Virus record (IMG/VR): IMGVR_UViG_3300030616_000037
Span: 1 to 47,160 of that record
Source: a virus
Length of the DNA: 47,160 nucleotides
Direction: 5' to 3' (one strand)
Made by a program: the position numbers and the translations under genes. Shown piece by piece: positions 1-47,160 of this stretch. Every line of letters starts with the position of its first letter. Positions within the stretch are counted from its first letter, which is position 1. The notes under the pieces were generated by a model that was not told the origin of the DNA, ran no database searches, and was given only the letters and a program-made list of their open reading frames with translations.

Positions 1-3000
1 TGGAGTTGCGCGATACGTGCCTTGAGGTCGGCTTTCTCTTCGGCGGTCTTCGCCTTCTTGAGGAGATCCCTCATCTCGGCGAGGTCTTGCTGGAGGGTGG
101 TCTCGGCTTCGCCAGCTTCCTCGACGGCCTTCGCGAGCTTCTCGGCAGGAGGCTTCGGCTTCGTCGCGGCCTTCGGAGGCTCTGCCTTCGCGGGCGTCTC
201 GGCTGCTGGTTCGTACTTCTCGCCCTTCTTGTAGGCCGAGTACTCCTCCTGAAGGGCCTTGTACTTCTCCGGGCCCAGGCGCTTCGCGATGTCCTTGTCG
301 AACTTCTCGCCCTTCGCCTTCTCAACCCACTCGCTGAACTTCAGCCCAGCCGGAACGTCCTGGGAGGCTTCGAGGTCGGCGCGGAGAGTCTCATCGACAG
401 TCGGCCCAGTCTTCGGAGGCGGACGGTCAGGACGACGGATGGTCTTGCCCTTCTCGCCAGTCTGCGTGGCCTTCCGAAGCGCGGCGCCGACGCCCTCGCC
501 TTCCTTCACCGCAGCGGAGACCGCCTTCATCGCGTCAGCGGTCACTCCGGTGTAGCGGTAGACCTTGCCGTTGGACTGGGCGACTTCGAGGACGCCGTCC
601 TTGTACGCGTAGCTCTGGAAGCCGGTGGACTTGACCGGGATGTGGTCGATCTCTCCGACCTTGTCCTCGACCTTCTCGACGACCTTGAGAGGCTCGCGCT
701 TCTTCTTCGCTGGAGCCTTTCCTTCTGGTGCCTCCGCAGGCGCTTCCGCCTCCGCCGGCTCAGCCTTGCCCTTTCCGCGTCCTCCTGCAACCGCTCGCTT
801 GTAGGCGGCGTCGGCGTCCGGGTACTCGCCCTTCTTCTCACCCTTCGCGTTGCGGACGATGAACTTGCCATCCTCCTCCTTCACGGTCCACTTGTTGCCG
901 GCCTCGACGGAGGCCTCGAACTTCTGCTGAGGGGTCTGCTTCGGAGCCTTCGCCTTGGCCGGGCCCTTGGTCGGGGTCTTGACCGCAGGCTGTCCTGTAG
1001 TCTCACGGTTCAGGCGCTCGACCAGGGTGCCCGCGAGGTCTTCTGGTACGCCGCGAGTCTTCGCGAACTCGATCGCGTTGTTGTAGCCTCCCTCGGGCCT
1101 CGTGAGTTCCCGCTGAATGGCGCCCACGAGGTTCTCGGGGATGTCGGCCTCGGAGCGGTAGCCGGCCTCAGCCGCTGCCACCTCAGCCTCAGGCTTCGGG
1201 CGGAGTGCCTCGGTGTGGGCGTAGCCCTCGGCCTCAGTCTTGTTCGCCTTGAGGACGGTGGTGCCGTCCGGGTTCGTGACCTCGTAGCCCTTCTTGCCCT
1301 TCCGCTTCGAGACCTTGTAGCCAGCGGCCTCCCAGACCTGCCGCTTCGTCTGGGTCGGCGCCCTCTCGGCCAGGGCCTCTCCTGCCTTCCCGGCCCCCAC
1401 AGCCTTCCCAGGCGTCGGGGCTGCTGGGGCCTCAGGGGCCGCAGGAGGCGTTTCTGGGGCCGGGGTGGGCTCCTGGGTCGTCCGGGCCCTCAAAGCCTCG
1501 CCAGCGCGGCCCTGGAGGCCTGGAGCGGGCGTTTCTGGGGCCCTCACGGGCTGGTCGAAGGTCAGGGAGAGCTGTTCCGGGCCCTCGGGGGCCACCTCCC
1601 GCTCCCCGATGATCCGCTCCCGGGCCACCTTCTCGGCGTTCGGGGTCGCCCGCTCCTTCAGCATCTCCACGAGCCGGTTGAACTTCGCGGTCTCGGCGGA
1701 GGTCAGCCCTCCAGCCTCCTGGGCCATCTCGTCGGCCACGGAGGTGAGAGCGTCGGTCATCTTCGTCCGATTGAAGGCCGCATCCATGGCCTGAGCCTCG
1801 GTCTGCGAGATGTCCTTCAGGAACGCGTTCCTCTGCTCGGCAGAGAGAGTGTTCCAGATCTCCCCGGCATTCATGCCACGGATATCCTTCTTGCCGCCCA
1901 GGAAGCTCGGGAGCTTGTTCCGCAGGCGGGCTACGAGGCCTGGGGCGTACCTCGCTGCCTGATCCGAGATCAGGAATCGGGCAACGAACGGGATCGGGAT
2001 GCCGGTCTTCGCGGAGACGGCGCCGAGGAGCGGGTATGTCATCGCCTTCGTTCCGGCGCGGATGACGGAACGACCGATTCCACCCCTCGCCGCCGGAGCC
2101 GGAGCTTCGACCGCAGCCGTCATCCTCGCCTGCATCTCCGGCGTGAGAGTACCCTCCGGGCCACGACCCTCGATCACATCGAGAGCCATCTGCCGCTCTT
2201 GTGCGGCGCGAGCTTGGTTCGCTGCCTCCTCGGCCCAGGCCTTCTCCTCGACGCGACGAACGAGCGCATCCGTCCGGGCCTCGCCGTGCGCACCTTCGAT
2301 GTCAGCGGCACGGCGACGTGCGCGAAGGGCCTGGAGTGCGTTCAGGGGCTTGCCCTGGAGTGCTGGGATGCGCTTCGCGAGGGCGGCGCCCGCCATGTGC
2401 CCGCCGACCATTCCTGGGCCGAAGCTCATGACGGTGCCGAACTCTTCTCCGAACGCGGCCTGCTCTTCGGGAGTCTCGCCAGCGGCAGCGGCAAGTCGCT
2501 CACCCACTGGAGCCATAGCCGCATGCGTACCGATCGCGCCCGCGAGCGCAGGGATCACTGCCTGAGGAGCGACCACGGCGCCGGCAGCGATCGGCAGGAC
2601 GCCGCCGGCCATCTTCGCAGCCTGTCCCCCCTCGCCCGTGGTGAAGTACGTCTTGCCGAGCATCTGCTGAACTTCGCCCACGGCCTCGCGACGCTCTTCC
2701 TGCCCGCGCTTCAGGGCTGCGAGTCGTGGATTGCGCATGTACGCAGCGGCGCCCGCATCCACGACAGCGGGCTCTTCGAGTTCCATCTCCGGCAGGTCGC
2801 CCCGCTTGACCTCGGGCTCCCTCACTCCGTCCCCGAAGTCCTCCAGGCTTCCGATCTGCCCGGACTCGATGAGGTGGTCTACGTCGACGCCCTTCGCCTG
2901 GAGATGCGCAAGCTTCTTCGCGATCTCCGGCTTGAAGGGAATCCCGCCCGGGAGAGCCCGATCGGAAGCGACTGTTCCCGGTGGGAGGCCGGGGCCCGTG

Positions 3001-3335
3001 TCGCCACGGCGCCGCGCTTCTGCGATGTTCGCCAGCTCTGCGACGCCAACGAGCCCGCTGCCGAAGGCCGTGCCCATCGACCCGAGTGCGGTCGGAATGC
3101 CAGCGATCGCCTCTGCAATGTAGGGCGCCACGCCGGCACCAGGGGTTGCCCCCATGCCTGCGCGAATGCCCGCACCACGAGCAGTAGCCTCCGCCTCCTC
3201 GACGGCCCGCTGACCCTCGGGGCTCTCGGCGTACGCCTTGTCCTTCAGGCGCTGGCGCTGGCGCTGGTAGACACCCAGCTCGTACTCGGTGAACTCCTGG
3301 CCAGACTCGGGATCGAAGTAGCGCTTCTCAGCCAT
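1..3335 (-). CDS. Large ejection-type protein with KTSC domain (runs off left edge)
   Basis: The gene starts at ATG 3335 (MAEKRYFDPESGQEFTEYEL) and has no stop in the window, giving at least 1111 residues. Residues 235-290 are hydrophobic and Gly/Ala-rich (AAKMAGGVLPIAAGAVVAP...AIGTHAAMAP) and could span a membrane. The middle holds Pro/Ala linkers and Lys-rich repeats. Residues about 893-945 read VKSTGFQSYAYKDGVLEVAQ, then SNGKVYRYTGV and GVGAALRKAT. This is the KTSC domain pattern, a small fold first seen with Lys-tRNA synthetase and in phage proteins. The protein is probably an internal or channel protein for DNA entry. Confidence 0.65.
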   Translation of the reverse strand, partial: MAEKRYFDPESGQEFTEYELGVYQRQRQRLKDKAYAESPEGQRAVEEAEATARGAGIRAGMGATPGAGVAPYIAEAIAGIPTALGSMGTAFGSGLVGVAELANIAEARRRGDTGPGLPPGTVASDRALPGGIPFKPEIAKKLAHLQAKGVDVDHLIESGQIGSLEDFGDGVREPEVKRGDLPEMELEEPAVVDAGAAAYMRNPRLAALKRGQEERREAVGEVQQMLGKTYFTTGEGGQAAKMAGGVLPIAAGAVVAPQAVIPALAGAIGTHAAMAPVGERLAAAAGETPEEQAAFGEEFGTVMSFGPGMVGGHMAGAALAKRIPALQGKPLNALQALRARRRAADIEGAHGEARTDALVRRVEEKAWAEEAANQARAAQERQMALDVIEGRGPEGTLTPEMQARMTAAVEAPAPAARGGIGRSVIRAGTKAMTYPLLGAVSAKTGIPIPFVARFLISDQAARYAPGLVARLRNKLPSFLGGKKDIRGMNAGEIWNTLSAEQRNAFLKDISQTEAQAMDAAFNRTKMTDALTSVADEMAQEAGGLTSAETAKFNRLVEMLKERATPNAEKVARERIIGEREVAPEGPEQLSLTFDQPVRAPETPAPGLQGRAGEALRARTTQEPTPAPETPPAAPEAPAAPTPGKAVGAGKAGEALAERAPTQTKRQVWEAAGYKVSKRKGKKGYEVTNPDGTTVLKANKTEAEGYAHTEALRPKPEAEVAAAEAGYRSEADIPENLVGAIQRELTRPEGGYNNAIEFAKTRGVPEDLAGTLVERLNRETTGQPAVKTPTKGPAKAKAPKQTPQQKFEASVEAGNKWTVKEEDGKFIVRNAKGEKKGEYPDADAAYKRAVAGGRGKGKAEPAEAEAPAEAPEGKAPAKKKREPLKVVEKVEDKVGEIDHIPVKSTGFQSYAYKDGVLEVAQSNGKVYRYTGVTADAMKAVSAAVKEGEGVGAALRKATQTGEKGKTIRRPDRPPPKTGPTVDETLRADLEASQDVPAGLKFSEWVEKAKGEKFDKDIAKRLGPEKYKALQEEYSAYKKGEKYEPAAETPAKAEPPKAATKPKPPAEKLAKAVEEAGEAETTLQQDLAEMRDLLKKAKTAEEKADLKARIAQL

Positions 3336-3336
3336 C

Positions 3337-5079
3337 TTATTGCCCAAGGATGCTCTGGAGACTGAACGGTTGTTCGGTCCTCTTCAGTGGACCCGTGCCC
3401 GGGGCCACGGCTTCGGCGGGCCCGAGAACCTCCCAGCCCTGGCCGTCCCACCGCGTGATCCGTCCGCCCTGAATCTTCTCCTTGCCGCACGGAGAACCGT
3501 CCGGTGCGGGCGGGCACTCCTCGCCTTCGCCTGGGGTCGCTCCCGCCATCGGCTTCTGGTCTTCGCCCAGGTACAGGCCCGCCGCCTCGATCGCGTCGAA
3601 GTAGCCGTACTTCTTCGCCTGCTGTACGGTCCTCCTATCGATGGTTGGCGCGGGCGGGTTCTCCTGGCCAGTGATCCGCCTCCAGTCACCCTCGTGAGTA
3701 GCAAGACGGTTCGCAGCGAACTCGATGTCAGCTTCCAGCATGCCGCGAAGTTGTTCCGGGGACGCTGCGGTCGTGTAGCGGTCGTAGACCTCCTCGATCT
3801 CTCGCTGTATCGGGGCCATGCCGTTCTTCTGGGCCAGCGCGAACTCGGTAGCTACGTTGGTGAGAGCGGTACGGAGCGCTCGCTCTTCTGGTCTGCCCGT
3901 CTTCTCGTAGAACCAGCCGATGCCCTTGTTGATCCACGGGAAGTCGGTGCGCTCGAACTTCTCCGACAGGTCGAAGACCTTGCCGACGTCCGCGAGCACG
4001 TTGTTCACGGCCTGACGGCCCTTCCGCATGTTGCCCTTCGCCCAGTCGAGAGCGAACTCGTAGCCCTGCATGGACCAGTTCGGGTTGATGTAGGGCATCA
4101 CGATGGAGAGAGCGGTACGGAACTTGGTGTCTCCCGTTCCGCGACCGAGCTTCGCCTTGTAGTTGGAAGCGGCCCTAGCGGCCCCTTGCAGCTCGGGAGG
4201 GAGCTGCTTGAGGAACGCATCGCCGCGCAGCGACCAGTCGAGCGTTTCGGCTACGGGTGCGAGGTATGGGTTCTCGGAGGCAGCGGTCGGCTTCACATCG
4301 CCCACGCCACCCTTCGTCTTGCCGGACTGACCGAAGTCGATATCGAAGTTCTGGGTCAGCTCGTTCCAGCCCATGACCCTTCCACCGATGACCCGCGTCG
4401 GAGGCGGGCCGAGGTCTGCCGACTCCGGCTTCTCGAACGCGGCCTTCGCGTACTCCCCTCCCATCTTCGAGGCGATCTCGTAAAGGGGATGACCGTACCG
4501 GAAGACCTGTCCCCGGAACTGCTCAGGAATCCTCTCGTCGAATGGAAGAGCAACGGGCGGATTCTCCGCCTCCATGGCCTGCCGCTCGGCGCGGTACTTC
4601 TGCATCGCGAGCCTGACGGGGCTGACCTGACGCGGCTGGATCCCCATGACCTCCGAACCGGGGATGGTGACCGTCTCGTCCATCTTCGGCTGGAGAAGCT
4701 GCTCAACGGACGGGCCGGGGCCGACCTGTGGCTGGAAGGTTTCGTCGGCCCCCGGGAGCTTCACCTCCGGGAGATTCTTCAGGATCGCGCCGATGTCGCC
4801 CTTCTGAAGCTTCGCCTCTTCGAGCGCGGCCTCACCTGTGTTGATCGCGTCCTGCTGGGCGGACCCCATGCGGAACTTGTCCATGTCCGCCCGAAGACGA
4901 TCCGCCTGGAGCCTACGGAAGTTGGAGCGGGCCTTGCGCTCCTCCTCCTCAATGGCGAGCATCCGCTGGCGCTCTTTCCCTTCGGAGTAGGCACCAAACA
5001 TCTGGCCAACGCCCCGAAGAGCATCAGCCACACCGCTTCCGCCGTATGGCATTGGCCGATACGCCCTGATGATCGCCAT
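3337..5079 (-). CDS. Ejection-type internal protein 2
   Basis: The 580-residue protein starts MAIIRAYRPMPYGGSG, then has a Gly patch (VADALRGVGQMFGAYSEG), a long charged helix (residues 35-90), and Gly/Pro-rich segments. The middle and end are helical with repeated Glu/Lys/Arg, and the last 50 residues are Pro/Gly-rich. It lacks signal or membrane segments. Position between two similar proteins suggests an internal or channel-forming virion protein delivered with DNA. No enzymatic domain is seen. Confidence 0.58.
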   Translation of the reverse strand: MAIIRAYRPMPYGGSGVADALRGVGQMFGAYSEGKERQRMLAIEEEERKARSNFRRLQADRLRADMDKFRMGSAQQDAINTGEAALEEAKLQKGDIGAILKNLPEVKLPGADETFQPQVGPGPSVEQLLQPKMDETVTIPGSEVMGIQPRQVSPVRLAMQKYRAERQAMEAENPPVALPFDERIPEQFRGQVFRYGHPLYEIASKMGGEYAKAAFEKPESADLGPPPTRVIGGRVMGWNELTQNFDIDFGQSGKTKGGVGDVKPTAASENPYLAPVAETLDWSLRGDAFLKQLPPELQGAARAASNYKAKLGRGTGDTKFRTALSIVMPYINPNWSMQGYEFALDWAKGNMRKGRQAVNNVLADVGKVFDLSEKFERTDFPWINKGIGWFYEKTGRPEERALRTALTNVATEFALAQKNGMAPIQREIEEVYDRYTTAASPEQLRGMLEADIEFAANRLATHEGDWRRITGQENPPAPTIDRRTVQQAKKYGYFDAIEAAGLYLGEDQKPMAGATPGEGEECPPAPDGSPCGKEKIQGGRITRWDGQGWEVLGPAEAVAPGTGPLKRTEQPFSLQSILGQ

Positions 5080-5088
5080 GGCGACTCC

Positions 5089-5883
5089 TTAGACGAACAC
5101 GTCCGGCTTCGTGAGGCCAAGGGCTCCCGCAGCAGCCCCGTAGTTGCCGGGTCCGGTCGTGGTGCCCTTGCTTCCGAAGCGCTCCCGCTGCTGCGTCTTC
5201 GCACGCTGAGCGCGGCCCCAGATCTGCGCGAGGTTTCCAAGGTCTCCGAGCGCGGCGGTCTCGCGTCCGTACCGCATCTCTTCCGCGCCGCGACGAGCGC
5301 CTGCGCGGGCCTGCGCGGCCTGACGCGCAACCGGAGAGCCGATCTTCAGGACGCTGGGATCGATGCCGCGAGCGCGGGCGATGTTCTCCAGCTCACGCTC
5401 TCCTGCGGCCTCTTCCTCACCGATGCGGATCATCTCCCCTTCGAGGATTCCCGCCGGTCTCCACGCGGCCTCGCTCACGCGGCCCTTGTATCTGTTCTGG
5501 AGCATATTCAGGGTGGGCGCAAACCGCCTCGTGACCTCGGGGGCGGTGTACTGCTCTCCCGTCGAGGTCCGGTAGCCCTCCTGATCTGTGGTCGTGACCT
5601 GGGGCCCCATGGCTCCCGCGTAGATCGCCTCCGCCTGGGGGGCGATGCCGGCGAGCCACTGATCCAGCTCGCCCTTCGCGGCAGCGATGTCAGCACGATG
5701 CTGCTGGTACATCTTATTCTGCTGCTCGCGAGCCTTCTTGCCTTCCCAGACGTTGGCCGCAGCCCCGATTCCTTGTCCGATCAACCCGAAGACCATGTCG
5801 TTACTCCTCTGAGGCTTCGCTGTCGCGGCCAGGGCCTGAGCTGCTTGCTGCCCCGTGAAGGGACTGACGAAACCACCCATCAC
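5089..5883 (-). CDS. Ejection-type internal protein 1
   Basis: The 264-residue protein has a hydrophobic Gly/Ala stretch at residues 31-45 (MVFGLIGQGIGAAANVW), then coiled helices (QQNKMYQQHRADIAAAKGELDQWL) and an Ala/Arg/Glu-rich rest ending GALGLTKPDVFV. Gly/Ala-rich helical proteins with one hydrophobic patch next to each other at the end of a tail operon are typical of podovirus internal (ejection) proteins. It precedes two larger such proteins. Confidence 0.6.
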   Translation of the reverse strand: MMGGFVSPFTGQQAAQALAATAKPQRSNDMVFGLIGQGIGAAANVWEGKKAREQQNKMYQQHRADIAAAKGELDQWLAGIAPQAEAIYAGAMGPQVTTTDQEGYRTSTGEQYTAPEVTRRFAPTLNMLQNRYKGRVSEAAWRPAGILEGEMIRIGEEEAAGERELENIARARGIDPSVLKIGSPVARQAAQARAGARRGAEEMRYGRETAALGDLGNLAQIWGRAQRAKTQQRERFGSKGTTTGPGNYGAAAGALGLTKPDVFV

Positions 5884-6281
5884 TCTGCCTCGTCGCCTAG
5901 CGTATCATTCTCGCCATCCACAAGAGGGATGGACCAATAGCGCCCCTTGACCTCCTCGCCGCCGGCCAGGGAAACGGCCAGATGCTCGATGACCTTGTCG
6001 TAGGGAGGGGGCGGGTAGCCGTCGGTCACGGTCGCAGAGACGGACGTCGCACCATACGAGAGAAGCCTGCTCTTGACAGCGTCCCAGAGGCGGGTCAGGG
6101 CGAAGCCAGAACGGCCCCTCCGCTCCGGTGTGACCCACAATGGATCGAGGTGTGGAGCCAGAAGGACGCCGCAAGCTGCGACCACCTTGCCATCCTCCAC
6201 CGCACCAATGGCCAGGGCCTTGGGATGCATCCCAGGAACCTGAGCCTTCTCTTCGGAGTCCAGCTCTCGGTATTCCATCAC
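5880..6281 (-). CDS. GNAT-like protein
   Basis: The 133-residue protein has ALAIGAVEDGKVVAACGVLLAPHLDPLWVTPERRG (residues 22-57), which resembles the central strands and acetyl-CoA loop of GNAT N-acetyltransferases (VxPxxRGxG). A helix follows (FALTRLWDAVKSRLLSYGA). The glycine loop is RGRSG rather than RGxGxG/A, so it is partly degenerate. GNATs transfer acetyl groups to amines; the substrate is unknown. Location between tail genes is unusual. It may be a structural relic. Confidence 0.55.
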   Translation of the reverse strand: MMEYRELDSEEKAQVPGMHPKALAIGAVEDGKVVAACGVLLAPHLDPLWVTPERRGRSGFALTRLWDAVKSRLLSYGATSVSATVTDGYPPPPYDKVIEHLAVSLAGGEEVKGRYWSIPLVDGENDTLGDEAE

Positions 6282-6535
6282 GGGTTCAGGATCGCATCGA
6301 CCTGGGCGCGGACGGTGTCATCCGCAGCCTCGTACCGTTCGCTCATTTCCGCGACCTCCGCAGAGTCGGCCATGCGCCACTGGCCCCGGAGGGTCTCGGT
6401 GAAGATCTCGTCGAGGAACATCTGCTGGGTGAACTCTGGGCCCAGCCCCTTCTGCTCCTTGTACGTCTCGTACGCCTCCAGCAGCAAGCGGACCCGCTGC
6501 TGAGGGATGTCTACGCTTGCAGAAACTGTGGGCAT
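6278..6535 (-). CDS. Small helical protein
   Basis: The 85-residue protein starts MPTVSASVDIPQ after GGGAGGCGACGC, a ribosome site similar to the one repeated in the small-gene array. It is almost entirely helical (RVRLLLEAYETYKEQKGL, MFLDEIFTETLRGQWRM). It overlaps the GNAT-like gene by 4 bases. Function is unknown. Confidence 0.55.
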   Translation of the reverse strand: MPTVSASVDIPQQRVRLLLEAYETYKEQKGLGPEFTQQMFLDEIFTETLRGQWRMADSAEVAEMSERYEAADDTVRAQVDAILNP

Positions 6536-7197
6536 GCGTCGCCTCCCATATCGAAGTGAACGGGGTAGACCAGGGACTCCCTGATCCTCCCCAACTCCTC
6601 AGTCGAATAGATGTGGCTCCTCTGGAAAAATCGTACTGCCTTCATGAAGTCCTCGATGAAAGGCAGGGCCCCAAGCATGGGCAAGCTCCAGACCACCACC
6701 GAAAGCCCCGCCGGAAGCACGTAGTTGACCCGGAACTCGATGTAGTCGAAGTAGATGTAGTTCGAGGACGTCCCAACGGGCTCTTGGTAGTACCATGCGA
6801 TCCTCAGCGCATCCAGCTTCGCGTCGGTCCATCCTCCGCTCGGAGCGGTGACGGTGTCGGTGTAGAGCGAGTTCACTGGCTGGCGGAGAGGGCCATACCA
6901 CCAGTCGCTAGCGCCGTTGCGTCCAACGTTGTTCCTTGCCGTCGAGTTGTCCGTCACGCCAGTTCGCCGCTGCCGGTTGTGCAGTTGAAGGCTCGTGATG
7001 GAAGAGAACGCAGACGAGAAGTTGTCCACTCCGTAGTTGCTCGAAGTACCACTGCCAGTGTTGCACTGGTGCTGCGGCCCGGTTCCGTTGTTGTCGGATG
7101 TAGTGGCGCTCCGCAGGTTCGAAGACGAACGCAGAGACCAGCCGCCACCACTGACCCCTCCGGTGTGAGTGATATAGAGAAGATCCTGAGCCATCAT
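6511..7197 (-). CDS. Beta-rich protein with amphipathic tail
   Basis: The 228-residue protein has a Ser/Asn/Thr/Gly-rich N-terminal half (GGVSGGGWSLRSSSNLRSAT...), which looks like a beta-structured fibre head. The C-terminus (residues 165-228) has a hydrophobic piece (LSVVVWSLPMLGALPFIED) and a basic helix. It overlaps the fibre gene by 4 bases and the next gene by 25. A receptor-binding or tip protein is possible. Confidence 0.55.
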   Translation of the reverse strand: MMAQDLLYITHTGGVSGGGWSLRSSSNLRSATTSDNNGTGPQHQCNTGSGTSSNYGVDNFSSAFSSITSLQLHNRQRRTGVTDNSTARNNVGRNGASDWWYGPLRQPVNSLYTDTVTAPSGGWTDAKLDALRIAWYYQEPVGTSSNYIYFDYIEFRVNYVLPAGLSVVVWSLPMLGALPFIEDFMKAVRFFQRSHIYSTEELGRIRESLVYPVHFDMGGDACPQFLQA

Positions 7198-7970
7198 GCC
7201 CTGGTCATGTGGAAGGCCCAGGAGAGTAGCGTGACCGTCCCGGTGACCGAGGCCACTTCCACTTCAAGGTAATCGTTCGCGACGAGGGTGTTGTTCTGGA
7301 GCGTGCCGAAGGCGGTCCACGTCGATGCGGACGCAACAGACAGGTCCGTCGAACGAAGATCACTGCTACCGTTCTTGCGCACGTTGACTGTGGCTCCGGT
7401 CCCGCCCTCGCGCCAGCAGTAGATCGCATCCACGGTGTAGCCATCGTAGGCCCGGAAGACCATGGTGAAGTCCGCAGAGAGCCCTGAGGTCGTGTTCTGA
7501 AGAGTCGCTCCCCGCTCTTCCTTCAGGCCGATGGCGTTGCCTTCAAGGTAGAGGTCATTGAAAGAGGCCCCAGAAGAACCGAGATCACGCGTGCCGTCTC
7601 CGTCCGGGATGAGCACCCCAGCGAGGGCCCGGGTGCAGTCGGCCAAGATGTACTGGGTGTGATCGTCTACTCCGAGGTCGGAGAGATCTCCGTGGCTAGC
7701 TCCGCCGAAGGTGCCCCCATCAACGATCACGTCGCCCAGGAAGACCACATCTTCCTTGAACTCAGTAAAGCTCCCCTTCTTCAGCTTCTCCCGAATGCTT
7801 TCGTTGTCCTCACGCTGGGCCGTCTTCAGTTCTTCGATGGCCTCTTCGATGCGCTGCTGAGACAGGCGGCACTCCCGCAGAGCGTCCTTGATGTCCTGAA
7901 CGGAACGCTGGACATCCTGGGAGGCATCCACGGGGACGCGTACGCTTTCGTCGCTGGGCCTGTCAGGCAC
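7194..7970 (-). CDS. Fibre-type protein with coiled-coil start
   Basis: The 258-residue protein starts at GTG (MPDRPSDESV) overlapping the neck gene by 8 bases. Residues 15-65 are a coiled coil (DVQRSVQDIKDALRECRLSQQRIEEAIEELK). Residues 80-115 read GDVIVDGGTFGGASHGDLSDLGVDDHTQYILADCTRAL, a common fibre hinge motif. A beta C-terminus (TGTVTLLSWAFHMTRA) follows. A thin fibre or baseplate spike attached near the hub is likely. Confidence 0.7.
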   Translation of the reverse strand: MPDRPSDESVRVPVDASQDVQRSVQDIKDALRECRLSQQRIEEAIEELKTAQREDNESIREKLKKGSFTEFKEDVVFLGDVIVDGGTFGGASHGDLSDLGVDDHTQYILADCTRALAGVLIPDGDGTRDLGSSGASFNDLYLEGNAIGLKEERGATLQNTTSGLSADFTMVFRAYDGYTVDAIYCWREGGTGATVNVRKNGSSDLRSTDLSVASASTWTAFGTLQNNTLVANDYLEVEVASVTGTVTLLSWAFHMTRA

Positions 7971-10929
7971 TTACGTTGCCCCCGTCGCCGCTACCAACCG
8001 GAAGCTCCGTCCAGTTGCCAGTGCCGACGTGACGAACACGGATGCCGTATGGCTCGAATCCAACGTCACCCTGGCCAGCGTTGTTCGTGGTCACGAAGAT
8101 GAGCTGGAGGCGACGCCCCTTCGTCCCCCGCCTCGGCACGAGCGTGTACACGTCGCGCTCGTTCGGATCGACCGTGATGGGGACGGTGTCGTGGAGCGTA
8201 CCGTTCTTGTAGACGAGCATCTGGAGGTCCACCGGGCTGTAGGTGTCCAGCTCGACTTGGTTGATCCACGCGAGGTCACCGCCTTCCGGCGGGATGATGT
8301 GGCCCGTGTCGAGTCGCATCACCTGCTGGGGCCTCTGCCTGTAGGAGATGCCGAAGGCCTGGAGCGAGAACGACGTGAAGGAGCCGGTGAAGTTCGCCTG
8401 CGTCTTCAGGAACGTGCCCAGCGAGGCCAAGGAGGCACGGTAGACCTCTTCCTGTGTCGTCGTGAAGAGCACTGACGTGGTCCCGAGCGTGTCGCCGTCG
8501 TTGAAGAACTCTACTCTCCCCACGCTTCCACCCGTGTCAACATGGATCTGGAGATCAGCGGCGTCCTTCCTTCCGAGCGCATTCCCTCCATCGTCGATCG
8601 GAGTCAGGATATCCACGTAGATGCCGCCCTCGTTGTCTCCTGTGCCCGATTCGATCTCGCGCACCCTTCCGTCACTGGTTCCCACGAGAAGTGTGCCGTC
8701 GTACTCGCGCCAGATCGAGAGAACGCCGTGTTCATAGTCGAATCGGCACCACTGCTGATGGTCCGGCATGTACTTCCAGACCTTCGACGGGATCTCCGGC
8801 GAGTCCTCGCCCTCGGGCGCGAGCATGTAGAGGTTGTGGTTGTCCACCTCGAAGCGGAAGCGTCCGTCCAGGGTGTTCAGCGGCTCGATGTTGTGGCGCT
8901 CGCGGTTCTTCCAGAGGAGAGATGTCCCCGCGAACGGGATCGGCTGGAGGCTGGCCCCGTTCAGCATCATCGGGCCGTCGCCGGAGCGGTAGATGATCGC
9001 GTTTCCGTCCGTGGCCGCAGAGGCATCGACAGGAGGGTTCGCGACGCTCATCTCCTGCGGGTAGAGATCCACAAGAACTCCGCCCGCGTCGAGGTTGCCA
9101 GACCCGGCGATGCGGATGATGTCTTTCGAGCAGCCGATGTAGATCTGCTCCCCAGCCTCAATCACCCAGTAGGGGTCACCGTACCGGCGCAGGTCGATCG
9201 CGTGATACACGCTGAAGCTGGATGGCCTCTTGCCGGAGGAGACGTAGAGCCAGCCTTCGGAGGTGAGCACGAACATACGCTTCCTCCAGGGGCCGGCGAT
9301 GCCGATGACGTTGTCCGGCGGACCCACCGACCCGGGCTCGAAGGGCTCGTTCTCGATCAGCGCATCCAGCTCGCTCTTGAAGATGGCGATCTGAAGGTCG
9401 CTCGAACCCGACCCGGCACCAGGGGCGAGGGAGAAACCGTGAGACGTGAGACGAGCACGCTCTTCCGGCTGGTCGAAGTTGGTGGTGCCCCCACGACGCG
9501 AGGAGATCTCGTCGATCGTCATGCCGCTCGCCGGAGCCGCATTCGTGATCGCGACGCGGTAGTAGGTGTCGAGCCAGCCCCCGTACATGTAGATCCAGAT
9601 CTGATCGACCTGAGCATCCTTCGCAGTGAGCGCCGCCGCAGGGATGGTGACCTGCAATGTCTGCTGAGCGAGATTGAGATCGTCGGAGATCGGGGACATC
9701 GGAGACAGCTCGGTGTAGATCTCGGCTCCAGCAGCATCGAGATACTGGCGAGCGTAGCGGTAGCCGACACGGAAGTTCCCGTTCAGGGAGCGGGCGCCGC
9801 CACCCGTCCAGATAGCATCGTCGAAGTAGGCCGAGTCGGTGGAACCGCTCGACACGTTGTAGGCGATCTTGAAGCCACGCACCGTCTTCCAGTTCCGCCC
9901 CGAAGTCGTGCCTACGCGCTTGAACTGTCCGCGAGACACGGTGAAGTGGCCCCAGGCCGGGGAGGCAGACTGCGTATCCCTGCGGGGTACGGTCGTACCC
10001 CCACGGAGTTCAGTCAGGCGCTTCACCACGTCGCCAGCCACAGCCGGAGAGCGGACGTTGGTCACCTCGTCCGGCGTGAGTACGCTGAGCAGCCGCTCTG
10101 TGGAGGCCGTGTACGCATCCACCGAGTTCACCCTCGGGTCCTTCAGGCCGGTCTCGACATCGTTCTTCAGATCGAAGTCGAAGTAGTAGTAGTCGTCCAC
10201 GAAAGGATCCGTGCCCGTGCCCAGGCCGAACATGATCGTGACCTTGTCCACCTTCTTCGGCTTCGCGAGGTGTACACGGACATCGAAGAGGTCTGTGTTC
10301 GATCCCACCGAGCCACCGATATCGAGGTAGTCCTGATCGGAGGAGAACTTCTTCGAGGCCGAGGCTACGGCATCCGACGAAGGGATGAGTTCCAGGGCGC
10401 TGTTAGCGTTGCCATCGTAGTCGCTCACGAAGTTGCTGGTGCCCTCATGGATCGTGAAGGCAGGCGACTCGCCAGAGTCGAACGTAGCCACCGTTTCGGT
10501 GATCGCGTCGATCGCCGAGAGGGTCGGGGCGTAGGCTGGGGCATCGATACCCCAGTTGTAGAAGTTGCTCCCGTCGAACTTCTTCTTGGTGGTGCCGCGA
10601 GCGAAGAAGGCTTGGTAGGCGTCATCACCAAAGGAGATGTCGCCGGAGCCATCGAAGGCGGTACCGAAGGACATGCCGTCGCGGTAGACCTGATCGTCCA
10701 CCCCGGCGAAGCGATACTTCGTGCCCTGAAGGATAGGGCTATAGAGAGCGTTGACGTTCAGGTCCGCGAAGCCGGTGTAGATGTCCCGGCTCCCACGCCG
10801 CAGAACACGCGCACCCGTGGCGTCGGGGATAGTGTTCGTCGCATGCAGGAGGACCCCGTCCGGGGCGTTCACGGAGTCTGCGTCGGGGTGCCACCTCCAC
10901 CCGCTTGTCGTCCTGAACATCGTCGGCAC
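7963..10929 (-). CDS. Large neck/tail hub protein (possible beta-propeller)
   Basis: I start at GTG (VPTMFRTTSG), 1 base after the preceding stop, with GGGGGTG upstream; an ATG three codons later is possible. The 988-residue protein has many short beta repeats with Trp/Asp/Gly turns (SPAWGHFTVSRG, VIGIAGPWRKRMFVLTSEGWLYVSS, IYIGCSKDIIRIAGSG, GTLLVGTSDGRVREIESG). These recall propeller blades as in P22 gp10-type hub proteins. It follows the adaptor genes in the order expected for a podovirus tail. It is about twice the length of P22 gp10, so extra domains must exist. Function is inferred from order and pattern. Confidence 0.6.
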   Translation of the reverse strand: MPTMFRTTSGWRWHPDADSVNAPDGVLLHATNTIPDATGARVLRRGSRDIYTGFADLNVNALYSPILQGTKYRFAGVDDQVYRDGMSFGTAFDGSGDISFGDDAYQAFFARGTTKKKFDGSNFYNWGIDAPAYAPTLSAIDAITETVATFDSGESPAFTIHEGTSNFVSDYDGNANSALELIPSSDAVASASKKFSSDQDYLDIGGSVGSNTDLFDVRVHLAKPKKVDKVTIMFGLGTGTDPFVDDYYYFDFDLKNDVETGLKDPRVNSVDAYTASTERLLSVLTPDEVTNVRSPAVAGDVVKRLTELRGGTTVPRRDTQSASPAWGHFTVSRGQFKRVGTTSGRNWKTVRGFKIAYNVSSGSTDSAYFDDAIWTGGGARSLNGNFRVGYRYARQYLDAAGAEIYTELSPMSPISDDLNLAQQTLQVTIPAAALTAKDAQVDQIWIYMYGGWLDTYYRVAITNAAPASGMTIDEISSRRGGTTNFDQPEERARLTSHGFSLAPGAGSGSSDLQIAIFKSELDALIENEPFEPGSVGPPDNVIGIAGPWRKRMFVLTSEGWLYVSSGKRPSSFSVYHAIDLRRYGDPYWVIEAGEQIYIGCSKDIIRIAGSGNLDAGGVLVDLYPQEMSVANPPVDASAATDGNAIIYRSGDGPMMLNGASLQPIPFAGTSLLWKNRERHNIEPLNTLDGRFRFEVDNHNLYMLAPEGEDSPEIPSKVWKYMPDHQQWCRFDYEHGVLSIWREYDGTLLVGTSDGRVREIESGTGDNEGGIYVDILTPIDDGGNALGRKDAADLQIHVDTGGSVGRVEFFNDGDTLGTTSVLFTTTQEEVYRASLASLGTFLKTQANFTGSFTSFSLQAFGISYRQRPQQVMRLDTGHIIPPEGGDLAWINQVELDTYSPVDLQMLVYKNGTLHDTVPITVDPNERDVYTLVPRRGTKGRRLQLIFVTTNNAGQGDVGFEPYGIRVRHVGTGNWTELPVGSGDGGNVSA

Positions 10930-10930
10930 G

Positions 10931-11326
10931 TCACACCCCCAGTAGCGCCCTCTCCTCCAGCGTAGACGATGGTGCGCCGCTGACCTCCGGGATAGGCCCG
11001 CCCTCAACCCGGACCTCGTTCAAAGCCTGGGTCAGAACTACGTCGAGGCTCCCGAAAGAGGAGAGGATGGGCGTTCGCCGGAACTCCTCGTCAACGAGTC
11101 CGCCGCCCGCAGCGGGGTTCGTCTTGTTCGGGAAGCGCACGAGGTAGTGCTGGGCAGATTCGTCCCAGACGACTGGGATCCCCAACTCTGGGCCACGAAC
11201 GTTCGCAACGTGCCGGAAGAGCTTCTTGATCCCGCCCCCCGACTCGACGATTACGCCATGGCAGGTGTCACACCACGGATCTCCGAACCAGTCGCGGGTT
11301 GGGAGGTCGCATCCCTTGCATGTCAT
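10931..11326 (-). CDS. Zinc-finger protein between tail genes
   Basis: The 131-residue protein starts MTCKGCDLPTRDWFGDPWCDTC, with two Cys pairs (C3/C6 and C19/C22) that form a zinc ribbon in the first 25 residues. Residues 30-80 form a beta region (GIPVVWDESAQHYLVRF), then a helix and a polar tail. It starts in a TGATG overlap with the fibre gene and stops just before the large neck protein. The role is unknown. Confidence 0.6.
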   Translation of the reverse strand: MTCKGCDLPTRDWFGDPWCDTCHGVIVESGGGIKKLFRHVANVRGPELGIPVVWDESAQHYLVRFPNKTNPAAGGGLVDEEFRRTPILSSFGSLDVVLTQALNEVRVEGGPIPEVSGAPSSTLEERALLGV

Positions 11327-13332
11327 CAGCTCAGCGCTCCCACGGTCTGCGTGGTGCCGTTGTCAGCCACGGAGCGGCTACCCAGCGTGGTCGAACCGTT
11401 CGACTTGTACCACGTCTGGAGTGTCGCGGTCTGGTCGATCTTGAACGCGAACCTCTGGAAGAGGAACTGGAGCTTGTCGCCGTAGGACGCGGTTGCGCTT
11501 GGAATGGAAGCCAGCTCAGCAGCCGGTGCGCTGGTCCATGTCCTCGCGCCGTGGAAGAGGACGTACTTCGTGGTTCCGTAGAGGGGAGCCACGGCCCAGG
11601 CCTCGTCCAGGGTGGCGATCTTCGAGGTGCCATCGTAGTCGATGATCGTCCGGGCCTGCCCCGCCCCAGTGCTGGAGGTCAGGAGCACGGTCAGCCCGTT
11701 GTAGTAGTCGTTCGTGGTGTTCGCGCCCGCATCGAGTTCGAACTCGGTCCCCGTTGGGGCCCCGGCGTTACCGCTGGTAGCCGTCCGGGCCACCATCTGC
11801 CCCAAGACACCGGAGATGTCCTGGCCGGTGGCCCCAGCGATGGCCTCGATACCGTGGCCAGTACCCACTCCCGTGGCGACGATGCCCGACTGGTTCGTCA
11901 GCCCACTCGCGTCAGCATCGAACTGGCTCGTCTTCATGAGCGTGCGGACGTGGACGGAGAAGTCGCGGAAGGCGGGACCATTCTGATCGACGAACTGGAC
12001 CATGACGTCTTCGCCGGTCAGCTCGGAGGAACCATCCAGCACGAGCTTGTAGACCGAGGTCGAGCCCACCTGGGTGATGTTGTTGTCCGGCTTCCCGCTG
12101 TTCGTGGCCTTCAGTACGCCGTCGATGTAGATGAGCACATCGCCGTTGCCGTCTGCCGCACCATGCAGAGTCGCCGGGGCCGTGGTCAGGAAGCGATCGC
12201 TGCTGCTGCTCGCGACGTCCCTGTAGGAGAAGTAGATGTTCTTGTCTTCCCCCTGAATCGCATCGTATTCATAGACGAACATGTGTGCCTCATCCTTTGC
12301 TTCAGCCGCAGGATCGACTGGAACGGTGAAGGTGACTTCACTGCCCTCGTCGGTCTCTACTCCCGAGTCCCATCGTACCTCAACGCGATATCCGTACTCC
12401 GTGCTCTCGGAAAGGGAGCCGATGACCGACTGGACTTCCTCGGGCTCAGTTGTCGAGGCCGTCCACGCCGTTGTGTTGCCGTAAACGCCACCCGTTGGCG
12501 TCGTGTCGTACGCGAACCTCCATTCGAGATCGGTCTTGTTGTTTCGATCCACGGTCGCGTTGAGCGTTGCTCCACCGTCGTTGGAGACCCCGGAGACTCC
12601 AGCGTTCACGCCCGTGGCTGGGTTCGTGGTGACCTCCGGGACATCGGGAAGGGTGGACGCCGAAGAGGACGAGCTGTAGTAGTCAGTCGTCGGGTTCGAG
12701 GTGGCAGAACGGTCGAGGCGGTACCGGAAGTCGTAGGAGGTGTCGGGGTCGAGCCCAGAAACGGTCGTGCTGCCGCAGTTGCGAGAGGTATAGCCAGACT
12801 GGCTACTCTTGAGGGCTGCGCCTGTGGTCCACGTTCCGTCCGAGGTCTTCTTGTACTGAATGTAGAGGGTGACAGTCGAGTCCTTCGTCGAAGGGATGAA
12901 CTCGTCCCCGAGGGCGTTGTTCACCCGAATCGAGAAGGTCTGAAGATTGTCCAGCGTTGGCTCGTCGTCCAGGGTCGGGGCGGAAGCGTACGTTTTCCCA
13001 TGGCTACCGTTCTTCGCGTCGCTCCATGTCTGGTCGAGTTCGGCGTCATCGGTGGCGCCATAGACCCTTGTGTAGACGTTGTCATCGCAATCAGCGGAGA
13101 AGCTGGGGTCGTTCCGCCAGAACGTGTAGTTGATCGGGGGCCCTCCGACGACGACGTCGTAGTTGCTCACCGATGGGCTGGACGAGTAGCCCCACCCCCA
13201 CTGTGTGCGGATCCTGTAGTCTACAGCCTCGCTGGAGGAGCAGTAGAACCGAAACGTGCAGGTCTGCTTGTTCGTGGACTGGTTAATGGTCCCGAAGCTG
13301 AAGTTCTGCACTCCACTGACGGCGCGAGCCAT
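11326..13332 (-). CDS. Large fibre-type protein with fibronectin III-like domains
   Basis: The 668-residue protein starts MARAVSGVQNFSFGTINQ. Residues about 160-225 and 250-345 contain fibronectin type III signatures (TVSGLDPDTSYDFRYRLD; IGSLSESTEYGYRVEVRWDS). The last 250 residues contain LYIDGVLKATN-like beta and a long Ala/Gly/Thr part ending TTQTVGALS. FN3 domains on phage virions usually help weak binding to cell surfaces. It lies between a small virion protein and a zinc protein and starts 3 bases after the preceding stop. A fibre, appendage or tail-associated location is inferred. Confidence 0.7.
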   Translation of the reverse strand: MARAVSGVQNFSFGTINQSTNKQTCTFRFYCSSSEAVDYRIRTQWGWGYSSSPSVSNYDVVVGGPPINYTFWRNDPSFSADCDDNVYTRVYGATDDAELDQTWSDAKNGSHGKTYASAPTLDDEPTLDNLQTFSIRVNNALGDEFIPSTKDSTVTLYIQYKKTSDGTWTTGAALKSSQSGYTSRNCGSTTVSGLDPDTSYDFRYRLDRSATSNPTTDYYSSSSSASTLPDVPEVTTNPATGVNAGVSGVSNDGGATLNATVDRNNKTDLEWRFAYDTTPTGGVYGNTTAWTASTTEPEEVQSVIGSLSESTEYGYRVEVRWDSGVETDEGSEVTFTVPVDPAAEAKDEAHMFVYEYDAIQGEDKNIYFSYRDVASSSSDRFLTTAPATLHGAADGNGDVLIYIDGVLKATNSGKPDNNITQVGSTSVYKLVLDGSSELTGEDVMVQFVDQNGPAFRDFSVHVRTLMKTSQFDADASGLTNQSGIVATGVGTGHGIEAIAGATGQDISGVLGQMVARTATSGNAGAPTGTEFELDAGANTTNDYYNGLTVLLTSSTGAGQARTIIDYDGTSKIATLDEAWAVAPLYGTTKYVLFHGARTWTSAPAAELASIPSATASYGDKLQFLFQRFAFKIDQTATLQTWYKSNGSTTLGSRSVADNGTTQTVGALS

Positions 13333-13335
13333 CTC

Positions 13336-13731
13336 TTACCTCACCTTGAAGACAAGCACCCTGATCGTTCCGCTCGCGAGGTTCACCGACCCACCCGTGT
13401 TGTTGTAGAGGGTCACGGTGACCGTGTTCGTTGCGGAGACGTACGCACTGAGCTGGAGGCCTCCGAGGCTCAGGCTGAACGAGACCATGACGAAGTCGCC
13501 CAGGGAGGCGCCGTTTACTGTCACGGTTGTGCTCGTAGACGAGTTCGTAGCGACGGCCCCTGGATCCCAGGTCTTCGTGTCGGCGGAGTTGTTGAGCCCC
13601 ATCCGCGTCGAGAGGGACGTCAGATTGATCTGGTTCTCGTTCAAGGTGCCACCGCTCGGGTGGACCTTCTCGACGACCGCGAGGCCCCAGTCGAGGTCTT
13701 GCTCAGCGAGTGTGCCGGTTACGATTGCCAT
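13336..13731 (-). CDS. Small beta-structured virion-type protein
   Basis: I start at MAIVTGTLAEQD (131 residues); a longer frame to 13866 overlaps the adaptor gene. The second half has SSTSTTVTVNGASLGDFVMVSFS, VSATNTVTVTLYNNTGGSVNLASGTI and ends VLVFKVR. This pattern (GAxLGDFV ... VTVTLxNxTG ... LASGTxRV) recurs in phage structural proteins linked to fibres or heads. The precise role is unknown. Confidence 0.62.
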   Translation of the reverse strand: MAIVTGTLAEQDLDWGLAVVEKVHPSGGTLNENQINLTSLSTRMGLNNSADTKTWDPGAVATNSSTSTTVTVNGASLGDFVMVSFSLSLGGLQLSAYVSATNTVTVTLYNNTGGSVNLASGTIRVLVFKVR

Positions 13732-13759
13732 CTCAGTACTCCTCCAGATAGTCCGCTGC

Positions 13760-14827
13760 TCATCGCCCACCAGCTCGGAAGGGCCTTTTCCTGCCGTAGT
13801 CGCTCGGGAACCGTTCGAGGTACGCATCGAGCTGACCCTGGCGCCGCTGGCCCATGCCGTACGCACGCTCCTTCATCGCGTCCTTCACGCGACGATCGAT
13901 GCGAGCGACTCCGTCCTCGAACCGAGCCCTGTAGTGGTCTGCGAGCCGCTTGTCTTCGCCCTCACCCGGCTGCGAGTAGGCTCGGTGGAGCGCCCACCAC
14001 TCGACGTACTTCACGGCCCTGTCGGGAACCTCGAACGGGTACTCCTTCAGATCCTTGCCCAGGCGGTAGTACTCCACCCGGGTCGCGTTCTCGTCCTCCA
14101 CCACGCGACGCACTGCGCCGTACTGCTGCGCACCGATCGGGAACTCGCGTGGAACCGAGCGCACGGCGCCATAGCCACCGTTCAGGTTCACCACAGTCTC
14201 GTCGGACCACTGGAAGTCAGAGCCGGTGAAGGCCTTGATGGGCCCGTACGTCCCCTGGATCTCGACGGGAGAGATCGTGGAGACCGGAACGCCGATGGTG
14301 CGGAAGACGAAAAGGCCGTCCTGATCCATGGAGTAGGTGAAGACGCCACCCTGCTCCTTGTCGTAGATGTTGCGGGAGCGCCGCAGCCAGCGAGCGGTGC
14401 GCGGGTAGATACGCAGCCAGTCGTGCAGGCAGCGGTCCACCTCGACGAAGGTGGACGGCAGGGTGTTCTCCGTCTTCACGGACGGTCCCCGGTCTTCCTC
14501 GGTCATGAAGTTCGCGTTGTCGATGGACGTATGGTTCGTCGGGCCCTTAGCTCCAGGCTCGACGTACTCCTTCTCGTCCTCGTAGGTGTAGTTGAAGCGC
14601 TCGAAGATGGGACCGGACATGTAGTCCTTCTCGAAGTCGCGGGTGTGGTTGCCCACGCGAGGCTGACGGTCGAACATCACCATGTCGAAGAGGCACTTCG
14701 CCTCCCGGCACAGCATGTCGTAGCCGTCCTGAACCCAGTCCTCGATCTGGTCCCGGGTCCAGACGTCCTCGTCTTCGTCGTCGAGCTGACGAAGGACGTT
14801 GTTCGTGGCGTCGGTGAGAGTTCTCAT
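13760..14827 (-). CDS. Head-tail adaptor protein 2
   Basis: The 355-residue protein starts MRTLTDATNNVLRQLDDEDED, then TRDQIEDWVQDGYDMLCREAK, the same helix pattern as the preceding gene but with a longer, beta-rich middle (residues 60-260) and a basic C-terminus. It probably forms a second ring in the connector or is a neck protein. It follows adaptor 1 by ATGA overlap. Paralogy is inferred from the pattern, as identity is low. Confidence 0.65.
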   Translation of the reverse strand: MRTLTDATNNVLRQLDDEDEDVWTRDQIEDWVQDGYDMLCREAKCLFDMVMFDRQPRVGNHTRDFEKDYMSGPIFERFNYTYEDEKEYVEPGAKGPTNHTSIDNANFMTEEDRGPSVKTENTLPSTFVEVDRCLHDWLRIYPRTARWLRRSRNIYDKEQGGVFTYSMDQDGLFVFRTIGVPVSTISPVEIQGTYGPIKAFTGSDFQWSDETVVNLNGGYGAVRSVPREFPIGAQQYGAVRRVVEDENATRVEYYRLGKDLKEYPFEVPDRAVKYVEWWALHRAYSQPGEGEDKRLADHYRARFEDGVARIDRRVKDAMKERAYGMGQRRQGQLDAYLERFPSDYGRKRPFRAGGR

Positions 14828-15519
14828 CGCCTCAGTCCAATGTGGCTGATCTGGCGCCGTGCGCCCATCTGTGGATGACGGTCGCGGCGCATCCTGTTCT
14901 TCGCGAAGTTTGCCAGCTCGTCCCTGTGCTCAGAGAAGCGCTGCCAGAACATCAGGCTCTTCTGCGTCTCCTTCCTCTGGCCCAGGAGGGTGTACATCAT
15001 GTAGTGCTCGATCGCGTCGGTGAAGTCGGGCGGGATCTCGGTGATCTTCGAGGAGAGTCCAGTGACGAGACCTCCGGTCTCCTCGACGTGCGAGAAGAGC
15101 GAGGAGTAGTGGACGCGCAGCGGGCTCGTATCGTTCCCCGGCACCGGGTAGGCGCCGAGGAAGTAGAGGCCCCGCATCCACCACCAGCGCGACTCGTCCG
15201 GCTTCCACTCCCACTGCCGTCCCACGGTGTCGTCCAGCTCGCGAGGCGTGGTTGGGGCGAGCCACTTGTTGGTCCTCGTGTTCCAGACGGCAGTGACGCG
15301 AAGAGCGTCGGGTGGGAGGTACGCCCGCAGGTCAACGTAGGGAGCCCACTTCCGCCTCTGCACCACCACGGACAGCTCGTTGGCCTCCGTGACTTCGGCC
15401 AGCTCGTCGAGAGCGTCGTTGTACGCCCCCACGAGGTCAGCCGTGGTGAAGAAGCGGTTGTCGGGATCCTCCAACCGGATCAAGATCCGGTCGATGACCT
15501 GCTGGACAGTGTCGGCCAT
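14824..15519 (-). CDS. Head-tail adaptor protein 1
   Basis: The 231-residue protein starts MADTVQQVIDRILIRLEDPDN, then TTADLVGAYNDALDELAEVTEA, a helix pair typical of head-tail connector/adaptor proteins (P22 gp4-like). LSVVV, LRAYLPPDALRVTAVW strands follow, then Trp-rich residues 105-120, and a C-terminal helix with Arg/His-rich end. Adaptors form a 12-mer ring under the portal. The next gene has the same start pattern, so they are paralogues. Overlap is ATGA. Confidence 0.72.
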   Translation of the reverse strand: MADTVQQVIDRILIRLEDPDNRFFTTADLVGAYNDALDELAEVTEANELSVVVQRRKWAPYVDLRAYLPPDALRVTAVWNTRTNKWLAPTTPRELDDTVGRQWEWKPDESRWWWMRGLYFLGAYPVPGNDTSPLRVHYSSLFSHVEETGGLVTGLSSKITEIPPDFTDAIEHYMMYTLLGQRKETQKSLMFWQRFSEHRDELANFAKNRMRRDRHPQMGARRQISHIGLRR

Positions 15520-15522
15520 GTG

Positions 15523-15945
15523 TTACCTGAGGCCGAAGCGCTGGGCCAGCATCGTCAGGACGTTCGGGCCTGCGGCCCGGAGCGCCTCGACGGCAGGGGT
15601 CGCCTGCTGGTACGCCTGACCGCCCGCGACGGCTGGGGCGGGCATAGCAGACGCCAACTGCGGGGTCCGCTGGAGGGCCTCTGCGATACCCGCGTAGTCG
15701 GGGGTCGTCGGGAGGCCACCCATGGTTCCACCGGCCACACCCATGTCAGGGTCGCCGGGAGTCATCGCACCCGGCTCGCCCGGGGCCAGAGCCCCTGGAG
15801 GTGTGACGGCTTGCATTGGGGGGCATCCCATCCTCACCCTCTCGTTGGGATCTGTGATCGATGCGCAGAGGGCCTCAAACTCAGCAGAGCCGCCCCCGAC
15901 CCCGACTCCTGCGTTGGCCAACATTCCAAGTACTGGGCTACCCAT
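15523..15945 (-). CDS. Pro/Ala/Gly-rich structural-type protein
   Basis: The 140-residue protein starts MGSPVLGMLANAGVGVGGG and has ITDPNERVRMGCPP near residue 30, a GEPGAMTPGDPD low-complexity stretch, and a helical end (LRAAGPNVLTMLAQRFGLR). A short GMLANAGVGVGG-like start is often seen in internal virion proteins. It ends 3 bases before the first adaptor gene. A virion role is inferred from context. Confidence 0.55.
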   Translation of the reverse strand: MGSPVLGMLANAGVGVGGGSAEFEALCASITDPNERVRMGCPPMQAVTPPGALAPGEPGAMTPGDPDMGVAGGTMGGLPTTPDYAGIAEALQRTPQLASAMPAPAVAGGQAYQQATPAVEALRAAGPNVLTMLAQRFGLR

Positions 15946-16051
15946 TTTCCTTCTCCTTCTTCTTCAGCTTACTCATGGCCTCCTCGGCAATGCGCTTCCG
16001 GTTGGCCTTCTCCTTGCGATCCCGTTCCCGACGAGCCTTGCTGCGCCCCAT
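15938..16051 (-). CDS. 37-residue Lys/Arg-rich protein
   Basis: The 37-codon gene starts directly after the previous stop (TAGATG) and overlaps the next gene by 8 bases. Its product (MGRSKARRERDRKEKANRKR, then IAEEAMSKLKKKEKENG) is almost half Lys and Arg, a helix with Lys/Glu patterns. It may bind nucleic acid or membrane, or be a packaged basic peptide. The small size leaves some doubt, but its fit between genes supports it. Confidence 0.55.
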   Translation of the reverse strand: MGRSKARRERDRKEKANRKRIAEEAMSKLKKKEKENG

Positions 16052-16402
16052 CTACTTCCTTCCGTTGAGCATCTCCCGCTTGATCCACTCGATGTCCTGG
16101 CCGATCGCCGCGATCTGACCTGGGATTTCATTTTCTCTGCTAACGTGCCCCTCGATGAGGGCTACGAGAGCGTCGAACTTCTCGCCGGACACCGCGAAGC
16201 TGATATCGTACGCGCTGAGTCGAGACTGGATGCTTTCGATGGCCGCATCTTGCCGAGTCTGGTGGGTCTCCATGGCTAGAAACTCCCTCTTGACGAAGAA
16301 CGTCAGCGAACGCCACCAGAAGGAGTTCAGAAGGAACAGCCCGACCATCAATGCGAGTGCGACCCCAGGGTACGTTTCCACGATGCCGTCGAGCCATTCC
16401 AT
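16052..16402 (-). CDS. Membrane anchor with long coiled coil
   Basis: The 116-residue protein has a hydrophobic segment at residues 12-30 (PGVALALMVGLFLLNSFWW) and a long helix with heptads at residues 45-115 (DAAIESIQSRLSAYDISFAV, IGQDIEWIKREML). It is a second TM plus coiled-coil protein in the same module. It may be a second holin-like or i-spanin-like protein. The stop is immediately followed by the next ATG (TAGATG). Confidence 0.55.
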   Translation of the reverse strand: MEWLDGIVETYPGVALALMVGLFLLNSFWWRSLTFFVKREFLAMETHQTRQDAAIESIQSRLSAYDISFAVSGEKFDALVALIEGHVSRENEIPGQIAAIGQDIEWIKREMLNGRK

Positions 16403-16408
16403 GAGGCC

Positions 16409-16576
16409 CTACCCTTTCTTCGGCTGCTGACGAATGAGAGCCAGGGCCGCAGCGGCGCCAGCGATGCCAGCCGCGAGCCACTCCTGCGGAGTGAGGCCAC
16501 CCTCGATGAGGGGGCTGAGCGTTGTCGCGAAGGCAACGGCACTGGCCAGGATGGTTTCCACGACAAGTCTGAGCAT
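16409..16576 (-). CDS. Holin candidate, 55 residues, two membrane segments
   Basis: A 55-codon gene starts at an ATG behind AGGAGAG. The product (MLRLVVETILASAVAFATT..., ending RQQPKKG) has hydrophobic segments at about residues 3-22 and 33-49 joined by a short turn (SPLIEGGLTPQEW), then a basic tail. That is a class II holin shape, and QEWLAAGIAGAAAAL resembles the second helix of known small holins. Two membrane helices, basic tail and place near the endolysin make it the best holin in the window. Confidence 0.72.
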   Translation of the reverse strand: MLRLVVETILASAVAFATTLSPLIEGGLTPQEWLAAGIAGAAAALALIRQQPKKG

Positions 16577-16597
16577 TCGCTCTCCTTTCCGCCTAGA

Positions 16598-16882
16598 TTA
16601 CCAGTCGAAGGTTACTCGCGCACCGCCGGCCCAGTCACCCGTGTGCTTGCGCTCCACGACGAGGCCCATGGACCACTGGTCACTCAGGCGAGCGGCCATG
16701 ACCGCAGCGACGCGTTCGTTGTCGAGACGAACGTCGAGAACGGCCCCGTCACCCTGGACATCACGCAGGGCTTCCTCGACGTGGCCCTGAATGACGGAGT
16801 CGGAGAAGAACCGCTTCTCCTGAAAGACCCCGCCTCCGAGCGGGACCAGCTTCTTCTCCAGCGCTGGATGCATCGGCATCAC
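16598..16882 (-). CDS. Hypothetical protein in lysis module
   Basis: The 94-residue protein starts MMPMHPALEKKLVPLGGG in overlap with the preceding gene and ends with a beta-like part (WSMGLVVERKHTGDWAGGARVTFDW). No signal, membrane segment or Cys is present. The alternating C-terminal strands could be beta-barrel-like. Function is unknown. Confidence 0.55.
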   Translation of the reverse strand: MMPMHPALEKKLVPLGGGVFQEKRFFSDSVIQGHVEEALRDVQGDGAVLDVRLDNERVAAVMAARLSDQWSMGLVVERKHTGDWAGGARVTFDW

Positions 16883-17121
16883 TCCACCCCCGTTCCGACG
16901 TCAGAGGCCTTGGCCACCTCGTTCAAGACGGGGTAGACCGCGTACAGCTCGCGGCGGAGTTCCTTGACGTCGTCTTTCAGCTCCGTCTGAGCCTCCTTCA
17001 TCATCTCCAGCCTGACTTGGTTGGCCTCCGCGATCTGGACGCCATCCCAGACGACCTTCCCGATGAAACCGAGAACGCCCAGGATCGCAGCGAGCGCAAC
17101 CTTCTCGAAGTCGAGTCTCAT
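16879..17121 (-). CDS. TM plus coiled-coil protein (spanin- or holin-like)
   Basis: The 80-residue protein has a membrane segment at residues 8-27 (VALAAILGVLGFIGKVVWDG) and a coiled coil at residues 30-65 (LEMMKEAQTELKDDVKELRRELYAVY). One N-terminal membrane helix and a coiled coil is the inner-membrane spanin pattern; small holin-like proteins also look this way. The adjacent lipoprotein could be the outer-membrane partner, but it is much larger than known o-spanins. It overlaps both neighbours by 4 bases. Confidence 0.6.
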   Translation of the reverse strand: MRLDFEKVALAAILGVLGFIGKVVWDGVQIAEANQVRLEMMKEAQTELKDDVKELRRELYAVYPVLNEVAKASDVGTGVE

Positions 17122-18389
17122 CGGTCACCCTCCAGCACAGCCGTGGAGCCCGAGGCCGAGCACCACGTCTTGTAGTGGCCCCGGCAGTCGGTCTGCGCGG
17201 GGTTGCCCCGGTACGGTGGCCAAGCCTGTCCGTTGCAAGTCCACTTCTGGTTGCACAGCTCAGCCTCGCACTTCGGTCGGATGGGGTTTCCGTCACCCCT
17301 GACCGGACAGCCGCCGCGAGGAATGCAGCCGGGAGAGCCGCAGGTGTTCGGAGGCGAGCCCGTCCCCGGCATGCAGCAGTACCCGATCTTGGCGCAGAAG
17401 TTCGGCTGACCCACGGTGATCCACGTCGTATCGAGATGGCTACCCTTCTCGTGCTTCTGGAACTTCATCCGGGTCAGGTCCGGGTGCGGGGGAGGGCAGT
17501 CCTGAGGAGGCGGCGGAGGGGCCCCCTGGCAGGCCTCGCTGTTCGGGTTGAGGATCCATCCGTCCTGCTGTCCGCCCGGGGCCCAGCGGACCTTCTTCCC
17601 TCCGTAGTTGTAGATCTGGTAGTTCTCGTGAGCCTTGCCGTCGCAGAACGAGCCCCGCTTGACGCTGATCTGATCCGTAGCCCCAGGAGGCTCGTCGTCG
17701 TGACGCCCGCAGTTGAGGCCAATCTCGCAGAGCCGATCGCACACGAGAGCCATCCATGGGTCGGGTCCGAAGGTGATCGGGCAGTCGGTACCCACGGCGC
17801 ACCCGCTGAGGTCGGCCATGACGGAGTTGACTACCGAGCCGAAGGTGCCCGGGTTCGTGGTCCCCGTGAAGTCGCTGTTCGGTGCGCCCTGGGGGAAGCC
17901 GCAGTCACTCGGTGGTGGTTCCTGGCAGGGGAGCCAATCCTGGCCCACGTAGCAATCGCAGTGGGAGTCCCCCAGACACTGTGGTTGCGGCAGAGGCGGC
18001 GGGGCCCCGCAGGGCTTCGTCAGAAGCGGACACTCCTCCTCGGCTGGCCAATGCTTCACTGGCCTCTCGGGCGTCGAACACACGACGTCGCCTGCGTCGG
18101 TATTCCAGATGGCACCGCTGAGATCCGGCTCGCAAGCTACGCATTCCCCCTCCTTGCACATCTGCGGATCGTTCATGTCCCGAGGGCAACTTCCAGGGGT
18201 GCAAGGCGCCGGACGGCAAGCCCAACGATCAGGCCCGATCTCCTGGCAGGTGTTTCCCGGGTCGCAGCCCAGGGCCCGACAGTCGAGGGGCGGGATGTTG
18301 CCGTTGCAGCCGATGATCGCTCCGGCCAACATGGCCATGGTGGTGAACGTGGCCACGGTAAGAACAAGACGCTTCACTCTCTGCTTCAT
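17118..18389 (-). CDS. Cysteine-rich lipoprotein
   Basis: I start at MKQRVKRLVL in an ATGA overlap (423 residues). Residues 1-27 are a lipoprotein signal peptide (basic start, hydrophobic core, IIGC lipobox) with Cys28 as lipidated residue. The mature part has about 37 Cys in roughly 396 residues, with many Pro and Gly and short motifs such as LGCDPGNTCQ and CCMPGTG. The Cys must form many disulfides outside the cytoplasm. It sits between the hydrolase and small membrane proteins. A spanin partner, a superinfection-blocking protein or a moron are all possible; none can be chosen from sequence. Confidence 0.72.
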   Translation of the reverse strand: MKQRVKRLVLTVATFTTMAMLAGAIIGCNGNIPPLDCRALGCDPGNTCQEIGPDRWACRPAPCTPGSCPRDMNDPQMCKEGECVACEPDLSGAIWNTDAGDVVCSTPERPVKHWPAEEECPLLTKPCGAPPPLPQPQCLGDSHCDCYVGQDWLPCQEPPPSDCGFPQGAPNSDFTGTTNPGTFGSVVNSVMADLSGCAVGTDCPITFGPDPWMALVCDRLCEIGLNCGRHDDEPPGATDQISVKRGSFCDGKAHENYQIYNYGGKKVRWAPGGQQDGWILNPNSEACQGAPPPPPQDCPPPHPDLTRMKFQKHEKGSHLDTTWITVGQPNFCAKIGYCCMPGTGSPPNTCGSPGCIPRGGCPVRGDGNPIRPKCEAELCNQKWTCNGQAWPPYRGNPAQTDCRGHYKTWCSASGSTAVLEGDR

Positions 18390-19030
18390 GCCGGATGATC
18401 TCCTGGGACGATGCCCCATCCAACGAACTTGAACTCCTCCGGCTTCCCGGCGCAGTAGTCCATGCCCTCGTCAGGGTCCAGCTCGTTCGGATCGTGATCG
18501 TTGAAATGGATGCCGTCTTCCTCCAACCCGTGAGCAATGTGGTTGGAGCAGACGACGCGGACATCTTGGAAGTGAAGCCTCGTGAGCGGAATGCCCGTGA
18601 GCTTCTCCCCCAGGAAGGTCAGTAGCCGCCACCAGCCGTACCCGTTGCCGGTGCGAGAGCGCCAGTCTGCGACGACCCGCTCGACGCCCTCGTCCCCGCT
18701 GTAGTGGCGAGGGCGGAACACGGCGACCGCGTAGCCCTGGTTCTTCTTGTGGGCCTCCCACCAGACGTGCTCTTCGACCTTCCAGAGGGCTTCCGTAGCC
18801 GTAGCCAGGGTCGAGATGCGACCCGCCGGAGGGATGAGGTACCCGGGCTTCGTGATGCCGCCCATGTGGTTGCACCACGACGGCCTCTCGCCCTTTGACT
18901 GCTCGGCCCACCGAATCAGGCGCCCGAGGGGGTTCGTTCCCCTGGTGAAGTAGATGTCCCCAGGCTGCGCGAATGGATAGCCTGGGGCCCTGTCGATGAA
19001 CCGCTGCTTCTCGATCTCTTGAATGCTCAC
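18386..19030 (-). CDS. Papain-like (NlpC/P60 or YiiX-type) hydrolase
   Basis: The 214-residue protein has an N-terminal PGDIYFTRGTNPLGRLIRWAEQSKG segment, then NHMGGI (His), and later VVCSNHIAHGLEEDG near residue 160, where Cys and His would form the catalytic pair. The order (GDI start, His first, Cys later) is that of permuted NlpC/P60 or YiiX-like proteins, which cut amide bonds in peptidoglycan or lipid substrates. No signal peptide is present. It follows the endolysin by overlap, so a second wall-degrading role at lysis is inferred. Confidence 0.65.
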   Translation of the reverse strand: MSIQEIEKQRFIDRAPGYPFAQPGDIYFTRGTNPLGRLIRWAEQSKGERPSWCNHMGGITKPGYLIPPAGRISTLATATEALWKVEEHVWWEAHKKNQGYAVAVFRPRHYSGDEGVERVVADWRSRTGNGYGWWRLLTFLGEKLTGIPLTRLHFQDVRVVCSNHIAHGLEEDGIHFNDHDPNELDPDEGMDYCAGKPEEFKFVGWGIVPGDHPA

Positions 19031-19446
19031 CTGAACCTCCCCCTCTCCATCGCCTGGGCCATGCGCTCGGCGCGGCCCGGGGTCTGCCGAGCCCAGAGGG
19101 AGGCCCTCATCCCTCTCGCGGCTTCAGCGTAGTCTCCACGCTTCACCGCCGCAAGGGTGTTCCTGAAGCGCATGAGACCGCCGATGCCCATCTGGTACGC
19201 CATGGCCGTCAGGATGGTTCTGCGGGTACGGACGAGGCCTCGCCACCAAGGGATGTGCTCGTCGAGCTTCGCCTCGACCTCCTCGATGTCGTTCTTCAGC
19301 ATCAACTCCGCTTCGCCCTCGCGGATCCTCCCGCCGCGCCTCTTGTCCACTAGGCGACCGTAGCCGATAGTCCAGTATCCAAGATGGTCTTGGTACACAT
19401 GGGGAACAAACCCCTCCTCGCGCTTGAGCAGCTCGAAGATCGTCAT
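19027..19446 (-). CDS. Endolysin, T4-lysozyme type (GH24)
   Basis: I start at MTIFELLKREEGF (139 residues). Catalytic residues Glu11, Asp20 and Thr26 fall at the same numbers as in T4 lysozyme (REEGFVPHVYQDHLGYWTIGYG). The rest (MLKNDIEEVEAKL, RRTILTAMAYQMGIGG) also follows the GH24 fold, which cleaves the MurNAc-GlcNAc bond of peptidoglycan. It lacks a signal peptide or SAR anchor, so it would need a holin to reach the wall. It overlaps the preceding and following genes by 4 bases. Confidence 0.92.
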   Translation of the reverse strand: MTIFELLKREEGFVPHVYQDHLGYWTIGYGRLVDKRRGGRIREGEAELMLKNDIEEVEAKLDEHIPWWRGLVRTRRTILTAMAYQMGIGGLMRFRNTLAAVKRGDYAEAARGMRASLWARQTPGRAERMAQAMERGRFR

Positions 19447-19667
19447 AGCTCCCACCTTTGCTTCGACTGGAAGGGGGGCACGTCGCACTTCCAGATCTTC
19501 TCGAAGATCTTCCCCTTGTCGCTGGATCCCACGGGGATGATCTGGGGGTCACCACCTTCGGCGTCCACGTTGAAGCGCACGAGATCGAAGGGGTGCCGCT
19601 TGTACAGGTCGCCGCTGACCCTCACGAGGATCATGGTGAAGCGGGCATCTGAGAGCTGATAGTCCAT
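19443..19667 (-). CDS. 74-residue hypothetical protein before endolysin
   Basis: I start at MDYQLSDA in a TAATG overlap with the preceding stop; a longer frame to 19844 reads through the previous gene. The protein looks like a small beta-rich domain (FTMILVRVSGDLYKR, FDLVRFNVDAEGG). It has one Cys and no signal. It overlaps the endolysin gene by ATGA. Function is unknown; it marks the boundary of the modification and lysis modules. Confidence 0.6.
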   Translation of the reverse strand: MDYQLSDARFTMILVRVSGDLYKRHPFDLVRFNVDAEGGDPQIIPVGSSDKGKIFEKIWKCDVPPFQSKQRWEL

Positions 19668-19999
19668 TACCGGATCCTGCGCTGGACGAGCCAGTTCACC
19701 AAGGACAGGCCTTCGGGGAAGTGCTTCTTCATCCAGGGGGCGAGGCCTCTGGCCAGGACGACCTTCACCGTGTAGGCGAAGACCGAGGGGTAGACCCACT
19801 CGTAGAAGCGGGGCTTGGTGGGCGAGTACTTCGCGCTCCCGCACTCGCAGACCGTACCCCGCCCCACCTCAGCGAGATCGAAGACGTTCCTCTCGTGCTC
19901 TCGCGTGAAGATTCCGCCGCACTTGTAGCAGCGGTAGAAGTCGTGCCGCCTCGGGCCCAAGTCTCCGCAGATCTCGTCGATGTGGCTATACCCAGTCAT
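19667..19999 (-). CDS. Zinc-ribbon protein in the modification cassette
   Basis: The 110-residue protein has CYKC at residues 24-27 and CECG near residue 51, forming one zinc ribbon. A hydrophobic, aromatic segment (FYEWVYPSVFAYTVKVVLARGLAPW) follows, then a basic end. The hydrophobic part is not long enough for a sure membrane helix. It sits between the glycosyltransferase and a 74-residue gene and overlaps both. It may be an accessory subunit for the enzymes or unrelated. Confidence 0.62.
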   Translation of the reverse strand: MTGYSHIDEICGDLGPRRHDFYRCYKCGGIFTREHERNVFDLAEVGRGTVCECGSAKYSPTKPRFYEWVYPSVFAYTVKVVLARGLAPWMKKHFPEGLSLVNWLVQRRIR

Positions 20000-20714
20000 C
20001 CTTCACTCCCCATTGCCGTGCCTTCAGGGGCTCGACGAAGCCCTCTTCCTTGCGACGCTCCTGCGCTTCCTCGAAGTGCGCCTTGCCGATCACCTCAGGT
20101 TCTCCCAGGTGACCCACCTGAACCGCCGTGTTCACGTAGAGCTGGACGCCGACCTTCGAGGCCTGCTGGCAGAAGCTCAGATCTTCACCGAAGCCACCAG
20201 AGTCGCGGTTGTCCGGGAACCACCCTGCCTTCCTGTCGAAATCGGGCGAGTCCGCGATGGCCTGGATGAGCTTGAGGCTCGTCCACACGAAGCCGAACCC
20301 GCAGCCGTCCACCGGGAGGAGGGAGTTCTCCGGGTAGTTGACGTAGTGCTGGAACTTCCCGGCCTCATCGTTGAAGTGATAGAAGACCGGCAGGAAGGTG
20401 CCGCCACGCTGGTGGTAGATGCCGGACACGAAGTCTGCCTCGAACTTGCGCACGGAGTGGAGGAGCTGGGTCACGGCCCCACCGTGAGTGCGGATGTCCG
20501 AGTCCATCCACATGACGCCGTCTGCGAGTCCGGGCTCGACGTAGAGCCTGTTGCAGACGTGGTTCCGCGCAGGGCCATACCCCATGCGATCCGTCGATGT
20601 GTCGCCGGCCCACTCCAGGCCGTGCTTGGCGGAGGTCATGATCTCGACGCGCTGGTCTCTCGCGCATTCGGGATCGACCGGCCCGTACGTGGGGCACGCG
20701 AAGAGCGCTCGCAT
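19986..20714 (-). CDS. GT-A glycosyltransferase
   Basis: I start at MRALFACPTYGP (242 residues), 13 bases after the radical SAM stop, with AAAGGG upstream; a longer start (MMETEQ) would overlap that gene by about 100 bases. The protein has PTYG near residue 8, GPARNH near residue 47, a DxD motif (M70-D71-S-D73) for metal and nucleotide sugar, and GFGEDLSFCQQA late in the domain, with Glu-Asp as in GT2-type inverting enzymes. It would transfer a sugar to a protein or glycan. Sugar and acceptor are unknown. It overlaps the next gene by 14 bases. Confidence 0.85.
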   Translation of the reverse strand: MRALFACPTYGPVDPECARDQRVEIMTSAKHGLEWAGDTSTDRMGYGPARNHVCNRLYVEPGLADGVMWMDSDIRTHGGAVTQLLHSVRKFEADFVSGIYHQRGGTFLPVFYHFNDEAGKFQHYVNYPENSLLPVDGCGFGFVWTSLKLIQAIADSPDFDRKAGWFPDNRDSGGFGEDLSFCQQASKVGVQLYVNTAVQVGHLGEPEVIGKAHFEEAQERRKEEGFVEPLKARQWGVKDDWV

Positions 20715-20727
20715 GCCCTTTAGCTCT

Positions 20728-21552
20728 TCAGATCCGAGTGCAGTCTTTGCAGATGTCGTATCGATCTGCTCTGTTTCCATCATGGTCTTCCCTGAACTTG
20801 AGGTACTTCTCCGCATTGTAGACCTCGCGGATCGTCTGCCGCGAAAGGTCGCCAAACACCTGCTTGCCGGTCGGGTCAAAGCAGCAGGTGGTCACCTTGC
20901 CGTCGAAGAGGACGTAGATCTGACCGAGGGCCCTGCCGCACGTCTCGTTCGGCTTAAACGACCGGAGCGTCCGCTTGTCTCCAGTCCAGTTGCCCTCCAA
21001 GATGCACTGCCCGTAGCCGCCCTTGTCACGCTGCCCCCAGCGAAAGTAGAAGGCCAGCATGTCCCCGTAGCCGAACTCAAGACCGTTCGATACGGCCCTG
21101 ACCTCGACGTGGACGTTATCTCGATTCTCGATAGCGTAGTCGATGTTCTCGCAGACCTGATCGAACTTGCCCTTCAGGCCCATGATCTCTTCGTGCTGGA
21201 CGGCGTTGGCCGCGTTGAGGGAGAAGACAGCCGTTGTCAGGCCGGCTTCCTTGAGGGCGTCGAAGCGCTCCGGGGTCAGGTGGACGCCGTTGGTGAAGAG
21301 GCCGATTGGGGCCCTGGGCATCTTCCGTCGCGCATACCAGACCCTGTCCTCGACGTGAGGATCCAGCATCGGCTCCCCGAGCCCGGTGAGCTGGAGATCC
21401 GTGATGCCCGGAATCTCGGCGGCGTCGTCGATGATCTTCCTGTAGAGACCCATCGTCATCAGCCCGCCCCACCTCTCAGCCTCGGGGTAGACGCAGAAGT
21501 GGCAGCGTGCGTTGCAGGTGCTCGTAGTCTCTAGTTGGAGCTTGACGCTCAT
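20728..21552 (-). CDS. Radical SAM enzyme with SPASM-type C-terminus
   Basis: I start at MSVKLQLETTSTCNARCHFC (274 residues) in an ATGA overlap. C13, C17 and C20 form the CxxxCxxC motif that holds the 4Fe-4S cluster and SAM. LTGLGEPML near residue 57 is the GGEP-like motif. The C-terminal part has ETCGRALGQIYVLFDGKVTTCC, then a FGDL...IREVYN stretch, and CKDC at the end. This is the usual SPASM/twitch pattern for an auxiliary cluster, found in enzymes that modify peptides, proteins or sugars. The substrate cannot be told. Context beside methyltransferase and glycosyltransferase suggests fibre or glycan modification. Confidence 0.88.
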   Translation of the reverse strand: MSVKLQLETTSTCNARCHFCVYPEAERWGGLMTMGLYRKIIDDAAEIPGITDLQLTGLGEPMLDPHVEDRVWYARRKMPRAPIGLFTNGVHLTPERFDALKEAGLTTAVFSLNAANAVQHEEIMGLKGKFDQVCENIDYAIENRDNVHVEVRAVSNGLEFGYGDMLAFYFRWGQRDKGGYGQCILEGNWTGDKRTLRSFKPNETCGRALGQIYVLFDGKVTTCCFDPTGKQVFGDLSRQTIREVYNAEKYLKFREDHDGNRADRYDICKDCTRI

Positions 21553-22088
21553 GTCTTCTGAAGCCCGAAAATGTAGATCCCCGAGCCAGGGTAGTCGTTG
21601 AGGACCAAGCTCCACCAGCACGGATCCACGTACTCGCCGTAGTCGGACGCGGCGTTCTTACCCAGGTCGGAGTACAGCTCCCGTGTCAGGAAGCTGAGCG
21701 TGCGGCCCGTGATTACCCGAGTGTGACCCGGGTCATCCCAGTCCCAGTCGCTGCCCTTGGCCGGGACGGTGCCGATGAGGAGACCCCCAGGCCTCAGGAC
21801 TCGCCAGTACTCTCTGAACTCCGCGAAGAAGCCACGGAAGTCGCCCTGAAGGCCGACGTGTTCCAGTACTTCGTACGCATGGATCTCAGAGAATCTCTCA
21901 TCTTCGAATGGCAGACACTCCCCCACTCGAAGCTGATCCAAATCGAAGACGTGGTCCGGCTTCGCCTTCTCATTGAAGTCGAGAGACGTCCACCTGATCT
22001 TGTAGGGGGGAGGGGTTCCTTCGGGAGCGATCTTGCGCTCAAGCGGAGAGTGCCCCGCTCCGAGCATCAGGCAGCGGTAGGGGCCCAT
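21549..22088 (-). CDS. SAM-dependent methyltransferase
   Basis: I start at MGPYRCLMLGAGHS in a TGATG overlap (179 residues); a longer frame to 22202 reads through the previous gene. The class I methyltransferase motifs are present: motif I LMLGAGHSP near residue 8, an acidic LDFNEKAKPDHVFDLDQ at the end of strand 2-3, FSEIHAYEVLEHV near residue 70, and YWRVLRPGGLLIGTVP near residue 93. The EVLEHV and VLRPGG pattern is that of small-molecule, lipid or sugar methyltransferases (UbiE/Methyltransf_11 type) rather than DNA methylases. The substrate is unknown. It overlaps the radical SAM gene by ATGA. Confidence 0.85.
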   Translation of the reverse strand: MGPYRCLMLGAGHSPLERKIAPEGTPPPYKIRWTSLDFNEKAKPDHVFDLDQLRVGECLPFEDERFSEIHAYEVLEHVGLQGDFRGFFAEFREYWRVLRPGGLLIGTVPAKGSDWDWDDPGHTRVITGRTLSFLTRELYSDLGKNAASDYGEYVDPCWWSLVLNDYPGSGIYIFGLQKT

Positions 22089-22264
22089 CACTGATTCGGC
22101 AGATCCTTCGGCCTGCGGATGTAAGTGACGACCGCCTCCTTGAAGTTCTGGCACTGGACGTGGGTCGCGGCTGGCTGGTTCGCGGTCTGGGAGACCTGCC
22201 ACAGGTACTCAACCATCCCGACGAGGCGGTCCTCCTCGGTCATGACCTTCCTCTCGTCTTCCAC
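22088..22264 (-). CDS. 58-residue protein before methyltransferase
   Basis: This gene starts at GTG in a TAGTG overlap with the preceding stop and ends in a TGATG overlap with the methyltransferase start. The product (VEDERKVMTEEDRLVGMVEY..., ending RRPKDLPNQ) is helical and charged with a single Cys. An internal ATG (residue 8) is another possible start. Its tight overlap on both sides argues for a real gene. It could be an accessory or precursor protein for the enzymes that follow. Confidence 0.62.
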   Translation of the reverse strand: MEDERKVMTEEDRLVGMVEYLWQVSQTANQPAATHVQCQNFKEAVVTYIRRPKDLPNQ

Positions 22265-22575
22265 TACGCTGCCCCTCCATCTTCGTACGTTCCGTCGGCA
22301 TCAACCTCAGCCGCTACCGCAGCAGCTTCTTGGTCGGACTCCACCTTCCAGCGCCTATACGACTTGAAGATGAAGAAGTCGAACAGGAGGCCAACCTGCT
22401 CCTTGTCCGGGACTGAGTCAATCTGGTAGATGCCGTCTGCTGTGGTTGCCCCACGGGAGGCAAGCGCGGCCTGAACCCTTGGATGTCCTTCAATCCTCTT
22501 TGCTTCACTTCGAAGCGCTGGAAGAACCTTCGCCGCAAACGCGTTTGGATACGTCCTTGTGAATGTGACGGCCAT
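22264..22575 (-). CDS. Small protein after fibre, possible cassette substrate
   Basis: The 103-residue protein starts MAVTFTRTYPNAFAAKVLP behind GGAGGG and ends in an acidic Gly/Ala tail (DADGTYEDGGAA). It looks alpha/beta with an aromatic stretch (LLFDFFIFKSYRRW). It lies between the fibre and the modification enzymes and overlaps the next gene by one base. Chaperone, adaptor or substrate roles are possible; none can be proven. Confidence 0.6.
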   Translation of the reverse strand: MAVTFTRTYPNAFAAKVLPALRSEAKRIEGHPRVQAALASRGATTADGIYQIDSVPDKEQVGLLFDFFIFKSYRRWKVESDQEAAAVAAEVDADGTYEDGGAA

Positions 22576-22612
22576 TGCGCCTTACCCTCCTTCGTTCGTA
22601 GCCTCAGCGTAG

Positions 22613-24964
22613 CTAGACCAACTGGATGTATCCGCTCAGGTACGATCCACTGCTGTCTCTTACTCGTGCGTAGAGACGATTGAGAACCTCGTCCAGCCAA
22701 AACGACACCGATCCATTGAACAGGTAGAAGTTCGCCGGTTGAGAGTTTGGGGTCCCGATCATCACGGGCAGTCCACTTCTGGCAAGGTGAACATAGCCCG
22801 AAGAGTCTGCCATGCGGGACACCGTTCCGTTCTTCAGAGATTCAACGGTGGTCGTTCCATCTCCGAGATAGTGAACAACCTGAGCCACTCCCGTGGTGCT
22901 AGTGTAGCGATGGAATGTGATGTTTGCCGTAGATGCTGCCTGCGGAACGCAGTACAGCTCAACCACGGCGGCTCCAGACGGCCTCTCTCGATAGAGCCTG
23001 AGGGCGGTACCGGAGATCTGAGCACGGGCGAAGTCTGTTGCAGACCCAGCCAGCCTGAGCTGAATCATAGGGGTAGACGCGTCCTCGCTCTGGAAGATGC
23101 TCGACGTCCTGACAATGCCGGTCGTAAAGAAAGCTGCTGTGGCATTCGTCCAGTCGATGTGCTGGTTGGCGACATAGTTCTGGAGCGTGTTGTGATCGAC
23201 CGCATCAGCTCCAGCGCTCGCGTGCCTGGAAGCGTGGTTTGGCAGGTCTGCTGCCTGGAGCGCGGCGAACGCAAACGTGGTAGCGCCAGTGGCTCTAAGG
23301 ACGTGTCCTGTCGTCAGTCCTGTTGCTGTATGCTTTGCCCCTACCAGGGTATGGGACTGAGGCGGCTGATCATCTGCCAGGACCCCGCTGAGTCCGGCCA
23401 CGCTAAGCTGGTCCGACCCTCCATTCTGGTGGGTGGTCGCATGCGCTGACGGAGTCTGTGCGTCGGCCAGGAGCCCGCTCAGACCAGCGACCGAGATCTC
23501 GTCCGCTCCACCATTTTCGTGCGTGGAAGCATGCGCCGTCGGGCTCTGCGCATCCGCGAGTAGGCCAGAAAGACCAGCCACGCTGATCTCATCTGCGCCG
23601 CCATTCTCATGGGTTGAAGCGTGAGCCGATGGAGTGACCGTTGTGCTCGCCAACTTCAGTGGAGTCACCATGCGGGTGTCGTCAGTTCCAGCATCCACCT
23701 CTGCCTGTGTAGCGATCTCGGCCCCACCAACAAGAGACTCTGTGGCCTGGACTGGGTTCTGGGCGTCGGCCAGGACGCCGGAGAGGCCCCCAACACCAAT
23801 CTCGTCTGCTCCTCCGTCCTCGTGCGTCGACGCGTGGGCCAGGGGCGTCTGAGGGTCAGCCAACGTACCGCTCAGCCCCGACAGGTCGATCTCGTCCGCG
23901 CCGCCATTCTCGTGGCTTGCTGCGTGAGCAGCGGGCACTCCTCCAGATGGGGCAGCGAAGGCTCCGTCGGCCCTCAGGAAGTTGGCAGTGCCGCCTCCGC
24001 TCGCAGGCACCATACCAGTCTCGATGGACGTGAAGGCGGCGATCGGATCGCCTCCAGCTCCGAGGTGACTTGCGGCGTGACCAAGAGGCGTCTGGGCGTC
24101 CGCGAGCAAGCCGGAGAGGCCCCCGACATCGATCTCATCCCCACCGCCGTTCTCATGGCTCGCCGCGTGCGAACCCGGCACACCCCCGTCGGGAGATGCA
24201 AAGGCTCCGTCAGCACGGAGGAAGTTCGACGTACCCCCACCGCTGGCTGGGACCACGCCAGTCTCTACGGACGTGAACGTGGAAATAGCGTCAGCACCTC
24301 CACCCAAGTGACTCGCGGCGTGAGCGAGTGGGGTCTGGGCGTCCGCGAGCAACCCCGACAGCCCGCCCACATCGATCTCGTCCCCGCCGCCATTCTCGTG
24401 ATCGGAAGCATGGTCGAGCGGATCCTGCTCGTCAGCGAGGAGTCCGGAGAGGCCGGTGACATCGATCTCGTCGGTGCCACCGTTCTCGTGCGTTGGGGCG
24501 TGAGCGGCCACAGAGCTAGACGATTCACCGACGAGGATCCCATTGCTGTTGTAGATACGCCACAGCGTGGACGGCTCCCACGTCACACGGTAGTTTGGCT
24601 CCAGGCTCACGCGGGCGAGCGTGCGAGCGTTGGTCCCATCGTAGAACTCGAACGTCAGAAGCACGGCTGCGGTGTCGTTGTTGAAGACGGTCCAGTGCTT
24701 CGCCTGTCTCTGGCCAGTCGATGGCGAGGGGATGATGGTGACCGGCGTCGATCCGTTCAGCTCGCCTTCGGTGTTCCCGGAGAGGGGACTGGGCGTCCCG
24801 TCGAGATTCGTCCAAGACGCGAAGAACTCCGGCTGGTTCGTCGCCGGGGCGCCGGCCATAGACACACGAATGACTTCGGTGGCGCCGTCGAGAATCGGGC
24901 CACCGCCCAGCGCTCCGCCAGCACCCGCGCCACTACCACCACCGAGAACTCCGTACTGGGTCAC
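22613..24964 (-). CDS. Tail fibre with tandem HENGG repeats
   Basis: The 783-residue protein has a Gly-rich N-terminus, a beta domain to residue 150, and a repeat region at residues 155-538. After that come NHASRHASAGADAVDH and VANQHIDWTNATA segments, common in phage fibres, and a C-terminal beta domain (residues 590-783) ending LSGYIQLV. The repeat is about 30 residues, with H(x3)HENGG, DEI, and GLSGLLAD. Such repeats build long trimeric shafts, and paired His can bind metal along the axis. The C-terminal domain probably binds the host receptor. It is followed by modification enzymes. Confidence 0.82.
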   Translation of the reverse strand: MTQYGVLGGGSGAGAGGALGGGPILDGATEVIRVSMAGAPATNQPEFFASWTNLDGTPSPLSGNTEGELNGSTPVTIIPSPSTGQRQAKHWTVFNNDTAAVLLTFEFYDGTNARTLARVSLEPNYRVTWEPSTLWRIYNSNGILVGESSSSVAAHAPTHENGGTDEIDVTGLSGLLADEQDPLDHASDHENGGGDEIDVGGLSGLLADAQTPLAHAASHLGGGADAISTFTSVETGVVPASGGGTSNFLRADGAFASPDGGVPGSHAASHENGGGDEIDVGGLSGLLADAQTPLGHAASHLGAGGDPIAAFTSIETGMVPASGGGTANFLRADGAFAAPSGGVPAAHAASHENGGADEIDLSGLSGTLADPQTPLAHASTHEDGGADEIGVGGLSGVLADAQNPVQATESLVGGAEIATQAEVDAGTDDTRMVTPLKLASTTVTPSAHASTHENGGADEISVAGLSGLLADAQSPTAHASTHENGGADEISVAGLSGLLADAQTPSAHATTHQNGGSDQLSVAGLSGVLADDQPPQSHTLVGAKHTATGLTTGHVLRATGATTFAFAALQAADLPNHASRHASAGADAVDHNTLQNYVANQHIDWTNATAAFFTTGIVRTSSIFQSEDASTPMIQLRLAGSATDFARAQISGTALRLYRERPSGAAVVELYCVPQAASTANITFHRYTSTTGVAQVVHYLGDGTTTVESLKNGTVSRMADSSGYVHLARSGLPVMIGTPNSQPANFYLFNGSVSFWLDEVLNRLYARVRDSSGSYLSGYIQLV
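23351..24502 (-). repeat. Tandem 90-base repeats in the fibre gene
   Basis: Eight full units start at residues 155, 185, 266, 347, 377, 448, 478 and 508, each with H(x3)H then ENGG (or a close variant), DEI and GLSGLLAD. Two further units, at 215 and 296, have a longer FTSxETG/LRADGAF form. Residues 185-265 and 266-346 are an 81-residue (243-base) duplication of a larger block. Units differ by silent and coding changes, so the array has been evolving by duplication. Confidence 0.85.
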
Positions 24965-24973
24965 GATGCCTCC

Positions 24974-25273
24974 TTACCACCAGTACCCGGACCAAGTCAC
25001 CGAGTCGCCGGGGGTGCCCACGATGTAGATGTCACAGGGTCTCACACCCTGACCCGAAGGAAAGGGACCGATGGTGTAGTTCTCAAGGGCGAGAATGAAT
25101 CCGAACCGATCACCTACGGTCACTCCCTCGTGACCAATGCTGATCTCGTCGTTCCCGGCGTGAGAACGGATGCTGAGCTGTCGGCACGGCTGAGCGCTCG
25201 ATGAGAGAACCTGGGCATTCACGCCAAGGAGCGTCTCCACGGTGCCGGAGATAGGAGCCTGTGTGGTCGCCAT
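24974..25273 (-). CDS. Small beta protein, paralogue of exported protein at 33357
   Basis: The 99-residue protein has no signal peptide and starts MATTQAPISG. It ends PCDIYIVGTPGDSVTWSGYWW. This matches the C-terminus of the exported 117-residue protein (IYIIGTVGDILFWTAG), with other aligned points (LSIRS / ITIRL, and ENYTIGPFPSGQGVRP / ESWTFTNPSGGGIAP). Its place between coat unit and fibre suggests a virion component, perhaps a head spike or decoration. The stop is 9 bases before the fibre gene. Confidence 0.65.
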   Translation of the reverse strand: MATTQAPISGTVETLLGVNAQVLSSSAQPCRQLSIRSHAGNDEISIGHEGVTVGDRFGFILALENYTIGPFPSGQGVRPCDIYIVGTPGDSVTWSGYWW

Positions 25274-25289
25274 GACCCCAGCGTACTAC

Positions 25290-25328
25290 AAGAAAACGCC
25301 CCCCAGCGGGGTAAGCCGCCAGGGGGCG
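25290..25328 (-). terminator. Intrinsic terminator of the coat unit
   Basis: The minus strand reads CGCCCCCTGGCGG, a six-base loop, CCGCTGGGGGGCG and then TTTTCTTG. All 13 positions can pair (two as G-T). The stem spans 25296-25327 and the T-run 25292-25295. It sits 25 bases after the decoration stop and 17 bases before the next ATG. It is the clearest intrinsic terminator in the window. Confidence 0.9.
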
Positions 25329-25352
25329 CTAGAGTTCATCCGACGACCGGGC

Positions 25353-25796
25353 TTACAGCGCCCGGAGCAGGATGTCCTTGGTGGTTGCCGCTGGGGTCGT
25401 CGCGGTCGCGAGGCTGGTGCCGTCCGCGAAGTAGACGAAGCCCTCGTTTCCGACCGGGGTCTCCACGGACAGTTCGAGGTAGTTCTGCGCGGCGGTGGCC
25501 TTGAGAACCATGCCCGCAGCCAGGGTGACGTCGGTGGACCCGATCACGGATGCGTCCGTGAAGCGACCGTGGACCTGTACCTTGCCGTAGCCCGAGTCCG
25601 CGATCTGCGTCTCAGCCACGACGCCCCTGAAGAGGGACAGCGTGCCTGCCGCAGCCTTGGAGACACGGACACCGTCGCCCGAGGCGCTGATGTCCCACAC
25701 GCACGGGTAGCCCACAGACAGGGTCTCGCCGGCAACGTTGCGTACGACGGTGAAGACGGCGTCGTCGTCCTCACGCTGGAATGCGTTGAAAATCAT
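25353..25796 (-). CDS. Probable head decoration protein
   Basis: I start at MIFNAFQR (147 residues) behind GGGAGAG; a longer frame to 25832 has no good start. The protein is beta-rich, with repeated short strands (VVRNVAGETLSVGYPCVWDI, KVQVHGRF, MVLKATAAQNYLEL) and a low-complexity Ala/Thr end (ATATTPAATTKDILLRAL). A gene of this size directly after coat, with the same promoter and a terminator behind, is the usual arrangement for a capsid stabilising or decoration protein. The family is not recognised. Confidence 0.6.
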   Translation of the reverse strand: MIFNAFQREDDDAVFTVVRNVAGETLSVGYPCVWDISASGDGVRVSKAAAGTLSLFRGVVAETQIADSGYGKVQVHGRFTDASVIGSTDVTLAAGMVLKATAAQNYLELSVETPVGNEGFVYFADGTSLATATTPAATTKDILLRAL

Positions 25797-25895
25797 CTCA
25801 ACTCTCCCGCCAGGATCAGCCCATGGCCTCACCCGGCATTCGAAGTATCTCCGGGGGACTCAGCCACCATGGCCTCGCCCCCCATCGACGGTTGC
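25797..25895 (-). other. Gap with imperfect direct repeat
   Basis: The 99-base gap between the coat and decoration genes holds two similar pieces, GAGGCCATGG-GCTGA (around 25817-25831) and GAGGCCATGGTGGCTGA (around 25860-25876). No ORF starts there with a good ribosome site. The upstream ATG inside each copy lies in frames that stop soon. The repeat may be chance or a leftover of a duplication. Confidence 0.35.
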
Positions 25896-26960
25896 TTACG
25901 ACGTCGCGTCGTTCGTCATGGCACCCATGACGCCCTGCTTGTCGCGACGAGACACCCAGTGAGCGCCGTACCACTGCACGATCGAGGTCTCACCGGCACC
26001 GTTCGGCGCACGGACGAACTCGCCCGGAGTGAAGTCGGCCCCCCCGTACACGGAAACGCCCATGTACTTGGAGTTCACTGCGTAGACGGTGGACTCGTCA
26101 CCGGCTGCGATGGTCGTGTTGCCGGAGTCCACGCGAGGGATGAACTGGTCGAAGACCAGCGGTGCGCCCGCGATGCGGATCGCCTTCCACGGGAAGTTGA
26201 CTTCCTCGTAGTCGGTGAAGCGCTGGAGGCTGCGAAGCGCGGCGGAGATCTGCTCGTAGCCCAGGATGTCGGCCACGAAGAGGTCCGGGCCCGGTCCTGC
26301 CTGCTTGGAGCAGAGGTTGATGAGGTGATCCAGCTCCTTCAGGATGCCGGCGTAGGTGTTGGACGCCGTGCCCTGCTGGACCTGATTCTGCCACCACGAC
26401 TCGGTGGACTGGTTGATGCCCCCGATGGTGGTCGAGGACGTCGGGTCGTACTTGATCATCAGCGGAATCGGCTCGACGAAGGTCGATCCGTTCACGCTGG
26501 AGGTGCGAGCCGTCTCGATGGACGTGCCGTCGGTGGCACCCTGGCCCTGGAGGAGCCAGCGACCGAAGCGGTCTTCCAGACCCGACATCGCCTGCTCGGT
26601 CTTGCTCTTGAGCAGGTCGATCGCAGCGCCCTTGTTCTGTGCTCGCTCGAAGTCACCGATGGTGATCGAGGATGCGAGACGAGCCCAGTTGAAGAACGCC
26701 GGGGTCTGACCGTCAGTCGGGGTGATGTCCACCTGTCCGACGCCCTCGGCGCCGAACGTGTCCACCGGAGCGAACTCGTACATCAGCGGAACGCGCAGGC
26801 GATCGCCGAGCTGGGAGACGGTCTTCCAGTTGCCGGACTTCTTGTACTTGAAGTAGAACGCGTTGGAAGTCGTGATCTGGTGCTGAATGACCGGACGGAT
26901 CTTGTCCAGCAGGGCGGTCAGCCGCGCATTGTACGTACGGGTCAGGCTGGTTGCGGCCAT
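25896..26960 (-). CDS. Major capsid (coat) protein
   Basis: The 354-residue protein starts MAATSLTRTYNARLTALLDKIRP behind GGAGGG. It has DITPTDGQTPAFFNWA near residue 78, LEDRFGRWLLQGQGATDGT near residue 127, a SWWQNQV segment near residue 188, and an AGAPLVFDQFIPRVDSG strand near residue 273. This layout matches a large group of phage major capsid proteins with the HK97-type fold. It follows the scaffold gene, is served by its own strong promoter, and is followed by a probable decoration gene and a terminator. All this fits the most abundant virion protein. The precise family is not decided. Confidence 0.87.
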   Translation of the reverse strand: MAATSLTRTYNARLTALLDKIRPVIQHQITTSNAFYFKYKKSGNWKTVSQLGDRLRVPLMYEFAPVDTFGAEGVGQVDITPTDGQTPAFFNWARLASSITIGDFERAQNKGAAIDLLKSKTEQAMSGLEDRFGRWLLQGQGATDGTSIETARTSSVNGSTFVEPIPLMIKYDPTSSTTIGGINQSTESWWQNQVQQGTASNTYAGILKELDHLINLCSKQAGPGPDLFVADILGYEQISAALRSLQRFTDYEEVNFPWKAIRIAGAPLVFDQFIPRVDSGNTTIAAGDESTVYAVNSKYMGVSVYGGADFTPGEFVRAPNGAGETSIVQWYGAHWVSRRDKQGVMGAMTNDATS

Positions 26961-27155
26961 GAGGTTTACCCTCCAGTGAGTTGTTGAAGCTCAGGACTGG
27001 GTGACCTCGTGGACGCTTCCTGACGCAGCAGACCACGAGCGGGGAGAGGATCCCCTGGTCACGCTGCGTTTCCGCCTCGCTACTCGGCTAGTAGGCCTTT
27101 CTAATGTTTCGACCGTTCACCGTGCGCGGGCCGTTTCCGCGTACCGTCAGAATGG
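26961..27155 (-). other. Long 5' leader of the coat gene
   Basis: This untranslated stretch between the promoter and the coat ATG contains a CTACT (27080-27084)/AGTAG (27090-27094) inverted pair that can form a small hairpin. GGAGGG lies just before the start codon. No ORF is supported. A long structured leader could increase mRNA stability or respond to a regulator. Confidence 0.5.
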
Positions 27156-27185
27156 ATTATGCGGAGGTTTTGGGACGACTGTCAA
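27156..27185 (-). promoter_or_regulatory. Sigma70-type promoter for the coat unit
   Basis: On the minus strand a perfect -35 (TTGACA, 27180-27185) is followed after 18 bases by CATAAT (27156-27161), one mismatch from TATAAT. Transcription would start near 27149. It lies in the 311-base gap before the coat gene and gives an mRNA leader of about 190 bases. It is the only near-consensus promoter I found in a gap between genes. High expression of the coat gene would be expected. Confidence 0.78.
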
Positions 27186-27218
27186 GTACCTACACCAAAC
27201 CTACTCAGAAATGCCGAA

Positions 27219-27240
27219 GGCCGGAGCGTGAGCCCCGGCC
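27219..27240 (-). terminator. Candidate hairpin terminator after scaffold gene
   Basis: The minus strand reads GGCCGGGG, a short loop, then CTCCGGCC, giving an 8-pair GC-rich stem with one G-T pair. It begins 31 bases after the scaffold stop. Only a weak TTC...TTT follows, so it may be a weak terminator or an RNA-stability element. Its position, just upstream of the coat promoter, fits partial termination. Confidence 0.5.
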
Positions 27241-27271
27241 CTCGGTACTCCTCCTACGCGTGGTAGGTGAG

Positions 27272-28378
27272 TTAGATGCCAGCGGCCTCCTTGAGTTCCC
27301 TGGCCGCTTCATCGAAGGCGTCGGAGATGGTGAAGTCCTCCGGCGAGGTCTTGAGCTTCGAGACCGGCTTGGCGCCGGACTTCGAACCCGTCCCAGTTGG
27401 CTCCTGCGAGGCTCGGTTGCGCTCGATGCGCTTCGCAAGCTTCTTGGAGGCTCCGGCCCTGGCCTTGTGGACGCGAAGATCCGCGTTCTCGGCCAGGACG
27501 ACCTTGAGGAGCACATCGAGGTACTCGCCCGGGGGCATATCCTCGGATGGCACCAGCTTGCCGCTGTTCCCCAGCTCCACGACCTTTTTCTCGATCGCAG
27601 GGGTGAGGATCTTGGCGTTGCGGTTGCGCCACTCGGCCTCCTGGGAGACGAGAGCGGTACGCTCGTTCTCGAACTGCATGCTGCCGACTTGGTTCGTGAG
27701 CGGAGCCACGACGGCCTCGGTGAGGACGTTGAAGAAGCCCTCCAGCTTCTCCGCGACCTCCGGCCCGACCTCGTCACCGAAGAGATTCGCGACCTCCTTG
27801 CGGGCAGTCTCGATCTTCTCCAGTTGCGCCTTCCTCGGATCGACCTTCACTGGAGGCTGTCCGGCTTCCGGGCCACCCGCGACCTGAAGGCCGTTCGCCT
27901 GAGCGATCGCACGGGCCACGCCGACCGGATCCGCCGCGTAGGCCTCACCGAGCTTGATGAGCTGAGACTGGCCCGCCATCTTCGTGTTGTAGCCCCGCAT
28001 GAGGGCCTTGCGGAGAGAGCGGAGCGTCGGGTTGGCGTTGACCTCCTTGAGCTGCTCGGGGGTCATCTCGTCGAAGATATCGACTTCGTCGTCGTCGGAG
28101 GCTGCGGCCTCTTCCTCGTCGTCGTCCTCGTCGTCGTCCTCGTCCTCGTCCTCGTCGTCCTCCACCTTGGGCGCCCAGGCGTCGTCATCTTCGAGGTCGG
28201 GGATCTCGTCGTCGTCTTCGGAGGTGGTCTCCTCTTCCTCGGTGGACGTCCCCTCGTCTACGTCGGTGTCGTCCTCAGCGCTGGCGACCTCCGTGCCCGT
28301 GCCCTCGTCAACGTCGTCTTCCGAGAACTCGTTGATCGCAGCTTCGATCGTCGGAGTCTCGTCTTCCTTCTTGGCCAC
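27272..28378 (-). CDS. Scaffolding protein (probable)
   Basis: I start at GTG in a TAGTG overlap behind GGAGG, giving 368 residues; a longer frame to 28444 overlaps the previous gene. Residues 10-110 are extremely acidic (long Asp/Glu runs encoded by GAC/GAG repeats). Residues 110-330 are helical with many Ala, Glu and Lys, and the C-terminus is basic then helical. Position directly before the coat gene, acidic and helical make-up and lack of Cys fit a scaffolding protein that templates coat assembly and is lost or expelled. A hairpin follows the stop. Confidence 0.7.
   Translation of the reverse strand: MAKKEDETPTIEAAINEFSEDDVDEGTGTEVASAEDDTDVDEGTSTEEEETTSEDDDEIPDLEDDDAWAPKVEDDEDEDEDDDEDDDEEEAAASDDDEVDIFDEMTPEQLKEVNANPTLRSLRKALMRGYNTKMAGQSQLIKLGEAYAADPVGVARAIAQANGLQVAGGPEAGQPPVKVDPRKAQLEKIETARKEVANLFGDEVGPEVAEKLEGFFNVLTEAVVAPLTNQVGSMQFENERTALVSQEAEWRNRNAKILTPAIEKKVVELGNSGKLVPSEDMPPGEYLDVLLKVVLAENADLRVHKARAGASKKLAKRIERNRASQEPTGTGSKSGAKPVSKLKTSPEDFTISDAFDEAARELKEAAGI
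28090..28300 (-). repeat. GAC/GAG/GAT triplet tract in scaffold gene
   Basis: Within the scaffold gene, the minus strand runs through about 200 bases made mostly of GAC, GAT and GAG triplets (on the plus strand tcgtcgtcctcgtcg-like). It encodes the Asp/Glu-rich part near residues 27-97. Such tracts can change length by slippage. Length variation would alter the acidic arm only. Confidence 0.7.
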
Positions 28379-28692
28379 TAGTCCTCCTTCATCTTCTTGT
28401 GCAGCTTGAGGCGACCCTTCAGCTCCGCGATGCGGAGGCCGCACTCCTTCTTGCGCTTTTCGACGTCAGCCTTCGCCCTGGCAGCGACGTCCTCTGGAAC
28501 CCAGTTGTCGAGGATGCTCTGGTAGTCCTTCAGGCGCTTCTCCTCGTCCTTGAGGTCGCGCTTGATCCACTTCATGTCGTCTGCGGCCATTGCTACCTCG
28601 CCCCTGTGGGGGACGTAGACGCTGACCTCCATGCCCTTCATCTTGCCTTTGGCGCGGTGACCAGCGAGCATGCCTCCGATCGTGTCTGCCAT
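28378..28692 (-). CDS. Coiled-coil protein before scaffold
   Basis: The 104-residue protein has a Gly/Met-rich start (MADTIGGMLAGHRAKGKMKG) and then about 70 residues of charged helix (DMKWIKRDLKDEEKRLKDYQS...) with Arg/Lys/Glu repeats. Its TAG stop overlaps the GTG start of the scaffold gene (TAGTG). A helper in head assembly is inferred from context alone. Confidence 0.6.
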   Translation of the reverse strand: MADTIGGMLAGHRAKGKMKGMEVSVYVPHRGEVAMAADDMKWIKRDLKDEEKRLKDYQSILDNWVPEDVAARAKADVEKRKKECGLRIAELKGRLKLHKKMKED

Positions 28693-28703
28693 TTCTCTTC
28701 TCC

Positions 28704-29711
28704 CTACAGGACGAAGTCTTTACCGAAGTGCTTGCCCAGCACTCCAGAGATGCCGCCGAGACCGCCCTGGCCAGGGAGCGTGCTGCGCATGGCCATACGC
28801 TCCTCGATCTGCTGCCGTTTGTAGTCAGGCAGGTTCGGGCTGTAGCTCACGCCAGGAGTCTCATGCTTCGGTTGGGGGGTCGGCTCCGGCGGAGGAGGCG
28901 CCGCGATCGCAGCAGGAGACGGGGCCCCTCCACGCTTGCTCCCACGACCCTTCTTCTTCTGGGAAGGTGGCTTGCCGAAGTTGCCGAAGGCGCTCTCGTC
29001 ATCGGACCACCAGAGACCACCACCCGCGAGGAGCTGGCCAGTCGCCTTCTGCATGTCCGCAGCCGCGCCCTCTCCACCCACTGCCCTGTCCTCGCCCAGG
29101 CCGAAAACATTGATCCCGGTACCCTCGGGATTCAGCTTCGTGTTGAACTGGTGGATCAGCACGTCCACCATCGGGTCGCCCGTGTAGGACAGCTCCTGGC
29201 CCTTGGTGACCGGCTTCGGAGGAGGAGGCGGCGCTGCCGCAGCAGGCCCCCCACCGGCCTTCCTGCCACGACTGGACTGGAAAATCGAGACAGCTTCGTC
29301 CCCAAGGTACTGCGCCTGCCCGATGGACTCTGCGAAATCGATGGGCTTCTCGACACAGCCCGAGCCGTCAATCGCCCGATACGGGATCCCCTCCGGGCAG
29401 CGACTGTCCTTGTACTTCTCCCAGGACTGGAGTGTGCCCTCGTCGAACCTGTCGAAGTCCTCGGAGAAGCCTAGCCTCCGCGCACGTTCGCGCATGCCCG
29501 TGGCGTCGGCGCCACCTTGAGCAGAGTATCCGCCCCCCCACGACTTCCCGGAGACCTGAGCCTTCGCGTTGACCCCGCCCGCACCCTGCTCAGCGTTGTA
29601 CTTGTAGGCTTCATACTGGTCCTGCGCACCGGCCTCGTTAAACGGCTGTCCCTGGGCCTCGGCGTTTGCTCGGGCCTTCTGAAGCCATGTGTTGTAGTCC
29701 ATTACGGCCAT
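28704..29711 (-). CDS. Hypothetical Gly/Pro-rich protein, possible virion component
   Basis: The 335-residue protein is composed of blocks joined by low-complexity linkers (PAAAAPPPPPKP near residue 157, SPAAIAAPPPPEPTPQ near residue 264). It has few hydrophobic segments and a C-terminus ending GVLGKHFGKDFVL. The composition suggests an extended structural protein. Its place before the scaffold gene fits a head-associated role, but no family is recognised. Confidence 0.6.
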   Translation of the reverse strand: MAVMDYNTWLQKARANAEAQGQPFNEAGAQDQYEAYKYNAEQGAGGVNAKAQVSGKSWGGGYSAQGGADATGMRERARRLGFSEDFDRFDEGTLQSWEKYKDSRCPEGIPYRAIDGSGCVEKPIDFAESIGQAQYLGDEAVSIFQSSRGRKAGGGPAAAAPPPPPKPVTKGQELSYTGDPMVDVLIHQFNTKLNPEGTGINVFGLGEDRAVGGEGAAADMQKATGQLLAGGGLWWSDDESAFGNFGKPPSQKKKGRGSKRGGAPSPAAIAAPPPPEPTPQPKHETPGVSYSPNLPDYKRQQIEERMAMRSTLPGQGGLGGISGVLGKHFGKDFVL

Positions 29712-29735
29712 GCGCTCACCCCTACTTCTATCCTA

Positions 29736-29990
29736 TCAGGGGACGCACTTGCCTTCGTCGCGCCAATCCAGGCAGGCGTGGGCCAGCTCGTGCATCAAAA
29801 CCTCGCGCTTCCTCTTCGAGGAAAGCCACTTGCCGATGTAGACGGTCTCCGTGTCCCCGTGCCAGAGGCCCTCCGGGGTGGACTCGTCATCCTCGGCCTC
29901 GGCCTCCTCGCGCATCTCTGAACGCGTGACAAGCTTCACCTCGATCCGAACGAAACGCAGATCGATGAAACTGGGAATGAGCGCTCTCAC
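29736..29990 (-). CDS. Small HExxH putative zinc metallopeptidase
   Basis: The 84-residue protein has MHELAHACLD at residues 66-75, an HExxH motif (H67, E68, H71) followed by Asp75 as possible third ligand. The N-terminal part is a small beta region with an acidic loop. At this length it is a minimal domain, similar to SprT/ImmA-like or aspzincin-like metalloproteases. It may cleave a capsid protein, or be a non-catalytic zinc protein. It overlaps the metallophosphoesterase gene by 4 bases. Confidence 0.6.
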   Translation of the reverse strand: MRALIPSFIDLRFVRIEVKLVTRSEMREEAEAEDDESTPEGLWHGDTETVYIGKWLSSKRKREVLMHELAHACLDWRDEGKCVP

Positions 29991-31114
29991 TGCTCAACCT
30001 CAAAAGGCTCCACGACGTGGCCCTGCGGGATGGCGGGCGGGTTGTCCACGCGCACCTTCCACCTTGACGTGACGCCGTATTTCCTGTGAAAGAAGAGCAG
30101 CCACTGCACGGGCTCCTCTGGCTTCATGCGCCCGTCCTTCGCGAACTCGGAGTACCCGGGCAGGCTCCCGTTCGACCAGCCGTAGTCCAGCTCGTACGCG
30201 ACGTGGAAGTGCCCGATGAACATCTTCTCGAAGGGCTGGTGCTGCGAGGCCTGCTGGTCGTAGACCTTCTTCATGCCCCGCATGATCGGGGCAACGGGGC
30301 CCAGGAAGCCCGCACCGCCGCGAGAGCCGATCTTGTCCCCGTGGGTGGCGAAGTACTTCCTCCCGTAGATCTGGAAGTGCGCGTCGCCGGAAGGGGGAGT
30401 CTGGAACGTGATCGCCTTGTTCTGCTGGCACATCGACTCCAGCCACCACGCCGAGAGGGTGTCGTAGTTGTCCTTGGCGCCGCGCTTTGAGGTCGGCTTC
30501 TTCGTCGTTCGTCCGTGGTTGCCAGGAACGGAGATGACGTGGACCTTCCCGAACCGGAGCGCGAGCTGCTGAAGGCCCCAGTACTCCGAGGCGACGAGAG
30601 AGCGCACGGCCTCGATCGCGTGGGCCTCGTTCGACTCGTTCAGGTCGTCGTGGATGTCCCCGCTCACCATGTCGCCCAGGCGCAGGTAGATGATCCCTTT
30701 GTACGTGTTGTTCGGTAGGTGGTTGAGGGAGATGTCCACCGTCCGCTCGATCAGTCGCTGGTAGCGCTTCTGGGCGATCCCGATGTTGTACGCGTTCACC
30801 CCGTTCATGTTCTCGGGATCGACGACCTCGCCCCACTGGAAGTCGGAGGCTAGGAGGACAGGGATGTGCTCGGACTTCTTCCCCTTCGAGGTTCCGAGGG
30901 TCCACTTCGGTGGGGATGGGTCCGGGTGCGTGAGCCCGAAGAGAAACTCCCGCATGCCGACTTGGCCCGCGATCTCCTTCAGCGACGCGTTCAGTGACGT
31001 GCGCGTCTGCGTGTGCGCGATCTGCTCGTAGTGCAGCCTGCGCTCCAGGGCGGAGATCTGGCGCTGCTTCTTCTCCAACTCGACCCGCTGCTCCAACGTC
31101 TTCTTACTTGGCAC
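29987..31114 (-). CDS. Calcineurin-like metallophosphoesterase
   Basis: The 375-residue protein has an N-terminal coiled coil (residues 3-50) and then a complete metallophosphoesterase core. The motifs are LLASDFQWGE (D91; the usual His is Gln93), LGDMVSGD (D148), PGNHGR (N199, H200), THGD (H258) and GHFHV (H302, H304). These enzymes use two metals to cleave phosphodiesters or phosphomonoesters. Phage copies resemble SbcD/Mre11 nucleases and phosphatases, but the substrate cannot be told. It sits among head genes, between portal and scaffold, which is uncommon for a DNA-metabolism enzyme. Confidence 0.85.
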   Translation of the reverse strand: MPSKKTLEQRVELEKKQRQISALERRLHYEQIAHTQTRTSLNASLKEIAGQVGMREFLFGLTHPDPSPPKWTLGTSKGKKSEHIPVLLASDFQWGEVVDPENMNGVNAYNIGIAQKRYQRLIERTVDISLNHLPNNTYKGIIYLRLGDMVSGDIHDDLNESNEAHAIEAVRSLVASEYWGLQQLALRFGKVHVISVPGNHGRTTKKPTSKRGAKDNYDTLSAWWLESMCQQNKAITFQTPPSGDAHFQIYGRKYFATHGDKIGSRGGAGFLGPVAPIMRGMKKVYDQQASQHQPFEKMFIGHFHVAYELDYGWSNGSLPGYSEFAKDGRMKPEEPVQWLLFFHRKYGVTSRWKVRVDNPPAIPQGHVVEPFEVEQ

Positions 31115-31373
31115 GGGGAGCCTTGCGAAGCACAGCGTGCCTGCTGAAGTGCTGGGTCATGACCGTGGTCTTCCGCTGACGTTCCAGTCTGTCCTTGTCG
31201 TATCCGTGGTCCTCCACGAGGTAGGTCACAATGTCGCGCAGCGCGGCCCCGTCCCTCTTCCCCTGCTCGACCTCGTTCCTGAGTTCTTCGGGAAGATCGC
31301 ACAGGACACACCCCTCCGCGTAGCGCCGCTCCTTCATCACGTCCATCAAGGAACGACGCGGCTTCTTCGTCAT
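31104..31373 (-). CDS. HTH-like protein with CxxCxLP motif
   Basis: The 89-residue protein has CVLCDLPEELRNEV at about residue 22, a helical stretch with RDIVTYLVEDHGYDKDRLERQ, and MTQHFSRHAVL near the end. The order Cys-pair/LP, repeated helix, then H(x3)H is a familiar arrangement in small phage and bacterial proteins, where a helix-turn-helix is paired with a Cys/His site. DNA binding is likely but the target is unknown. It overlaps the metallophosphoesterase gene by 11 bases and may act with it. Confidence 0.6.
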   Translation of the reverse strand: MTKKPRRSLMDVMKERRYAEGCVLCDLPEELRNEVEQGKRDGAALRDIVTYLVEDHGYDKDRLERQRKTTVMTQHFSRHAVLRKAPRAK

Positions 31374-31546
31374 TCGGACTCCTGTGGGTGGGCGCAGTAC
31401 TTCGGTGGGCTACCAGCCAACCATTCCTTGATCGCAGCGAGGCCACGGTGGAAGTAGAGCCACCGACAGCCCCCGCAGAAGGCGTGAGCGCAGAGGTTGC
31501 ACCACTTCACGTCATTGTCCGCGTTACCGCAGATGCAGCAGATCAT
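31370..31546 (-). CDS. Small multi-cysteine zinc protein
   Basis: I start this gene at the ATG of an ATGA overlap with the preceding stop, giving 58 residues; a TTG eight codons upstream is possible. It has CCIC, CNLC and CGGC pairs plus a late Cys/His (YCAH), enough for two zinc ions in a RING- or ribbon-like fold. It overlaps the next gene by 4 bases. Function is unknown. Confidence 0.65.
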   Translation of the reverse strand: MICCICGNADNDVKWCNLCAHAFCGGCRWLYFHRGLAAIKEWLAGSPPKYCAHPQESE

Positions 31547-32571
31547 GGAATGGTTGCAAGCACGTACCAAGCGTAGGTGTCGCTGCTGTTCTTCGCGCAG
31601 ACCTCGAAGGTGTCTGCGACGCTCGACCCGCCCTCGACGCGGAAGAGGTAACCCCTGGCATTCGCATCACAGGTGGGCCTCGAACCATCGGTCGTGATCT
31701 TGATCCCGGTCCCGCCGGTGACGGTGACATCGGACGTGTCAGACCCGTCGTTTTGCGCAAGGCTGATGTTGCTGTCGTTCATCTCAATGGTGGCTTCGCC
31801 GCCGCCGTCTACCGAAGCCGTCCAAGTGATCTGTCCCGCCTCGTAAGAGGCACTACCGACATCATTCCCATCGGTGACTTCGAGCTTGCCCTCGCTGTCT
31901 CCATCGTCCGAAATGTCCCACCAGACATGGCCGTAGAGGCCAGATCCGCCGCTATCATCAGCAAACAGCTTGAAGTCGGTCGCCCGGGAGATCAGCTCAT
32001 AGGTGTCGTCGTCGCCGTAGTCGAGGAAGGTCTCATCCGCGAACTGTTCGAAGACGCTGACCAGGGAAGCATCGCTGTCTACTTGCGACGTAAAAGAACC
32101 CACGCCCGCCGACGTCGCCGTGCCCGAGACTAGAACCGAGGCCCCCGTACCAGTCGTGTAATCAGCAGCAGTGAAAACGAAGCTGGACCACAGGGTTCCA
32201 GTGATCGGATGCTGAAGGTAGATGGTCGCCGTATTGAAGCTGGCGTCGTTGGCCCCCATGAGGATGAACTCACCGCTACCCGGCATCTGGATGTAGTTGC
32301 CCACGAAGTCGGTCTCGTAGTCGTTCCCCTGAAGGACGAGCGAGTCAAACCCCCACACGGCGGCAAGGCCACGGCAAGCCCCCATGTCGGTGTCGTTCGT
32401 GAACGAATACGGAGGCGTCACGCAGCCGTCACCACCAAGGAGCGGAAAGCTGGGAGCACCACCACCGCCGCCGCCGCCAAGTGGGCTCGGCCCCGTGCCG
32501 CCCCCGTGCTGGGCCCAGGCTGGGAGAGCAGCGAGCAGAAGCGTCGCCACGAAGAGCTTGGTCTTGATCAT
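31543..32571 (-). CDS. Exported glycine-rich protein B
   Basis: I choose the start MIKTKLFV (342 residues), since the next 20 residues are a good signal peptide ending AWA before Q21; a longer frame to 32709 only reads through the previous gene. The Gly-rich linker and first 45 residues are nearly the same as in protein A. The middle is acidic and beta-like (many Asp, Gly, Ser). The C-terminus reads EVCAKNSSDTYAWYVLATIP, a close match to protein A. It starts 8 bases after protein A. Its stop forms an ATGA overlap with the next gene. Confidence 0.72.
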   Translation of the reverse strand: MIKTKLFVATLLLAALPAWAQHGGGTGPSPLGGGGGGGAPSFPLLGGDGCVTPPYSFTNDTDMGACRGLAAVWGFDSLVLQGNDYETDFVGNYIQMPGSGEFILMGANDASFNTATIYLQHPITGTLWSSFVFTAADYTTGTGASVLVSGTATSAGVGSFTSQVDSDASLVSVFEQFADETFLDYGDDDTYELISRATDFKLFADDSGGSGLYGHVWWDISDDGDSEGKLEVTDGNDVGSASYEAGQITWTASVDGGGEATIEMNDSNISLAQNDGSDTSDVTVTGGTGIKITTDGSRPTCDANARGYLFRVEGGSSVADTFEVCAKNSSDTYAWYVLATIP

Positions 32572-32579
32572 GACACCCC

Positions 32580-33350
32580 CTATGGAACTGTCGCCAATGC
32601 GTACCATGCGTACGTGTCGCTGGAGTTCTTCAAGCAGATCTCGGGGGCATCGGCCACGCCCACACCGCCCTTTGCCACCCAAACGTTTCCACGAACCCCA
32701 GAGGCACACGTCGGCTTGGTGCCAGTGTCGGTCTGAAGGAGAATGCCGTTCGGGCCCGCCCAGATCTCGTTGTCCTCGTAGTAAACCTGAACCCAGTCGC
32801 CGCCTCCGGTGATCGAGGCTTGCACTCCGGCTGTCTGGCCCGTGCCGTCCTCGTAGACGTAGAAGCCAGCGTAGGGCCTACCGCTCTGGTCGGCGTTGGC
32901 GAAGATCTCAGCCGCGTCGAAAGACGTGGAGTCTTCGAGGTACGCGTCGAAGCTCTCCTCACTCCAGAGTCCCCTGTACCCCAGCGCCTGCGGCGTTGTC
33001 CCGCTGGTACCAGTCGTGCCGGTGTAGAAGTAGATAGCCCCCGGGGCACCCGTGCCCGTCCCGAGACCGCCCGTGATGTAGACGTCCTCTCCGATGGCGT
33101 TGGTGCCGGTGTTGTTGGCTCCTTGGACGTAGAGGTCATCGTTCGAATCCACGCGAAGGCCCGCAGTGGGCTCGGTGGTGAAGCTGTAGGAAGGGGCCGT
33201 AATCAGCCCATCGGGGGCCAAGAGGGGGAAGGACGGCGCTCCGCCGCCGCCGCCGCCAAGAGGACTCGGCCCCGTTCCTCCTCCGTGCTGGGCCCAGGCG
33301 GGGAGAAGAGCCGCGAGTAGAAGTGTCGCGAGAAAGAACCTGATCTTCAT
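32580..33350 (-). CDS. Exported glycine-rich protein A
   Basis: The 256-residue protein has a Sec signal peptide (MKIRFFLATLLLAALLPAWA, cut before Q21). Next is a Gly-rich stretch (QHGGGTGPSPLGGGGGG), then about 190 residues of Ser/Thr/Gly-rich beta sequence. The end is EICLKNSSDTYAWYALATVP. The protein resembles fibre-type beta-structured proteins in composition. It is a paralogue of the next gene, with near-identical signal, Gly linker and C-terminal motif but a different middle. Export of such a protein by a phage is unusual; display on the cell surface or in the periplasm is inferred. Confidence 0.72.
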   Translation of the reverse strand: MKIRFFLATLLLAALLPAWAQHGGGTGPSPLGGGGGGAPSFPLLAPDGLITAPSYSFTTEPTAGLRVDSNDDLYVQGANNTGTNAIGEDVYITGGLGTGTGAPGAIYFYTGTTGTSGTTPQALGYRGLWSEESFDAYLEDSTSFDAAEIFANADQSGRPYAGFYVYEDGTGQTAGVQASITGGGDWVQVYYEDNEIWAGPNGILLQTDTGTKPTCASGVRGNVWVAKGGVGVADAPEICLKNSSDTYAWYALATVP

Positions 33351-33356
33351 GATTCC

Positions 33357-33710
33357 CTACCCAGCGGTCCAGAACAGGATGTCGCCTACCGTCCCGATGA
33401 TGTAGATCGTGTTCGGGGCGATCCCGCCACCGCTTGGGTTCGTGAACGTCCACGACTCACCGGCATCCGCCGAAGCCGTGAGGTAGCCATGCGCATTCGC
33501 GGGAGCAGCGGTCACGTCGGAATCACCGAAGTAGCAGATGCTGGCCCCGGGCTCCAAGCGGATGGTGATGTAGGTGTAGGGGACAGTGCTGGAGTCCAGA
33601 ACCGCTGCAGTGTCCGAGACCGTGTGCTGACCGCCAGCGGGGAGGGCCAGGAGCGGCCCCACCGCAAGAGCGAGCACCAGTGCCGCTACGAGAGTTACCC
33701 TTCGAATCAT
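33357..33710 (-). CDS. Exported small protein, paralogue of the gene at 24974
   Basis: The 117-residue protein has a clear signal peptide: MIRR, then a hydrophobic core of about 20 residues, with cleavage probable near LALPAGGQ (residue 27). The mature part is about 90 residues, mostly beta. It ends APNTIYIIGTVGDILFWTAG, matching PCDIYIVGTPGDSVTWSGYWW at the end of the unexported protein at 24974-25273, with further aligned positions (ITIR / LSIR). So the phage has both an exported and a cytosolic version of one fold. Function is unknown; a surface or periplasmic role follows from the signal. Confidence 0.7.
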   Translation of the reverse strand: MIRRVTLVAALVLALAVGPLLALPAGGQHTVSDTAAVLDSSTVPYTYITIRLEPGASICYFGDSDVTAAPANAHGYLTASADAGESWTFTNPSGGGIAPNTIYIIGTVGDILFWTAG

Positions 33711-33727
33711 GATCTCCTCCTGGGCAG

Positions 33728-33982
33728 TCAGCCCTTGTCCTCTTCAGCGCTGGGCTCGTTCGTCCAGTCCTTCGATGTGGATGCGATCTTCACCGACGGC
33801 TCCGGCGTCGGAAGGTTCATCTTCGAGAGCCCTGCGAAGAGTACCTCGTCCACGAACTTCTTGAAATCCTCGTCACGGATGCTCACCTCAGCCAGGACAT
33901 CGCCGTTGTCCGCCCCGGTGTCACGGACGATGATATCCACTCCGTTTGGCTGCGGTGTGAAGAAGAACCACTTGAGCTTCAT
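33728..33982 (-). CDS. Hypothetical protein
   Basis: The 84-residue protein looks like a small beta-rich domain (MKLKWFFFTPQPNGVDIIVRD) with an acidic, Pro-rich tail. It lacks Cys and has no signal peptide. It overlaps the upstream gene by 4 bases and stops 17 bases before an exported-protein gene. No family is recognised. Confidence 0.6.
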   Translation of the reverse strand: MKLKWFFFTPQPNGVDIIVRDTGADNGDVLAEVSIRDEDFKKFVDEVLFAGLSKMNLPTPEPSVKIASTSKDWTNEPSAEEDKG

Positions 33983-34332
33983 CTCTTCTCTCTCCTCTTG
34001 TAGTTCTGAGACCCCTTCATGGTCCCGGAAGTCGCGGAGCCCCCATAGAGCTTCCCGCGATCCTCGAACTTCTGTGTCCCGAACTGCAAGCCCTGCTCTC
34101 TCATGATGGCCTGACGGTCACCACGAGTGGTGATTGGGACGCCACGGATGCCCAGCTCGTTCAGGGCCGTGCAGCGTGGGTCCGTCTGAGGGAGAAGCTG
34201 GGTGTCAACGTAGGGTTCGAACCCTCGGTGCCAGTCCTTCCCGACGGGTTCGTGCTTGCTGGAGTCGCCATGGCAGAAGGGCCACATCCCGATGTCTACC
34301 TCGGCGCCGCACTCTTCACACTTGCTCATCAT
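33979..34332 (-). CDS. Zinc-ribbon protein after portal
   Basis: The 117-residue protein begins MMSKCEECGAEVDIG and has a CEEC pair at residues 5-8 with a Cys/His group (FCHGDSSKH) near residue 19, a plausible zinc site. The rest is polar with a basic C-terminus (MKGSQNYKRREKR). Similar small zinc-finger proteins often follow portal genes in podovirus-like genomes, but no role is settled. It overlaps its neighbours by 4 bases at both ends. Confidence 0.65.
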   Translation of the reverse strand: MMSKCEECGAEVDIGMWPFCHGDSSKHEPVGKDWHRGFEPYVDTQLLPQTDPRCTALNELGIRGVPITTRGDRQAIMREQGLQFGTQKFEDRGKLYGGSATSGTMKGSQNYKRREKR

Positions 34333-36476
34333 CCCCCCTGGGTCTGCGGTGGGCCAGCCGGCGGCGGCTGCGTTGCCGGCGCTCCACCCGCGCCCCTGTT
34401 CGGCTGGTCACCCCCAGGCATCGGGGCCGTTCCCGGCTCCTTCGGAGGAGAACCGCCGTTGCCCATCTGCTCTACCATCTGGGCGAGCTGGTTCATCATC
34501 ATCTTCTTCTGAAGCGCCGTCATGATGGCCCTCTGGTCCTGAGCGGAGCGGATGCCCATCATGTTCAGCATGGACTTCAGAAGCTCTGGCGACAGAGCGA
34601 GAAGCTCACCCGGACCCGGGGATGCGATGAGGTTCAGGGCCTGCATGATCCGCGCAGCGTGCTGCGACTCGGAGACCGGGCTCATGGACTCGATGTCCAC
34701 GGTCACGTCCCACTTCGCTTCGCCGTACGCCTCTTCGAGGGTATCAGGGGTGACCGGCTTCCTCTGCTCGGCCATCTGCGCTTCGAGCATCCCCACGAGC
34801 GCCATGAGCTGCTGCGGCATCGGGTTCTTGATCTGCTGCAAGATCTGCCCGATCATCATCGCGTCCTGCCCCAGCATCGGGGAGTACGGATCCGAGTTCA
34901 TCAGCACCCACTGCGGAAGCGTTGCCCTCTCCACCGCGACCTTGAGGAGTCCGTGCGCTACCTGAGCGAGCCAGTACGCGACCTCCTGTTGCTCGTACGA
35001 TTGGCGCACGTCGCCCATCTGCTCAAGCGTGTTGACCTCGGTCGCGGTTGGGGCCCCTCCGGCGCCGCGAGTGAGACGAGCGGTCGGGGAAGACGCCGCC
35101 TGCTCAGAGAAGCCAGCCTCCGCCTGGGCGAGGGTCTGGATGGTGGATTCCGACCACGTCGGCTGGTTGATCGGCTGGATCGCGTTCATGTTGTTGTTCT
35201 CGACGCCGACGAACGTTCCGAACTCGTCGGTCTCCAGCTTGTCCAGCTCCTCGTCGTCGAAGCTCTCCTTGTCGTACATGTAGCGAGGACGCGTGCCCTT
35301 GCGCACCATGCGGAGCCACTCGCGAGCGTCGTTGTACTCGTCCTGCTCGTGAAGCTGCTGGAAGATCGGTGGGATCGGGTACCACTCTCCCGGCATCACC
35401 TCCAGGCGCAGAGTGTGGAGCGGAAGGAACTCGTAAGGCTCCCTGCGCAGCACTCTCTCGTGCCCCTCGGCCAGGACGATACGCTCCTTCTTCCGCTGGT
35501 CCCAGATCTTCCAGACCCGGACCATGTCGGCAGGCACATCCTGCGGCGTGTCCGCGTAGCCGATGGGCTCCAGCTCAGAGTCCTTGCCGGTGTCGCTGTC
35601 GCCAGAGATCTTCGCGCTCGGCTTCAGCTCTTCCGTGTTCGAGTAGGCCGGGGAGGACTTCACGTCAGAGACGTACATCCACTCCCAGTAGCCGACCCAG
35701 TCCTGGGTCTCGACCTGCGACTTGTCGTTCGTGGCCACGAAGAACTGGCGGGCCGGGATGTGGCGTACGTAGAAGGTCTCGGCGTGCGGAACCTGCACGA
35801 GCTTCGACATGGCCATCTCGAAGTCGTCGTCCGGGTTCGGCTGCTGCATCGCCTCCGAGGCTTCCTTGTTCTCGGAGAGCGGAGGCATGATGGACTTGCG
35901 GAACGGGTTGTCGCCCCAGTCCGCCGTGTACCCCTCCTCGACGACACCGAAGGCCCAGTGCGCCTCCTTCAAGGCGACCATGCACTCGGGCTTGAAGCGA
36001 GTCTCCGGCATCTTGATGATCGTGTTGATCGTGTCCTGAAGAAGCTCGGCACGGAGGTGGACCGTCTGGCCCGGGGTGTCCTCGCGCCCGCGTGTTGGCC
36101 GCACGCGGATGTAGGGGTTGTAGTAGAAGATCGCCGGGATCTTCGCCTTCAGCGCGGCCAGGATCTTGTTCGAGATGTAGCGCTTGTCACCCTGCGCATC
36201 GACCTCGTCGTCCTGGGCCCGCTGGAAACCGCGAACGTAGTCGTGGGCGCGATCGACCTCGTAGTTCTGCTCCCACTTCTTCTTGGCTTCCTTCGCCTTC
36301 TGAACGCGCTTGAACCATCCCCGGACGAAGTCCTCCTCCTGCTTCTGCGCTTCGGCCTCCGTGGCCTCCGACGTCGAGCCGGGAGTGAGAGCTGCCGCGA
36401 TGGTCTGGAGGACTCCTCCGAGACCGCCACCTCCTGTCGGCGCAGCTTCAGGTGGCTGTGGGGGCATCGTGCTCAT
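34329..36476 (-). CDS. Portal protein
   Basis: The 715-residue protein follows the large terminase by 10 bases. It has a helical N-terminus with FVRGWFKRVQKAKEAKKKWE near residues 50-68, then ISNKILAALKAKIPAIFYYNPYIRVRP (residues about 101-126), a pattern common to P22-type portal proteins. A central alpha/beta domain contains several Trp-rich segments. The C-terminal 150 residues are rich in Met, Gln and Pro and would form the barrel or a disordered end. Portals are dodecamers at one head vertex through which DNA passes. Position and length fit well; the exact portal family is not decided. Confidence 0.85.
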   Translation of the reverse strand: MSTMPPQPPEAAPTGGGGLGGVLQTIAAALTPGSTSEATEAEAQKQEEDFVRGWFKRVQKAKEAKKKWEQNYEVDRAHDYVRGFQRAQDDEVDAQGDKRYISNKILAALKAKIPAIFYYNPYIRVRPTRGREDTPGQTVHLRAELLQDTINTIIKMPETRFKPECMVALKEAHWAFGVVEEGYTADWGDNPFRKSIMPPLSENKEASEAMQQPNPDDDFEMAMSKLVQVPHAETFYVRHIPARQFFVATNDKSQVETQDWVGYWEWMYVSDVKSSPAYSNTEELKPSAKISGDSDTGKDSELEPIGYADTPQDVPADMVRVWKIWDQRKKERIVLAEGHERVLRREPYEFLPLHTLRLEVMPGEWYPIPPIFQQLHEQDEYNDAREWLRMVRKGTRPRYMYDKESFDDEELDKLETDEFGTFVGVENNNMNAIQPINQPTWSESTIQTLAQAEAGFSEQAASSPTARLTRGAGGAPTATEVNTLEQMGDVRQSYEQQEVAYWLAQVAHGLLKVAVERATLPQWVLMNSDPYSPMLGQDAMMIGQILQQIKNPMPQQLMALVGMLEAQMAEQRKPVTPDTLEEAYGEAKWDVTVDIESMSPVSESQHAARIMQALNLIASPGPGELLALSPELLKSMLNMMGIRSAQDQRAIMTALQKKMMMNQLAQMVEQMGNGGSPPKEPGTAPMPGGDQPNRGAGGAPATQPPPAGPPQTQGG

Positions 36477-36486
36477 GAACTCACCT

Positions 36487-38976
36487 CTACAAGAAGGAGC
36501 TTAGCAGAGAGGCCAAGAAGACAACGTACCCCCCTCCCTTAGACTTCCATGCTCCTCGCTCTGGGGTCATCTGGAAACGCTTCGGCATGTGCTTGATGGA
36601 GGGAACGGTGATGAGTACGCGGTCCCCCTCAACGATGGCCTTCTCCTTCTTCGGCTTCGCCATCTGCGGGTTCAACCCAGAGGCCGGAAGAGGTCGGCTG
36701 TTCACAATGTACCGGATCACGTCGAGGGCGTGGTCCGGGACGTCCGGGTCACGGTCGTCGCCGTAGATCGGCTTCCCGTCACTCTCTCCGACCTGAAGAC
36801 GCTTCGCGGCCCTGGTCTCCGAGATCGCGTGGTTGCATCCGTGCGGCCAGTCGGGCGACTGCTTGATGAAGTAGAGGTGCGGCGCGTTCGGCTCTCCCGT
36901 GACCGGGTGGCGGTGGTACTTGTCCAGGCGGAGGTACTGCTTCAACCGCGAGCGCGACAGCTCCTCGTTGTTGTCGGCTGGACGCCAGATGAGGGACGTC
37001 TGCTCTTGGATGATCCTCGTGTCACGGTACTCGTCAGCCACTGAGTTGTGAGACATGAGGCCATGCGCGATCAGCGTCTTGGTGCTCGTCTGAAGTCCGA
37101 CCAGCCTGCGAACGCCAAGGTACTCAATCCTCGTGATTGTAGGCCTGTCCATCGCATGGATACGGCCCAGGTCGTCAATCCTGAGCTTGGGCAGCAATCT
37201 CTCGGGACGAATCTGACCGAGCAGTCTGAGCACCTCAGGGCGACGGCTCAGGCAAAGTTGGACGCACGGCTTTCCGGTCTTAGAGGCGGACTCCGACTGT
37301 CTCGACTTCGATGGATGATATCCCCTGACCTCAAGCTCACGTTCCACCCTGGCCAGCATCTCATTTTCAACCTGCGAGAACCCAGCCCTGAAGGTTCGCT
37401 TGCCGTTCTTCTCGTGCTGAGTCAGGAACCCCTCACCGTCGAATGCGGCGGCAAGGTAGCCGGCCCCATGGGACGTGTCGGTTTCCCAGACGTCAGTAGC
37501 CCGGAGCATCCTCTGTCCGACCTTGAGTCTCTTCGTACTTCTCCACAGCCGCCACTGCCCAGTTGGGTTGATCAGCCATTGGTGCCCCTCGGAGCACACG
37601 ATCTCGGAGCCGTCATCCAACGTGATTCGGTAGGACGGAAGGTGGACCTCCCGAACGTCTTCGACTACAGCTTCACGCCAAGCCCGGTCACTAGCCTTGT
37701 ACGCTCGACTTCTGAAGTCTTCCGATGGGTTGCCTTCGTCGAACCCGGCGATGATGTCACCCACAGCCAGGGAATCAACACGGACATGCCTAAGATCTGA
37801 TGTCAGGATAGGAGTCTCAGGGGAGAGGCACCAGCGCTTCGCGTGCTTGTTGTACCCCGTGATGCCGCGAGTCCTGTTGAAGATCGACGGGTCTGCGATG
37901 TTCGTGCGGAACGTGAGCGGCTTCGACAACATCGTGATCGCACGACGGTGGTCGGAGATGTCGAACTCGCCCGACTCCGTGATCCCGGCTTGGTAGTACT
38001 CCTGCCAGATGAAGATGTTGTTCTCGCCGTCCACCGCGTACCAGAGACAGCACGTCGGCGCGGAGTCGCCGTGGTCGAGGCCCCGGCCCAGGTTCATGTT
38101 GTTCTGGATCTGGACCATGAGGTCCGGGTCGTAGTCGAGCAACGAGGACTCGTCGATGCGGAAGAGGTGACCCTTGCTCTTGACCCAGACGCCCTCGACG
38201 AAGCGCTTCCGGTAGTCCTCGTCCTGCTGCATCAGCATCTCGATGTTCTGCTCGCCCGCGAACTTGTTGTCCGTGGTCGGCATGGTCATCGAGCGGTAGC
38301 CGAGAGGCGCGTACTTCTTGTGGAAGGCCGGGGACTCGGGAGAGAACCGCTGCCAGAGCCAGTGCAGCTCGGGGTCGCCGTCCTCGCTCGGGTTCGCGGT
38401 CAGGATGACGTCCATCGGCGGAACGGGGGTTCCGCCCTTGTCCTTCCACGGCCAATCACCTTCGCGCTGGTGCAGGGCCCAGGCGGGAACCTTCGCGCCC
38501 TTCCAACGACCGAGACGACCGAGCAGGATCGTGAACGTCTGCTCCTGCATCTGCTCCGCCTGATCGAGGATGGCCGCGTTGATTTCGAGACCCTTCAGGA
38601 TCGTCGCGCTGTCGGGGCGGTCAAGGTGGTGGAAGATGAAGCTCGACCCGTTCGAGAGGACGACCTCCTTCTCATTCGAGGTCTTCACGAACTCGGGCTT
38701 GATCCACTGGTCGAACGATGGGCGCGTGGTGAGGCGCAGGTCGCTGAATGTCTTCCTCAGCACGGCGACCTTGTAGCCGGGGAACGTCTGGCAGAGCGTG
38801 AGCGCACGAAGGATCGCAGCGGTAGTCTTGCCGCTGTTGAAGCCGCCGATCAAGAGCAGGGGAGACCCTGGCGGAGCCTCGACAGCATCACGCTGCATGT
38901 CGGAGGCCCACGAGAACTGAGCCGGCCCCTCCTCGATCGGCGCAGGAGCCGGCTGATCAACAAACGCTGTGCTCAA
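36487..38976 (-). CDS. terL: Terminase large subunit precursor with intein
   Basis: The 829-residue precursor starts at TTG behind GGAGGGG; the next in-frame ATG is residue 27. The ATPase domain has a Walker A GGFNSGKTT (residues 44-52) and a Walker B-like AAILDQAE (residues 134-141). The nuclease domain has D301 in GLDHGD, D362 in ADPSIF, and D748/D752 near the C-terminus, the RNase H-like metal ligands of terminases. An intein occupies residues 383-644 between KRW and SVADEYR. Removing it leaves about 567 residues, a normal TerL size. The mature protein would pump DNA into the prohead and cut it at headful or at a site. Confidence 0.93.
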   Translation of the reverse strand: MSTAFVDQPAPAPIEEGPAQFSWASDMQRDAVEAPPGSPLLLIGGFNSGKTTAAILRALTLCQTFPGYKVAVLRKTFSDLRLTTRPSFDQWIKPEFVKTSNEKEVVLSNGSSFIFHHLDRPDSATILKGLEINAAILDQAEQMQEQTFTILLGRLGRWKGAKVPAWALHQREGDWPWKDKGGTPVPPMDVILTANPSEDGDPELHWLWQRFSPESPAFHKKYAPLGYRSMTMPTTDNKFAGEQNIEMLMQQDEDYRKRFVEGVWVKSKGHLFRIDESSLLDYDPDLMVQIQNNMNLGRGLDHGDSAPTCCLWYAVDGENNIFIWQEYYQAGITESGEFDISDHRRAITMLSKPLTFRTNIADPSIFNRTRGITGYNKHAKRWCLSPETPILTSDLRHVRVDSLAVGDIIAGFDEGNPSEDFRSRAYKASDRAWREAVVEDVREVHLPSYRITLDDGSEIVCSEGHQWLINPTGQWRLWRSTKRLKVGQRMLRATDVWETDTSHGAGYLAAAFDGEGFLTQHEKNGKRTFRAGFSQVENEMLARVERELEVRGYHPSKSRQSESASKTGKPCVQLCLSRRPEVLRLLGQIRPERLLPKLRIDDLGRIHAMDRPTITRIEYLGVRRLVGLQTSTKTLIAHGLMSHNSVADEYRDTRIIQEQTSLIWRPADNNEELSRSRLKQYLRLDKYHRHPVTGEPNAPHLYFIKQSPDWPHGCNHAISETRAAKRLQVGESDGKPIYGDDRDPDVPDHALDVIRYIVNSRPLPASGLNPQMAKPKKEKAIVEGDRVLITVPSIKHMPKRFQMTPERGAWKSKGGGYVVFLASLLSSFL
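37045..37830 (-). other. Intein with LAGLIDADG endonuclease in terL
   Basis: Residues 383-644 of the terminase form an in-frame intein of 262 residues. Block A is CLSPETPILT with Cys1. The block B-like part has ITLDDGSEIVCSEGHQW with the expected His. A single LAGLIDADG-like helix (GAGYLAAAFDGEG) follows near intein residue 124. The end is TSTKTLIAHGLMSHN followed by extein Ser+1, giving the usual HN|S splice site. All residues needed for splicing (Cys1, block-B His, penultimate His, terminal Asn, Ser+1) are present. The host site lies in the nuclease domain. Confidence 0.92.
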
Positions 38977-39125
38977 AACCCCTCCAGAAAATCGATCACG
39001 GCTCGGGAGCCCGGGTCGCCATGGCGGCAGGCGCCCTCAAGCTTCTCTAGCACCGCTACCATCTTCGGGATGTCGTACCGTCGATGCCTGATGTTCCCGA
39101 CTCCGCTGATGAGTCGCCCGATCAT
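38973..39125 (-). CDS. 50-residue protein between terminase subunits
   Basis: A 50-codon gene starts at the ATGA overlap with the small terminase stop and ends TTTTGA, where the TTG of TTTTGA is the start codon of the large terminase. The product (MIGRLISGVGNIRHRRYDIP..., ending FLEGF) is basic at the N-terminus and helical after. Perfect overlaps at both ends argue for a translated gene that couples the two subunits. Function is unknown. Confidence 0.65.
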   Translation of the reverse strand: MIGRLISGVGNIRHRRYDIPKMVAVLEKLEGACRHGDPGSRAVIDFLEGF

Positions 39126-39604
39126 TCCTTGGCGACCTCGATCGCTTCCACCTCCACCACGTCACCCTCAGGCGCGGGCGGTGCGGGGAGGCCCTTGCGG
39201 TTCTGCCACGGGAGCATCGTGCCCTCGGGCATGACGATCATCGGCGCCGGAGGAGGCACGTACCCCTCCACCTGAAGCTCCTTGTACCGGGTGCTCAGAC
39301 GAACGGCAGCGTTGAGTGCAAGGTTCGCGCCCTTCACGCGAACCTCCACACTAGGGCTTCCGAGCATCTCCTGCACCACCCCCATCGCGTTGTTGGCCAC
39401 GACCATGACGCGGGACTCGAACTGGTGCCGCATCCGCTCCATCGTGACCCGAAGCTCTTCACGGAAGTCCTCGTCCTTCAGCCACAGCTTGAGCGTGCGC
39501 ATGTGGACTCCCGCGATCGTAGCCGCTTCGGCTTGAGTCTTCCCCACCGAGAGGGCACTCAATCCCTTGATCTGCTTGGGTGTCAGCTCCTTCTTCTTCG
39601 CCAA
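39122..39604 (-). CDS. Terminase small subunit (probable)
   Basis: The 160-residue protein starts MAKKKELTPKQI. Residues 8-50 form a helix-turn-helix (LSVGKTQAEAATIAGVHMRTLKLWLKD) as in terminase small subunits that recognise the packaging site. Residues 50-110 form helices for oligomerisation. A Pro-rich segment and an acidic C-terminal tail (residues 115-160) would contact the large subunit. Its place directly before the large terminase gene supports the call. It ends in an ATGA overlap with a 50-residue gene. Confidence 0.75.
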   Translation of the reverse strand: MAKKKELTPKQIKGLSALSVGKTQAEAATIAGVHMRTLKLWLKDEDFREELRVTMERMRHQFESRVMVVANNAMGVVQEMLGSPSVEVRVKGANLALNAAVRLSTRYKELQVEGYVPPPAPMIVMPEGTMLPWQNRKGLPAPPAPEGDVVEVEAIEVAKE

Positions 39605-39613
39605 AAAGCACCT

Positions 39614-39853
39614 CTACTTACAGCTTATCCCGTCTCGGGCCTTGATCTTGGCGTACAGCATGTTGATGACCACCTCGGGGACTTCGAGCGGGCCCTGGAG
39701 GCGGAGCCCACCGTTCTCCAGGGGGATCGTCGCAGTGACCGACTTCACGCCGTGCTTGCGAAGAAGAAAAGCGGCCTCCTGAACCAGCTCCTTCGGAGAA
39801 AGAGACATGGCCTGGAGGCCGCTGATCGTGACTGCGTACTGTCGGACTGCCAT
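39614..39853 (-). CDS. Hypothetical protein before terminase
   Basis: The 79-residue protein overlaps the DHH gene by one base and ends 9 bases before the small terminase gene. It looks alpha/beta, with a helix (SPKELVQEAAFLLRKHG) followed by strands (KSVTATIPL, GLRLQGPLEVP). No family is recognised. Confidence 0.6.
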   Translation of the reverse strand: MAVRQYAVTISGLQAMSLSPKELVQEAAFLLRKHGVKSVTATIPLENGGLRLQGPLEVPEVVINMLYAKIKARDGISCK

Positions 39854-40887
39854 CAGGCGTCGATGTCGATTTCGGTGTCTGGCGGGTCCATCTCTTCTTC
39901 GTCGTCTCCCTGCTCAGCCTCGCCAGACTCCCACGGAAGAAAGCAGTCCGCATCGATCTGGAAGCCGGCTGCGCCCGGGTGCCCACCGCCACCGTACTGA
40001 AGTGCGATGTCGGAGACGTCGAACTGCTCCCCTCCAGGCTCGTCCTTGTTGGGCCTGGAGCGCAAGCTGAACTGCCACTGGCCGTGCGCGTTCACGAAGT
40101 AGCCCACGGCGAACGGGGCCTCGGGGTTCTCCTCGGCCAGCTTGCCAACGTGCTCGGAGCAGTTCATGTACGGCGTGTTGATCACCGGCACCTCGAAGCC
40201 TCCGACCTTCCGCCAGATGGCCATGGCCCGGACCTTCTCTCCGAAGGTGTCGATGTAGGCCTGGATGGCCTCGCCCTTCTCGATCACCTTCTGCACGCCC
40301 TGGTCGGTGGACATGAGATCGCCCAGCTCGTCCCAGTGCTCGAAGTCCATCGTCACGGTCGAGATGTACGCGGAGACCTCCTGGGACTTCGGCCACCTCC
40401 AACGCCAGAGATCGCGGTCCTCGATGTAGTCCACGAGGCGCTGCTTCCTCTGCCCGTTGTAGCGAGGCGTGTGGATGCCCGCCTTCTTCCCGGCCTCCTT
40501 CTCCAGCTCGTCGTACGTGATGCCGGCGCCGGAGCGCGACATGTCGAACACGATCTTGTCGGCCTGACGCTGGAGCCCCTCGTCGCGAAGCTCTTCGAGG
40601 ATGCCATCGAGGTTCTTCTCGGCGGTCTTGTGGTGGTCGTACACGGTCGTCCGCAGGGACGGCCTGATGATCTGGTTCTTCATCACCTCGCGATCGAACG
40701 AGACGTCGAGAAGCCAGACCATCCTTCCCTGCGTGGAGGGAAGCTTCTCCGGGTGACCGTAGTCGGCGGCGAAGAAGTCGCAGTTCTCGCCCTTGAACTT
40801 ACGGAAGACCCAGGCGGCGGTGTGGCCATCGAAGCACTTCCCGTGGTAGATGACCAGCGGTCGCTTCTGGTTGTCGTTGAGGGTCAC
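39853..40887 (-). CDS. DHH-family phosphoesterase
   Basis: The 344-residue protein shows the full DHH/DHHA1 pattern: HGKCFDG with D20, LLDVSF with D61, YDHHKT with D84-H85-H86, and a C-terminal GGGGHPGAAGF glycine-rich motif around residue 305. DHH enzymes use manganese to cut small RNAs, cyclic dinucleotides or pAp, or act as single-strand exonucleases (RecJ). The length and order resemble NrnA-like enzymes rather than RecJ. An acidic tail (DDEEEMDPPDTEIDIDA) ends the protein. It lies just upstream of the terminase genes and overlaps both neighbours. Degradation of nanoRNA or of cyclic-nucleotide defence signals are both possible; the sequence does not decide. Confidence 0.85.
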   Translation of the reverse strand: MTLNDNQKRPLVIYHGKCFDGHTAAWVFRKFKGENCDFFAADYGHPEKLPSTQGRMVWLLDVSFDREVMKNQIIRPSLRTTVYDHHKTAEKNLDGILEELRDEGLQRQADKIVFDMSRSGAGITYDELEKEAGKKAGIHTPRYNGQRKQRLVDYIEDRDLWRWRWPKSQEVSAYISTVTMDFEHWDELGDLMSTDQGVQKVIEKGEAIQAYIDTFGEKVRAMAIWRKVGGFEVPVINTPYMNCSEHVGKLAEENPEAPFAVGYFVNAHGQWQFSLRSRPNKDEPGGEQFDVSDIALQYGGGGHPGAAGFQIDADCFLPWESGEAEQGDDEEEMDPPDTEIDIDA

Positions 40888-41156
40888 AGATCCTCCAGAT
40901 TCGGCAGCGGCGTGGACATCTCTGCGGACAGCTCTTCCATCTTCTCCGCAGCCTTCTTGGACATCTCCATCGCCTGGGTGGTGAGGTTCTCCTGAACGAT
41001 CTTCTTCACCTCCTCGAAGGGCTGCTCGATCTCAACCGGCTGAGCAACGAACGCGAGGTAGATCCACGTCTTCCCCTCGGCAGACGGCTTGACCCTTTGG
41101 ATGGCCTGGATGCCGAACATCTCCAGACCACGCTTCGTCATGAGTTCTACGAACAT
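40884..41156 (-). CDS. Small protein heading the packaging operon
   Basis: The 90-residue protein is the first gene after the 216-base gap. Its N-terminal 45 residues alternate as short strands (FVELMTKRG, IQAIQRVKP, TWIYLAFV), a layout loosely like FlbD-type small beta proteins. The C-terminal half is an amphipathic helix rich in Lys, Glu and Met. It overlaps the DHH gene by 4 bases. The similarity to FlbD is weak and no function is claimed. Confidence 0.6.
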   Translation of the reverse strand: MFVELMTKRGLEMFGIQAIQRVKPSAEGKTWIYLAFVAQPVEIEQPFEEVKKIVQENLTTQAMEMSKKAAEKMEELSAEMSTPLPNLEDL

Positions 41157-41372
41157 CTCTTCTCCTTTGGTTGGGGGCGGGTGCTTCCCATCATTCCCCC
41201 CGAAGGGACTGGTCGCTATCGACGCCCGCCGGCATCGGACTAGGCTTAGCCTGACCTTCGCTAGTCACGAGGCTAGGAACTTCCACACCGCAGACGTGAA
41301 CGGCGGTGGCCCGCCGGAGGGCGGACGATGTGGAACCGCGAGGCCCACGGAAACAATGTCACCGCCCTCTCT
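41157..41372. other. Noncoding stretch with inverted repeats
   Basis: These 216 bases contain no supportable gene. They include a GACTAG (41238-41243) / CTAGTC (41261-41266) inverted pair, and the perfect palindrome AGGCTTAGCCT at 41242-41252 overlaps its left arm. A short hairpin (CCGCC-GGAG-GGCGG) lies around 41310. There is no T-run after the hairpin and no convincing -35/-10 pair. It divides the accessory genes from the packaging operon, so a promoter for a phage-specific factor or a regulator site is the likely content. Confidence 0.5.
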
Positions 41373-41774
41373 TCAGATGGTGGTCTTCCCACCGTTGCAC
41401 TCATCACCGAACTCCACCATCGTCTGGAGCAGGATGATGTAGTTGATCGCGTCGAGGCAGGTGTCCGCGAACGTCTCGTCGCTCACGGCCAGTTGCCCAC
41501 GCTCAACGAACCCGCGCACGCGGGCGAGCTTGTCGCTCAATCGCACGAGGATGCCGAACGCCCCGAAGGAACGGAAGTTCCTGAAGACGTCGTCGTCCGC
41601 GCCGTAGTCCTTGTTCTTCGCCTCCATGATGATCCGGGCCCGGTCGCACATCTCACGATGGCGCCGGAGGAGCCTCTCTCGGGAGGTCTCTTCCGTTGCC
41701 GTGAGTCGCTCCCGGGTTTCTGTTGCCGTGAGTCGCCCGCCCGGGGATCCGGCCAGGGATGCATGATCTTTCAT
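41373..41774 (-). CDS. DUF1599 (nucleotide-modification-associated domain 1) protein
   Basis: The 133-residue protein has a short low-complexity N-terminus with a doubled RLTATE unit and then a domain at residues 40-130. That domain contains KNKDYGADDDVFRNF, GILVRLSDKLARV and DTCLDAINYIILL. This matches the DUF1599 pattern (KxxDYG ... RxxDKxxR ... DxxNY). The domain recurs in phages, often near nucleotide or base-modification genes, and its biochemistry is not established. Here it ends an operon that also encodes a MazG-like enzyme. The noncoding stretch 41157-41372 follows. Confidence 0.7.
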   Translation of the reverse strand: MKDHASLAGSPGGRLTATETRERLTATEETSRERLLRRHREMCDRARIIMEAKNKDYGADDDVFRNFRSFGAFGILVRLSDKLARVRGFVERGQLAVSDETFADTCLDAINYIILLQTMVEFGDECNGGKTTI

Positions 41775-42124
41775 TTCTGCTTGAACTCCTTCAGGCAGCG
41801 TAGGGCTACCTTACCTGAGTAACGGCATGACGTCGTGACCGAGATGTGGTGCAGGATCTTCCTGGCCAGGGCCAAGTCCTTCTGCATCGCGAGCACCTGC
41901 TTGCGGAGACACGCGTTCTCGGTGTCGTCGAGAGGCCGCTCGAATGCGGCCTTCGAGTTCTGGAGCACATGCTGGATCCATTTCGACTTCGATGGCGCGA
42001 GGGTGGTCCAGAGGGCTTCGAGCGACTCCTTCAGGCGGTCGCGCTCGCGCTCGGCCTCCGCACGGAAGTACGCCTCCTCCTCGAAGTCGGAGATGGCGAT
42101 GAAACCGTCAGGCGCTTCGGCCAT
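41771..42124 (-). CDS. Hypothetical coiled-coil protein
   Basis: I place the start at MAEAPDGF (117 residues), overlapping the previous gene by 17 bases. A longer frame starting at 42202 would overlap that gene by 95 bases and has unlike composition. The body is a long charged helix (YFRAEAERERDRLKESLEAL) and a second helical part with a few Cys near the C-terminus. It overlaps the DUF1599 gene by 4 bases. Function is unknown; the start is uncertain. Confidence 0.55.
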   Translation of the reverse strand: MAEAPDGFIAISDFEEEAYFRAEAERERDRLKESLEALWTTLAPSKSKWIQHVLQNSKAAFERPLDDTENACLRKQVLAMQKDLALARKILHHISVTTSCRYSGKVALRCLKEFKQK

Positions 42125-42344
42125 GGATCGGGCACTCGTCGTTCCGCCAGAACATCGTGGATCGCTTCCCGTCTGCACCCGTGACAGGGATGCCACGGCC
42201 ATGGTTGTTGTCGAGGACTGGGCAACGACAACCCTCCTCGACGGCTTGCTTCGACCCGGGAGGAAGCAGACGCTTGTCGGGGAGCCCGTTCAGCGTCCGC
42301 CCCATCCCGGTCGCCCTCATCTTGTCAGACAAGCTTGCCTCCAT
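42108..42344 (-). CDS. Small Cys/His protein
   Basis: The 78-residue protein begins MEASLSDK and overlaps the MazG-like gene by 20 bases. The second half has CRCP near residue 39 and CPIH near residue 70, a plausible single zinc site spanning a loop rich in Gly and Asn. No family is recognised. Three quarters of the residues are polar or charged, so it is probably a small cytosolic protein. Confidence 0.58.
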   Translation of the reverse strand: MEASLSDKMRATGMGRTLNGLPDKRLLPPGSKQAVEEGCRCPVLDNNHGRGIPVTGADGKRSTMFWRNDECPIHGRSA

Positions 42345-42687
42345 GTCGATGGGGCCGCGTCGCGTTGTAGGCCATCTTCAGGGCGAGGGCCGTCTCCAAA
42401 TCCACGTCGTTGGCCGCGCACCAGTCGAAGAGACGGATGACCGCGTCCGCGATCTCGATGGGGATACCCTCGGGCTTCTCGATGGTTCCGGCTTCGCGAT
42501 GCGCTGCACCCGAGGTGGGGTAGTAGATCTCGTTGAGGCCCCGACCGTTCCTGAACTCCTCCAACGCCTCGGAGATCTCGGAGACGACGAGCAGCATCTT
42601 CTCGCAGAAGAGATCGCGGCCCCGCGACTCCCAGCCCTTGTCCTCGTTGTTGAGACGGATCTCCTTCATGGCGTCAGCAATCCTCAT
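42325..42687 (-). CDS. MazG-like nucleotide pyrophosphohydrolase
   Basis: The 120-residue protein carries the all-alpha NTP pyrophosphatase signature. A first helix has E37, E40 and E43/E44 (SEISEALEEF) and a second has E78 and D81 (IEIADAVIRLFDW), with ALALKMAYNATRP following. This is the ExxE...ExxD magnesium-binding pattern of MazG/dUTPase-like enzymes, which hydrolyse nucleoside triphosphates to monophosphate and pyrophosphate. Phage copies are thought to adjust nucleotide pools or alarmone levels. The substrate cannot be told from sequence. It is near normal length for a single-domain phage MazG-like protein. Confidence 0.82.
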   Translation of the reverse strand: MRIADAMKEIRLNNEDKGWESRGRDLFCEKMLLVVSEISEALEEFRNGRGLNEIYYPTSGAAHREAGTIEKPEGIPIEIADAVIRLFDWCAANDVDLETALALKMAYNATRPHRHGGKLV

Positions 42688-43033
42688 ACTGCTTCTCCTT
42701 CCGAAGAGCGATCTCCACGGCCAGGGCGAGATCGCAGTCGGGGCACTCCCTCGCGGGATGCTCGGCGTGAAGACCGTCGTGGCTCCTGAGAAACGCCCGC
42801 ATCACCTCGATGATGCCGAGGTACTGCATAGCGCTTGTGTGGGTTCTGCGTGCCTGCTCGACGGCGCTCTCGGGAGCAGAGTCCCGCCACCCCGGCCTGG
42901 GGATGCTCTCCGGCTTCGCGGCCCAGAGCGTGCAACGGGCAGCGACCCTCCCCCTCCCGATGGTGACGTGCTTCAGGTGACGGAGAACCTGAAGGAGAGG
43001 GAAGTTCGTTCGGTGCTTCGGAGTGTAGGCCAT
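42674..43033 (-). CDS. Hypothetical protein
   Basis: This 119-residue protein starts one base after the preceding stop and overlaps the next gene by 14 bases. The first 50 residues are basic with several Trp, and a CPDC pair lies near residue 98. The remainder is probably helical. I do not recognise a family. The overlap and consistent spacing make it a real gene in the early-type operon. Confidence 0.6.
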   Translation of the reverse strand: MAYTPKHRTNFPLLQVLRHLKHVTIGRGRVAARCTLWAAKPESIPRPGWRDSAPESAVEQARRTHTSAMQYLGIIEVMRAFLRSHDGLHAEHPARECPDCDLALAVEIALRKEKQYEDC

Positions 43034-43034
43034 C

Positions 43035-43874
43035 TCACCCCTCGTTCCTCTTCTTGCGGTAACGGTCGATCGCCAACTGGATCCGTTTCGGGTCGCTCTT
43101 GTTCCCCTCGATGTACTTCAAGACCTTCTCGGCCAGCTCGAACATCTCCAGCTTCTTCTTCGTCTCCACGTCTTCCTCCTGCAACTCCTCCATAGGGAGG
43201 AGATCTTCTCTTGGATAGGCTGGTCGGCTGAAGCCCTCGATCCGCTTCATCTTGGCTTCGCGAGGAAGCCACCCGAGAGCCTCACACCTTTCCTGGGACT
43301 TGAAAACCAACGCGCCGATGATGAGGTCGGCCACCACGCGGCCATCAGCGCTGTCGGGATCGTTGAACCCCCGGGGGCCATCCCATTGCGCTCTCACTGC
43401 GGTGCATTTCACGTCGTACGTTCGACCGTCCGGCAAGACTCCGTCTACCTTCCCGTCGTCGCCGGGGTGGACTTTCAGGTTGGGCTCCCCACCAAGGGCC
43501 TCAACGACGGCACACTCGACGGCTTGGTCTAGGTCTCGATCCTCCATGGAGGCCTCGACCCCCGCAGCCGAAGTTCGATTCTTACCCTCCTTTCGACACT
43601 TCTTCTCGAACGCCTTGACCTGATCGAGCCAGTACCGCACGCGCTCCATTTCGATGCGGAGCGTCCGAGCTGGTATCGGTTGCGGAGCGGCAGGCTTCGG
43701 CCAGTCCGGCCTCAGCTTGAAGAAGCAACGGTTGCAGAGCCACCGACCGCCGTGCTGGTTCGAGTAGTGAACGAACAACTCGTTCTCGTGGTCGGGGCCC
43801 CGGTGACACTCCTCGCAGCCCTTGCACTCAGGAAGAGGCTCGGGCTTCGGGGGAGCTTCTGTTCGCGGAGTCAC
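43035..43874 (-). CDS. Putative PD-(D/E)XK-type nuclease with N-terminal zinc motif
   Basis: The 279-residue protein has an N-terminal cysteine cluster (C17, C20, C23, then C47 and C50) typical of a treble-clef or HNH-like zinc site. A coiled linker follows. Residues 115-160 contain an E120/E125 helix, D144 in a KVDGV strand, and D154-V-K156 in a YDVK strand. This E...D...DxK layout matches PD-(D/E)XK nucleases, which cut DNA with metal ions. The C-terminal 80 residues are charged and helical. Nuclease activity is inferred from the motif only; a resolvase or recombination role would fit. It overlaps the preceding gene by 4 bases. Confidence 0.5.
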   Translation of the reverse strand: MTPRTEAPPKPEPLPECKGCEECHRGPDHENELFVHYSNQHGGRWLCNRCFFKLRPDWPKPAAPQPIPARTLRIEMERVRYWLDQVKAFEKKCRKEGKNRTSAAGVEASMEDRDLDQAVECAVVEALGGEPNLKVHPGDDGKVDGVLPDGRTYDVKCTAVRAQWDGPRGFNDPDSADGRVVADLIIGALVFKSQERCEALGWLPREAKMKRIEGFSRPAYPREDLLPMEELQEEDVETKKKLEMFELAEKVLKYIEGNKSDPKRIQLAIDRYRKKRNEG

Positions 43875-44077
43875 AGCCCCGCCTTCTCCAAGATCTTCAC
43901 GCAGAGCTTGTCCCGGTAGCAGATGGTCTTCAGGCAGCGACCCAGCTCTTCCTCCGCCTTGATGACGGCGTAGAGGAACTTGTCCCTGTAGTAGCCCCGG
44001 GCCATGAACCAGCCCCAGGCGAAGAAGAACGTGCAGACTACCATCGTGACGACAACTTCACCCGTGTCGCTCATCAT
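43871..44077 (-). CDS. Small single-pass membrane protein
   Basis: The 68-residue protein has a hydrophobic segment at about residues 8-27 (VVVTMVVCTFFFAWGWFMA) and then a basic, helical tail with three Cys. It is most likely an inner-membrane protein with a cytoplasmic C-terminus. There are two possible adjacent ATG starts (MMSD). It overlaps the next gene by 4 bases. Its position in the accessory region, far from the lysis genes, argues against a holin, but no function can be named. Confidence 0.65.
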   Translation of the reverse strand: MMSDTGEVVVTMVVCTFFFAWGWFMARGYYRDKFLYAVIKAEEELGRCLKTICYRDKLCVKILEKAGL

Positions 44078-44085
44078 CGTTCCTC

Positions 44086-44376
44086 CTATGCAATCTTCTT
44101 GGCCGCATCGAACATGCCCTGAAGATCGATGAGCCGGTTCTTCTTCCCCTCCACCTTCGGAGGCTCGGGAGGCTTCGGAGGCTCAGGGGGAGGCGGAGCG
44201 GATCCACCCCAGTCCTCGTAGTACGCGGCCTGGAGACGACGCTCGAACTCCTTGTCGCCCAGGACGGCCCGGAACAGCTCCTCCTCCAGCATCCCGACCT
44301 TCACGTACTTCCCGCCGCGCTCAACGATGATGAACATCCAGGCGGGATCCTCTTTCGTTATTCCACAGATAATCAT
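44086..44376 (-). CDS. Hypothetical protein with proline-rich linker
   Basis: The 96-residue protein starts MIICGITK at an ATG preceded by GGGAGGCGACGA. The first 50 residues look like a small alpha/beta domain (FIIVERGGKYVKVG). A proline/glutamate run (PPPPEPPKPPEPPK) follows near residue 60, then a short basic-to-amphipathic C-terminal helix. The Pro-rich linker suggests a flexible tether between a globular part and a short binding helix. No family is recognised. Confidence 0.65.
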   Translation of the reverse strand: MIICGITKEDPAWMFIIVERGGKYVKVGMLEEELFRAVLGDKEFERRLQAAYYEDWGGSAPPPPEPPKPPEPPKVEGKKNRLIDLQGMFDAAKKIA

Positions 44377-44585
44377 TCGTCGCCTCCCTGGAGGGCCTTG
44401 ACCAGCGCATCGGCCTTGCGCCAATGCTTCATGGTCTGCTCGAAATGCTTTTGGCAGAGAACGGTATGCGTGTCTGGGTCAATAACCTCCACAAGCCACG
44501 AAACCTTGTGTGGGCCCGGCAGGCTGTCCGGTGTGGCACTGCACTTGTCACAATGATCCCCACTCCTACGGATTCGAGCACTCAT
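44373..44585 (-). CDS. Small Cys-containing protein
   Basis: This 70-residue protein starts MSARIRRS after GGGGAGTCGACG, a variant of the repeated junction. It has CDKC near residue 13 and a Cys/His pair (LCQKH) near residue 51, which could form one zinc site. It ends ALQGGDE, again similar to the array tails. It overlaps the previous gene by 20 bases and the next by 4. Function is unknown. Confidence 0.65.
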   Translation of the reverse strand: MSARIRRSGDHCDKCSATPDSLPGPHKVSWLVEVIDPDTHTVLCQKHFEQTMKHWRKADALVKALQGGDE

Positions 44586-45021
44586 CGTCGACTCCCCTGA
44601 GGGCTTTGGCTTGTGGACTGTCCTCTCCTGCCAGCTCGCACGCGACCGCGTAAAGGGTGGGAACCGGAATTGCCAGCGTCGCGTCGATCTTGGCCTTCAA
44701 CCCTGCAATGATGTCCCTCTTGGTCCGCCATTCCCTATTGCTGGCCCGCAGCCGCTCGTTCTCGGCCCGGAGTTCCTTGCAGTAGTGAGACGCTGGATCA
44801 TTGAGTGCCGCTCGCAGCCGCTCAACCTCGGCCTCCAGCCGCGTCTCCCTGTGATAGGCGGCGTCGGTCTCGGCGTGGGCCTGCTTCAACGCCTCCAGCA
44901 AGGCGCAGGCATCCCCCACCCCGATACAGCACGGATGGTCGGCGTTGATGTGCTCGCGGATCTCGTCCGGCGTTCTAACCTTGCGCCCCCGGTCTGCGGC
45001 GTGGTGATCCTCACTCGCCAT
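44566..45021 (-). CDS. Coiled-coil protein, array member 4
   Basis: The 151-residue protein starts MASEDHHA within the repeated junction. Its first 60 residues hold a few Cys and His (HPCCIGVGDAC), followed by a long coiled coil with ELRAENERLR near residue 85 and LKAKIDATLAIP near residue 110. The latter matches the cores of the genes at 45502 and 45207. The end (ALRGVDDE) is a decayed version of the LRGGDDGE tail. It is the longest member of the array; no function can be assigned. Confidence 0.7.
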   Translation of the reverse strand: MASEDHHAADRGRKVRTPDEIREHINADHPCCIGVGDACALLEALKQAHAETDAAYHRETRLEAEVERLRAALNDPASHYCKELRAENERLRASNREWRTKRDIIAGLKAKIDATLAIPVPTLYAVACELAGEDSPQAKALRGVDDECSNP

Positions 45022-45217
45022 CGTCGCCTCCCGCTACTTCGTGGAGGGTGCGCTTCAGCTTCTCATCGCAGTCGCACCCCATGGCGCAGTGGTCACCATG
45101 AAGCAGTATCGCCTCGTCCAGCGCCCGCGCCAGCTTCACCGTGACGCACGGCCCAACGTTCAGGCATCCGGCACAGCCCTTGTGCTTCTCCTCGATCCGC
45201 TCTAGGTCACTTGCCAT
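45011..45217 (-). CDS. Small cysteine-rich protein, array member 3
   Basis: The 68-residue protein starts MASDLERI and ends AGGDDGE, using the repeated junction sequence at both ends. It has seven cysteines (GCAGC, GPC, HCAMGCDC) that could bind one or two zinc ions. It lacks the NERLR coiled coil of its neighbours. It overlaps both neighbours by 11 bases, so translation is almost certainly coupled. Function is unknown. Confidence 0.65.
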   Translation of the reverse strand: MASDLERIEEKHKGCAGCLNVGPCVTVKLARALDEAILLHGDHCAMGCDCDEKLKRTLHEVAGGDDGE

Positions 45218-45512
45218 CGTCGCCCCCCCGGAGAGTTCTCGCCATACTAGTCAGCCCTGCTCGCCATCCGTACCCACAACTGGGACACGTCACTGGGTAC
45301 GCTGCTGACTTCGCCAGCGCCGCCTCAATCTTGGCCTCGGCCTTGTGATACCACTCCTCAACCTCACGGCGTCTGTCAATGTGGTGTTGCACTTCGGACC
45401 GCAGCCGTTCGTTCTCGGCCAGCACCTCGCGGACTGCCCAGTCAGGAGCGCGCACATCGTCGTCCTCTCTATCGAGGTATCTTTGTAGCGTCTCCACCGC
45501 GTCACTCGGCAT
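45207..45512 (-). CDS. Small coiled-coil/zinc-ribbon protein, array member 2
   Basis: The 101-residue protein starts MPSDAVET at a start codon overlapping the end of the previous gene by 11 bases; the longer upstream frame reads through that gene and is rejected. It carries VLAENERLR near residue 30 and HKAEAKIEAALAK near residue 57, almost the same core as the preceding gene. A CPSCGYGW half zinc-ribbon and an LRGGDDGK end follow. The shared core but different C-terminal module suggests duplication with module exchange. Function is unknown. Confidence 0.68.
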   Translation of the reverse strand: MPSDAVETLQRYLDREDDDVRAPDWAVREVLAENERLRSEVQHHIDRRREVEEWYHKAEAKIEAALAKSAAYPVTCPSCGYGWRAGLTSMARTLRGGDDGK

Positions 45513-45864
45513 CGTCGCCTCCCCGGAGGGCCTTGACCGTGGGACAGGGCCATAAAGTGGGACCAGTCCTCTTAACGCTACATGCCACACAACACTTGAT
45601 GGTTCCAGTCCAGATGCCCGGCTTGTGCAGCGCCAGTGCCGCCTTGATCTTGGCCTCGGCTTTATGCAGGAGTTTGATGTAGTCGTCGGTAAACCGCCGC
45701 TCGGTGACCGACTCAGCCCGCAGCCGCTCGTTGTCGGCCAGCAACCCACGACACCCGTCGAGCAGGGCGTCACCGTGCTCTTTCGTGTCGGGCCACTCAC
45801 CAAATGCGGCGTAGTGGTCCGCATAGAACGTGACCGGTGCCCGCCACTGGTACTCACTCGCCAT
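45502..45864 (-). CDS. Small coiled-coil/Cys protein, array member 1
   Basis: The 120-residue protein starts MASEYQW after a GGGGAGG ribosome site. A central coiled coil contains LLADNERLR near residue 42 and HKAEAKIKAALAL near residue 67. Two closely spaced Cys (KCCVAC) follow, and the protein ends LRGGDDAE. The coiled-coil core is shared with the next gene and with the 151-residue gene at 44566-45021, so these look like diverged duplicates. Architecture of this sort (NERLR coiled coil plus a variable end) is common in small accessory phage proteins, but I cannot assign a function. Confidence 0.7.
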   Translation of the reverse strand: MASEYQWRAPVTFYADHYAAFGEWPDTKEHGDALLDGCRGLLADNERLRAESVTERRFTDDYIKLLHKAEAKIKAALALHKPGIWTGTIKCCVACSVKRTGPTLWPCPTVKALRGGDDAE

Positions 45865-45907
45865 CGTCGCCTCCCCGGTCGGGAAACACGACCACGTACT
45901 TCCTCAT
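45854..45907 (-). CDS. 17-residue ORF coupling two genes
   Basis: A 17-codon frame (MRKYVVVFPD, then RGGDDGE) starts in an ATGA overlap with the zinc-knuckle gene and stops inside the start region of the next gene. Its last residues are encoded by the same GGAGGCGACGATGGCGAGTGA sequence found at the ends of the neighbouring genes. It may be a real micropeptide, the remnant of a longer family member lost by deletion, or only a translational bridge. Placement, not content, supports it. Confidence 0.4.
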   Translation of the reverse strand: MRKYVVVFPDRGGDDGE

Positions 45908-46194
45908 TGGATACTCCTCAGTGTCTCCTCGTGGATCAGAACGCACGGGAGCTTCTTCTTGGCCGAGGACTCGTTGCACGCCGCGTTGAAGCGACGGTAA
46001 GAAGAACCAGCCTCTTTCTCTGTCATCTGCTCGTTGTGCTTGGGCCCCCCGAGGCAGATCATGATCTGCTGCTTCGAGATGCGCTTGCCAGTGCCCTTGC
46101 AGCGATAGCACGGCCCACCGACCGGGCCCCACTGCTTCCCGTCACCACCGCAGGACCAGCAGCTCTCCTCGACCTTCTTGTACTTGAGGGGCAC
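45904..46194 (-). CDS. DnaJ-type CxxCxGxG zinc-knuckle protein
   Basis: This 96-residue protein starts with GTG in a TAGTG overlap with the preceding stop. Residues 12-19 read CWSCGGDG and residues 29-36 read CYRCKGTG, two copies of the CxxCxGxG motif used by DnaJ-type zinc centres. The rest is a basic, mostly helical tail with a few extra Cys. DnaJ zinc domains bind unfolded protein, but isolated phage copies have no settled function. Its 3' end forms an ATGA overlap with a 17-codon reading frame. Confidence 0.75.
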   Translation of the reverse strand: MPLKYKKVEESCWSCGGDGKQWGPVGGPCYRCKGTGKRISKQQIMICLGGPKHNEQMTEKEAGSSYRRFNAACNESSAKKKLPCVLIHEETLRSIQ

Positions 46195-46823
46195 TACGAG
46201 TCCAACGGAGGCGGCGGAGGCGGAAGCTCCGGCGTCTCCTCGTCCATGTCGAGGTCGTCAAGCAGGGCCTCGACCTCCTTCTTCGGAACGACCACACCCC
46301 CGACGAGTTTCGCCGCCTGGGCATCCTCCTCGGAGAGAGTCACGCCGCGACCGCCCCCGAGGTCCACCGTCACTTCGTCGGGATTTTCCACGGGAGGGTC
46401 GGCATTTTCGACCTCCTCCTCGAAGTCCCGGGCGGCTCTCTCTGCCTTCTTCCGCGCCCTGGACTCTTGCTGCGCGATTCGTTGGTACTCGCGGCGGTCC
46501 TCCTCGTTGACCATGGCCCGGTACTTCTGCGAGTTGATCACGTAGTAGGTGAAGCCGCCCTCGTGCCGGAGGCGGGCCCCACCGGCCTCCTGGCTGCGGC
46601 TCTCGGGATCGTCGGAACAGAGAGTCTTGATCACACCCTTGACCTGCTCCACGGTCAGCTCTCCTCCACCGATTCGGTGGGCAAGATCCTGGGGATTCAG
46701 CTCGACGAACCCATCGAAGTTCGTCTTCGAGAGAACGAAGGCCCAGATGGCCTGGAGCGCGAGAGGCTTCCCGTACAGGCTCCCCTCGAAGGTGTGCGCG
46801 AAGATCTTCCCGTACATCGGCAT
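46194..46823 (-). CDS. Replication-organiser-like DNA-binding protein
   Basis: The 209-residue protein begins MPMYGKIF at an ATG preceded by AGGAGG with normal spacing; a longer in-frame extension upstream only reads through the previous gene. The first 110 residues resemble a widespread phage family with a MYGKIF...SLYG start, a predicted winged helix, a DPESRS segment and a VINSQKYR segment near residue 105. These are often annotated as replication organisers or replication-O-like proteins. The middle is a charged helix rich in Arg, Glu and Ala, and the C-terminus is acidic and ends in a proline run. It is the only replication-type gene recognised in the window. The assignment rests on remembered family patterns, so the exact role is uncertain. 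Confidence 0.6.
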   Translation of the reverse strand: MPMYGKIFAHTFEGSLYGKPLALQAIWAFVLSKTNFDGFVELNPQDLAHRIGGGELTVEQVKGVIKTLCSDDPESRSQEAGGARLRHEGGFTYYVINSQKYRAMVNEEDRREYQRIAQQESRARKKAERAARDFEEEVENADPPVENPDEVTVDLGGGRGVTLSEEDAQAAKLVGGVVVPKKEVEALLDDLDMDEETPELPPPPPPLDS

Positions 46824-46828
46824 GCGGC

Positions 46829-47131
46829 TCAGTCCTCCTTCGACGACCAGACGCGACGGCACTTCGCGCACTTGATCTCGTCCGGCATCCAGCCCTTGGG
46901 AGGGACGTGGTCCGGCGGATCGAAGACGACCCGCAGGGCAAACGTGGTGATCACCAGGGCCCCGGGGTGCCCCGCCGTCGGGAGCCACGCCCACCGACGG
47001 CAGTGCGGACAGCTCATGGGCAGCATCTCCCCGTCCGGGAGGTCTCCACGGGACTCCCAGGAGATGACGGTCCACTTCCGCTGCGGAGGGATGATGTCAA
47101 TCGAGTTCTTGAGATCAACCTTGTTTGACAT
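46829..47131 (-). CDS. Small zinc-ribbon protein, first gene at right end
   Basis: This 100-residue protein starts at an ATG 29 bases from the right edge of the window. It contains a CPHC pair near residue 40 and a CAKC pair near residue 87, the usual layout of a four-cysteine zinc ribbon. Between them is a short hydrophobic stretch that could form the beta core. A role in nucleic-acid or protein binding is only inferred from the fold type. The next gene begins 5 bases downstream and its ribosome site (AGGAGG) lies over the 3' end of this gene, so the two are probably co-translated. The family is not recognised. Confidence 0.75.
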   Translation of the reverse strand: MSNKVDLKNSIDIIPPQRKWTVISWESRGDLPDGEMLPMSCPHCRRWAWLPTAGHPGALVITTFALRVVFDPPDHVPPKGWMPDEIKCAKCRRVWSSKED

Positions 47132-47160
47132 GGCTTGACGATATCACGCCTGTCTAGGGG

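Follow-up and report, generated by a model that had tools for sequence, protein, structure and literature searches.

What does a set of modification enzymes encoded among the late genes of a phage act upon? The window (the whole stretch of DNA analysed, a 47-kb virus record of 47,160 nucleotides) carries, next to a long fibre gene with HENGG repeats, genes for a methyltransferase, a radical-SAM enzyme and a glycosyltransferase (GT) together with several small proteins, which the first-pass annotation had read as a peptide- or glycan-tailoring pathway with the fibre, or else two of the small proteins, as substrate. Gene order and positions were as first described there. The nine genes running from fibre to lysozyme are all on the minus strand and tightly coupled, with junctions that mostly overlap by 1 to 14 nt; the radical-SAM and GT genes overlap by 53 nt, or are separated by a short gap if a later ATG is used. 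This tight translational coupling with late genes was counted in favour of a link to the virion. The genes concerned are as follows.

25896..26960, minus strand: major capsid protein (MCP), PHROG 9953; alternative candidate acceptor
25353..25832, minus strand: gene for the decoration (cement) protein, following that for the MCP; candidate acceptor
22613..24964, minus strand: HENGG-repeat fibre, 783 aa, with PHROG tail-fibre matches; outside the conserved cassette
22264..22575, minus strand: 103-aa orphan protein, not conserved
22088..22264, minus strand: 58-aa orphan protein, not conserved
21549..22091, minus strand: SAM-dependent methyltransferase, 180 aa (Methyltransf_11; cassette relatives)
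20728..21552, minus strand: radical-SAM enzyme with twitch domain, 274 aa (Pfam Radical_SAM and SPASM; BtrN)
19986..20780 (start at 20780 or 20714), minus strand: GT-A glycosyltransferase (DxD motif, A197 match, model)
19667..19999, minus strand: Cys-rich zinc-ribbon-like protein, 110 aa, constant companion of the cassette
19443..19667, minus strand: 74-aa core phage protein, paired with the lysozyme; also in locus L004, without enzyme genes there
19027..19446, minus strand: T4-type lysozyme (Pfam Phage_lysozyme, E 1e-14), marking the right-hand limit of the region in close relatives

Both the 74-aa and the lysozyme gene belong to the phage core and are not specific to the cassette. TerL, the MCP and two members of the PHROG 399 "structural protein" family were recognised in the window, which probably represents about half a genome, since its MCP relatives L005 and L010 lie on contigs of 93 and 92 kb. 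The MCP matched the major head protein family PHROG 9953 (E 5e-34) and was ~27% identical to the MCP of Myxococcus phage Mx9; weak resemblance of the MCP to those of Myxococcus, Stenotrophomonas and other phages was the only evidence on the host. The decoration gene lies directly after the MCP gene in all relatives and is conserved in 18 sequences. Its model, only moderate (pLDDT 71), had as its leading structural matches the head decoration proteins of HFTV1, E217, Pam3, T1 and TW1 (Z about 10; about 9 to 11 for HFTV1, E217, Pam3 and TW1), and this fold and the position beside the MCP are those of a cement protein. Mx9 gp82, encoded at the same position, had no detectable similarity to it.

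The assignment of the GT to the GT-A class held. Pfam gave no match at cut-off, and the model (pLDDT 91.7) had a GT-A fold with a metal-binding DxD motif; residues D93, D95, D200 and H224 were invariant in 54 sequences. The best sequence match in a PDB profile search was A197 of STIV (PDB 2C0N, E 2.5e-13), which also superposed well on the model (Z 18.6, rmsd 2.3 over 166 residues), ranking first in Foldseek and joint first in structural re-alignment. The GT-like region of human LH3 tied with A197 structurally, and collagen galactosyltransferase and polypeptide GalNAc-transferases came next, so that the fold alone leaves the acceptor unfixed. A197 is reported to be essential to its virus, and the STIV major capsid protein B345 has been suggested as the target that it glycosylates (PMC10551542). 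Like the window GT it is a single-domain viral GT-A enzyme with a virion protein as suspected acceptor (PMC10551542), but it belongs to an archaeal virus, the window GT is linked to radical-SAM and methyltransferase genes, and the acceptor is unproven in both.

The radical-SAM protein matched the Pfam Radical_SAM (E 1e-19) and SPASM (E 1e-12) models. Its cysteines had been called SPASM-type, which proved right for the first half of that domain and wrong for the second: all 17 homologues carry CX3CX2C and a twitch C-X12-13-GX4C...CX2C, and in all 17 the CX2CX5CX3C half is absent, the protein ending ~3 residues past CX2C. This is the BtrN-like twitch architecture (CX3CX2C plus a four-Cys twitch), a half-domain with one cluster. 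A full SPASM domain (seven-Cys CX9-15GX4C...CX2CX5CX3C...C, with two auxiliary clusters) was ruled out. In the PDB ranking the nearest solved relative was BtrN (E 4e-25), before MoaA and SkfB. BtrN, a twitch radical-SAM dehydrogenase of butirosin biosynthesis, has the four-Cys twitch pattern in common with the window enzyme; the match, however, amounts to ~90 bits only, the middle region is unaligned and the substrate of BtrN is a free aminocyclitol. SPASM and twitch domains have been defined, and sequence is said not to predict function in twitch/SPASM enzymes (PMC6231123). NCBIfam gave radical-SAM families below threshold only, and the radical-SAM genes in annotated phages (15 Campylobacter phage records) were only 27% identical. 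Of two distant bacterial homologues, one adjoins a Kdo transferase and an FkbM methyltransferase (L102), the other methyltransferases and a sugar-kinase/cytidylyltransferase-type gene (L109).

The methyltransferase matched Pfam Methyltransf_11 above cut-off (E 3e-5) and was 45% identical to an enzyme of an unrelated 158-kb phage (L058), whose gene there directly follows that of a GT. Methyltransferase and radical-SAM domains, both above cut-off, are joined in one open frame in L010, and natural GT::methyltransferase fusions occur in L034 and L036. The protein first described as a zinc ribbon is indeed Cys-rich and a constant companion of the cassette, but it matched a zinc ribbon only weakly, and in one relative one cysteine is missing. 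Its gene is also present in L004, where the enzyme genes are absent, and its order relative to the GT gene varies.

A single-sequence scan of viral contigs with the radical-SAM protein gave no relative, so the gene seemed unique until an MCP search gave relatives. That search led to contigs with 75 to 80% MCP identity, and alignments made from those extended the set to 17 loci with the radical-SAM gene and many with the GT gene; the carriers are a family of uncultured podovirus-like phages. Counting contigs that reach far enough, out of the 17 radical-SAM contigs, the radical-SAM gene was accompanied by the GT gene in 15/15 (one GT cut by the contig end), by the zinc protein gene in 15/15 and by the methyltransferase gene in 14/14. 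The decoration gene lay upstream of the cassette in 15/15, with MCP identity down to 31%, which links these phage GT genes to capsid genes. Loci L018 to L020 are close kin and some loci were reached by searching with the GT or radical-SAM protein, which makes independent, unselected cases fewer than counted. The radical-SAM gene was present in 6 of the 8 loci found by MCP alone with enough downstream sequence (the window, L004, L005, L007, L010, L015, L180 and L181). The first-pass annotation had set this tailoring set apart from the lone GT that phages usually carry, a distinction which the joint conservation upholds; the outcome that it had named as speaking against its reading, genes found mostly apart from each other, was not seen, the set recurring together in many contigs beyond chance. 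Gene orders in relatives were as follows.

L007, L015, L023, L027 and L180: MCP, decoration, radical-SAM and methyltransferase (either order), GT, zinc protein, 74-aa protein, lysozyme
L022 and L181: HNH-type gene before the radical-SAM gene; L181 stops after the methyltransferase
L019 and L020: decoration, radical-SAM, zinc protein, GT, methyltransferase, PHROG-399 gene
L031: methyltransferase of another type
L025: decoration, PLOD-type GT, methyltransferase, zinc protein, pyruvyltransferase, radical-SAM, GT
L005: PLOD-type GT, pyruvyltransferase and GT only
L004: no enzymes between the decoration and zinc protein genes

As L004 has no enzymes at this site, the cassette is dispensable there. 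Alternate modules in the slot of relatives matched the Pfam models GT_PLOD (a glycosyltransferase) and PS_pyruv_trans. The GT_PLOD alternate, found in L005 and L025, had PDB matches to mimivirus R699 and the human LH3 GT, both of which glycosylate proteins; R699 is a collagen glucosyltransferase (PMC9546862). The alternate gene is homologous to the R699/LH3 collagen glucosyltransferase domain, but it is absent from the window, and the phage genes have no hydroxylase partner in the region examined. Since GT_PLOD and PS_pyruv_trans are sugar enzymes, a peptide-only pathway is unlikely. Homology supports sugar chemistry well. MCP and radical-SAM identities agreed poorly across 12 loci (Spearman 0.31): the MCP of L180 shares 85% identity with those of L007 and L015 and its radical-SAM protein only 43 to 45%, whereas with L018 to L020 the radical-SAM identity is 55 to 57% and the MCP identity 46%. 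This mismatch suggests module replacement at a fixed site. Sequence and structure comparison show, besides the fold families and fusions, that these genes are linked, that modules are exchanged and that their place behind the capsid genes is fixed.

Modification of the HENGG repeat fibre, whose gene lies just upstream in the window, two small genes away, would fit this neighbourhood, and L010 and L011 also have fibre-type ORFs before the cassette. These are, however, the only 3 of 17 cassettes with a fibre-like gene beside them; the three ORFs are unrelated, and in most cassettes no fibre gene intervenes between the enzymes and the decoration gene. Viewed from the fibre, 61 other viral loci with HENGG-type fibres held no radical-SAM gene, no methyltransferase gene and, within 6 kb, three related GT genes (two near-identical). 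The fibre was matched once in the records of 24 relatives, and weakly (E 1e-10); the record in question has no radical-SAM gene, and its GT lies ~16 kb away from the match. Co-occurrence of the cassette with repeat fibres, proposed in the first-pass annotation as a check, was thus not upheld from either side, and the fibre was not borne out as partner or substrate. It seems to adjoin the cassette by chance, and we consider its modification very unlikely; a general tail acceptor may lie elsewhere in the genome. The small ORFs adjoining the radical-SAM gene, and the precedent of SkfB, a twitch radical-SAM enzyme that is a RiPP maturase (PMC6231123), would suit a RiPP pathway with the 103-, 58- or 74-residue protein as the precursor on which the radical-SAM enzyme acts. 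Yet neither family searches nor the loci of relatives gave relatives of the 103- and 58-aa proteins, which makes these orphans poor precursor candidates, and the 74-residue protein is present in L004 without a nearby enzyme. No conserved small ORF accompanies the radical-SAM enzyme across loci, and the radical-SAM gene is often directly behind the decoration gene. The radical-SAM core begins at the protein start, so that there is no N-terminal extension of RRE size and no peptide-binding RRE domain. The comparison with RiPP maturases, likewise proposed at the outset, placed BtrN above SkfB. Small proteins as RiPP substrates were accordingly not confirmed, and a RiPP pathway appears extremely improbable.

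Sets of GT, methyltransferase, pyruvyltransferase and SPASM/FkbM-type genes are typical of surface-polysaccharide loci, and the bacterial radical-SAM homologues L102 and L109 sit among sugar and methyltransferase genes. The cassette might serve to make or modify a glycan of the host surface (sugars of LPS, capsule or S-layer), for superinfection exclusion or a cell change during lysis. We hold this to be rather unlikely, for the cassette is fixed behind the decoration gene in the head operon across divergent phages, its enzymes bear no Pfam sign of a membrane polyprenyl-phosphate system, and two GT types akin to protein-glycosylating enzymes appear (A197-like and GT_PLOD). Phage GTs are also used on modified DNA bases, and radical-SAM and methyltransferase enzymes are generic; all three could modify phage DNA or a free small molecule. 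In the search of solved structures, however, known DNA GTs were not among the close matches of the GT, and the cassette stands in a late structural operon, which makes such a target highly improbable.

On balance, we lean towards the reading that these late genes of the capsid operon form a swappable cassette for assembling and tailoring a glycan, with the virion head as its most likely site. Glycan tailoring as such is likely and, given such tailoring, the acceptor is probably the virion head. We infer the following course of reactions and the following acceptor. The A197-like GT-A enzyme would attach a sugar taken from a nucleotide-sugar donor of the host (against the reading, the scan of window proteins recognised no gene for nucleotide-sugar biosynthesis), the twitch radical-SAM enzyme would then oxidise or epimerise a sugar carbon, compare BtrN acting on an aminocyclitol, and the methyltransferase would cap a hydroxyl. 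In other phages the slot holds a pyruvyltransferase and a collagen-type (PLOD) GT, instead or additionally. The decoration protein encoded just upstream would be the first candidate acceptor and the MCP the second, and a module swap would alter the sugar coat of the particle and, through it, adsorption or stability.

The virion head is the best guess for the acceptor because of the fixed position, the decoration fold, the A197 match and the capsid glycans reported for mycobacteriophages Che8 and Rita (PMC11256854). In that system, which we liken to ours from a published summary, phage-encoded GTs are suspected or shown to glycosylate capsid proteins (PMC11256854); unlike here, the GT genes of a related phage lie near the 3' genome end, and the summary includes no radical-SAM or pyruvyltransferase gene (PMC11256854). 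Distant GT homologues adjoin portal, large terminase or small terminase genes (L035, L036, L041 and L038), and others adjoin replication genes (recombinase, helicase; L050 and L079) or other GTs (L033 and L043). The wider GT family is thus not always capsid-linked, and we lowered the acceptor claim for this reason.

In the paper library searched, no phage cassette was described that brings together genes for radical-SAM, methyltransferase, pyruvyltransferase and GT enzymes. To our knowledge, self-glycosylation of particles is known for few phages. We tentatively propose, at somewhat less than an even chance, a serotype-like locus with a fixed slot behind the decoration gene, in which glycan modules are exchanged and in which the radical-SAM enzyme would be the first shown to modify a virion glycan. 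If this is true, phages would have a means of altering their surface chemistry comparable to O-antigen variation in bacteria, which would bear on adsorption, stability and recognition, and would offer a source of small soluble enzymes for unusual sugar chemistry.

The terminase large subunit of the window is interrupted by an insert of about 260 amino acids, beginning with Cys and ending HN|S:

36490-38976 (-), terminase large subunit gene, insert at residues about 383-645

Together with these termini, the absence of the insert from the terminase homologue of the related viral contig L007 (on comparison with the window protein) and its approximately 37% identity to a stretch that carries a terminase annotation in mycobacteriophages indicate, at the sequence level, that it is most likely an intein. 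Close to the terminase gene lies a further gene, also kept in L007:

39853-40887 (-), DHH phosphoesterase gene (PHROG 4771, E 4e-68)

Glycosyltransferases related to that of the window were each joined to a methyltransferase in a single protein in two other viral contigs; in L036, the terminase large subunit gene is the next gene but one from the fusion:

L034:6839-8290, glycosyltransferase-methyltransferase fusion
L036:6860-8254, glycosyltransferase-methyltransferase fusion

A Cys- and Pro-rich protein without a family match in Pfam or PHROG was kept in relatives (54% in L010):

17118-18419 (-), 433-amino-acid protein, N terminus lipoprotein-like

Exactly between the decoration and radical-SAM genes, two related contigs harbor HNH-type endonuclease-like genes, which might promote cassette exchange:

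L022:754-1299, HNH-type endonuclease-like gene
L181:9673-10179, HNH-type endonuclease-like gene
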